Part shown: positions 1 through 31,601 of the stretch, in pieces
Layout of the letters: each line of letters starts with the position of its first letter
Numbering within the stretch: the first letter of the stretch is position 1
IMG/VR virus record: IMGVR_UViG_3300042922_001009
Span: 1-31,601 of that record
DNA length: 31,601 nucleotides
DNA from: a virus
Strand: one strand, 5' to 3'
Position numbers and translations under genes: made by a program
Notes under the pieces: generated by a model
Told to the model about the DNA's origin: nothing
Databases searched by the model: none
Seen by the model: the letters and a program-made list of their open reading frames with translations, nothing else

Positions 1-158
1 TGCTGGGCTTCCAGCTCCTGCACGAGAGCGAGGATCGTCTCGGCGTAATCCACAAGGTCGTGAGCGTGGACGTTGTAGGTGTGACCGTCGTTGATCTGAA
101 CGCCCTTCAGGGCGATCTCCTTGGCATGTGCGATCAGTTCTAGGGTGCTCGTGCTCAC
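1..158 (-). CDS. Hypothetical protein, 5' part only (cut by window edge)
   Basis: A leftward reading frame opens with GTG at 158 and runs off the window, giving 52 visible residues (begins VSTSTLELIAHAKEIALKG). The GTG overlaps the TGA of the excisionase-like gene as GTGA, and a strong AAGGAGGAAG ribosome site precedes it, so it is translationally coupled to that gene. I do not recognise the protein; the visible part looks helical and soluble. Its place directly after int and the HTH gene suggests the leftward operon continues beyond the window. Confidence 0.6.
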   Translation of the reverse strand, partial: MSTSTLELIAHAKEIALKGVQINDGHTYNVHAHDLVDYAETILALVQELEAQ

Positions 159-340
159 GCTGCTTCCTCCTTCGCGGTCAGAGCAGCGCCGGCGGCGTCC
201 AGCTGGTCGGCGTCGATGCGGATGAGCTTCTTGCCGAAACGCTTGCCGGGCAGTTCCCCTCGCCCGACCATCCTTCTGGCGGTGTCTCTGGACACCTTGA
301 GTCGTTCTGCTGCTTCGTCGAGCGTGATCCAAGTGGTCAT
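155..340 (-). CDS. xis: Excisionase-type helix-turn-helix protein
   Basis: A 61-residue protein starting MTTWITLDEAAERLKVSRD, followed by a basic stretch ending in FGKKLIRID. This is the classic layout of the excisionase / MerR-like HTH_17 family: a short N-terminal strand, a helix-turn-helix, then a wing whose last strand contacts DNA. A longer frame reaches 379, but the ATG at 340 has an AAAGGGGAGCA ribosome site and starts exactly where family members start. It lies just downstream of the integrase on the same strand, which supports a role as recombination directionality factor. A copy of the dispersed TTTAGTCCACTAAA site lies 39 bp upstream. A plain transcription regulator is the alternative; the xis name is inferred from context. 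Confidence 0.7.
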   Translation of the reverse strand: MTTWITLDEAAERLKVSRDTARRMVGRGELPGKRFGKKLIRIDADQLDAAGAALTAKEEAA

Positions 341-378
341 TGCTCCCCTTTCGTGGTCTTTAGCCAGCAGCATACGCA

Positions 379-392
379 ATTAGTGGACTAAA
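379..392 (-). promoter_or_regulatory. Dispersed operator-like site (13/14)
   Basis: The minus strand reads TTTAGTCCACTAAT. The site overlaps the integrase stop codon (380-382) and lies 39 bp upstream of the HTH gene start, between two co-directional genes. Confidence 0.65.
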
Positions 393-1528
393 AGGGAAGA
401 GGGAACGGGCATCCGGTTGGCGAGTTCTGCCTCGCGACCGGTGGTCGCCTGGTATGCCATGGCTGCCACGGTCGTGGAGTGGCCGAGGAATGCCATGGTC
501 TCGCGCAACGTCGCTCCAGCCTGAGCGTGCATGGTGCCTGCGAAGCCGCGGAGGTCGTGCTCTCGGACTTCGCCTTTCACCTCCGCCGCCTCGCGGGCCT
601 TGTCCCACTTGCGGTTGAACGTCGAGTCGGTGAGGTACTCGTAGCGCGGTGCAGGCTCGAAGAGCAGCGAGTCGGGGGAGGGGCCGACGTGCTTCTCGAG
701 GTGCTCTTTGATTGCCGGCGTGAGGGCTGCGGGCAGTACAGCCTCCCGCTCGTCGCCCAGCTTCCCCTTGAGGTCGCCGATCTCCCACCCGATCGTGCGG
801 ACCCACTGGACCTGACGGTGGATCCGAATGACGACCTGCTCGGGGCCGTCGACCGAGGTCGCTACGAACTTGACGTCCTGGCGCGTGAGGCCGCGCCACT
901 CAGATAGGCGGCACCCTCCGTACGCAGCGATCACGATCGCGAGGCGCAGTTCCTCGGGCATGGCATCGATGAGCGACACCAGTTCACCCAGTGTCGGCGG
1001 TCGGTGCTTCTTACCCGTCGACGTCCGGCACAGCTTTGAGGCGACCGGGTTCTCGTCGAGCAGCTTGTCCTCGACGGCCGTGTTCAGGATGGCGCGGAGG
1101 AGTCGTGCTTCATTGCCCGCAGCCGTCAGCCCTTCCTTGGAGCGCGCCGAGTGCCAACCGCGGACGACGCTGGGAGTGATGTCGGCCAGAGGCTTCGATG
1201 CGAGAGGTGCGAGGCCGCGCTCGAGCTGCCGCTCGTACTCCACGCGGGTCTTCGGTCGGAGCGGCTGGCCCTTGCTCGTTACACGCGTCTTGATCCAGTG
1301 CTCGGCGTACGACCCGAAGACCGTAGAGACGACCTTGCGCGGGTCGACCCACTTGCCGCGGCTGATGTCGGATCGGGTGCCGCTCAGCCAGTCGCGTGCG
1401 TCCTGCACGGTGTCGAATGTGTGCGGCGCCTTGAAGCGAGTCTCGAGGTGCGTGTAGCGAGCTCGGTATCGCCCGGACGGCAGTCGATCGACAATGCCCC
1501 ACGACTCGCGTGACTTCTTCTTCGCCAT
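380..1528 (-). CDS. int: Tyrosine-family phage integrase
   Basis: A 382-residue site-specific recombinase that would join attP to the host tRNA gene. Residues 1-60 look like an AP2-like arm-binding domain (GRYRARYTHLETRFKAPHTF), about 65-165 is the SAM-like core-binding domain, and the rest is catalytic. The catalytic set is visible: R207 in GCRLSEWRGL, H324 and R327 in HDLRGFAG, H350 in LGHST and the nucleophile Y359 in AAMAYQ; the nine-residue H-to-Y spacing is normal. The length is typical of a full phage integrase with an arm-binding domain, matching the arm-type repeats seen at attP. The ATG at 1528 follows AGGGGAGAAAC, a good ribosome site. The attachment site lies 210-370 bp upstream of the start, and the Xis-like gene follows on the same strand. 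Confidence 0.95.
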   Translation of the reverse strand: MAKKKSRESWGIVDRLPSGRYRARYTHLETRFKAPHTFDTVQDARDWLSGTRSDISRGKWVDPRKVVSTVFGSYAEHWIKTRVTSKGQPLRPKTRVEYERQLERGLAPLASKPLADITPSVVRGWHSARSKEGLTAAGNEARLLRAILNTAVEDKLLDENPVASKLCRTSTGKKHRPPTLGELVSLIDAMPEELRLAIVIAAYGGCRLSEWRGLTRQDVKFVATSVDGPEQVVIRIHRQVQWVRTIGWEIGDLKGKLGDEREAVLPAALTPAIKEHLEKHVGPSPDSLLFEPAPRYEYLTDSTFNRKWDKAREAAEVKGEVREHDLRGFAGTMHAQAGATLRETMAFLGHSTTVAAMAYQATTGREAELANRMPVPSSLLVH

Positions 1529-1567
1529 GTTTCTCCCCTAGGTCGGCGAAGGTCACGCTAGCAGGAG

Positions 1568-1586
1568 CGTGGTACTCACGTGGTAC
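1568..1586 (+). repeat. Integrase arm-type site pair, left (P) arm
   Basis: Two direct copies of CGTGGTAC at 1568-1575 and 1579-1586, start-to-start spacing 11 bp, about one helical turn. The same pair with the same spacing occurs on the other side of the tRNA-like core at 1875-1893. Paired arm repeats flanking a core are the signature of a tyrosine-integrase attP; protein binding is inferred. Confidence 0.7.
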
Positions 1587-1602
1587 TTGGATTCGTATAA
1601 CA

Positions 1603-1616
1603 AGCAGTCCACTAAG
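1603..1616 (+). promoter_or_regulatory. Dispersed operator-like site, weak (10/14)
   Basis: The plus strand reads AGCAGTCCACTAAG; the inner ten bases AGTCCACTAA are exact. It lies 75 bp upstream of the integrase start, with its CC orientation opposite to integrase transcription, so it is a less certain member of the set. Confidence 0.45.
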
Positions 1617-1722
1617 GCGTCCTGCGTGGAAACGCACTTACGCCTGGGCATCCACTGAGGCCCGGTATCCCGCAGAAAGCCGCGGTTTCCAGGCGCAAAC
1701 GCGGCTGATGCGTGTCCTGCTG

Positions 1723-1736
1723 TTTAGTTCGCTAAA
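1723..1736 (+). promoter_or_regulatory. Operator-like palindrome beside the attP core (12/14)
   Basis: TTTAGTTCGCTAAA within a perfect 16-bp inverted repeat at 1722-1737 (GTTTAG, TTCG centre, CTAAAC). It matches the dispersed site at 12 of 14 positions and ends four bases before the tRNA-like homology, so it could bind the same regulator or a recombination accessory protein. A TTCG-loop RNA hairpin is the alternative. Confidence 0.5.
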
Positions 1737-1745
1737 CCTGGGACA

Positions 1746-1802
1746 TCTGACTGTAAATCAGACTGCTCAGCATTCGGGGGTTCGAATCCCTCACCTGCCA
1801 CC
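1746..1802 (+). other. attP: attP core: 3' half of a tRNA-Tyr gene
   Basis: Anticodon stem TCTGA (1746-1750), loop CTGTAAA with anticodon GTA for Tyr, and stem TCAGA (1758-1762). A long variable arm with a TGC/GCA stem follows, as in bacterial class II tRNA-Tyr, then the T-arm GGGGG-TTCGAAT-CCCTC (1776-1792) and the acceptor strand ACCTGCC plus ACC ending at 1802. No matching 5' acceptor strand (GGCAGGT) or D-arm lies upstream, so this is not a complete tRNA. A tRNA 3' half next to an integrase is a typical attachment core: integration restores the host tRNA. Arm-type repeats on both sides indicate an unintegrated attP. The exact crossover bases cannot be read from one att site. Confidence 0.85.
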
Positions 1803-1811
1803 GCAAGATAA

Positions 1812-1833
1812 GCCCCGGTAAAACGGGGTTTTT
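1812..1833 (+). terminator. Intrinsic terminator after the tRNA-like core
   Basis: Stem CCCCG (1813-1817) and CGGGG (1824-1828), loop GTAAAA, then five T. In the plus direction it would end a tRNA transcript once integration rebuilds the tRNA gene. The reverse strand has a weaker T-rich tail (TTATCTTG) and could also stop leftward transcription from the DUF3263 gene. Confidence 0.65.
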
Positions 1834-1861
1834 CTTTGCCCTCTTGCAGGCGAACTGCGAG

Positions 1862-2104
1862 TCAGCGGACGGGCCGTGGTACGAGCGTGGTACTTCGGGT
1901 CCTCGAATTCGCGAGGCGAGCTCGAACAGCGCTGCAGGTCTGCGGATCCATCCGGATGCCCTCGATCGAGCGCACGACGCGGTGAAGCAGCTGGTAGTAC
2001 CGAGCGGGCGCCATCCGGAGCTCGGAGTGGATGGCCTCTTCCTTGTTACTCGAGTGCACTCCCCAGCGAGCCTCGAAGGCTAGGAGCTCGGCGGTGGTGG
2101 GCAT
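1862..2104 (-). CDS. DUF3263 family small helical protein
   Basis: 80 residues. The N-terminal two thirds (LLAFEARWGVHSSNKEEAIH, then LRMAPARYYQLLHRVV) match the DUF3263 pattern known from actinobacterial chromosomes and phages: a FExRWW-like helix followed by a SPxRYYQLLN-like helix that resembles the recognition helix of an HTH. The function is not known; DNA binding is inferred from the fold-like pattern. The last residues are encoded across the right integrase arm-type repeats, so this 3' end is constrained by attP. No clear ribosome site precedes the ATG. Its place next to attP and int, where repressors often sit, makes it one of two candidate regulators for the dispersed sites. Confidence 0.7.
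   Translation of the reverse strand: MPTTAELLAFEARWGVHSSNKEEAIHSELRMAPARYYQLLHRVVRSIEGIRMDPQTCSAVRARLANSRTRSTTLVPRPVR
1875..1893 (+). repeat. Integrase arm-type site pair, right (P') arm
   Basis: Two direct CGTGGTAC copies at 1875-1882 and 1886-1893 with 11-bp spacing, the same orientation and spacing as the left arm. The second copy is followed by TTCGG, close to the TTGG after the second left copy. The pair overlaps the last codons of the DUF3263 gene. Confidence 0.7.
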
Positions 2105-2176
2105 GATGCCATTGTCCGCTCACCCACCGACACGGCTTGGGCGGCGATGTCAGTGGTCGGTCGTAGCTTCTCTCCC

Positions 2177-2587
2177 ATGACCACACTCGCCCAGGTGAAG
2201 GCCCGCCCGTTCGATGCCGCAGCTACCGGCGAACTGCCGGCCATGGTTCACGTCCGCACCCCTCAGGGGACGATCAAGGTCGGCGTCTCCCGTGAGGACG
2301 CATCCGACTACATCGAGTCCGGCCTTTTCGACATGGGACTTGCGGTGATCTCCTTGTCGGGATGGTCTGGCACGAGCAAGCGACAGATCGAGATGGCGGA
2401 GGTGCTGCCCGTGCTGAATCAGGTGTTCGGCCCGGCCGTCGTTCCGCTGCTGCGCTCCGTCATCTTGGGCGGCGGCGCCCTCTACTTCGTCGGGCTCGTC
2501 CAGGGGCGTTCGTTCGTCGCCCCGACGCTGCTGCAGGACACGGTCCTCACGCGGCGCCTGCGGGCTCGTCCGATCGCCGCGGCGTAG
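2177..2587 (+). CDS. Hypothetical protein
   Basis: 136 residues from the ATG at 2177; an in-frame ATG at 2147 would add ten residues. Neither has a clear ribosome site, and a TAGCTT element at 2162-2167 could give a leaderless message from 2177. The protein has no motif I recognise. It contains VHVRTPQGTIKVGVSREDA near the N-terminus, which could form a small beta unit, and a hydrophobic stretch near residues 85-110 (VVPLLRSVILGGGALYFVGL), possibly one membrane segment. It diverges from DUF3263 and is followed four bases later by the frameshifted gene at 2591. Confidence 0.55.
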   Translation: MTTLAQVKARPFDAAATGELPAMVHVRTPQGTIKVGVSREDASDYIESGLFDMGLAVISLSGWSGTSKRQIEMAEVLPVLNQVFGPAVVPLLRSVILGGGALYFVGLVQGRSFVAPTLLQDTVLTRRLRARPIAAA

Positions 2588-2590
2588 CCG

Positions 2591-2904
2591 ATGCCCTTAC
2601 ACCCCGACGTCCTCTCGAGGATCGCGCTCAGCGCCGCGATGGGCCGCAACCAGTACACGCGGGATACGCAGCCGATCATCGACGAGGTGCGGCAGCTCAC
2701 CGGCGGTCGGCCGGACATCCTCTACCCCGAGGTCGGCCGGTGGGTCGGGTATCACGGCATCCCGAGAACGCTGCGCTCACATCTGCGCTGCTCCATGCGT
2801 TCCCCGGCGCGGTCTCGTTCATCCGTGAAGGCCAGGAGCGACGCAACCGCGGCTCGCACAGCACGCCCTCAGTCCGGGCACCGAAGCAGCCGCCGGCCAC
2901 CTAG
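2591..2904 (+). pseudogene. Frameshifted hypothetical gene (or one-base sequence error)
   Basis: The frame opens at the ATG at 2591 (MPLHPDVLSRIALSAAMGRN) and reads sensibly through EVGRWVGYHG near 2758. Beyond that it becomes an arginine- and serine-rich string with little protein character. From about 2758 the -1 frame continues with a natural-looking sequence (PENAALTSALLHAFPGAVSF) to a TAG at 2902-2904. A single missing base near 2755-2770 would join the two into one protein of roughly 104 residues. It follows the previous gene at operon spacing. Function unknown. A real pseudogene, a sequencing error and programmed frameshifting are all possible; no classic slippery heptamer is visible. 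Confidence 0.5.
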
Positions 2905-2961
2905 ACAGAAGCTGGATAGCGCGGGCTGGTACGCTCCCCCGATTCCAGGGAGAAGGACGAC

Positions 2962-3108
2962 ATGCACAGAGCGTCGCGACACGAACGGCACCAGCGACGC
3001 AGACAGCGTCAGATTTCCGGGCGGATGCACTGGTCCATCTATGCCGGCGCTGCACTACTCCTCCTTGGCGTGGCGACCCTCGTCACGGCGGCGCTACTCA
3101 CCCACTGA
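2962..3108 (+). CDS. Small membrane protein
   Basis: A 48-residue reading frame with a good ribosome site (GGGAGAAGGACGAC before the ATG). The first 20 residues are very basic (MHRASRHERHQRRRQRQ), followed by one hydrophobic helix (about residues 28-46, rich in L, A and V) ending just before the stop. That layout predicts a single-pass protein with its N-terminus in the cytoplasm. It lies between the frameshifted gene and the acyltransferase on the same strand. A role in host surface change or exclusion is only a guess. Confidence 0.5.
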   Translation: MHRASRHERHQRRRQRQISGRMHWSIYAGAALLLLGVATLVTAALLTH

Positions 3109-3216
3109 GTGACGAAATGCCACCGGCCAACCTCCTGAGAGGCAGTCGGGGCCTGGGGTGAATGGAGTGAGTGGTGGGCAACCGCTACGATCAGCGCATG
3201 CCATCAGGGGGGCCGC

Positions 3217-4329
3217 ATGACTAAGGACGTGCACGTCGCGCCGCCGACCGACGTCAGCGCGGGCCGCACGGCCAGCAGCCGCGACATCACAATCGACTTC
3301 ATCCGCACCCTGTGCATCGTGAGCATGACCGTCGCCCACGTCGCATTCGCGTCCCTCGCGTACCGGGTGACGCACGCGATGATCTGGTTCGACGGCGCGA
3401 TGGGTTTCGTCCTTCTGTCTGGCCTTGTCGTGGGTCTGGTCTACCGGCGGGTCATCGAACGCAGAGGGCTCCGCGCTGCCCAGGTGAAAGCGGTCAGGCG
3501 GGCGGGCGTCGTCTATGCCGCGCACCTTCTCCTTTGCGCCGTCGCGTTCATCGTGGCAAGCGTGCACGCCGGCCGTGACGAGATCTATGCAGGGCTGGGT
3601 GACCACCCGGCCGTCTGGGACTGGGTGGTCGCGGCACTCACGCTTCAGGTGAACCCGCAGCGGGCGGCGATCCTCTCTCTGTACGTGGTCCTTATGCTGC
3701 TCACACCCCTCGCGTTCTGGGCGCTCAAGCGCGGACGCTGGGTGTTCGTCGTCGCAGGGGTCACAGTCCTCTACATCGCCGGTCAATTGTTCCCGTCCGC
3801 GCTCACCCTCCCTCGTGTGCCGGGCGTGTTCGGTGAGATCAACTGGGCGCTGTGGCAGGCGCTGTACTTCGTCGCTCTCATCGCAGGCTGGTACTGGGCG
3901 AAGGTTCGTGACTTCATCCTGCGGCGAAACGTCCGCATCGTCTTGATCGTGGCGACTGTACTTGTTGCGGTCGCGGCACGGCTATCGACCCGGCTAGCGG
4001 GTCCAGCGAGCACAGCAGTGGCATGGCTGTTCGGTGATGGTCAGATGGGACCGGGAACGATCGTCGTGGCGTTTCTCGTCGTTGCGACGCTGTACGCGGT
4101 ATTTGCGTACGTCAGCGCGTGGGCTCCCCGGTTGATGACCGAGCTCGGGCGCGTGGGGCGACGGAGCCTCGACTGTTACGTGATCCTGGGCATCGCGGTA
4201 CTGGTCGTACCGACCGTATGGGAGCCAGGGCGAGGCAGCGCGATATCGATGCTCTACGCAGCAGGAATGCTAGTGATCATGTGGGCATGGTGCTGGCTGC
4301 GTGACGCCCGCCAGAACGCTCGCCGCTGA
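3217..4329 (+). CDS. OpgC-like multi-pass membrane acyltransferase
   Basis: 370 residues with about ten hydrophobic helices from residue 27 to the C-terminus. The N-terminal part (RDITIDFIRTLCIVSMTVAH, then a WFDGAMGFVLLSG segment) has the form of the OpgC / acyltransferase-3 membrane family, where an RxxDxxR-like opening helix and a conserved glycine-rich second helix precede further membrane spans. OpgC transfers succinyl groups to periplasmic glucans in proteobacteria; family relatives acylate surface polymers, and phage-borne relatives modify surface sugars. The start at 3217 follows AGGGGGGCCGC. It runs opposite to the virion genes and ends convergently with them at 4357. Its place between attP and the virion operon is typical of lysogenic-conversion cargo. 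Substrate unknown. Confidence 0.7.
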   Translation: MTKDVHVAPPTDVSAGRTASSRDITIDFIRTLCIVSMTVAHVAFASLAYRVTHAMIWFDGAMGFVLLSGLVVGLVYRRVIERRGLRAAQVKAVRRAGVVYAAHLLLCAVAFIVASVHAGRDEIYAGLGDHPAVWDWVVAALTLQVNPQRAAILSLYVVLMLLTPLAFWALKRGRWVFVVAGVTVLYIAGQLFPSALTLPRVPGVFGEINWALWQALYFVALIAGWYWAKVRDFILRRNVRIVLIVATVLVAVAARLSTRLAGPASTAVAWLFGDGQMGPGTIVVAFLVVATLYAVFAYVSAWAPRLMTELGRVGRRSLDCYVILGIAVLVVPTVWEPGRGSAISMLYAAGMLVIMWAWCWLRDARQNARR

Positions 4330-4356
4330 TCACAGCGCACGGCGGACGTTTCTCAT

Positions 4357-4545
4357 TTACCCGAGATGCGATCCAGCCGCGCAGCGGGCAGCGATGATCG
4401 CCACGCACCATGCGACTAGACCGAGGACTAGCGCGGCAATCCAACCGGTCGCACCCGTGCCGGCGGCAACCGTCAAGCAAGACGTGGCAGACATGAGTAA
4501 CCCGGCGTCGGGATCCACTCGGACTCTGCAAATGGCGTCCGTCAT
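4357..4545 (-). CDS. Small membrane protein at end of virion operon
   Basis: 62 residues (starts MTDAICRVRVDPDAGLLMSA) with one clear C-terminal membrane helix (GWIAALVLGLVAWCVAIIAA) and a weaker hydrophobic stretch before it. Its ATG overlaps the stop of the preceding gene as ATGA. As the last gene of the virion operon and a short membrane protein it could be a holin, but no endolysin lies beside it and the helix pattern alone does not prove it. Confidence 0.5.
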   Translation of the reverse strand: MTDAICRVRVDPDAGLLMSATSCLTVAAGTGATGWIAALVLGLVAWCVAIIAARCAAGSHLG

Positions 4546-4700
4546 CGTGGCTCGTATGCGGACCACGCGGCATCGACCTCTTCCCTGGGAATCCCGAGAA
4601 CCGCGAAGGCTTCGTACACGTCACCGTCATCAGCAGCCCAGTAGGCGAGGTGGCCGAATGCTTCGGTAGCGATGCACCCGATAGCGGTTGTCCTGTCCAT
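4542..4700 (-). CDS. Small hypothetical protein
   Basis: A 52-residue frame (MDRTTAIGCIATEAFGHLAY at the start) with a GTAGGAGCAGG ribosome site. It is acidic toward the middle (WAADDGDVYEAF) and soluble, with no recognised family. It sits 15 bp after the tail spike gene and overlaps the next gene by ATGA, so the three are one transcript. Confidence 0.55.
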   Translation of the reverse strand: MDRTTAIGCIATEAFGHLAYWAADDGDVYEAFAVLGIPREEVDAAWSAYEPR

Positions 4701-4715
4701 GTTTGCGACCTGCTC

Positions 4716-6728
4716 CTACGACTGGAAGAACTTGATGAAGTCCCACGCGGTCGTGGGATCCAGGTTGGCCTGTCCGGAGAAGCCGATTCCTACGGCGGTG
4801 GAGAGCGCGGAATCCGTAACGGTGGCGATCGTCGTGCCGTTGACCTTCCAAGAAATCGAATCACCGTCGAGGATGACCTCGATTGCGTCAGTGGCGGCCG
4901 CTAGGGGGCCGGCGGCGCCGACCGAGATCGCCGTCCCGTCGATGATCTTCTGGAGTTGCCAAGTCGAAACCCCGTTTGTCGGACGAGGCGTGATGCGCCA
5001 GTAGTTTGTCGAGCTGAGATAGCGCAACAGCAGGTTTGCTCGACGATTGCCATCCATTTGCAGGGCTGCGAGCTGCGTCGTGAGGCGCCCGTTTGCCCTC
5101 GCCGCAAGGGTCGCGTAAACGGTCGCTGCGCCCGAGACAGCCTTGAGGTGACCTAGCCCGTCACGCCCCATGCTGAGGCCGTTCTGGGCCCACGTCGCGA
5201 ACTCGAGACCGTCCTGCGCGACTTTGTCGGTCATCTTGGATGTGGCCGGCCCCTCGAAGAGGTCAGCGATGAGCGGGAACGCATTCGGCGCCGCCGACTC
5301 CGTACCGCGGTTGCGATCTACGAGGACGCCAACTCGGGCCTGCTGGATCACGTACCCGCCGCTTCGGAAGTCGTTATCGGTGACCTCGAGACCGGTGGCG
5401 GTCTTCAGCGCGCCGAGAATTGCGAGGTCGTACTGTCCGTTCGCCCACGCCGTGATCCGTCGCAGCTGCAGGTCCTGCGACGAGGCAGAAATCGACAGAC
5501 CCGACCCCGCGCAGTCGTGCACGCGGATGTCGTCGATTGCGGTTCGAGGCCCGATGAAGGCGCTCGAAGGCGCAAGGACGCCGTGCGTCTTCGCCTTGAG
5601 GATCTCACCAGAAAAGCGGTAGCCGCCCGCGTGCGAGTCGCCAAGCATGAGTCCCACGTTGTCGGACGTGGACATCAGCCGAACGGCTCCGTTAATGCCG
5701 GCGCTGGGCGCGAGGATCGTCTTATCGTGCAGCACGCCTGCGTACGTGTTGCCGATCGACGTGATGTCAGCGACGAGCCCGTCGGAGCCGCAGTCGCGGA
5801 ATCCGACGAAGTTGTTGATGACCGTCGCGCGGATGTAAGAGCCCCTGGTGAAGGGGAAGGGCGGACTGGGCTGCGTCTCCGTGAAGACGCCATGGAATCC
5901 GCAGTTCTTCGCCGTCACGTCGAGGTAGAAGTTCTCGATCTCGTACCTGCCCGTGCCGATTCCGAAGCCCGACCCGCCAGACGTGGCGAGCGGGTCGACG
6001 CCCATGACCTTGATGCCACGTCCACAGCCATCCGCCTCGCCGGTCACCACGACATCGACGAGGAAATCGCACCCGAAACCGGTGCCCCAGGAGTTCTTGA
6101 CCAGGATGTTGGTGAAGCGCGCTCGCTTGAGCCCCTGGATGAACCACCCCTTGAGCCCGGTGGTGTAGGTGGAGTTGGTTTGAGCGGAGCAGTCGACTAC
6201 GTGCGGATCACAGTAGACGTCCTCAATGTCACCGAAGGCGTAAGCCGCTACGAACGGCGTGGCATCCGCCGGAGCCTGGAAAATTACCCCGCGCTGAGAG
6301 GACGTTGCAATTCCCGCGCCCGACTTCTTGGTGATGCAACGCGCAGGATTGGACCCGCCGATCGTTCCCGCCGTCTTCGACAGCTTGTAGATCCCATCGG
6401 GGACTGCGTACTGGCGTGGACGCTTGTCCACGTTCCAGAGTGCCTCGAAGGTGTCCTCCGCCCGCTGGAAGATGACAGAGTTGTCGCCCGGGCTAGAGCC
6501 GTCAGAAACGAGCTGCTCGCCCTCTTGGACGAACTCCTCAATCGGAACAACAGCAGCGAAATCGGCGACGGCCGCCATGATCGCCTCGCTCAGTCCGGCC
6601 TCGGATAGGCGCCCCTCGGTGACGATCGCCGATGTCGTGTCCACTGCTTCGTTGATCGTCGCGATCGCTGCATTCAGCTTGACGTCGTAGGGCTTCTCGC
6701 CGCGGACGGGAAGAGTGATTTCAGGCAC
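4716..6728 (-). CDS. Tail spike / receptor-binding protein with beta-helix and LamG-like domain
   Basis: 670 residues. Residues 1-75 form a short adaptor typical of phage tail-fibre N-termini (MPEITLPVRGEKPYDVKLNA, then a helix). About 100-490 is rich in G, N, D and V with regular rungs such as IHVHDCAGSG-like turns (seen here as IDDIRVHDCAGSGLSISASS), which is the pattern of a right-handed parallel beta-helix of the pectate-lyase type. About 495-670 looks like a concanavalin/LamG jelly roll (DAIEVILDGDSISWKVNGTT, ending GIGFSGQANLDPTTAWDF). The protein would bind, and perhaps cut, host surface glycan. It follows the connector-like gene by only six bases. No tail tube or tape measure gene lies between head genes and this gene, which is unusual. 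Confidence 0.8.
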   Translation of the reverse strand: MPEITLPVRGEKPYDVKLNAAIATINEAVDTTSAIVTEGRLSEAGLSEAIMAAVADFAAVVPIEEFVQEGEQLVSDGSSPGDNSVIFQRAEDTFEALWNVDKRPRQYAVPDGIYKLSKTAGTIGGSNPARCITKKSGAGIATSSQRGVIFQAPADATPFVAAYAFGDIEDVYCDPHVVDCSAQTNSTYTTGLKGWFIQGLKRARFTNILVKNSWGTGFGCDFLVDVVVTGEADGCGRGIKVMGVDPLATSGGSGFGIGTGRYEIENFYLDVTAKNCGFHGVFTETQPSPPFPFTRGSYIRATVINNFVGFRDCGSDGLVADITSIGNTYAGVLHDKTILAPSAGINGAVRLMSTSDNVGLMLGDSHAGGYRFSGEILKAKTHGVLAPSSAFIGPRTAIDDIRVHDCAGSGLSISASSQDLQLRRITAWANGQYDLAILGALKTATGLEVTDNDFRSGGYVIQQARVGVLVDRNRGTESAAPNAFPLIADLFEGPATSKMTDKVAQDGLEFATWAQNGLSMGRDGLGHLKAVSGAATVYATLAARANGRLTTQLAALQMDGNRRANLLLRYLSSTNYWRITPRPTNGVSTWQLQKIIDGTAISVGAAGPLAAATDAIEVILDGDSISWKVNGTTIATVTDSALSTAVGIGFSGQANLDPTTAWDFIKFFQS

Positions 6729-6734
6729 GTCGAG

Positions 6735-7214
6735 TTACCATCCGTATCCGTTGGGGTCCAGCGCAGGAGCCGGAGAAGCAGGGGTGAACGGCCGTGATGG
6801 TGCGTACGGCGAGAACGGCTCGCAGTCGTGGAGCGGCGTGAAGCCGACGATCTGGAAGAAGTCATTGGCTGCAGCGACGTCGCCGCCGTCCGCGTGTGCG
6901 GCCCAGGCGCGCGCGATGGTGATGAGGTCGCCAGCGCGGCCCTTGGTGTCGAGCGTGAGGTCATCGGTCTTCGTTGACCGGCCCTGCTGCGCGTACTGGG
7001 CAGCGAGCGAGAAGTAGAGGTTTGCGGCGGCGCGGTAGATCGAGCCGGACGCGAGTCCGAGCGCCGCTTCCAGTGCGAGGTCGGACCACACGGCGTAGTT
7101 GGCCTGGCCCTCGATCGCTGGCTCGAGCGGAGTGCTGGAAGTGTCACCAACGAGCGCGCGCAGCATTCCGACCGGCGTGGCCGGCTGAATGGGGGAGGCT
7201 CCAGGGTTCGGCAT
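6735..7214 (-). CDS. Head-tail connector-like (adaptor) protein
   Basis: 159 residues. The core (about 15-115) has a helical pattern with a short acidic opening (LRALVGDTS), a helix holding LEAALGLASGSIYRAAANLY, and a later LTLDTKGRAGDLITIARAWA. This is the arrangement of gp6/gp15-type head-completion adaptors, where a helical bundle bearing many Ala and Leu docks under the portal. The C-terminal 40 residues are proline-rich and probably disordered. It follows the capsid and head-fibre genes, as adaptors do. The assignment rests on pattern and position, not on a diagnostic residue. Confidence 0.55.
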   Translation of the reverse strand: MPNPGASPIQPATPVGMLRALVGDTSSTPLEPAIEGQANYAVWSDLALEAALGLASGSIYRAAANLYFSLAAQYAQQGRSTKTDDLTLDTKGRAGDLITIARAWAAHADGGDVAAANDFFQIVGFTPLHDCEPFSPYAPSRPFTPASPAPALDPNGYGW

Positions 7215-7280
7215 CTCTCAGCTTTCGTTGGTCCACCCCGCCCCGGAGTGAGAACTCATCTAGGGCGGGGTGGGTCAGGA

Positions 7281-7529
7281 TCAGGGGGCGATGATGCCTG
7301 CGGTGCGCAGCTTCGCGAGCAGCGCGTTGAAGTCGGTGACCAGACCGGCGACATCGGTCGCGGTCGAATTCGCCTGCGAGGCGGCACGGAGAACCGTGCC
7401 TCGGTTGCCGGTCGTCGCGCTCGGGGTCGCGGAGACCGGGAGGGTGCCGACAAGCACAACGGGCTCGGGGGCCCGCTCGCCTGCGACGGCGGCACGCTGG
7501 GTGATCGTGATGGGCTTTGCGGATGCCAT
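7281..7529 (-). CDS. Small head-associated protein, head-fibre-like C-terminus
   Basis: 82 residues. The C-terminal part (ATDVAGLVTDFNALLAKLR, then TAGIIAP) closely resembles the end of phage head-fibre proteins, in which a V-ADFNALLAKLRAAG motif recurs. The middle contains a T/V/P-rich stretch. A GAAGGAGAAGAAC ribosome site precedes the ATG. A weak copy of the dispersed site lies 56 bp upstream, between this gene and the capsid gene. Decoration of the capsid is inferred; direct evidence is only the motif and the position. Confidence 0.5.
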   Translation of the reverse strand: MASAKPITITQRAAVAGERAPEPVVLVGTLPVSATPSATTGNRGTVLRAASQANSTATDVAGLVTDFNALLAKLRTAGIIAP

Positions 7530-7584
7530 GTTCTTCTCCTTCTGCTACGAGAGCCCGCCCCGCGCGGGGCGAAGCGGGCTCTCG

Positions 7585-7598
7585 ATTAGCGGACTATT
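7585..7598 (-). promoter_or_regulatory. Dispersed operator-like site, weak (10/14)
   Basis: The minus strand reads AATAGTCCGCTAAT. It abuts the stop codon of the major capsid gene and lies 56 bp upstream of the next gene. The match alone could be chance; the position supports it. Confidence 0.4.
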
Positions 7599-8748
7599 AG
7601 CTGCCCGTGCCGTTCGACCAGACGATCTGCTCCTGCGTGATGAGCGCGGAGTTGGTGAACTGACGGAGCTTCAGGTCCACCGAGTCGTTGTCGAAGTGCG
7701 CCAGGTCGAAGGGGCTCGAGCCAGCACCGCCGCGGAGCAGCGATCCGGTGAAGTTGTTCACCAGGACCTCCGGCGCCGTGCGGCCCGTAAGCTGCAGCTT
7801 GACCAGGCCCGGGCGACGGGTCGAGCCAGCCGCGGGGACGACGTACCAGGCGGTGCTGGACGTGATCCACTCGGACTCGATGACGCCGACGATCTTGCCG
7901 AGGTTGCCCTGCGGCTGGGGACCGAAGACGACGTTCCCGTCGGTGATCTGGATCTGCGTCTTGGCGAAGTCGAGAGCGGCCTGGACCGTCTCGCCCTGAC
8001 CCGAGGCCACCACGACGTAGTAGCGATCGGCCAGCTTCACCGCACGGCCATCGACCTTGCGCTGACCGATCTGGGACAGGCCCAGGCGAAGTGCGTCCAC
8101 GGAGAACGGTGCGTTCACCGAGACGGCAGCGCCAGTGACGGGTGCGCTGCCCGCGTTCAGGCGGGAGGCGGTCGTGACGCCGGACTGCAGCGAGTCGAAC
8201 ACCAGGAACTCGTCGGTGTCGAGCGCGATCTCCAGCATGTCGCCGGGCAGGTCGCGGACGTACGGGCGCAGACGGGACAGGATGCGCTCGAGCGAGAGAC
8301 CGAACTTGAAGCCTCGCTTCTCGATCGCAGCCTTGACCGTCTCCTCCGTGTAGCCGAAGGCGTACTGGTAGGTGTCGAGCTCCGAGACCCGCGGCGAGAC
8401 CTGGGCGCCCTTGGTGCCCTTGCCGTGCTTGAGCGTGTCGAAGTTGAACGCGAGGCGCTGGAAGGTGACTTCCTCGAAGTCGTCCACCGTCTCGACGGCG
8501 GCGATCTTCGTCCACTGACGCTCGGCCTTGTCCCACTCGGGCAGGTTGCGGATGTTCGCGAGGTGCGCGAACGAGAAGACGCCGTCGGTCGTGGCGAGCG
8601 TCTCCTTCAGGTCGACCGCTGCGCGCTCCGACGCGTAGCCGCCGAGGTTGATGGCGGAAACCATCTCGCTCATCTTGGCGGCCTTGCGCGGGTTCACGAA
8701 GGGGCTGACTTCGAGTCGACCCTTGCAGGTCAGGTCCAGGGCGGTCAT
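7597..8748 (-). CDS. Major capsid protein
   Basis: 383 residues, starting MTALDLTCKGRLEVSPFVNP. Position (after protease/scaffold and decoration genes, before connector), length and composition fit a HK97-fold major capsid protein, perhaps of the Mu gpT-like branch. Visible features are a long helical region (about 100-190, with YAFGYTEETVKAAIEKRGFK) that could be the spine helix, and a beta-rich C-terminal half. No scaffold-like N-terminal delta domain is evident, in line with a separate scaffold. The ATG overlaps the stop of the decoration gene (ATGA) and follows GGAGCAGGCGC. The subfamily is uncertain. Confidence 0.75.
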   Translation of the reverse strand: MTALDLTCKGRLEVSPFVNPRKAAKMSEMVSAINLGGYASERAAVDLKETLATTDGVFSFAHLANIRNLPEWDKAERQWTKIAAVETVDDFEEVTFQRLAFNFDTLKHGKGTKGAQVSPRVSELDTYQYAFGYTEETVKAAIEKRGFKFGLSLERILSRLRPYVRDLPGDMLEIALDTDEFLVFDSLQSGVTTASRLNAGSAPVTGAAVSVNAPFSVDALRLGLSQIGQRKVDGRAVKLADRYYVVVASGQGETVQAALDFAKTQIQITDGNVVFGPQPQGNLGKIVGVIESEWITSSTAWYVVPAAGSTRRPGLVKLQLTGRTAPEVLVNNFTGSLLRGGAGSSPFDLAHFDNDSVDLKLRQFTNSALITQEQIVWSNGTGS

Positions 8749-9188
8749 GCGCCTGCTCCGATCTTGACGGGCGCGACGCCACCGACGATGTTGCCGTCGT
8801 CGATCTTGCCGAACGCGGTGTTGCCACTGGAGGCGAGGGTGAGTGCACCCGCGCCCGTGATGTAGACGGTCGTGCCCTCGTTCGTGCCGGCGGCCGAGTC
8901 GGGGACGGTCTCGCCGTTGACGGCGGTCGCGACCGGGAAGAGCCAGCTGCCGTCGAAGGCGACCACTGCGCAGTTCTCGCGGTAGCCGACGCCGCCGTTG
9001 CCGTAGGACACGGAGGTGATGTTGCCGGGCAGGTTCGTGGACTTGGTGACCACGGATCCGCCGGAAGCGGCCAGCGTGACGGCGGCACGGCCGTCGATGA
9101 GGAGCGGGGTGCCGCCGGGAACGTTGGCGCCGACCTCCACCTCACGCGTGAGGCTCTCGGTGTACTTCTTGTACATGTTGGTAGCCAT
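8745..9188 (-). CDS. Capsid decoration protein, DUF2190-like
   Basis: 147 residues, small, rich in G, V, T and A, and predicted all-beta. It opens MATNMYKKYTESLTREVEVG, then VPGGTPLLIDGRAAVTLAAS and later YITGAGALTLASSGNTAFGK. The pattern of an early VxAG-like segment followed by repeated beta strands and a closing V-PVKIG is that of DUF2190 / gpD-like decoration proteins, which bind three-fold axes of the expanded capsid. It lies between the protease/scaffold gene and the capsid gene, the usual place, and is translationally coupled to the capsid gene. Confidence 0.65.
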   Translation of the reverse strand: MATNMYKKYTESLTREVEVGANVPGGTPLLIDGRAAVTLAASGGSVVTKSTNLPGNITSVSYGNGGVGYRENCAVVAFDGSWLFPVATAVNGETVPDSAAGTNEGTTVYITGAGALTLASSGNTAFGKIDDGNIVGGVAPVKIGAGA

Positions 9189-9193
9189 CTAGC

Positions 9194-9604
9194 TCACCAT
9201 CCCATCGGGACGAGCGAAGCTGCGTCCTTGGCCGCGCCCTCAGCGACGCGGCCGGCGAAACCGGTCTCGTCCTGGGACTCTTCGAGGTGCTCACGCGCGG
9301 CCTCGACCAGCGCGTCCGAGTTCTTCTTCGCGTCTGCGATGATCGACTCCGTGATCTCCTCGCCCTTCTCGGCGCGGGCCTTGAGGCCCTCGGCGATGGG
9401 AGCGAGCAGTTCAGCGCCGTCGATCTTCTCGACGGACACCTTGTACGAGCCCACGGCGCTCTTGGCAGCAGATTCCAGTGCCTCGGCGTCAACCTTGGCC
9501 TGAGCATCAGCAGCCTTGTTGGCTGTGCTCTCGTTCACGAAAGCGACCACCGGCACGAGCGATGCCGTGAGGGCCTCAATGGCCGCCAGGATCTTCTCAT
9601 CCAT
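9194..9604 (-). CDS. Possible nested scaffold protein from an internal start
   Basis: An internal ATG at 9604 would give a 136-residue, charged, helical product equal to the C-terminal half of the protease/scaffold gene. A purine-rich AGGAGAAAGAGAAC lies upstream, although its AGGAG is about 14 bases from the ATG, farther than ideal. Nested scaffolds of this type are known in lambda (C/Nu3). The separate product is an inference. Confidence 0.35.
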   Translation of the reverse strand: MDEKILAAIEALTASLVPVVAFVNESTANKAADAQAKVDAEALESAAKSAVGSYKVSVEKIDGAELLAPIAEGLKARAEKGEEITESIIADAKKNSDALVEAAREHLEESQDETGFAGRVAEGAAKDAASLVPMGW

Positions 9605-10138
9605 GTGTGCGTTCTCTTTCTCCTGAGACGCCGAGGTGACGCCAGGTTTGGGGGCCGCTTCGCGAGCGGCCTCAATCTTCCGATCGAGTCCGGAGCCGGC
9701 GCGGCCGGGATACGAGACGATGTCGATCGAGTTGGTTCGGTGGGGGAGAAGGGCGGTGATGAAGCCCTCTTCGTCGCGGTCGGCCCAGGCGTAGATCGAA
9801 AGGTCTGCCTGCTCACCGAGCGAATTGACTACGGGCGCCCAGTGATCGAGAACGCGGACTTCCGAGATGACGCCACCCGACTCTGCGTCGAATTGGGCGT
9901 CGCGCTCAAGCACGCCCCACTGGTCGCGAGCGTCCCGGTCGCCGGGGCCCTCGTCGTCCTTGGGGTGGCCGAACCAGAGCTTCGTTCCCTTGGGGAATGC
10001 CGCAGCGGCATCGCGAGCGAGGACTTCCTCGGTGTACGTTCCGCTGGAGCCAACGCCGGGCGTGATGATCGTGATCGCCCACAGAGACCCTGAGCGTTCG
10101 CGCAGCTTGGCCGCGTGCTCTTGGATCAACTGGGGCAT
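9194..10138 (-). CDS. Capsid maturation protease fused to scaffold
   Basis: 314 residues. The N-terminal half (1-165) looks like a prohead protease: ITIITPGVGSSGTYTEEVLA, a KLWFGHP segment with a candidate catalytic His, and TNSIDIVSYPGRAGSGLD with candidate Ser residues. The C-terminal half (about 178-314) is highly charged and helical, rich in A, E and K, like a scaffold. An in-frame ATG at 9604 (MDEKILAAIEALTASLV) starts exactly at the scaffold part, so a separate scaffold may be made. It lies between portal and decoration genes, as expected. A 13/14 copy of the dispersed site lies 20 bp upstream of the start. Confidence 0.7.
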   Translation of the reverse strand: MPQLIQEHAAKLRERSGSLWAITIITPGVGSSGTYTEEVLARDAAAAFPKGTKLWFGHPKDDEGPGDRDARDQWGVLERDAQFDAESGGVISEVRVLDHWAPVVNSLGEQADLSIYAWADRDEEGFITALLPHRTNSIDIVSYPGRAGSGLDRKIEAAREAAPKPGVTSASQEKENAHMDEKILAAIEALTASLVPVVAFVNESTANKAADAQAKVDAEALESAAKSAVGSYKVSVEKIDGAELLAPIAEGLKARAEKGEEITESIIADAKKNSDALVEAAREHLEESQDETGFAGRVAEGAAKDAASLVPMGW

Positions 10139-10157
10139 ACCACCATCGTAAGGGCAA

Positions 10158-10171
10158 TTTAGTGGACAAAA
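10158..10171 (-). promoter_or_regulatory. Dispersed operator-like site (13/14)
   Basis: The minus strand reads TTTTGTCCACTAAA. It lies in the 38-bp gap between the co-directional portal and protease genes, 20 bp upstream of the protease start. No promoter is evident in so short a gap, which favours a transcription-blocking role. Confidence 0.65.
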
Positions 10172-10176
10172 CGCGG

Positions 10177-11760
10177 CTAACGGGTGAGCGCATCCAGTCG
10201 TCCGATGACGTCTTTCAGCAGGTCAGCCATCTCCATCTGCCTGAAAGATTCACCGAGAGTGTCATCTCGGGTGATGTGATCCGTGTCGCTGGATCCGGCC
10301 GGAGAATTCTGCCCCTGACCCGGCGATGCCGTAGATGTCTTTGTGCCATCGCCGGAATCCGCATCGATGTCCTGGCGGGGGAGAGAGGCCTTGTTGTTCG
10401 GAAGGAGGACGCCGCTGGGCGCATTCTCCTTCTCCGTGACGATGGCGAGGAGGACGAGGAGTTTCTTGCGTACTTCGTCTTCGTGAAGGAGGCCGGTGGA
10501 CCAACCGAGCAGGATGGACTGGACCTCTCGATAGAAGTCCGGCTCCTGCAGCGACGGGAACGAGACCTTCGGGTCGTCCAGCCCAAGCCAGGTGAGCACC
10601 CGAACGAAGAACGAGATCCAAGACTGCTGTCGAGCCACGATCGCCCGAGTGGTGGGGAGGTCGAGGTTCGCAGCCGAGCCATAGCTCGAGCCGGCGGCGC
10701 CGGGGTCGCTCAGCAGGTGGACAATCGACACCTGGACGCCAGTAGCGACCATGGCCGCGATCGGACGGCCGGAGTCGAAGTCGTACCCCTTGCCAGCGCT
10801 CGTCATCGGCTCGAGCGTGTTGGCGGCTCCCATGACGGCGGTTTGGCCGGCACCCTGGGGGCTGGCGAACTGCAGCGCCGCGTTCTGCGCTCCCGACTTG
10901 GTGCCAGCAGTGGCCTTGAATGCGATCGACGCGAGCGCTCGGCTCATCACGTAGCCGTACTTGAGGAACTCGGAGTAGAGCTTCGCCCAAGCCACGATCG
11001 CCACGGCGTCGGGGATACCGAGCGGCCAGCCGACCATGCGGTTGACACTGTGAACGATGAAGGTCTTCGTGTGGTCGACGGGCGCGTTCTGGATCTGCTT
11101 CTTGGCCCGATCTGCCATCGGGGCCGGGCAATCGTCCGTGTAGTACCACGCGACCTTCGTCTCGGTCTTGGTGGTTCGGCGGTTGACCGATTCCCAGGTC
11201 CGCTGCCAGGCCCAGACCTCTTCTGCGAAGTCGGGGTTGGTGATGAAGTTCGTGATCTCGTTGAGGGGCACGCGGCGGAGCTCTTTGGTCTTCTCATCGC
11301 CGAGAAGGAAGAAGTTCCCGTCCGAGTACTCGGCGCGCTCCATCTCTTCCCACGCGTTCGCCTCGAAGACGTACCGCTTGTTGATGGGGCTCGAGAAGGC
11401 ATCGAACGCCTTCGCCTGCTTGCTCTTGGGGCCCGGCTTGGCTTCCGCGGCTGGCCGTTCCGGAAGATTGATGCCCTTGGACCACGTGTACGAGTGCCGC
11501 AGCTGTGCGCCGCGGTCGATCATCGGCGACTTGACCATCGCCTGTCGGATCTCCTGAGCGATCTCCTTGAGCTCGTCGAGCCCGATGCCTTCGTAGTCGC
11601 CGCCACCGCCAAGGATGCGGTCCCAGGTCTCGTCCTCGAGCTGGAGCGCGCGGTTCACGGAGGCGAGGCTCTCGCGAAGTTCGACGTTCTCGTGCATGAG
11701 CCGTGCCACGTCTGTCGCTCGGGATGTCACAGCGTCGAGCGAGAGATCTACGGCAGTCAT
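10177..11760 (-). CDS. Portal protein
   Basis: 527 residues, normal for a siphovirus-type portal. It lies directly after the large terminase gene and before the protease, the canonical place. Visible features are an N-terminal region with PMIDRGAQLRHSYTWSKGIN, a tyrosine/aspartate-rich middle (SDGNFFLLGDEKTKELRRVP), a long helix and loop region around VAIVAWAKLYSEFLKYGYVM, and a low-complexity S/T/G/Q-rich tail before a final helix. No catalytic residues are expected. The assignment rests on size, order and the general portal pattern. A weak dispersed site lies 19 bp upstream. Confidence 0.8.
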   Translation of the reverse strand: MTAVDLSLDAVTSRATDVARLMHENVELRESLASVNRALQLEDETWDRILGGGGDYEGIGLDELKEIAQEIRQAMVKSPMIDRGAQLRHSYTWSKGINLPERPAAEAKPGPKSKQAKAFDAFSSPINKRYVFEANAWEEMERAEYSDGNFFLLGDEKTKELRRVPLNEITNFITNPDFAEEVWAWQRTWESVNRRTTKTETKVAWYYTDDCPAPMADRAKKQIQNAPVDHTKTFIVHSVNRMVGWPLGIPDAVAIVAWAKLYSEFLKYGYVMSRALASIAFKATAGTKSGAQNAALQFASPQGAGQTAVMGAANTLEPMTSAGKGYDFDSGRPIAAMVATGVQVSIVHLLSDPGAAGSSYGSAANLDLPTTRAIVARQQSWISFFVRVLTWLGLDDPKVSFPSLQEPDFYREVQSILLGWSTGLLHEDEVRKKLLVLLAIVTEKENAPSGVLLPNNKASLPRQDIDADSGDGTKTSTASPGQGQNSPAGSSDTDHITRDDTLGESFRQMEMADLLKDVIGRLDALTR

Positions 11761-11778
11761 GACTCCATCATCCCAGGG

Positions 11779-11792
11779 ATTAGTGGGCTATT
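11779..11792 (-). promoter_or_regulatory. Dispersed operator-like site, weak (10/14)
   Basis: The minus strand reads AATAGCCCACTAAT, in the 43-bp gap between large terminase and portal, 19 bp before the portal start. The match is weak; the position fits the rest of the set. Confidence 0.4.
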
Positions 11793-11803
11793 AGCGCCTG
11801 ATC

Positions 11804-13504
11804 TCACCAGGGCATGCCGGAGAGCACCATTTCCTCTTCGAGCATCTCGTACGGGTCGACGCCCACTTTGTCGCCGGGCTTCAGATCGCCAAGGGGGTTG
11901 TCGACGAGTGCAGCGGTGTCGAGCACGGCGTACATAGCTGCATCCGCCCGATCTGGGGAACCGCCCATCACGGTCTTCATGTCCGATTTCTTGTCGATCT
12001 TGATGGCACCATTGATGAGCGAGTAGGTGATGAGCATGAGCTCATCCCGAAGTTGGGTGTCATTCGGATCGAGGTCGAGCCGTCCATCGCGCATTTGATC
12101 TGCGAAGTGATCGTGGATCTCGTCGCGCCAGATGCGCCAGCGTGCGATGTCGCTGGAGCTCTTCGAGCTCACGATCCGGATCGGCACCCCGTAACAACGA
12201 TTCGAGAACTCCTCGAGCCGCATCAGGTCCGTGACGACACCTGAGCCGACGGCGTTACCGTCGATGCGGACTTCTGCGGCGTTGACGTACTGAGCGATTG
12301 CATGGATGCGGCGGGCATTGGAGAGCGTGTCCTCCTTCGACCAGACGCCGCTCGTCTCGCGCTGCTCGTCGCCGTCCATGTACGGGATGGTCTTGTCGAA
12401 GACCCGGAGCTGGCCCCCGCGATTCACGTAGACAACGGACTCATCTTCGCCGGTGGTCGCGATATCGACGCCCAACGTGGGTCGCTGTTCATCGCCGGGA
12501 ATGATGATCGTCTCCCGCGCCAGGTTGATGTGATCTTCGGAGAAGAACGAGTTGTCGGCATCGCCGGGGAACTCGCCCAGCACTTTGGATCGGAACCGGC
12601 CGTTGGGAGTGCCGCCGGCGCGACGCATGAGGTCGAGCTTCTCGTCGTAGTACAGCTCGCCGCCGGTCATCCAGACGCGCTCTTTGTGCCCCACCCATTT
12701 GGCCGTCGTGAGGCCCTTCAACATGAGGGCTTGCTTCTCGGGGTTGTCCGGGTAGACGATCTCGCCTGTCATGCCAGGGAGGTCGTAGGCGGAGATGGTG
12801 TGCAGGTTGGCCTCACCCTTCTCTGCCTCAGCCGTGAACTTGTTGTAGAACTCGGTGCCGCGCTTGTCCGGGTTTCCGATGCCGACCATTCGGGCCTCGT
12901 CAGATGTGATGAGCGCCTCGATCGCCGTGAAGATCGCCTCGGAGACGCCGCCAGCCTCATCGAGGAGGATCAGAGATCGGCCACCCTCGCGCCGGATGCC
13001 CTGGAAGGTCGAGACGGCGTCCGTGGGGCTCGGGACTCGCGCTAGAGCGAGCGAAATGTTGCCACCCGGGGTGCGGTACTGCCAGGCCCCCTGCTCACTG
13101 ATCCAGCCCGGCCAGGGCATCGGCTCGTTGCGCTGCAGGGCGGCGCCCTTCACCATTCCGTAGCTGGTCTTGAGGTAGTGGAAGATGCCCTGCTCAACCT
13201 GAGTGAGCGTCGGGGCGGTGATGATCGCGAGGGACTCTTCGGGAGGGAAGCAGGTGACCCACCACATCGCCCATCGCGCGGCTTGGTAGGTCTTACTCGT
13301 ACCATTTGCGGACTTGACGAACGTTCGCGGGATCGGACTGAACAGGGCGTCCTGACCAATCTCCTGCATTTTCTCGTAGGTGCGTTCACCGAGCACGTCA
13401 GCCTGCCATGCGATGAAATCTCGCTGGTACAGGGACTTCTTGGACTTCTGGGTGATCTCCCGCATGAGCGCGTCGAAGACCCGCGGGTCGAGGTTCTGAA
13501 GCAT
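11804..13504 (-). CDS. terL: Large terminase subunit (packaging ATPase/nuclease)
   Basis: 566 residues. The ATPase domain has a Walker A-like SANGTSKT at 65-72 and Walker B LILLDEAGG with D182 and E183; the S-A-N-G-x-S-K-T form is a known terminase variant of GxGKT. The nuclease domain has the RNase H-like acidic set: D347 in GVDIATTGEDES, D415 in DGNAVGSG, and a late RADAAMYA near 535. The enzyme pumps DNA into the prohead through the portal and cuts it. Its ATG overlaps the stop of the small subunit by one base (TAATG), indicating coupled translation. Confidence 0.92.
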   Translation of the reverse strand: MLQNLDPRVFDALMREITQKSKKSLYQRDFIAWQADVLGERTYEKMQEIGQDALFSPIPRTFVKSANGTSKTYQAARWAMWWVTCFPPEESLAIITAPTLTQVEQGIFHYLKTSYGMVKGAALQRNEPMPWPGWISEQGAWQYRTPGGNISLALARVPSPTDAVSTFQGIRREGGRSLILLDEAGGVSEAIFTAIEALITSDEARMVGIGNPDKRGTEFYNKFTAEAEKGEANLHTISAYDLPGMTGEIVYPDNPEKQALMLKGLTTAKWVGHKERVWMTGGELYYDEKLDLMRRAGGTPNGRFRSKVLGEFPGDADNSFFSEDHINLARETIIIPGDEQRPTLGVDIATTGEDESVVYVNRGGQLRVFDKTIPYMDGDEQRETSGVWSKEDTLSNARRIHAIAQYVNAAEVRIDGNAVGSGVVTDLMRLEEFSNRCYGVPIRIVSSKSSSDIARWRIWRDEIHDHFADQMRDGRLDLDPNDTQLRDELMLITYSLINGAIKIDKKSDMKTVMGGSPDRADAAMYAVLDTAALVDNPLGDLKPGDKVGVDPYEMLEEEMVLSGMPW

Positions 13505-14004
13505 TACTGCTCGACCGCCTGGTGCCGGTCGAGCTCGGCTTGCGCGTGGTACAAGCCCTCCTTCAGCGCCTCATCCCAGAGCTCCGGGTCTACCGCGCCT
13601 CGCAGTGCGCCCTTCATGTACGAGAGCGCCATGTCGATCGCACGGCCCATGATGCGAGCCTGGTTGCCGTAGAGCGCGTTGAGCTCGGCTTCCGAAGCCG
13701 CCTTGCGCTTGTCTAGCCGGTCGCCGATGGCCTTCAGGAACGAGAGTTGGACTTTGGCGTTGTCGAGGTCGAAGTGCTGGCCTTCTAGCTTCGCCAGAAC
13801 GCGGCGGAGTTTCCAGGTGACGATGAAGTCTTCGTCGGCGCGCTCGAGCCATGTGTGCGACTTGACGAGCTCGTCCTTGCGGAGGCGAACTCGCGCCGGC
13901 GAGATCACTCCACCCAGCTCCCGGCTGATTTCTTCCGGGCTCATGTGGTCAGCCAGCAGCAAGATCTTCTCGTCGAGAAGAGAGAGCGTGAGGTCTGCGG
14001 CCAT
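13504..14004 (-). CDS. terS: Small terminase subunit
   Basis: 166 residues, all helical and charged. The N-terminal half contains LLADHMSPEEISRELGGVIS, which reads as a helix-turn-helix, followed by RVRLRKDELVKSHTWLERAD. This fits the DNA-recognition domain of a small terminase; the rest would form the oligomerisation helices. Its place immediately upstream of terL with a one-base overlap is decisive. It starts the virion operon, and a 12/14 copy of the dispersed site lies 9 bp before its ATG. Confidence 0.75.
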   Translation of the reverse strand: MAADLTLSLLDEKILLLADHMSPEEISRELGGVISPARVRLRKDELVKSHTWLERADEDFIVTWKLRRVLAKLEGQHFDLDNAKVQLSFLKAIGDRLDKRKAASEAELNALYGNQARIMGRAIDMALSYMKGALRGAVDPELWDEALKEGLYHAQAELDRHQAVEQ

Positions 14005-14012
14005 ATTGTCAG

Positions 14013-14026
14013 TTTAGTTGCCTAAA
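14013..14026 (-). promoter_or_regulatory. Dispersed operator-like site before the virion operon (12/14)
   Basis: The minus strand reads TTTAGGCAACTAAA. It lies 9 bp upstream of the small terminase start, so a bound protein would cover the start region of the whole virion operon. Confidence 0.6.
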
Positions 14027-14080
14027 ACGCACCGAACGATGTTAAAGTGATCGAGGACGCCTCCTCCGGTAAAGTGGTCA

Positions 14081-14113
14081 GGCCCCCAACGAGTCCCTAG
14101 CTCGTTGGGGGCC
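14081..14113 (-). terminator. Strong hairpin between the DGQHR gene and terS
   Basis: A perfect 13-bp stem (GGCCCCCAACGAG at 14081-14093 with its complement at 14101-14113) and a 7-base loop. It lies 17 bp downstream of the stop of the leftward DGQHR gene, so it probably ends that transcript. The T-rich side (TTCTCATTTC) is on the plus strand, however, so it may work better rightward or in both directions. A role in a cos/pac region upstream of terS is an alternative. Confidence 0.6.
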
Positions 14114-14129
14114 TTCTCATTTCCCGCTG

Positions 14130-15533
14130 CTACTTCTTGGCGCGGTGCGCTTGCTTGATGTCTTCTGCCTCGTTGCGCATCTCCACGTCCAGCTTCTTCG
14201 TGTTGTGGTCGGGCGCGAAGTCGATGCCTTCGTCAGGGTCGACCTCGGGAACCGGGGCCGCCAGTGGCTCGGAGTAGACGAACTCCGCCTTGTCGACGGC
14301 CCAGCCCCACATCGCCTCGGAGAGGTTCATGATGTCCTGGCGGCGGCCGTTGGGTCCGAAACTGTTCAGGTTGAACGTGTCCTCGGGGGTGTGCTGGCGC
14401 CAGATCGAGTTGTCGTGCACCGGAGCGGCCATGTGGGGCGCGAGGGCGGTGAAGTAGTCCTCGACCATCTGGTCCGAGAACGCGTGGTTGCTTCGGAGCT
14501 CGTGGTAGGTGCCGGCGAGGATTCGGAGCATCAAGGGCGAGCCGAGCAGGCTCGTCTGGCGGAGACGGTCGGGGAGCAGGGTGCCGTTCTCGACCGCGGC
14601 CAGTGGCGGGAAGGCGGCCGTGAGGATGTCGAGGAACTTCGAGGCCTTATTGGCGACGTCGACCTCGTTGAGCTCCCGCTCCATGATCTTGCCGACGCGG
14701 CCCTCGATGCCGACCGTCACGGATCGGATGATCTCGGTGACGTGGCGGGCCGAGAGGAGGTAGGGGCCCGTGCGTCCGAGGCGATCGTTCTCGGGGTCAA
14801 CTCGGCTGACAAGGAGCGGGTGCTCGGTGACGAGTGCGAGGGCTCGGTTGACGACCTTGCGCTTGTCGAACCGTGCCTTCACCGACGCCGAGATGCCGAG
14901 CGCGTTGTCCGCGATGTCGAAGAACATCTGGCGGTACTGCTGGATGTCGTCGGTTACCTGGATCTCGACGGAGACGCGTTCCTGGTAGAAGCGGTCGCGC
15001 TTGAGTTCGAGGTCGGAGATTTCCTTCGCCGCGTCCTTGGCGAGCTTGGAGTTCTTCCCCTCGACCTTCTCAGCGCGGTTGCGGTGGTCGCGGGCCTTGT
15101 TGATCTGGTCGGCGAGCATCTCGAGTGCGAGGTGGAAGCCGAGGATGCGGTGCTGGCCGTCAAGGATCTGGACGTCGCCCTGCTTGCGCTTCGGGTAGGA
15201 CAGGACGCCGAAGTCCGTGACTCCGTCGCCCGCTTCGCGATCGCCGGCGAACTCGAAGATGTCCGGGGCGCGAAGGATGAGACCGGGGATGACCCAGTTG
15301 TCGTGCTCGAGGTAGTACTTCGCGAAGCCCTGCGCGTGTGCAAGCCGGATCTGTCGGTTTCCCGGATTCGGGCTGTCCGGGTTGGGCTTCATGATGTTGT
15401 TGACGATCTGGTCCGGCGTCAGCGCGACGAGGAAGACGGTACGTCGGCCCTGTCGATAGCGCGTGGCGTAGAACTTCTCATCAGTCGAGTAGCTGACGGT
15501 CGGTACAGACGTTGTTGCAGTCGAGGTCGACAT
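14130..15533 (-). CDS. DGQHR-domain protein, DndB-like
   Basis: 467 residues. The hallmark ILDGQHR (DGQHR at 125-129) is followed by a helix GFHLALEML, then a charged coiled region (about 145-180) and a second conserved block near VSVEIQVTDDIQQYRQMFFD. This is the DGQHR / DndB family, distantly ParB/sulfiredoxin-like. Host DndB represses DNA phosphorothioation genes, and relatives occur with other DNA-modification systems. No dndCDE, sulfurtransferase or modification gene is seen here, so the role is not a complete Dnd system. It has its own transcription unit: a 12/14 dispersed site 20 bp upstream and a hairpin downstream, between the virion and early operons. Possible roles are regulator, anti-defence factor or exclusion protein. 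Confidence 0.8.
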   Translation of the reverse strand: MSTSTATTSVPTVSYSTDEKFYATRYRQGRRTVFLVALTPDQIVNNIMKPNPDSPNPGNRQIRLAHAQGFAKYYLEHDNWVIPGLILRAPDIFEFAGDREAGDGVTDFGVLSYPKRKQGDVQILDGQHRILGFHLALEMLADQINKARDHRNRAEKVEGKNSKLAKDAAKEISDLELKRDRFYQERVSVEIQVTDDIQQYRQMFFDIADNALGISASVKARFDKRKVVNRALALVTEHPLLVSRVDPENDRLGRTGPYLLSARHVTEIIRSVTVGIEGRVGKIMERELNEVDVANKASKFLDILTAAFPPLAAVENGTLLPDRLRQTSLLGSPLMLRILAGTYHELRSNHAFSDQMVEDYFTALAPHMAAPVHDNSIWRQHTPEDTFNLNSFGPNGRRQDIMNLSEAMWGWAVDKAEFVYSEPLAAPVPEVDPDEGIDFAPDHNTKKLDVEMRNEAEDIKQAHRAKK

Positions 15534-15552
15534 TTAGCTCTCCGTGGAAACA

Positions 15553-15566
15553 AGTAGTGGACTAAA
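15553..15566 (-). promoter_or_regulatory. Dispersed operator-like site at a possible promoter (12/14)
   Basis: The minus strand reads TTTAGTCCACTACT, 20 bp upstream of the DGQHR gene. Just upstream on that strand are TTGCGA and, after 18 bases, TACACA, a possible -35/-10 pair that would place the site around the transcription start. The promoter is tentative. Confidence 0.55.
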
Positions 15567-15759
15567 TGTGTACCACGGGACAGGAGGAGGTCGCAATGAG
15601 GCGCGCCGGGCGTGAGTAGCGGAACCACATGTCGGATGCCTATGGTGTACTCCACTTACTCGAACAAATGTACGAAAGCAGGGGGCCATGACCGTAGACG
15701 TGAAAGAGACAGACGGCGGCCGATCAATGTCGATCGACCGCCGTGAGGGCGCCGTATTC

Positions 15760-16452
15760 CTAGACGACGGGAGGTTCTGCCTTCAGTTCGACCGCGGGGT
15801 CCTGATCCGCGCGATCGAGCGAGAGCTCGGCGTGCTGATCTTTGACCTCCGGCACGATGAGATCGACCAGGCCGCGCAGATGTTCTAGCGAAGAGTCGTT
15901 CAGCAGCGTGAGATCGAAGTCCGATCCTTGTACCCCACTCTCGCTCGCGTGAGACGAAGTCGTCTCGCCGAGACCGGGCCGGTCGACCCAGACCGCCCGG
16001 CCCGCGAAAGCCCGGATCATCGAGAGCTCGTTCGGGAACCGGATGCCCGTCACCACGACCGGGATGTCGGAGTACAGGTAGTCGTCGATCTTCCGGGCCA
16101 TGACGTTCACCCAGACGTTCTCGCCGATCATGTTCCGACCTACCTCGGTGCCGAGGTGCTGCAGAAGGCGTCGGACCTCGGGGGTCTTCTTCGCCTCGAC
16201 ATAACCGACTGCTTCACACAGCTCCGCGTACCGCATCTGCTTGCGCGGAGTGTTCCAGCCGTAGCCGGGGGGCCCCTCTCGATACTGAACGAACTCATCG
16301 ACGAGAACGATCGGGTCCAATGCGAGCATGGCTTCGTGCAAGGCATCGCTCATGCCGAGCTTCACGAAGCCGTGGCGATCGACGAGCCGGTCCGCCACCA
16401 CGTCTTTCCCGGCTCGCAGCCGGCCCCCGAGGCCGATCACCATGGCGGTCAT
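15760..16452 (-). CDS. Deoxynucleoside monophosphate kinase
   Basis: 230 residues. The P-loop is GLGGRLRAGKD with K16, followed by VVADRLVDRHGFVKLGMSDA, the pattern of T4 gp1-like dNMP kinases; a later TGIRFPNELSMIRAFAG block forms the usual R-x-x-N-E region. It would phosphorylate dNMPs to dNDPs for phage DNA synthesis. A longer frame reaches 16470, but the ATG at 16452 overlaps the preceding stop as ATGA and begins just before the P-loop, as family members do. It is the last gene of the long leftward operon and is coupled to a nucleotidase of opposite activity. The C-terminal 40 residues are variable and overlap a plus-strand frame of doubtful reality. Confidence 0.82.
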   Translation of the reverse strand: MTAMVIGLGGRLRAGKDVVADRLVDRHGFVKLGMSDALHEAMLALDPIVLVDEFVQYREGPPGYGWNTPRKQMRYAELCEAVGYVEAKKTPEVRRLLQHLGTEVGRNMIGENVWVNVMARKIDDYLYSDIPVVVTGIRFPNELSMIRAFAGRAVWVDRPGLGETTSSHASESGVQGSDFDLTLLNDSSLEHLRGLVDLIVPEVKDQHAELSLDRADQDPAVELKAEPPVV

Positions 16453-17018
16453 GCGCTTGCTCCCGTCCACAGCATCTCAGCAGCAATGAGCAACGTGTCG
16501 GGATCCCACTGCACGATGCGTCGACGCTGAACATGCTGGTTGTAGGGCTGATCGAAGAGGATGTGCTCCCACTCCGGCATCAGGGATCCCTTCACCTCCG
16601 GCTTGTCGTCGATCAGAATGTCGCCTCGAACGAGTGTTTTGTCGGCAGTGATGACCACACGCGCACCCCACTGGGATCCGTAGTGCTTGACGATCCAGTT
16701 CAGCTTGTCGCTCGCGCAGGTGGGGTTGCTGACCCATGGGCTTGTGACGATGCGGACGTCATGCCCGGCCTTCACTGCCTCCTTCAGCGCCTGCTTCGCG
16801 CCCGGGATGGGCTGCAGCTGCGCGTAGAAGCCCGGTTCGACCATGACCGAGGCGATGATGTCCTTCTCTTCCTCGGTGCGGCCATCGTTCAGGTTGAACG
16901 TGCGCTGGTCGGCGTGCCGGGGGATGAGTCGCGCTGCTTCGCCATGTCGCTCGAGCGACTCGCCGTAGGCGTGCCCCCAGTCGGCAATGACGCCATCCAT
17001 GTCCACGAGAATCCGCAT
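16449..17018 (-). CDS. 5'(3')-deoxyribonucleotidase (HAD family)
   Basis: 189 residues. HAD motif I is DMDGVIADW with D6 (nucleophile) and D8; motif II is the Ser/Thr of VRIVTSPW; motif III is the Lys region around ITADKTLVRG; motif IV is ILIDDKPEV with two Asp. This is the NT5C type, which removes the phosphate from dNMPs. The length matches the family. The start overlaps the previous stop by one base (TGATG) with a GGAGGAAGTC ribosome site, and the end overlaps the dNMP kinase start. Together they could shape the dNMP pool, for example by removing unwanted dNMPs. Confidence 0.85.
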   Translation of the reverse strand: MRILVDMDGVIADWGHAYGESLERHGEAARLIPRHADQRTFNLNDGRTEEEKDIIASVMVEPGFYAQLQPIPGAKQALKEAVKAGHDVRIVTSPWVSNPTCASDKLNWIVKHYGSQWGARVVITADKTLVRGDILIDDKPEVKGSLMPEWEHILFDQPYNQHVQRRRIVQWDPDTLLIAAEMLWTGASA

Positions 17019-17167
17019 CAGACTTCCTCCTTCGAGATGATGATCGGATCGACGACGCGGGTGTCGAGGCCGATCTGAACGACTGCCGCGGCGCCGGCGT
17101 ACCGGACGAAAACGGCGGGGACGCTGCGGTCCAGGTAGACGCGATCTCCACGCTTGAGATCAGTCAT
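17018..17167 (-). CDS. Small SH3-like protein
   Basis: 49 residues starting MTDLKRGDRVYLDRSVPAVF, then VRYAGAAAVVQIG. The short all-beta pattern with an RGDRV opening resembles KOW/SH3-like barrels, which bind nucleic acid or protein. Three other genes in the window carry the same opening (17572, 20359, 23450). A longer frame reaches 17227, but the ATG at 17167 fits the domain start and overlaps the previous gene by 8 bp. Confidence 0.55.
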   Translation of the reverse strand: MTDLKRGDRVYLDRSVPAVFVRYAGAAAVVQIGLDTRVVDPIIISKEEV

Positions 17168-17336
17168 GGACGATCGCCTCCAGACGGATGGTTCGGCCGT
17201 CCTTCGAGACGAAGACGCGCCAGCCATCCACGTCTTCGCGGGTCGCGTAGCGCCCGAGGCCCCAGCGGCGGCGGTTGTCGGGCTGGATGATGGCGACGTG
17301 CTCGCCGAGGTCTGGACTGCCAGTCTGATCGCTCAT
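17160..17336 (-). CDS. Small hypothetical protein
   Basis: A 58-residue frame starting MSDQTGSPDLGEHVAIIQPD and ending RTIRLEAIVHD. It is predicted beta-rich, with a WRVFVSKDGR strand pair. Its ATG overlaps the preceding stop (ATGA) with AAAGGAGTGGCGG as ribosome site, and its 3' end overlaps the next gene, so it fits the operon. Unknown function. Confidence 0.55.
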   Translation of the reverse strand: MSDQTGSPDLGEHVAIIQPDNRRRWGLGRYATREDVDGWRVFVSKDGRTIRLEAIVHD

Positions 17337-17575
17337 TCCGCCACTCCTTTCGAGTCAGGTTCTGTCGTGGAAAGGTCGTACCCGTTGAAGTCGTTCGCAA
17401 TCAGCCACGCAACGGGTCGCTCGCCTTCGTAGTCGGGCTGCAGGGGGATGACGCTCGGCAGAGTGAGCCGCATGCCTTCTCCGAAGTCGGGCTTGTCCGG
17501 CAACGACTCGACGGCTGCCTGCAGACCCTTCATCAGGATCAAGGCGTCCTCGAGCTGAGAAGTGATGAGCGTCAC
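17333..17575 (-). CDS. Small hypothetical protein
   Basis: 80 residues. The first 30 form a helix (MTLITSQLEDALILMKGLQA), followed by a proline-rich segment and PVAWLIANDFNGYDLSTTEP. It overlaps both neighbours by four bases in the coupled operon. No family recognised. Confidence 0.55.
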   Translation of the reverse strand: MTLITSQLEDALILMKGLQAAVESLPDKPDFGEGMRLTLPSVIPLQPDYEGERPVAWLIANDFNGYDLSTTEPDSKGVAE

Positions 17576-17793
17576 TCCGCCACCTCCACTGCTCGGAAGT
17601 GCGACAGGTGCTGCGTCGACTTCGTCCAGATCCGGCCAGTCAGACCGGACGAGAGCGTCGCGTAGACGAGGCCGTCAGCCGCCTGGTTGAGCGACAGGAT
17701 CCGCCACGTGTTCTTCTGGTCGAGACGGGCAGGGGGGCCGACGAACACGAGGTCCCCGACCTTGAAGCCGCCTGCAGCTTCGGTGTAGCTCAT
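17572..17793 (-). CDS. Small SH3-like protein
   Basis: 73 residues with FKVGDLVFVGPPARLDQKNT, then WRILSLNQAADGLVYATLSS, a short-strand pattern like a KOW/SH3 barrel. It is coupled to the gene at 17790 by ATGA overlap. A 12/14 dispersed site lies 15 bp upstream, inside the end of the preceding gene. Function unknown. Confidence 0.55.
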   Translation of the reverse strand: MSYTEAAGGFKVGDLVFVGPPARLDQKNTWRILSLNQAADGLVYATLSSGLTGRIWTKSTQHLSHFRAVEVAE

Positions 17794-18062
17794 GCTGCCT
17801 CCTTCTGATTAGTGGACTGAATCTCCCGCGTGATGTCAGGGAGACCCGCGATCGTGGTGAGCTTGCCGCGGTAGCCGAAGACCGGCGCCTGCAGGAAGCC
17901 CGCCTGGCGCAGCCGCTCGCCGGCGGCGAGGTCCTCAGTGATGTCGATGACGTTGTACGGGATGCCCTGCGCATCGAGTCGGCGCATGATCGCGCCGCAC
18001 GTCACACAGGTCGGGGTCTTGTAGATGTCGAGTTTGTTCATGTCGGTCACCGGCGCCATCAT
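17790..18062 (-). CDS. Glutaredoxin / NrdH-like thiol-disulfide protein
   Basis: 90 residues with the redox pair C19-V-T-C22 in IYKTPTCVTCGAIMRRLDAQ and a later LQAPVFGY carrying the cis-proline typical of the thioredoxin fold. Such phage proteins usually reduce ribonucleotide reductase; no nrd gene is in the window, so the partner may be the host enzyme. The start is uncertain: ATG at 18062 overlaps the previous stop, while ATG at 18041 (MNKLDIYKT) fits the domain edge better but has a weaker ribosome site. Confidence 0.75.
   Translation of the reverse strand: MMAPVTDMNKLDIYKTPTCVTCGAIMRRLDAQGIPYNVIDITEDLAAGERLRQAGFLQAPVFGYRGKLTTIAGLPDITREIQSTNQKEAA
17808..17821 (-). promoter_or_regulatory. 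Dispersed operator-like site inside an operon (12/14)
   Basis: The minus strand reads TTCAGTCCACTAAT. It lies within the last codons of the glutaredoxin-like gene (it encodes part of IQSTNQ) and 15 bp before the next start. Being within a polycistron, it would act as a roadblock rather than a promoter operator. Confidence 0.55.
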
Positions 18063-18247
18063 CCGATCGCTGCCAGCAGGTCATCGCGGCGCACCCAGAG
18101 GCGCACCGTGCTGCCGTCCTCGGGGTCGACGACTTCGAGATGCACCTCGTCGACGCCCGAGAGGTTCCCCGCGCCGTGGCTCACGTAGAGCGCGGGCTTG
18201 TCTTCGTCGATGTAGTCGTCAAAGCCGGTTGCCAGGATCTTCTTCAC
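18059..18247 (-). CDS. Small hypothetical protein
   Basis: 62 residues from a GTG start at 18247 that overlaps the previous stop as GTGA. The sequence opens (V/M)KKILATGFDDYIDEDK and later has VHLEVVDPEDGSTVRLWVRR, two likely strands of a small beta sheet. Acidic, soluble, unknown function. Confidence 0.5.
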   Translation of the reverse strand: MKKILATGFDDYIDEDKPALYVSHGAGNLSGVDEVHLEVVDPEDGSTVRLWVRRDDLLAAIG

Positions 18248-18567
18248 GAGCGGTCCTCCACTCGTCCGAGCAGCCGATCCCAGAAGGAGGGCCGCTTATC
18301 TTTCACCGATATCAGCCAAGGGCTGATATCGGTGCCGACGGCGCGGAAGGCCGCTTCGTCGATGGACGCGGCGGGAGGCCAGCCCTCCGCCGACTGAAGC
18401 ACCTCCAGCGCCGTGATGAGGTGCGCGACGTTGAACGAGCCCAGGTCGAAGACGTCGAACTCCTGCTCGCCGTACTCGTGGCTCTCGACCAGCACGTGTC
18501 CCGGGTTGCGCGCGTCACGCTTCAGGGCGAGAGCGCCGCTGTGCTCCGTGTTCTCGATCTCGATCAT
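18244..18567 (-). CDS. Hypothetical protein carrying a perfect DNA palindrome
   Basis: 107 residues from the ATG at 18567, chosen over a longer frame because GGAAGGAGCAGCAGC precedes it. The protein starts MIEIENTEHSGALALKRDA and has a GEQEFDVFDLGSFNVAHLIT block, with no family I know. The codons for TDISPWLISV form the perfect 14-bp inverted repeat at 18304-18334. It overlaps its downstream neighbour by GTGA. Confidence 0.55.
   Translation of the reverse strand: MIEIENTEHSGALALKRDARNPGHVLVESHEYGEQEFDVFDLGSFNVAHLITALEVLQSAEGWPPAASIDEAAFRAVGTDISPWLISVKDKRPSFWDRLLGRVEDRS
18304..18334. repeat. Perfect 14-bp inverted repeat inside a gene
   Basis: CACCGATATCAGCC at 18304-18317, a 3-base centre AAG, and the exact complement GGCTGATATCGGTG at 18321-18334. 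Each arm contains GATATC. On RNA it would fold into a very stable hairpin in the middle of a coding sequence, with no T-run after it on either strand. Confidence 0.85.
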
Positions 18568-18788
18568 GCTGCTGCTCCTTCCACGATCGGCCACTTCAGG
18601 TCCCGCGCCACCAGTGCGTAGCGCTGTCCCTGCGGCGCCATCGGATCGGCACGAAGCACGTACTCCGTGGTCTGCTCGCGGCCTTCGCCGTCGCCCTGGA
18701 GGACACGGGTGTAGACGTCGGGCTCGGCATTCGGGGGCAGGTGGACCGAGAAGCCGTCCTGCACGCCGCCGAAGACGGGGGCCCTCAT
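18564..18788 (-). CDS. Small hypothetical protein
   Basis: 74 residues starting MRAPVFGGVQDGFSVHLPPN and ending LKWPIVEGAAA, predicted beta-rich. ATGA overlaps link it to the genes on both sides. No recognised family. Confidence 0.5.
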   Translation of the reverse strand: MRAPVFGGVQDGFSVHLPPNAEPDVYTRVLQGDGEGREQTTEYVLRADPMAPQGQRYALVARDLKWPIVEGAAA

Positions 18789-19006
18789 GCGAACACCCGA
18801 ATGGTGCGGTACTTCTCGTAGCCCACGATCTTGTTGATCCGCGCCCGTTCGCTGAAGCTCAGATCGGAGTGCGATTCCTTCCAGCGCGCGTGCGGAGCGT
18901 CCCGGAACTGCACCGCCTCCTTGAGGACGACCGGAACATCGAAGGTCGTCGGTGACGCGCCTTCGGTCTCGGCCGGCCAGATGACCGTCCTGGTGTCGGC
19001 GCTCAC
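18785..19006 (-). CDS. Small hypothetical protein
   Basis: 73 residues from a GTG at 19006 that overlaps the lipoprotein stop as GTGA. It opens (V/M)SADTRTVIWPAETEG, then a basic part ending NKIVGYEKYRTIRVFA. No family recognised; start supported by coupling only. Confidence 0.5.
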   Translation of the reverse strand: MSADTRTVIWPAETEGASPTTFDVPVVLKEAVQFRDAPHARWKESHSDLSFSERARINKIVGYEKYRTIRVFA

Positions 19007-19419
19007 TGCTCGCCACCCTCGTAGTCGAACTCGGGCAGCAGGTTCTCCGGCTTGATGAGCACGCGGTGGTGGTAGACCGACACGTCGATGGTGTCGAGCT
19101 GCTGCGCGGTGACCACGTCGTTGTCGCCCTTCACCACGAAGTGCTTGACGTACTCGTTCGGGCCGATCTTGCAGGTGATCTCGAGCGCGCCGGACAGGAA
19201 CGAGTCCGTCGACTCCAGGGAGCATCGACCCTCGACCTGCAGGGCCACTTCGTTGTTGAAGCCGGTGGTGACCGTGATGCGGCGGTTCACTTCGAACTGC
19301 TCGGCGGCCGTCGAGATGTTGCGCGATGCGTTGTCGGCGTCGGTGGTGCAGCCGACGAGGGCGGTCCCGGCGATCGCGAGGGCGATGCTGCCGGTGATGA
19401 GCTTGGTGCGAGTCTTCAT
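19003..19419 (-). CDS. Phage lipoprotein of the actinophage type
   Basis: 138 residues. A classic lipoprotein signal: basic MKTRTK, hydrophobic helix, and lipobox LVGC with C24 as the lipidated residue. The mature part includes NISTAAEQFEVNRRITVTTG, then LQVEGRCSLES and ITCKIGPNEYVKHFVVKGD. This is a sequence type I recognise from many actinobacteriophages, where it is annotated as a lipoprotein of unknown role. Anchored outside the membrane and made from an early operon, it could act in superinfection exclusion, as phage lipoproteins do elsewhere; that role is inferred. A GAGAAGGGGAACC ribosome site precedes the ATG. Confidence 0.8.
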   Translation of the reverse strand: MKTRTKLITGSIALAIAGTALVGCTTDADNASRNISTAAEQFEVNRRITVTTGFNNEVALQVEGRCSLESTDSFLSGALEITCKIGPNEYVKHFVVKGDNDVVTAQQLDTIDVSVYHHRVLIKPENLLPEFDYEGGEQ

Positions 19420-19434
19420 GTCTGGTTCCCCTTC

Positions 19435-19989
19435 TCAGAATTTCTTCCCGTGCATGTGGGCACGGCTGGCGTTGTAGTCGAGCTTCTCGTCGATGATCGC
19501 GGCGAGATCGAAACCGGCTTCGTGTGCGAAGTCGAACGCACGGATGACCACGTCGGCCACCTCGCTGGGCACGCCTTCGGGCTTGTGGGGCCCGGCGCCG
19601 GCGGCCTCCGGCAGTGGCAGGTTTGCGCCGCCGAGCATGCCGTACTTCTGGCCGTCGACGACGTAGTAGGTTCCGTTGACGGGCTCACCCTTGCGCAGTT
19701 CCTCGATCGCCTCGGCGACTTCAGTCGTGATGAGGGCGAGGCGGGCCGTGTGGTAGTTCCGGATCGCCGCTGCAGTCGCTTCGAGCTCAGCGTGCTGCTC
19801 CGGTGTCACCCGCCGAGGCTCGTCTCCGGTCTTGGATATGATCTCCGCCGAAGCATGCGCCGCGCGCAGGCCAAGTCCTTCTGCATGGAAGCCCTTGACG
19901 GCATTCCCGCGTCCGATGGCTTCCTGCAGCCCGCGCAGGGTCCGGACTTCGACGTCGTCCAGGAACTGGAAGTCGTAGTTGTCGGTCAT
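19435..19989 (-). CDS. MazG-like nucleotide pyrophosphohydrolase
   Basis: 184 residues. The C-terminal part has the MazG metal-binding pattern: ALITTEVAEAIEELRKGE (an ExxE-like helix) and, after an insert, PSEVADVVIRAFDFAHEAGF (an ExxD helix), closing with LDYNASRAHMHGKKF, the usual N-x-x-R-xx-x-H-GKK end. MazG enzymes hydrolyse NTPs or dNTPs, or (p)ppGpp-related nucleotides, to monophosphates. The N-terminal 70 residues are an unassigned helical extension. With the dNMP kinase and the nucleotidase it forms a nucleotide-pool set in this operon. It overlaps the gene upstream and lies 15 bp before the lipoprotein. Confidence 0.82.
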   Translation of the reverse strand: MTDNYDFQFLDDVEVRTLRGLQEAIGRGNAVKGFHAEGLGLRAAHASAEIISKTGDEPRRVTPEQHAELEATAAAIRNYHTARLALITTEVAEAIEELRKGEPVNGTYYVVDGQKYGMLGGANLPLPEAAGAGPHKPEGVPSEVADVVIRAFDFAHEAGFDLAAIIDEKLDYNASRAHMHGKKF

Positions 19990-20147
19990 GCGTAGTCCTT
20001 CTTCCGGATGACGGCGCCGCGGTTGAGCGACGGGATGTTGTAGCCGCGCTTCCGGGCGCGGTTCACGATGGCGGTGGGGGAGTAGTACACGAGGGCAGTC
20101 GATGCGGCGAGAAGCACAGCTGCGACGATGGCGAGGCTGAGCTTCAT
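19986..20147 (-). CDS. Small membrane protein
   Basis: 53 residues with one N-terminal hydrophobic helix (MKLSLAIVAAVLLAASTALV) and a basic tail (NRARKRGYNIPSLNRGAVIR). Probably anchored by its N-terminus with the basic tail in the cytoplasm, or a short secreted peptide. ATGA overlaps on both sides place it in the operon. Confidence 0.55.
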   Translation of the reverse strand: MKLSLAIVAAVLLAASTALVYYSPTAIVNRARKRGYNIPSLNRGAVIRKKDYA

Positions 20148-20362
20148 GACTCGCCCCGCATCCACTTCGGCCAGTTCTCGAAGGCGCTCATGGCTTCGGC
20201 GGTAGCCTTCTCGAGCCGCTCGATCTTGATTGCAGCGACGACAAGCGGCGGGACCACAACGTAGCCCTGCTCCTCGAGCGTGGCGATAGCCACCTCTCGC
20301 GTCACTTCTCGGTCGAAGGCGCGGGTCGCGCGGACGATGTCGCGAAGGCTGGAATCGCTCAC
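20144..20362 (-). CDS. Small helical hypothetical protein
   Basis: 72 residues from a GTG at 20362 overlapping the previous stop (GTGA). It opens (V/M)SDSSLRDIVRATRAF, then a mostly helical sequence ending FENWPKWMRGES. No recognised family. Confidence 0.5.
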   Translation of the reverse strand: MSDSSLRDIVRATRAFDREVTREVAIATLEEQGYVVVPPLVVAAIKIERLEKATAEAMSAFENWPKWMRGES

Positions 20363-20739
20363 TGAAGGCCCTCCAGTTCCGCATTGACGTGCTGGACGAG
20401 CAGGCCGAGTTCCACGGCGGTGTCGCCAAAGACCTTGCGCGTCTCGTTGTGGAAGACGGGGTTGTCCCGCATCTCGATCGCGTCGAGCTGACTCCGCTGC
20501 AGGTAGTTGTAGACGGCGATGAGCGCGCGGCGGCGGGGCTCGGCGTCCACAGGCCGCACCAACTCGAGGCACTCTTCCCAGACGCCGATATCTTTCGGGT
20601 CTCCGGACACCCAGAAGGTGCTGTTCGGCCGTCCGAAATTCGTGTCCCGGCGAATCCTCGTGACAGTGAACTCGGTGCCGTCGGGATTCCCGAAAGCTCC
20701 CTTGGTTCGAACGCGATCGCCGACCTTGATGGCGCTCAT
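20359..20739 (-). CDS. SH3-like domain protein
   Basis: 126 residues. The first half (MSAIKVGDRVRTKGAFGNPD, then TEFTVTRIRR and WVSGDPKDIG) reads as a KOW/SH3-like barrel, with the VGDRV opening shared by three other genes here. The second half is helical and charged. Function unknown; nucleic-acid or protein binding is a guess. Coupled to both neighbours by overlap. Confidence 0.55.
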   Translation of the reverse strand: MSAIKVGDRVRTKGAFGNPDGTEFTVTRIRRDTNFGRPNSTFWVSGDPKDIGVWEECLELVRPVDAEPRRRALIAVYNYLQRSQLDAIEMRDNPVFHNETRKVFGDTAVELGLLVQHVNAELEGLQ

Positions 20740-20978
20740 TCCTTCCCCTCCCCGAGGTGGCCCGCGAACCGCGGCTCATCCGCGAAGCCGTCGCGGTAGG
20801 ACGTCCGTCTCACCTTGAGTGGCATGATCGACGGCTGCGGGCGGGATGCAGGTTGGGACGTGAACTTCAGGGCCCGCATGGCGTCCTCGCGCTCGTCGAA
20901 GAGAGCGATCTCCATGGCGCCGCCGACGAAGCTGACCACAGCGAAGACCTCGCCGATCTCGACGCTCATCATGCTCAT
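20736..20978 (-). CDS. Small hypothetical protein
   Basis: 80 residues starting MSMMSVEIGEVFAVVSFVGG; ATGs at 20978 and 20972 are both possible, the first giving an ATGA overlap. The N-terminal half looks like a small beta-alpha unit; the C-terminal half is basic. No family recognised. Confidence 0.5.
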   Translation of the reverse strand: MSMMSVEIGEVFAVVSFVGGAMEIALFDEREDAMRALKFTSQPASRPQPSIMPLKVRRTSYRDGFADEPRFAGHLGEGKE

Positions 20979-21262
20979 GACTTTGCCTCCCGCGCGGACC
21001 GGAGTCGCTCCGCCGCAGCTGCGCGCTGCTCGGGAGACATCGGCTTGCTCGCCCGCTTGAAGCCCTTGAGCGCATCGAACTGATCGGAGGGGATCTTGTA
21101 CTGGCCGCCGATCTCATCCGGGTCCGAACTTCCGGAAACCTTGACGACTCGACTGTCTTTCTCGAGGCGCCGGGCGTGAACCGGGTTGTTGGTCCAGATA
21201 AGTACGAACTCGTCATCTCGGCCCGCGGTGACGGTGGTCTCCTGCTCGATGCGGGCGGTCAT
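20975..21262 (-). CDS. Hypothetical protein
   Basis: 95 residues. The N-terminal part (EFVLIWTNNPVHARRLEKDS) has a strand-helix pattern, and the C-terminal 30 residues are a charged helix (PMSPEQRAAAAERLRSAREA). Coupled to the genes on both sides. No known family. Confidence 0.5.
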   Translation of the reverse strand: MTARIEQETTVTAGRDDEFVLIWTNNPVHARRLEKDSRVVKVSGSSDPDEIGGQYKIPSDQFDALKGFKRASKPMSPEQRAAAAERLRSAREAKS

Positions 21263-21687
21263 GAGCTCTGCTCTTCAAGGACGGCGCGCGCTTGCTTGCG
21301 GAACCACTCACGGTCCTCGTACGCGCTCAGCGGCTCCTCCTGCGGCTGCGCATCTCGCTCCCACTGCTCCTGGCTGTCCCAGGCGGCGATCTCGTCGATC
21401 CAGTAGTCAGCGTCCGCTGCCTTCGCGATTGCCGCTGCGACACGGTCGACCTTGTCTTCGGCATCCTCGAGATCCCATCGGCGTCGGAGGATCAGGCCGA
21501 GTCGGTCGTGAAGTCGTCCAGCCTCTTCGAGCGTCATGCGGAACCAGGGCTCCTCGTCGCCGCCGAACATGAGCCAGACCCACGGCTCGAAGCTGACGCT
21601 CGAGTCAAAGTCGCTGTCGGTGTGGAGCGGAATGCCGCCCTCCATAGAAAGGAGGATCTCGTAGTTGGTTTCGTCGATGAGACTCAC
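21259..21687 (-). CDS. Hypothetical protein sharing a domain with the gene at 31012
   Basis: 142 residues. The C-terminal half contains VDRVAAAIAKAADADYWIDE and, after a short gap, SAYEDREWFRKQARAVLEEQ. Nearly the same blocks in the same order appear in the rightward gene at 31012. The N-terminal half (LMFGGDEEPWFRMTLEEAGR) is not shared. Function unknown. It is coupled to both neighbours in the leftward operon. Confidence 0.6.
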   Translation of the reverse strand: MSLIDETNYEILLSMEGGIPLHTDSDFDSSVSFEPWVWLMFGGDEEPWFRMTLEEAGRLHDRLGLILRRRWDLEDAEDKVDRVAAAIAKAADADYWIDEIAAWDSQEQWERDAQPQEEPLSAYEDREWFRKQARAVLEEQSS

Positions 21688-22406
21688 TTCTCGCCGCCCT
21701 TCTTCTTCGCCAGCTTCGTGGCGATCACGTTCTCGAGCAGCGCGCGGTCTTCCTCGCTGAGCTGCACGGTCTTCGAAACCGCGGGCTCAGCGCTTCCGTC
21801 GATGAACGCTGCCAGCGGCGATCCGGTCGCTCGGGTGGAGCCCACGTACACACCGGATGTGCGCTGCGCCGGCTCCTTCCGCACGAGGCTGGCGATCTTG
21901 TACTCGGTGGCCTCGCGCTCGTCGGCGCGCTTCTTCTCGGCGCGCACCTGCAGGGCCGTCTGGATGTCGTCCCAGAACCGGTCGACGTGGGCGTTGATGA
22001 CGCCCTCCCGCTCCGTGTGGAGGGCGAGCATCTTGTCGATGTCCGACTGCGCCGAGATGAGGCTGTCGTAGATGCCGCTCGTCGTCGGGTAGCCCTTGAT
22101 TTCCAGGGCCTCGATCACGGCGCCGAGGGTCTCACGGCGACTGGCGGACGCCGCCTCTTCGCGTGCGCTGGCGATGTCGCGCTCGTGCTGGGCGGCCTGC
22201 TTCTCGGCCGCCAGACGCTGAGCGTCGATGTGGCTGCTCGATGGCACCCATCGGCCGCTGGGTTCAAAGCGGAAGCCGTTCTCGACGCTGGGGAAGTCGG
22301 GCTGGAGCGTGTAGCCCGCCTGTCGAAGGGTGTCCGTGGCGATCTCGAGCTCTAGCCGCGTTCGCTGGAGCGCTGCCTCGAGTTCGTGCCTGCTGTAGAG
22401 GCTCAC
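21684..22406 (-). CDS. Coiled-coil hypothetical protein
   Basis: 240 residues, mostly helical. Residues 1-35 and about 65-100 (LAAEKQAAQHERDIASAREE) have heptad-like charged patterns suited to a coiled coil, and about 100-160 is a second helical region. The C-terminus is basic (ATKLAKKKGGEK). No catalytic motif is visible. It is the second gene of the leftward operon and overlaps both neighbours. Confidence 0.6.
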   Translation of the reverse strand: MSLYSRHELEAALQRTRLELEIATDTLRQAGYTLQPDFPSVENGFRFEPSGRWVPSSSHIDAQRLAAEKQAAQHERDIASAREEAASASRRETLGAVIEALEIKGYPTTSGIYDSLISAQSDIDKMLALHTEREGVINAHVDRFWDDIQTALQVRAEKKRADEREATEYKIASLVRKEPAQRTSGVYVGSTRATGSPLAAFIDGSAEPAVSKTVQLSEEDRALLENVIATKLAKKKGGEK

Positions 22407-22615
22407 GGGCGGCCGCCGTTCAGCAGGAAGCGGGCTGCCCGGCGGGGAGAACGCTCGGTGCTGCCTGCGGGTAGGCCGATCGGGTGGGCGTCACCGCCGC
22501 GGCGGAACACCGGCTGGGTGATGAACGCGCGGTCCTCGAGCGGGGTGGGGGTCTTCTGGGCCTTGGTGAACGGGATTCCCGAGCGCCTACGGGCTTTCTT
22601 CGGTGCAGTCGACAT
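22403..22615 (-). CDS. Small basic protein, first gene of the leftward early operon
   Basis: 70 residues starting MSTAPKKARRRSGIPFTKAQ and ending RRAARFLLNGGRP, very basic and probably nucleic-acid binding or disordered. A longer frame reaches 22636, but the ATG at 22615 has GAGGAAGGAGCACAC upstream. An 11/14 dispersed site lies 24 bp upstream, so this gene heads the operon of 21 genes under that site. Confidence 0.6.
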   Translation of the reverse strand: MSTAPKKARRRSGIPFTKAQKTPTPLEDRAFITQPVFRRGGDAHPIGLPAGSTERSPRRAARFLLNGGRP

Positions 22616-22638
22616 GTGTGCTCCTTCCTCGCCCACGA

Positions 22639-22652
22639 ATTAGTGGGCTAAC
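22639..22652 (-). promoter_or_regulatory. Operator-like site before the leftward operon (11/14)
   Basis: The minus strand reads GTTAGCCCACTAAT, 24 bp upstream of the first gene. It faces the perfect copy at 22693, in opposite orientation, in the divergent control region. Confidence 0.55.
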
Positions 22653-22692
22653 GGCTGGTGTGGTGAGCTTAACTCTACCGCTTCAGAGCACG

Positions 22693-22706
22693 TTTAGTCC
22701 ACTAAA
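22693..22706 (+). promoter_or_regulatory. Dispersed operator-like site (14/14)
   Basis: Exact TTTAGTCCACTAAA on the plus strand, extended to GTTTAG...CTAAAC at 22692-22707. It lies in the divergent region, with the leftward site 54 bp away. Confidence 0.75.
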
Positions 22707-22742
22707 CCGTGCAATCGCCTCCGAACTCGCACGGATCCAGAG

Positions 22743-22780
22743 AAAAACCCCCGGCGAGGTATTGGGCCTCGAGCCGGGGG
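22743..22780 (-). terminator. Leftward intrinsic terminator upstream of the leftward operon
   Basis: On the minus strand: CCCCCGGC stem (22773-22780) and its complement (22748-22755), an inner 4-bp stem, a 7-base loop, then five T (22743-22747). It points at the leftward operon but has no gene upstream on that strand, so any transcript it stops must start in the 22781-22877 region or beyond. Confidence 0.7.
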
Positions 22781-22817
22781 CGTGTGAGCGAAGGACCACA
22801 CCGCACTCACGGGTCCA

Positions 22818-22844
22818 GTTTAGGCGCGTTTCGCCGACTAAAAC
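22818..22844. repeat. Inverted repeat with split operator-like arms
   Basis: GTTTAGGCG, loop CGTTT, then CGCC-GA-CTAAAAC. The outer arms TTTAG and CTAAA match the ends of the dispersed site, but with a 14-base hairpin in place of the TCCA centre. It may be a variant site or an RNA hairpin. Confidence 0.4.
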
Positions 22845-22876
22845 GGGGTCGGGGAACGGTCGGCTATGGTGTCGGC

Positions 22877-23068
22877 ATGAGCCTCATCCCGCTTGTCATC
22901 ATCGGCGTCGTGATCGCGCTCATCGTCGCCTTCTTCGTGTTCCTGTTCTGGCTGTGGGGGCCGGGTGGAGCCAAGGCGCGCGAGGAGGCTGCTCAGGCGA
23001 AGGCGGCGCAGCAGGCGGCTCACGAGCTCGAGGTGGAGCGGATCAAGCGGGAGAGCGGTCAGGCGTAG
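22877..23068 (+). CDS. Small single-span membrane protein in its own transcription unit
   Basis: 63 residues. A strongly hydrophobic helix at 2-29 (LIPLVIIGVVIALIVAFFVF, then LFWLW) is followed by a charged, helical cytoplasmic tail rich in A, E and Q (REEAAQAKAAQQAAHELEVE). A TATGGT element at 22864-22869 lies seven bases before the ATG and no ribosome site is present, which fits a leaderless message. A strong terminator starts at its stop codon. A single gene isolated between divergent operons could be expressed in the lysogen, for example for exclusion; this is inference. Confidence 0.6.
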   Translation: MSLIPLVIIGVVIALIVAFFVFLFWLWGPGGAKAREEAAQAKAAQQAAHELEVERIKRESGQA

Positions 23069-23107
23069 CGGGCCTTCACGGGGTGGGGACCTCGGAAGGC
23101 CCGCTTT
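23068..23107 (+). terminator. Intrinsic terminator after the membrane protein gene
   Basis: A perfect 10-bp stem GCGGGCCTTC (23068-23077) and GAAGGCCCGC (23095-23104), 17-base loop, then TTT. It begins on the last base of the stop codon. Confidence 0.75.
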
Positions 23108-23357
23108 CGCGATCGAAAAATTTTCGGAGGCGGTAGCTCCTGGCTGCTGTGAGGGGCTGGGGCTGTTGCCTCGGAATGCTGCCTGACGGCCGAAAATCTG
23201 TGCAGGGGCACCCCGCCCCGCTTAGCCCCTTCCGCCGGCACCACAATCCGGCATGTTTCCGGTTTCGCGGGGCATTGCGTTCGGAGCTGTCGCAGCCGCC
23301 GCCGGCTACCCCCGCCCTACCTGCCGCGCAATGGAGTCGTTACCGTTTCGTGACCTA
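23108..23357. other. Non-coding stretch between terminator and next control sites
   Basis: About 250 bases without a convincing gene on either strand. It contains the palindrome CGAAAAATTTTCG near 23114 and GC-rich repeats of the CGCCG type. I see no clear RNA gene here. Confidence 0.5.
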
Positions 23358-23371
23358 CTTTGTGGGCTAAA
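23358..23371 (-). promoter_or_regulatory. Dispersed operator-like site (11/14)
   Basis: The minus strand reads TTTAGCCCACAAAG. It lies 35 bp before a 13/14 copy in the opposite orientation, like the pair at 22639/22693. Confidence 0.5.
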
Positions 23372-23392
23372 CCTGTACCATGCTCTACCGTA

Positions 23393-23406
23393 TTTAGTCC
23401 ACTAAT
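23393..23406 (+). promoter_or_regulatory. Dispersed operator-like site (13/14)
   Basis: The plus strand reads TTTAGTCCACTAAT, 57 bp (start to start) upstream of the gene at 23450 and followed by the leader motif CTAGGGAG at 23434-23441. Confidence 0.65.
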
Positions 23407-23449
23407 GCTAGGCTGAGGGTACTGAATCACTCACTAGGGAGAGTGCACC

Positions 23450-23929
23450 ATGACCACGTACGCGACTGATCTTGTTGCCGGCGACACTGCTACGCAGGTG
23501 TCACAGCTCCGGGTCGGTGATCGCGTCCGCATGTACTCCGGCCTGGCCGACACGGTAACCATCACCCGTGTGGTCGATCGTGGGCTGTCACAGGGCATAA
23601 GGCGCCACCTGGACCTGCACTACAGCGACGGCACCGTGTCCACGTACGTGCGTTCGGACGACGTGCGCCATCTTGCCACCGGTCCTGCTCGCCAGCCCGA
23701 GGGCGAGGAAGCCGGACCACAGGGCACCCCCGCTGTGGAGACGTACTACAGCGACCCTTACGCCGATGGAGCCCGCGACGCCGCCCGAGTCCAGCGCTAT
23801 GACGCATCGGGCCGCGCCTACTCACCGTCTGTCGTGGAAGCCGCCGCATCCGAGGCACTCGGCCGCAACGCTGTTGCGCTACAGCGCATCGACGCATGGG
23901 TGTACTGCCGCGCCGCTGTGGAGGCCTGA
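23450..23929 (+). CDS. Hypothetical protein with SH3-like opening
   Basis: 159 residues. It opens MTTYATDLVAGDTATQVSQL, then LRVGDRVRMYSGLADTVTIT and VRSDDVRHLA, a pattern like the other VGDRV proteins of the window. The middle is acidic and proline-rich, and the end is helical. It has a CTAGGGAG leader shortly before the ATG and a 13/14 dispersed site upstream, so it probably heads a rightward unit. Function unknown. Confidence 0.6.
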   Translation: MTTYATDLVAGDTATQVSQLRVGDRVRMYSGLADTVTITRVVDRGLSQGIRRHLDLHYSDGTVSTYVRSDDVRHLATGPARQPEGEEAGPQGTPAVETYYSDPYADGARDAARVQRYDASGRAYSPSVVEAAASEALGRNAVALQRIDAWVYCRAAVEA

Positions 23930-23934
23930 ACGCC

Positions 23935-24096
23935 ATGCACACGGACCGCCTCACCATACCCGCCCCTGAGGTACACCCGTCCCTCCTGCGGCGCCTGTAC
24001 GACCGCTACGCCCTCACTCTCGCCGGGTACGTGGGCGGCATCCTCCTGGCCGGCGTCATGGCCGCACCCGCCTGCATGTGGTTGGCGGGGTACTGA
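23935..24096 (+). CDS. Small membrane protein
   Basis: 53 residues starting MHTDRLTIPAPEVHPSLLRR, with one hydrophobic helix at about 28-52 (LTLAGYVGGILLAGVMAAPA). It starts five bases after the previous stop, probably by reinitiation. Single-span, N-terminus in the cytoplasm is likely. Function unknown. Confidence 0.5.
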   Translation: MHTDRLTIPAPEVHPSLLRRLYDRYALTLAGYVGGILLAGVMAAPACMWLAGY

Positions 24097-24098
24097 GC

Positions 24099-24185
24099 AT
24101 GCCCGTTCCCTCCATGCGCCCCCGGCCCTACCATCGACCCGGCGCACCTACTCACCGCCCGCTCGCCAATCAGGCGCGGGACTAA
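24099..24185 (+). CDS. Tiny ORF, 28 residues
   Basis: A short proline- and arginine-rich frame (MPVPSMRPRPYHRPGAPTHR...) starting two bases after the previous stop and sharing TAATG with the next gene. The tight junctions suggest translation as a coupling element, but the composition could equally be chance in GC-rich DNA. Confidence 0.25.
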   Translation: MPVPSMRPRPYHRPGAPTHRPLANQARD

Positions 24186-24343
24186 TGTCCGACCGTCACG
24201 CCCGCTACACCGCCGAGCTGGCGACGCTCGACGCCCGCATCGAAGCGGAACCGGATCCCGACATGCGAAGCGCCATGCGGCGACGCCGGCGAATCGTCCG
24301 GCACGCGCTCTGGATTGAACGCGCCGTACTCGCGAACGCCTGA
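24185..24343 (+). CDS. Small basic helical protein
   Basis: 52 residues starting MSDRHARYTAELATLDARIE, then RSAMRRRRRIVRHALWIERA. Two charged helices form a probable hairpin. The ATG shares a base with the previous stop. It ends before a non-coding, AT-rich region. Function unknown. Confidence 0.45.
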   Translation: MSDRHARYTAELATLDARIEAEPDPDMRSAMRRRRRIVRHALWIERAVLANA

Positions 24344-24822
24344 GCTCTGGGCGACGGGACCCGGGCTACGCCGTCACGGTGAACGCGTAGCCGCCCGCTC
24401 CGCTTGCTAAATAGGCTGGCGTCTGGTATCACGCGCACGCGCGCACGCGTCGCGAGGCAAGAGCATGCCGACGACAAGCGAGCCAGGCCGGTCCCGCCGT
24501 TTTTCTCTGCACACACATCTTTACCTGTAAATACTTTAGTTACTACATAATCTACTTCTCTACTCATGTATAAGGCTACGTAGAACACTTCTGAACCCCC
24601 TCCCGCGGAATTCCGGGGGACTCCAGCTGTAAACCCCTTTCCAATTCAACCCCTTTTCACCCCCACGCGGCCCCGACTACTGAATAACTGCATTCCTCAC
24701 CTGGAGGCATCCCCATGCGGAATCCTCCACCCTCCGCCCTCACTTTCGACCCGCCGACGCTCCGAAACGCCGATTTGTCCACTATTTTGGAAACCCCCTC
24801 CACCTGAACGAAAGGCCCGCCC
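24344..24822. other. Non-coding AT-rich region, possible origin or control region
   Basis: About 480 bases without a convincing gene. It holds an alternating CGCACGCGCGCACGCG tract near 24432 and, at about 24510-24590, the most AT-rich stretch of the window (TTTACCTGTAAATACTTTAG, then TTACTACATAATCTAC). An imperfect palindrome follows around GGAATTCC at 24607. Such a switch from Z-DNA-like to AT-rich sequence is common at origins and control regions, but no iterons are clear. Confidence 0.4.
24773..24786 (+). promoter_or_regulatory. Dispersed operator-like site, weak (10/14)
   Basis: The plus strand reads ATTTGTCCACTATT with an exact GTCCACTA core, 50 bp upstream of the HTH gene at 24823. 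Confidence 0.4.
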
Positions 24823-25047
24823 ATGTACGACCCGACCCCCGCACAGGTCCCCGCGCTCGAGCTCCTGACCGCGCACGCAGCTCGCCGCCGTGCCCTTCTC
24901 AAGCAAGTCGCCGCCGTCGAAACCACGATGCGGATGCAGGTCGGCCTGCTCCGCCAGCTGCATACGCCGATCACGCACATCGCCAGCACCGCCGGCCTCA
25001 GCCGTCCGACCGTCCGAAACTGGATCGGCGCGAGTACTGGAAAGTAG
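24823..25047 (+). CDS. Small helix-turn-helix DNA-binding protein
   Basis: 74 residues. The C-terminal third (ITHIASTAGLSRPTVRNWIG) is a clear helix-turn-helix of the type seen in recombinases and small phage regulators; the N-terminal part is a helix pair (ALELLTAHAARRRALLKQVA). It has a weak dispersed site upstream and a perfect site with a TTGACA promoter immediately downstream, so it is well placed to control the next gene. It is a candidate for the protein that binds the dispersed sites, or for a Cro-like antagonist. The C-terminus is short for a complete repressor. Confidence 0.65.
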   Translation: MYDPTPAQVPALELLTAHAARRRALLKQVAAVETTMRMQVGLLRQLHTPITHIASTAGLSRPTVRNWIGASTGK

Positions 25048-25080
25048 TTGACACCGCCGCATTTAGTCCACTAAAGTGGA
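25048..25080 (+). promoter_or_regulatory. Promoter with TTGACA -35 overlapping an operator-like site
   Basis: TTGACA at 25048-25053 and TAAAGT at 25072-25077 with an 18-base spacer. The perfect dispersed site (25062-25075) covers the spacer and the first part of the -10 element, so a bound protein would block the polymerase. It would drive the 41-residue basic protein. Confidence 0.65.
25062..25075 (+). promoter_or_regulatory. Dispersed operator-like site inside a promoter (14/14)
   Basis: Exact TTTAGTCCACTAAA between the -35 and -10 elements of the promoter at 25048. The best single argument that the motif is an operator. Confidence 0.75.
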
Positions 25081-25133
25081 GATAGAAGCCGGGGGAACCC
25101 TCCACCGGTAGCCACTTGATCTAGGGAGTCATC

Positions 25134-25259
25134 ATGGCACAGTACGCAACTCGCAAGGCGTCCAGCCGGGGGCGGTCGCAGACGATCGCCCGCCGAACGC
25201 AGCGCGCCACGAAGTACACCGCCGCCACTCGCACGACGGCAGCCGGCCGCGCCCGCTAA
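25134..25259 (+). CDS. Very basic 41-residue protein
   Basis: Starts MAQYATRKASSRGRSQTIAR; 11 of 41 residues are R or K, there is no acidic residue, and T, A and S make up most of the rest. It resembles the tails of histone-like proteins and small phage DNA or RNA binders. It follows the TTGACA promoter, the perfect operator and a CTAGGGAG leader (25121-25128), so it is the first and only gene of its unit. Probably strongly expressed when derepressed. Function unknown. Confidence 0.6.
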   Translation: MAQYATRKASSRGRSQTIARRTQRATKYTAATRTTAAGRAR

Positions 25260-25269
25260 CCGCGGCACG

Positions 25270-25283
25270 AACAGTCCACTAAA
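25270..25283 (+). promoter_or_regulatory. Dispersed operator-like site (11/14)
   Basis: The plus strand reads AACAGTCCACTAAA, 41 bp upstream of the gene at 25311, with a CTAGGGAG leader (25294-25301) between. It shows the same operator-leader-start order as 23393 and 25062. Confidence 0.55.
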
Positions 25284-25310
25284 CGAACAGACACTAGGGA
25301 GTCTGACGAC

Positions 25311-25748
25311 ATGAACACTGCAAGCGCCAGCACCGCCTCCGAGTACGCCGATAGCCTCGCCGCCCGGATCGAAGCGGAAGCCGCGAGCCCCGCCCCGTTC
25401 GGCTACGTCAACACGTACGACGACAACACAGCGGACACTCTGGAAGAGATTCCGGACTACGACCCCGCAGAGCACGACCCGGAAAACCTGCCGGAGAACT
25501 GGCAGATGGCGGGCGGGTACGACTACCTGCGCAACGTCCTGGACATTCGTTTCGTGGTCAACTCCGACCGCAGCTACCGCGACGCAGAAATCTGCATCGG
25601 CCTTGGCGGCCCGAACGTCTGGATCCACACCGCCGACCGCACGCTGAATGTCTGGTGGGCATTCGAGTCCGCTCGCCGCGAACTGCCAGCGTCCTACGTG
25701 GACGCGCTGAACGATGCCGCCGCAGAACTCTGGGAGATGAGCGCATGA
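25311..25748 (+). CDS. Hypothetical acidic protein
   Basis: 145 residues. The N-terminus is helical, the centre very acidic (EIPDYDPAEHDPENLPENWQ), and the C-terminal half has strands (VLDIRFVVNSDRSYRDAEIC) and a tryptophan-rich WVWWAF-like segment (LNVWWAFESARREL). It opens a run of overlapping small genes up to 28026. No family recognised; DNA-mimic proteins are similarly acidic, but that is speculation. Confidence 0.6.
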   Translation: MNTASASTASEYADSLAARIEAEAASPAPFGYVNTYDDNTADTLEEIPDYDPAEHDPENLPENWQMAGGYDYLRNVLDIRFVVNSDRSYRDAEICIGLGGPNVWIHTADRTLNVWWAFESARRELPASYVDALNDAAAELWEMSA

Positions 25749-26047
25749 GCTATCAGGCCACCGTGCGCCATCTCGCGCAGACTGTCGCGGCCGACAGTTT
25801 CGAAGCTGCCGACACTCTTACGATCCCAGCCGCGCTCGAGGCATTCCGCGGGCAGCTGACTCCCGGCGCCGTGGCCCGGTACCACGCTGAGCATGTCGGA
25901 CAGTGCGCCGAGATGCTCCGCCGCGCTCTCGCAATGCAGGCGCAAAGCGACCGGGAACGTCTCGTGACACCGGATGAAGCCGTAAGCAACGTGCGCGACG
26001 CCGCCGCCGCACTGCTCACGGCTATTGGGGAGAAGGCGGCAGCATGA
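25745..26047 (+). CDS. Small helical hypothetical protein
   Basis: 100 residues from the ATG at 25745 (MSYQATVRHLAQTVAADSFE), overlapping the previous stop as ATGA. Mostly helical, with a C-terminal AVSNVRDAAAALLTAIGEKA. Function unknown. Confidence 0.55.
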   Translation: MSYQATVRHLAQTVAADSFEAADTLTIPAALEAFRGQLTPGAVARYHAEHVGQCAEMLRRALAMQAQSDRERLVTPDEAVSNVRDAAAALLTAIGEKAAA

Positions 26048-26394
26048 CCCTCTACGCCTCCCCCGAGTTGCACGCCGCCAACCCGCCCGAGTCCTGGACG
26101 GTTGAGCGCATCCCGAACGGCTCCCGCGCATTCTTCGGCCTTGTCATCGAGGCGGGACAGCGCCCGGTCGAAACCTTCACCACCCGCCGCGACGCCGAGC
26201 AGGCGAAGGGCAACCCGGAATCCTGGCACCGGAAGCTGTACGCCAAGGAGGCCCGCTGGTACGCCGGCGAGAACATCCCCGGATGGCGCTCCTGGGCTGA
26301 CGTCAAGGCCGAGCACGAACGCAACGCCGCCAAGTGGGCCGCCATCGAGGCGGAACGCGCCCGCATCAACGCACGGATTGGAGTAGCAGCATGA
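26044..26394 (+). CDS. Hypothetical protein
   Basis: 116 residues starting MTLYASPELHAANPPESWTV. It contains an aromatic, basic middle (HRKLYAKEARWYAGENIPGW) and a charged C-terminal helix. Coupled to its neighbours by 4-bp overlaps. No family recognised. Confidence 0.55.
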   Translation: MTLYASPELHAANPPESWTVERIPNGSRAFFGLVIEAGQRPVETFTTRRDAEQAKGNPESWHRKLYAKEARWYAGENIPGWRSWADVKAEHERNAAKWAAIEAERARINARIGVAA

Positions 26395-26564
26395 GCAAGG
26401 TTGATCCCAGCCTGACCGGCGACATCATCGACAGCGGTAAGCGCGAAGGACTCGAAATCGTCTGGCGAGACACTGCTACTAACGAAGAGTGGGTGGACGG
26501 GTCAACGGATCTCTTCGATGCCACAACTGGCCGAGCAGTCGAGCCCGGATGGAGCCTCACATGA
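26391..26564 (+). CDS. Small hypothetical protein
   Basis: 57 residues starting MSKVDPSLTGDIIDSGKREG, with a likely beta hairpin (LEIVWRDTATNEEWVDGSTD). Overlaps of four bases on each side. Function unknown. Confidence 0.5.
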   Translation: MSKVDPSLTGDIIDSGKREGLEIVWRDTATNEEWVDGSTDLFDATTGRAVEPGWSLT

Positions 26565-26890
26565 GCCTTCTCAGCCCCTTTGCGCCCGCGGAGCTCCCCG
26601 AGTTCGAGCGTCTTACCGTCATCTTCGACAGCCTCGCGAAGTTCCCGCGGCTGACGGACATGCAACGCGCGCTGATCTTCGAGGCCTACGACGCAGCGCC
26701 GGATGCCGGCGACACGTACGACTTCCGGGCCCAGTACGCGGAGCGCTGGCGGCTGGCAAAGCTCATCAGCCTGGGGAGCACCGCCAATCACATGCCGATC
26801 ACGCTGGATCGAGCATCCGGGCGCTGCCCCGACCCGACACCCGAAGACATCGTGACCGCGCTCCACAATGCCAAGGCGATGGGCGCATGA
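26561..26890 (+). CDS. Hypothetical helical protein
   Basis: 109 residues starting MSLLSPFAPAELPEFERLTV, with a helical pattern and an aromatic stretch (DTYDFRAQYAERWRLAKLIS). Coupled by ATGA on both sides. No known family. Confidence 0.5.
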   Translation: MSLLSPFAPAELPEFERLTVIFDSLAKFPRLTDMQRALIFEAYDAAPDAGDTYDFRAQYAERWRLAKLISLGSTANHMPITLDRASGRCPDPTPEDIVTALHNAKAMGA

Positions 26891-27294
26891 CCACTCGAGA
26901 GGACATGACCGTGACCAAGATTACCGAAGAGGCGTTCACCGCCGCTATGAGGGCCGCTGTTGCCGAGCGCGGTGCCGACTACGTGTTCCCCGGCTTTGAG
27001 GACGAGGTGTCCCGGGCTGAGGGCTGGCGCGATGAGGCTGGCATGTGCCAGTACCGCAACAGCGCCGACGAGCCCGCCTGCCTGATCGGCCTGGCGCTCC
27101 ACAAGATCGATCCGGCGCTGGTTCCCCCGCACGGCGCCGTCAAGGGCGCAGATCTGGTCCTGGGAGAACTTGGTGCACCCTATGCGCTGCAGATCGCTGC
27201 CAGTGAGGCCCAGGACACGCAGGACGGCGGACAGCCCTGGGGTCTGGCTCTCGCTGCCTACTCGGAGGTTCTCGCAGAAAGGGCCGCAGCATGA
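26887..27294 (+). CDS. Phage protein with the CxY...CLIG motif
   Basis: 135 residues from 26887; the ATG at 26905 has a better ribosome site (GAGAGGAC) and would give 129 residues. The centre has GMCQYRNSADEPACLIGLAL followed by HKIDPALVPP. The pattern C-x-Y, a short gap, P-x-CLIG-x-x-L-H recurs in small early proteins of actinobacteriophages; its function is not known. Two conserved cysteines might bind metal or form a disulfide. Confidence 0.55.
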   Translation: MTTREDMTVTKITEEAFTAAMRAAVAERGADYVFPGFEDEVSRAEGWRDEAGMCQYRNSADEPACLIGLALHKIDPALVPPHGAVKGADLVLGELGAPYALQIAASEAQDTQDGGQPWGLALAAYSEVLAERAAA

Positions 27295-27515
27295 GCGTCC
27301 CCGTCCTGACCGAACGCGACGCCTGGGCGTCCGACTACGAAGCGGCTGCCGCCCGCATCCGTCCGTGGGTCGAGTACGGCGTCGACGCCAACGGCGAAGA
27401 GTTCCCGTACGTCACCGAGAACGCCCCCGGCCTTCTCGCTCAGATCTACCACCGCCTGAGACTCCTGGGGGAAACCCGAGGCTGGCTCAACCCCGAGAAG
27501 GAGGACGCACGATGA
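27291..27515 (+). CDS. Small hypothetical protein
   Basis: 74 residues starting MSVPVLTERDAWASDYEAAA, then helical with GLLAQIYHRLRLLGETRGWL near the end. Coupled by 4-bp overlaps. Function unknown. Confidence 0.5.
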   Translation: MSVPVLTERDAWASDYEAAAARIRPWVEYGVDANGEEFPYVTENAPGLLAQIYHRLRLLGETRGWLNPEKEDAR

Positions 27516-27817
27516 TCGACCCGGATGCTCCCGTCATGTTTGCTCGCGACCGCGCAATCGACCTGTTCGAGGACTTCGAGCGCGCTCTCGTCGGCGCCGA
27601 GTTCAGTGTCGGCGACATCGACGACGCGATCGGCGCTGTCGCCCAGCTGTTCGCAGACAACGCTGGCTGGCCGCCGCTGGACAACGATCAGATCTGGAAC
27701 GACTGGATCCTGCCCCGCGTCCTGGTTCGCCTTGGCATCGACTACGACGAGGTCTACGAGGTCACCGTCGAGCCGCGGGCCCTGGTCGCGCACGGCCGCC
27801 TGGCGAAGGTGGCGTGA
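27512..27817 (+). CDS. Small acidic hypothetical protein
   Basis: 101 residues starting MIDPDAPVMFARDRAIDLFE. Helical and acidic in the first two thirds (FSVGDIDDAIGAVAQLFADN), with VTVEPRALVAHGRLAKVA at the end. Preceded by GAGAAGGAGGACGCACG. Function unknown. Confidence 0.5.
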   Translation: MIDPDAPVMFARDRAIDLFEDFERALVGAEFSVGDIDDAIGAVAQLFADNAGWPPLDNDQIWNDWILPRVLVRLGIDYDEVYEVTVEPRALVAHGRLAKVA

Positions 27818-28026
27818 TGCGTACGCGAGTTCGCCTGCACATCGCCAAGGCCGCCGTGATCCTGTGCACGTTCGTCGTGTTGCTGGTAGCCGCCTTCTCC
27901 ATCCCCACCGTGATGGATGCAGCCGGACTCGCCAGCCTCGCCCTGAGCGCAACCGTCGGCCTCATCGGCGGCACGCTGATCGGCACGTTCAGCTTTCTGA
28001 CCTGGATGGCCGTCACGGACCGCTAG
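27817..28026 (+). CDS. Small two-span membrane protein
   Basis: 69 residues with two hydrophobic helices: about 12-33 (AVILCTFVVLLVAAFSIPTV) and about 42-66 (LALSATVGLIGGTLIGTFSF). Both ends are short and the N-terminus is basic (MRTRVRLHIAK), so both probably face the cytoplasm. The start overlaps the previous stop by one base (TGATG). Holin-like size, but no lysis gene is nearby. Confidence 0.55.
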   Translation: MRTRVRLHIAKAAVILCTFVVLLVAAFSIPTVMDAAGLASLALSATVGLIGGTLIGTFSFLTWMAVTDR

Positions 28027-28030
28027 GCCC

Positions 28031-28044
28031 GACAGTCCACTAAA
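28031..28044 (+). promoter_or_regulatory. Dispersed operator-like site (11/14)
   Basis: The plus strand reads GACAGTCCACTAAA, between the membrane protein and the gene at 28068, 37 bp (start to start) before that gene. Confidence 0.55.
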
Positions 28045-28067
28045 CCCCTCCACAAGAAGGAGCCATC

Positions 28068-28622
28068 ATGGCGAAACTCACCCCCGAGCAGGAAACCGTT
28101 CTGGCGCAGCTCTCGACCGCCGACATCCACTACCGGGATGCCCGCGTGCACGAGTACAACATCGCCCGCACTCAGGCCGACGAGCGGATCCTGGCGTTCC
28201 GCATCGAACGCGACAAGATCGCAGCGCAGGCGCGGCGCCTTGAGGTTCCCGTCCTCCAGATAGCACAGCGAGGCCTCCACACCTCCGACACCAAGACGGC
28301 GCGCGTTGCGATCGCCCACGGTGAAGGATTTCTGCCGGCCGACGAGGACGCGCCGGCCTTCGAGCTCGAGACGCCCGCAGCTGGCCCGTTCGAGGCCACC
28401 GAGCGCGGCGTGCTGGTTACGCTCACCGCCGAGGACTTCCAGCGCCACGGCATCGACTCCGGCGAGGACAGCTACGAGTTCGAGTCGAACTACGGCCGCA
28501 TCTTCCCGGTGAACGCTGACGCCGACGAGACATGGATGCACCCCGTCGTCCGCCTGGTCATGGGCGAGAACGACTCCTGGCGCACCCGCCTGGCCGAGTT
28601 CACGGAGGCGGCTGCAGCATGA
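28068..28622 (+). CDS. Hypothetical protein upstream of the helicase
   Basis: 184 residues. The first 70 form a long charged helix (EYNIARTQADERILAFRIER) leading into RRLEVPVLQIAQRGLHTSDT, which could be a helix-turn-helix; the rest is mixed and acidic. AAGAAGGAGCC precedes the ATG. It heads the unit containing the zinc-ribbon protein and the helicase, so a role in replication or DNA handling is possible. Confidence 0.55.
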   Translation: MAKLTPEQETVLAQLSTADIHYRDARVHEYNIARTQADERILAFRIERDKIAAQARRLEVPVLQIAQRGLHTSDTKTARVAIAHGEGFLPADEDAPAFELETPAAGPFEATERGVLVTLTAEDFQRHGIDSGEDSYEFESNYGRIFPVNADADETWMHPVVRLVMGENDSWRTRLAEFTEAAAA

Positions 28623-28807
28623 CCTTCGAGGCACGCTTCCCCGGCATCTGCGCTAACGAGTGCGGCACCCGAATTCAGGCCGGAGACTCCATCGTCTTTC
28701 TGGATGGCGAGTACGCCCATGCGGTCTGCGCTCGGGCGGCGGAGAAGCGGCCGACCTGCACCACCTGCTTCATGGAGATCGCGATGAACGGAGCATGCAC
28801 ATGCTGA
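28619..28807 (+). CDS. Small zinc-ribbon-like protein
   Basis: 62 residues with seven Cys (11, 15, 37, 47, 50, 60, 62) and His34. The order C-x3-C ... H-x2-C, then C-x2-C ... C-x-C, is enough for two zinc sites. The N-terminal part (ARFPGICANECGTRIQAGDS) is a pattern I know from small zinc-binding proteins of actinobacteria and their phages. It is coupled upstream by ATGA and overlaps the helicase start by 7 bp, so it may assist the helicase. Confidence 0.65.
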   Translation: MTFEARFPGICANECGTRIQAGDSIVFLDGEYAHAVCARAAEKRPTCTTCFMEIAMNGACTC

Positions 28808-30327
28808 CACCGAAGACTCCCCACGACTACCAAGAGGACGCCATTCAGCGCATCCTCGATGAGCCCACGCGCGCTGCGCTCATCGGCTCCGAAGTGGGGC
28901 GTGGCAAGACGCTCATCGCCACCGAGGCCGTGCTCCGCGCGGGCTGGAAGCGAGTCCTGCTCATCGGCGTGGTGCACACGTTTTCGCAGTGGCAGGAGCA
29001 CTTCCAGGAGCAGTCCGAGGGTGCCGTGAGCATCCTCAAGCTGGACTCCACGAAGGAGGGCCGCGCCAACTACGAGGCCTTCCTCGCCGGCGCCGACGGC
29101 ATCTACTTCAGTGGGATCCAGTGGCTCCAGGCTCAGGACTGGAAGCACCAGGACAAGCTCGACGGGCACGGTAACCCGATCCCGAAGATGGACAAGAAGA
29201 CCGGGCTTCCGACGGACAAGAACGAGCGCCAGCGCGTGCACTTGAAGACGTTCGCCAAGATGGTTGCCCGGAAGAACGGCGCCCTCGACGCGATCATCTT
29301 CGACGAGGCACATCAGGTCGCGAACCGCGACTCGATCGGCCGCAAGACCCTGCTGACGTTCGGCGGGGAGTGCTGGAAGATCGCCCTCTCCGCCACGTGG
29401 TCCGGCAACAGCTTTGAGAACGCGTGGAGCCTCACGCGGTGGCTGTGGCCCGACCTGATCCCGGCGTTCTGGACCTGGCGCGAGCAGTGGTGCAAGACGG
29501 AGACCAAGTACGTGGGCGGCGGCCGAGGCGTCGACGTGGTCGTGGGGGAGCTCGAGCCCGAAGGGTCCTTCGTCAAGACCCTGCCCCTCTACATCCGACA
29601 CGAGGCCGAGGAGCGCCCGCCGGCGCCGATCAAGGTGTTCGTGGACTCCACGCCCGAGCAGCGCGCGCAGTACGAGGAGCTCAAGAGCGAGCTGCTCACA
29701 TGGGCTGCGAACTGGGAGGGCGACCGGGAACCGCTGGTCGTGGACATCCCCGCCGTGCTGGACTCCCGCCTCAAGCAGGTCGCCCTCGCCGAGCTCTCGT
29801 TCGACGAAGCAGGGGAGGTGTCGTTCGCCTCGAACGCACCGTCTGCGAAGCTCCGCGCACTGCGCGGCGTGCTGGACCGCTGGGGCGCGCAGCCAGCGCT
29901 CATCTTCGTCGCCGGATCCGAGAAGTACGCCCGCCTGGTGTCCCTGCGGATGAACGCCGCGGGCTACACCAACGAACTCTGGACTGGCAAGGTTTCCCAG
30001 AAGGAGCGGGCCCGCATCAAGCAGGCGTTCCTGGACGGCAAGCTGCAGTACATCATCGGCACCCCCGAGGCCATGGGCACGGGGACCGACGGCCTGCAGC
30101 GCGTGTGCTCCAAGATGGTTTGGCTCGCGTCGCCGGACGGCCGCCCTGACCTCGAGGAGCAAGGAGTAGGCCGCCTGTTCCGCCCGCACCGCACGCTCGA
30201 GTACGGGGACTTCGAGGACGTCCGCATCCTCATGCGCGACTCGATCGACGTGGAGAAGCTGGAGACGCTGCTCCAGAAAGGACTTGCCATCCGGGGCTCT
30301 ATCGGAGCGGCTGCTCTCGCAGCCTAG
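28801..30327 (+). CDS. DEAH-box (SNF2-like superfamily 2) helicase
   Basis: 508 residues. Motif I is GSEVGRGKT with K36; motif II is DEAH at 168-171 in IIFDEAHQ; motif III is LSAT at 196-199; motif VI is QGVGRLFRPHR near 460. An early D-Y-Q (10-11 region, PHDYQEDAI) is the Q motif. The order and spacing fit SF2 helicases of the SNF2/RapA type, used by many phages in replication or recombination. An in-frame ATG at 28795 would add two residues (MH). It overlaps the zinc-ribbon gene and ends three bases before a perfect dispersed site. Confidence 0.9.
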   Translation: MLTPKTPHDYQEDAIQRILDEPTRAALIGSEVGRGKTLIATEAVLRAGWKRVLLIGVVHTFSQWQEHFQEQSEGAVSILKLDSTKEGRANYEAFLAGADGIYFSGIQWLQAQDWKHQDKLDGHGNPIPKMDKKTGLPTDKNERQRVHLKTFAKMVARKNGALDAIIFDEAHQVANRDSIGRKTLLTFGGECWKIALSATWSGNSFENAWSLTRWLWPDLIPAFWTWREQWCKTETKYVGGGRGVDVVVGELEPEGSFVKTLPLYIRHEAEERPPAPIKVFVDSTPEQRAQYEELKSELLTWAANWEGDREPLVVDIPAVLDSRLKQVALAELSFDEAGEVSFASNAPSAKLRALRGVLDRWGAQPALIFVAGSEKYARLVSLRMNAAGYTNELWTGKVSQKERARIKQAFLDGKLQYIIGTPEAMGTGTDGLQRVCSKMVWLASPDGRPDLEEQGVGRLFRPHRTLEYGDFEDVRILMRDSIDVEKLETLLQKGLAIRGSIGAAALAA

Positions 30328-30329
30328 CT

Positions 30330-30343
30330 TTTAGTCCACTAAA
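30330..30343 (+). promoter_or_regulatory. Dispersed operator-like site (14/14)
   Basis: Exact TTTAGTCCACTAAA on the plus strand, directly after the helicase stop and 46 bp (start to start) before the next gene. No convincing promoter overlaps it. Confidence 0.75.
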
Positions 30344-30375
30344 CAACTACGCTGACCGAATCCAAGGAGGATGCA

Positions 30376-30708
30376 ATGACCACTAACTCCGACGCGCTCG
30401 CCCGCATTGACGCCGCGCTCGCGGGATACGACGATGACGCCCACCTCGGGCGAGACGACACCGAAGCCCTTGCCTCCGCCCTCCGCGAGGCGCGCGCCCT
30501 GATCCCCGCCGAGGCCACGGTCGAGAGCTTCGACGTCGGCGTCACGGACGAGGACGTCGATGCCGCCCGGGTCGAGTTCGGCGCACGGACCAACAACAGA
30601 ATTCAGCCGACCCGCGGCACCATCCGCGCCGCGCTCGAAGCCGCCGACGCCTCCCGCGGCCGCCGCATCGCTGCTGTCGGAGCGTCAGCCGAAGAAGCGA
30701 ACCAGTGA
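30376..30708 (+). CDS. Hypothetical acidic helical protein
   Basis: 110 residues starting MTTNSDALARIDAALAGYDD, acidic in the first half and with a basic RGRRIAAVGASAEEANQ end. The ribosome site CCAAGGAGGATGCA is strong. It overlaps the next gene by GTGA. Function unknown. Confidence 0.55.
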   Translation: MTTNSDALARIDAALAGYDDDAHLGRDDTEALASALREARALIPAEATVESFDVGVTDEDVDAARVEFGARTNNRIQPTRGTIRAALEAADASRGRRIAAVGASAEEANQ

Positions 30709-31022
30709 GTGAGCGCGACGAGAACCGTGCTCGGCTCGAGCGGGAGGCGGAACGGCACCCGGACGGGTGGGAGGCGCAGTGGATCGAGCTCTACGGCCTG
30801 AATGGGGCCCTCGACCTGCTCGAAGCCCAGTCCGGCAACGCCCACGGCATCAACCTCACCCGACGCCCGTTCGCCGGCGATGAGCAGCTGAAAGGCGCCG
30901 TCCGGGATGCCCGCTACGCGCTCTCGACGCTGGCGCGCCTCGCGTACGAGCGCTGGTGGGCAGACACCGAAGAACTGCGCGCACGCCGCGCCGAAGCGAA
31001 GGAGCGAACCGATGAGCACTGA
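30705..31022 (+). CDS. Small hypothetical protein
   Basis: 105 residues from a GTG at 30705 (VSERDENRARLEREAERHPD), the start supported by overlap with the previous stop. Highly charged and helical, with a YALSTLARLAYERWWADTEE helix. Overlaps the next gene. Function unknown. Confidence 0.5.
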   Translation: MSERDENRARLEREAERHPDGWEAQWIELYGLNGALDLLEAQSGNAHGINLTRRPFAGDEQLKGAVRDARYALSTLARLAYERWWADTEELRARRAEAKERTDEH

Positions 31023-31601
31023 CCCCGAAGCCCGCGAGAGCCTGGCGCAAGCGGCGCTGGACTCCGAGCGTCTGCGACAGATCGCGGAGTGGATGCGGAT
31101 GGAGATCGGTCACGAGGAGACCGCCAAGCGGGTTGATCTGATCGCAGACCGTCATGACGCTCTGGCGGCTGAGCAGGGCTACTCCAAGCCCCGAGAAGCC
31201 GACACCGACGAAGTGGACCGCGTGGCCGCCGCGATCGCCGGGGCTACGGACGGCGACGGGTATGTCGCAGAGATCGCCGAATGGGAGGGCTCGGAGGACT
31301 GGGAGCGTGAAGCGCACCCGGAGAACCATCCCCACAGCGCCTACGAAGACCGCGAGTGGTACCGCAAGCAGGCGCGAGCGGCCATCGCCGCGGGCGACGC
31401 CAAGCAGCACCCGCCCACCGAGGCGCACGATCACGAAGCGATGATGCGCGAGCTCCACCACTTCGAGGTCGAGCAGCAGCTCGCGGAGACCATCGCGACC
31501 GTGAAGAAGGCTCGCGCGGCTGTGCTGCAGCACGAGCACACGCCCGCGTCCCTCCACATGGACCACATCCTCGACGAGATCGACATGACGATCCCGTCCG
31601 G
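31012..31601 (+). CDS. Hypothetical protein sharing a domain with the gene at 21259 (3' end beyond window)
   Basis: About 196 residues visible, starting MSTDPEARESLAQAALDSER. Residues about 66-122 hold DEVDRVAAAIAGATDGDGYV, an EIAEWEGSEDWEREAHPENH block and SAYEDREWYRKQARAAIAAG, matching the second half of the leftward gene at 21259. The region after it is a charged helix (RELHHFEVEQQLAETIATVK) not present in that gene. Function unknown; cut by the window edge. Confidence 0.6.
   Translation, partial: MSTDPEARESLAQAALDSERLRQIAEWMRMEIGHEETAKRVDLIADRHDALAAEQGYSKPREADTDEVDRVAAAIAGATDGDGYVAEIAEWEGSEDWEREAHPENHPHSAYEDREWYRKQARAAIAAGDAKQHPPTEAHDHEAMMRELHHFEVEQQLAETIATVKKARAAVLQHEHTPASLHMDHILDEIDMTIPS

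Follow-up and report, generated by a model that had tools for sequence, protein, structure and literature searches.

DndB (TIGR03233) is an ATP-dependent regulator of dnd operons, and a DndB-like bacterial protein is described as binding both ATP and GTP (PMC12704722). DGQHR domains have been placed in the ParB/Srx fold (PMC4619093), and KorB of IncP-1 plasmids is described as a ParB-type repressor with the operator TTTAGC(C/G)GCTAAA (PMC2680271). LexA-controlled antirepressors have been reported from Salmonella prophages (PMC3121763), and the consensus of the actinobacterial LexA box is given as tCGAAC-N4-GNNCGa (PMC9380542).

The window analysed here comprises an entire virus record (31,601 bases), a 31.6-kb fragment of a phage. 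A gene on its minus strand (14130–15533; ATG start) encodes a protein of 467 aa with the motif LDGQHRILGFH at residues 124–134, and the match of this protein to the Pfam family DndB (PF14072; 87.1 bits against a gathering score of 29.1, E 1.6e-24) bears out the DGQHR signature of DndB noted in a first-pass annotation. A PF14072 score above the gathering score together with the DGQHR motif marks the protein as a member of the DndB-like/DGQHR superfamily. The DndB equivalog of NCBIfam (TIGR03233) gave only 17.8 bits against a cut-off of 328, and the NCBIfam model DGQHR (TIGR03187) a borderline 56.9 bits, narrowly missing the 58.85 required. Judged by these profiles, the gene belongs to the superfamily but lies outside the DndB equivalog.

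Neither a DndC-type protein (PF01507) nor TGT (PF01702) was matched in any of the 23 records, most of which are fragments, and the positive controls were recovered in 14 of 14 cases; a search for DndE likewise yielded no match but was not counted, because its control also matched nowhere. A phosphorothioation or deazaguanine modification system was therefore rejected for all 23 records, and the DGQHR gene appears, as far as tested with DndC and TGT, to stand outside any phosphorothioation system. The earlier statement that no modification genes accompany it holds for these two types, and close relatives inside a complete modification system, which would have argued against the roles first proposed for the gene, were looked for and not found.

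Relatives of the DGQHR protein are unevenly distributed. None was found by tblastn among 50,697 records of cultured phages (E 0.01), and only two of 72,556 plasmid records contained one (36–37% identity); both are actinobacterial, and in both an orphan DndB-like gene is annotated as DNA sulfur modification protein DndB. Viral contigs yielded one relative in a single-sequence scan and 35 in an alignment-based scan, of which 31 were strong; the four weak loci (L115–L118) were left out. A genome scan gave 98 relatives, of which 80 were kept: a prophage in a Microbacterium MAG (L005), actinobacterial copies with 35–40% identity (L006–L015), and otherwise distant proteins of Paenibacillus and Cohnella. 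Long matches (at least 300 bits) occurred in three of 299 sampled genomes at the level of the family, in seven of 396 at the level of the order, and in six of 394 at the level of the class, each time including the Microbacterium MAG. Six matches in host genomes (L186, L187, L190–L193) have stop codons inside the matched stretch and are perhaps decaying copies.

In the window, the DGQHR gene stands between the head genes (TerS, TerL, portal, protease, and capsid) and a nucleotide-metabolism operon. On one side, the candidate for the small terminase subunit (TerS; 13504–14004, minus strand), assigned by position and size as it matched no Pfam or PHROG family, is followed by the large subunit (TerL; 11804–13504, minus strand; phrog_2); on the other side lie the genes of a deoxynucleoside monophosphate kinase (dNMP kinase; 15760–16470, minus strand) and a 5' deoxynucleotidase (NT5C; 16449–17018, minus strand) of the nucleotide-metabolism operon. 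The position relative to TerS recurs in most of the 31 strong viral contigs: in 25 of them, the DGQHR gene is located directly upstream of a TerS-type gene on the same strand; it lies away from TerS in the other six (L108, L109, L110, L111, L112, and L114). Each of the 14 loci found in a scan with a TerS profile has the DGQHR gene upstream, although this profile is biased by having been built from carriers and most of its loci are in records already known. Among cultured phages, the TerS family was represented only by two records of Clavibacter phage CN1A (27.5% identity), in which a terminator and a tRNA occupy the place of the DGQHR gene. TerL is of two kinds (26–29% or 47–69% identity) and was rejected as a linked partner, because the TerL-profile loci with at least 4 kb of upstream sequence are a mixture of carriers (L130, L131, L133) and non-carriers (L136, L139, L141).

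The phylogeny called for in the first-pass annotation, of phage and host DGQHR proteins, covered 37 proteins. In this tree, the 21 TerS-linked representatives form a single clade (support 91/93) that adjoins L108–L110, and the host and plasmid copies fall apart from it. The alignments and all counts based on 21 phages exclude the near-duplicate contigs L086, L093, L097, L101, L102, and L005; L014 and the plasmid copies L003 and L004 are outside alignment A2, and the tree includes the latter two. The distances among DGQHR proteins correlate only slightly better with those of TerS (r 0.55) and the small gene described below (0.54) than with those of portal (0.44) and TerL (0.42). By its recurrence beside TerS, the DGQHR gene belongs to the core of a family of temperate actinophages, viruses of soil bacteria. 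Its arrangement with terS was not found in the titles and opening lines of abstracts of the literature on DGQHR and on DndB in combination with prophage and terminase.

The conservation of the protein also bears on whether it has a function at all. A host DndB-type regulator might have been acquired once and then kept without any selected function, and the host and plasmid copies do stand alone in varied contexts. However, the gene is intact in all 21 TerS-linked phages, with 44–67% identity to the protein of the window, and an alignment of 35 sequences has 21 invariant positions, including GQHR, with the D nearly invariant. Such conservation requires purifying selection and leaves a functionless remnant hardly credible.

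The gene forms a unit of its own. A terminator-like hairpin of 15 pairs (14080–14114, minus strand) separates it from TerS, with a terminator score on the plus strand and a weaker T-run on the minus strand, and a second, likewise terminator-like hairpin of 14 pairs (15713–15744, minus strand) closes the upstream nucleotide-metabolism operon; a scan of positions 13400–16000 for sigma-70 promoters found none. With hairpins on both sides, the DGQHR gene is a separate unit between the virion and early operons with a hairpin downstream, just as first annotated.

Within this unit, a previously unannotated small gene (15688–15888, plus strand; 66 aa) is oriented divergently from the DGQHR gene, with a 3' end that runs into the terminal part of the dNMP kinase reading frame on the opposite strand. 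Its coding status is supported by an excess of changes at third codon positions, which vary most in all eight pairs compared. Its products, about 55–100 aa long with a DGGR...FDR pattern, recur across the phages: a profile built from 22 of them matched 24 of the 25 TerS-linked contigs, the last of which (L102) is cut off, and also matched L167, which was not used in building the profile, and L110, a contig in which the DGQHR gene and TerS lie apart. The same profile matched nothing near the 12 DGQHR copies of hosts and plasmids and found nothing better than E 4.5 elsewhere in the loci examined. An 81-aa reading frame at the corresponding position in L200 was not counted as a member (hhalign probability 14%). 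Seven members that were scanned matched no family in Pfam or in PHROG, where L002 had a single hit at E 0.029; tblastn found no match in the 50,697 records of cultured phages (E<=1), and the six loci found in viral contigs with the small gene are all in records already known to carry the DGQHR gene. By its distribution, the small gene is a conserved partner of the DGQHR gene.

The intergenic region contains a LexA/SOS-type box (TCGAACAAATGTACGA; 15660–15675, plus strand), which is the best match in the window to the actinobacterial consensus (1 of 12 positions mismatched) and lies 12 bp before the small gene and 126 bp before the DGQHR start. By its match to the consensus, it qualifies as the LexA-type box in a promoter region that is expected of a LexA-controlled phage regulatory unit. 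Boxes with at most two mismatches in 12 positions are present between the two genes in nine of 21 phages and absent from this gap in the other 12; their frequency elsewhere in the loci predicts 0.34, and 500 shuffles gave at most two. The box precedes the small gene by 12–30 bp in six of the nine phages; in L089 and L092 it lies 11–12 bp before the DGQHR gene rather than the small gene, and in L104 between them.

A second type of site links the unit to the rest of the phage. The operator-like site of the first-pass annotation is real (AGTAGTGGACTAAA on the plus strand; 15553–15566, minus strand; 20 bp before the ATG of the DGQHR gene) and belongs to a family of 15 sites within three mismatches of TTTAGTCCACTAAA between positions 379 and 30343 of the window, where the simulation of 30 sequences yielded 0.13 such sites on average and never more than one. 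Another member (TTTAGTTGCCTAAA; 14013–14026, minus strand) precedes the start codon of TerS by 9 bp. The sites, of the type TTTAG-NNNN-CTAAA, are spread over the window in the style of stoperators: 12 of the 15 are fully non-coding, while 82% of the window is coding, and by a hand count 13 of the 14 that can be assigned are oriented along transcription, the exception being that at 23358, with the site at 1723 lying between opposed genes. Prophage G005 has 23 sites within three mismatches of TTTAGNCNACTAAA. Thus, the gene, site, and hairpin of the original description of the locus stand, but it overlooked the small gene and the SOS-type box and did not recognize that the operator is spread genome-wide.

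The distribution of operator types hints at what reads them. In a comparison of 18 phages, three or more exact copies of TTAGTNNACTAA are present in each of the window, L085, L087, and L090, a single one in L113, and none in the others. The first four form one clade on the DGQHR tree (one change), whereas the trees of the small gene, TerS, and TerL require three changes and that of portal two, in a comparison of four against 14 phages with a clade support of only 77/70. Because the operator type follows the DGQHR tree, these data hint that the reader may be the DGQHR protein or the product of a gene that travels with it. Another candidate may be the helix-turn-helix protein of prophage G005 (L120:14541–15026): counting its own, eight of 22 records encode a relative, and the window stops short of the corresponding place. 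Upstream of the DGQHR homologs of hosts and plasmids, TTTAG/CTAAA half-sites were absent from 11 of 12 regions (L003, L004, L006–L015); the region of L004 has two half-sites with a spacing unlike that of the phage operator.

A gene directly upstream of terS might also serve DNA packaging, as packaging start sites are commonly located near terS. The DGQHR protein could be an NTP-dependent DNA clamp of the ParB kind, loading close to terS and helping TerS to choose or hold phage DNA; this would agree with the constant position beside TerS in 25 of 31 contigs and all 14 TerS-profile loci, maintained while TerL is of two kinds, and with the ParB-type folds in the structural comparison below. However, a hairpin parts the gene from terS in most of 20 gaps, the gene has its own promoter unit and keeps its divergent partner in L110 without TerS, and the cultured relatives with similar terminases lack it, which renders a packaging role unlikely.

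The predicted structure of the DGQHR protein (pLDDT 89.5) comprises a part that resembles the ParB/Srx NTP-binding fold (residues 23–213), followed by a helical C-terminal domain. The first 13 rows of the structural comparison (Z 6.6 to 5.5) include SspE, PadC, BrxU, ParB, Noc, and KorB, which belong to one superfamily; the values for SspE (Z 6.6, rmsd 4.7, 149 residues aligned), PadC (6.4, 3.2, 99), and ParB (6.0, 3.0, 94) are all under Z 8 and thus below the level of a clear match. A library of viral structures gave matches down to E 3e-7, several of them named GmrSD N-terminal, but Foldseek with the whole model found nothing in the PDB at E<=0.001, and a sequence profile search of solved structures gave no match at E<=1. 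When the C-terminal domain was compared by itself (model pLDDT 95.9), no clear relative emerged among solved structures (Z at most 4.6, for a designed repeat protein; no Foldseek match at E<=0.001), and neither a helix-turn-helix nor a nuclease domain was recognized in it. NTP binding by the phage protein is probable by analogy with its family.

A similar fold is found in defense enzymes, which is relevant to two of the roles first proposed for the gene, a decoy against host defense and an exclusion factor. Both predict an accessory gene in variable places, but the DGQHR gene is instead fixed beside terS. As a mimic of DndB or of the DGQQR domain of SspE/GmrSD, the protein might block Dnd, Ssp, or type IV defense of the host during infection or induction, in line with its sequence kinship with DndB and with the high rank of SspE and BrxU in the structural comparison. 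Since anti-defense genes usually vary and move, its status as a syntenic core gene argues, as a weak test, against counter-defense, which seems distinctly improbable. A role in superinfection exclusion or prophage defense, with the small protein as control or immunity partner, would be consistent with the NTPase-type fold apparently shared with the restriction effectors SspE and BrxU, the two-gene unit with its SOS-type box, and the copy on a Hoyosella plasmid that is located within a defense-rich stretch. However, the C-terminal half is devoid of a detected nuclease domain, the gene heads the late operon rather than being among cargo genes, and the TerS-linked copies form one clade; such a role is therefore also quite improbable.

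The distribution of the unit fits a job related to lysogeny, as it goes with temperate members of the family. A tyrosine integrase is encoded in 17 of 22 virus records, and prophage G011 has, by eye, a recombinase-like reading frame in its place. The nearest cultured relatives, phages CMP1 and CN1A, possess terminal repeats and lack the DGQHR gene; no integrase is annotated in the stretches read (1–50000 of 58,652 in CMP1, 42000–56789 of 56,789 in CN1A), and both are presumably virulent.

The window itself lacks a complete tRNA gene (ARAGORN), but positions 1741–1801 correspond to the 3' part of one, with a tRNA-Tyr-like anticodon region by eye. Its position between phage genes makes this segment a likely attP and the window a likely piece of the circular form. 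The structural genes at 380–7214, like those of prophages G005, G009, and G011, are seemingly split by the integration site, and the prophages have head genes at one end and tail genes plus integrase at the other (both by eye). The presence of head genes without tail genes had suggested a satellite, a capsid-forming island, which was rejected because tail genes are present in the full prophages G005, G009, and G011, at the other end beside the integrase or recombinase (by eye); the window is accordingly taken as part of an ordinary temperate phage in its circular form. The same region contains a spike-like gene of 670 aa (4716–6728; no Pfam match) directly after the candidate head–tail adaptor, and a gene for an OpgC-type acyltransferase (3217–4329) between the spike-like gene and the likely attP; prophage G005 has another acyltransferase-like reading frame at the matching place (by eye) and a pentapeptide-repeat protein in its early region (L120:666–1382).

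A regulatory role, which was among those first suggested for the DGQHR gene, is favored by its isolation as a unit, the phage operator, the SOS-type box, the divergent partner, and its slot before terS, and has gained support from its fixed position between hairpins. Other temperate phages keep late regulators in the slot just before terS. Points against this role are the 12 phages with no SOS-type box in the gap, the boxes next to the DGQHR start in L089 and L092, the six contigs with the gene away from TerS, the low Z values of the fold matches, the C-terminal domain with no recognized helix-turn-helix, the helix-turn-helix protein as another candidate reader of the operator, the low support of the operator clade, the small lead in the distance correlations, and the host and plasmid relatives that stand alone, nearly all with no half-site upstream. 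The gene order, the partner gene, the SOS-type boxes, and the operator family before the DGQHR gene and terS are observed. We tentatively propose, at somewhat less than an even chance, that the DGQHR protein is an NTP-binding phage regulator that, together with its small partner, couples host DNA damage to the control of lytic and late genes. The control unit, at the border of the early nucleotide-metabolism operon and the packaging and head operon, would consist of the DGQHR protein encoded leftwards and the protein of about 65 aa encoded rightwards, with a promoter region, SOS box, and operator between them. In the lysogen, host LexA would keep the small gene off, and the phage operators would hold down the promoters of the DGQHR gene and terS. 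Loss of LexA upon DNA damage would lead to synthesis of the small protein, which would alter the nucleotide-bound state or the DNA binding of the DGQHR protein and thereby free lytic and late (terS) transcription. DNA binding, an interaction of the two proteins, and the direction in which control runs are our inferences. A mild further hint of transcription control may come from two Amycolatopsis-type host copies (L009, L011), whose DGQHR homologs adjoin a gene for an ECF-like sigma factor (sigma-70 family).

A more far-reaching version, which we consider unlikely, would make the DGQHR protein itself a multi-site repressor, a DndB/ParB-fold NTP switch that reads TTTAG-NNNN-CTAAA genome-wide in the manner of KorB on plasmids, with the SOS-controlled 66-aa protein as its antirepressor. 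This would amount to a lysogeny switch on the DndB/ParB fold, which, to our knowledge, has not been described in the context of phage immunity. If the unit functions as the proposed regulator with a small partner, it would link host DNA damage to phage late genes via a nucleotide-binding protein and explain part of the control in a family of temperate actinophages. The clear phage context, the fixed partner, and the candidate binding sites render the function of an orphan DndB-like protein testable.

Among the described systems, DndB shares with the phage protein PF14072, the DGQHR signature, and the likely nature of an NTP-binding regulator beside its own promoter, but the phage protein is far below the equivalog cut-off, has no dndC-type gene, and would regulate, if anything, phage genes. 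KorB resembles it in the apparent ParB-type fold and in multi-site operators with TTTAG...CTAAA arms distributed over the element, but has an operator spacer of three rather than four nucleotides; a helix-turn-helix is not recognized in the phage protein, whose binding is predicted, and the arms common to the operators of the phage and of the KorB/KorA plasmids may be due to chance. The stoperators described for Cluster A mycobacteriophages are likewise numerous short intergenic sites, with an asymmetric center oriented along transcription (PMC9283540), whereas the operator here is an inverted repeat of a different sequence. SspE, GmrSD, and BrxU, the DGQQR-domain enzymes, have an N-terminal domain of apparently the same superfamily, with SspE and BrxU among the first structural rows, but their HNH nuclease part was not found in the phage protein. 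The antirepressors of Salmonella prophages are reportedly encoded by small phage genes behind a LexA-type box. Although the small protein of the actinophages belongs to an unrelated family and its role is predicted, it shares with them both this arrangement and the expectation that it acts on a phage regulator.
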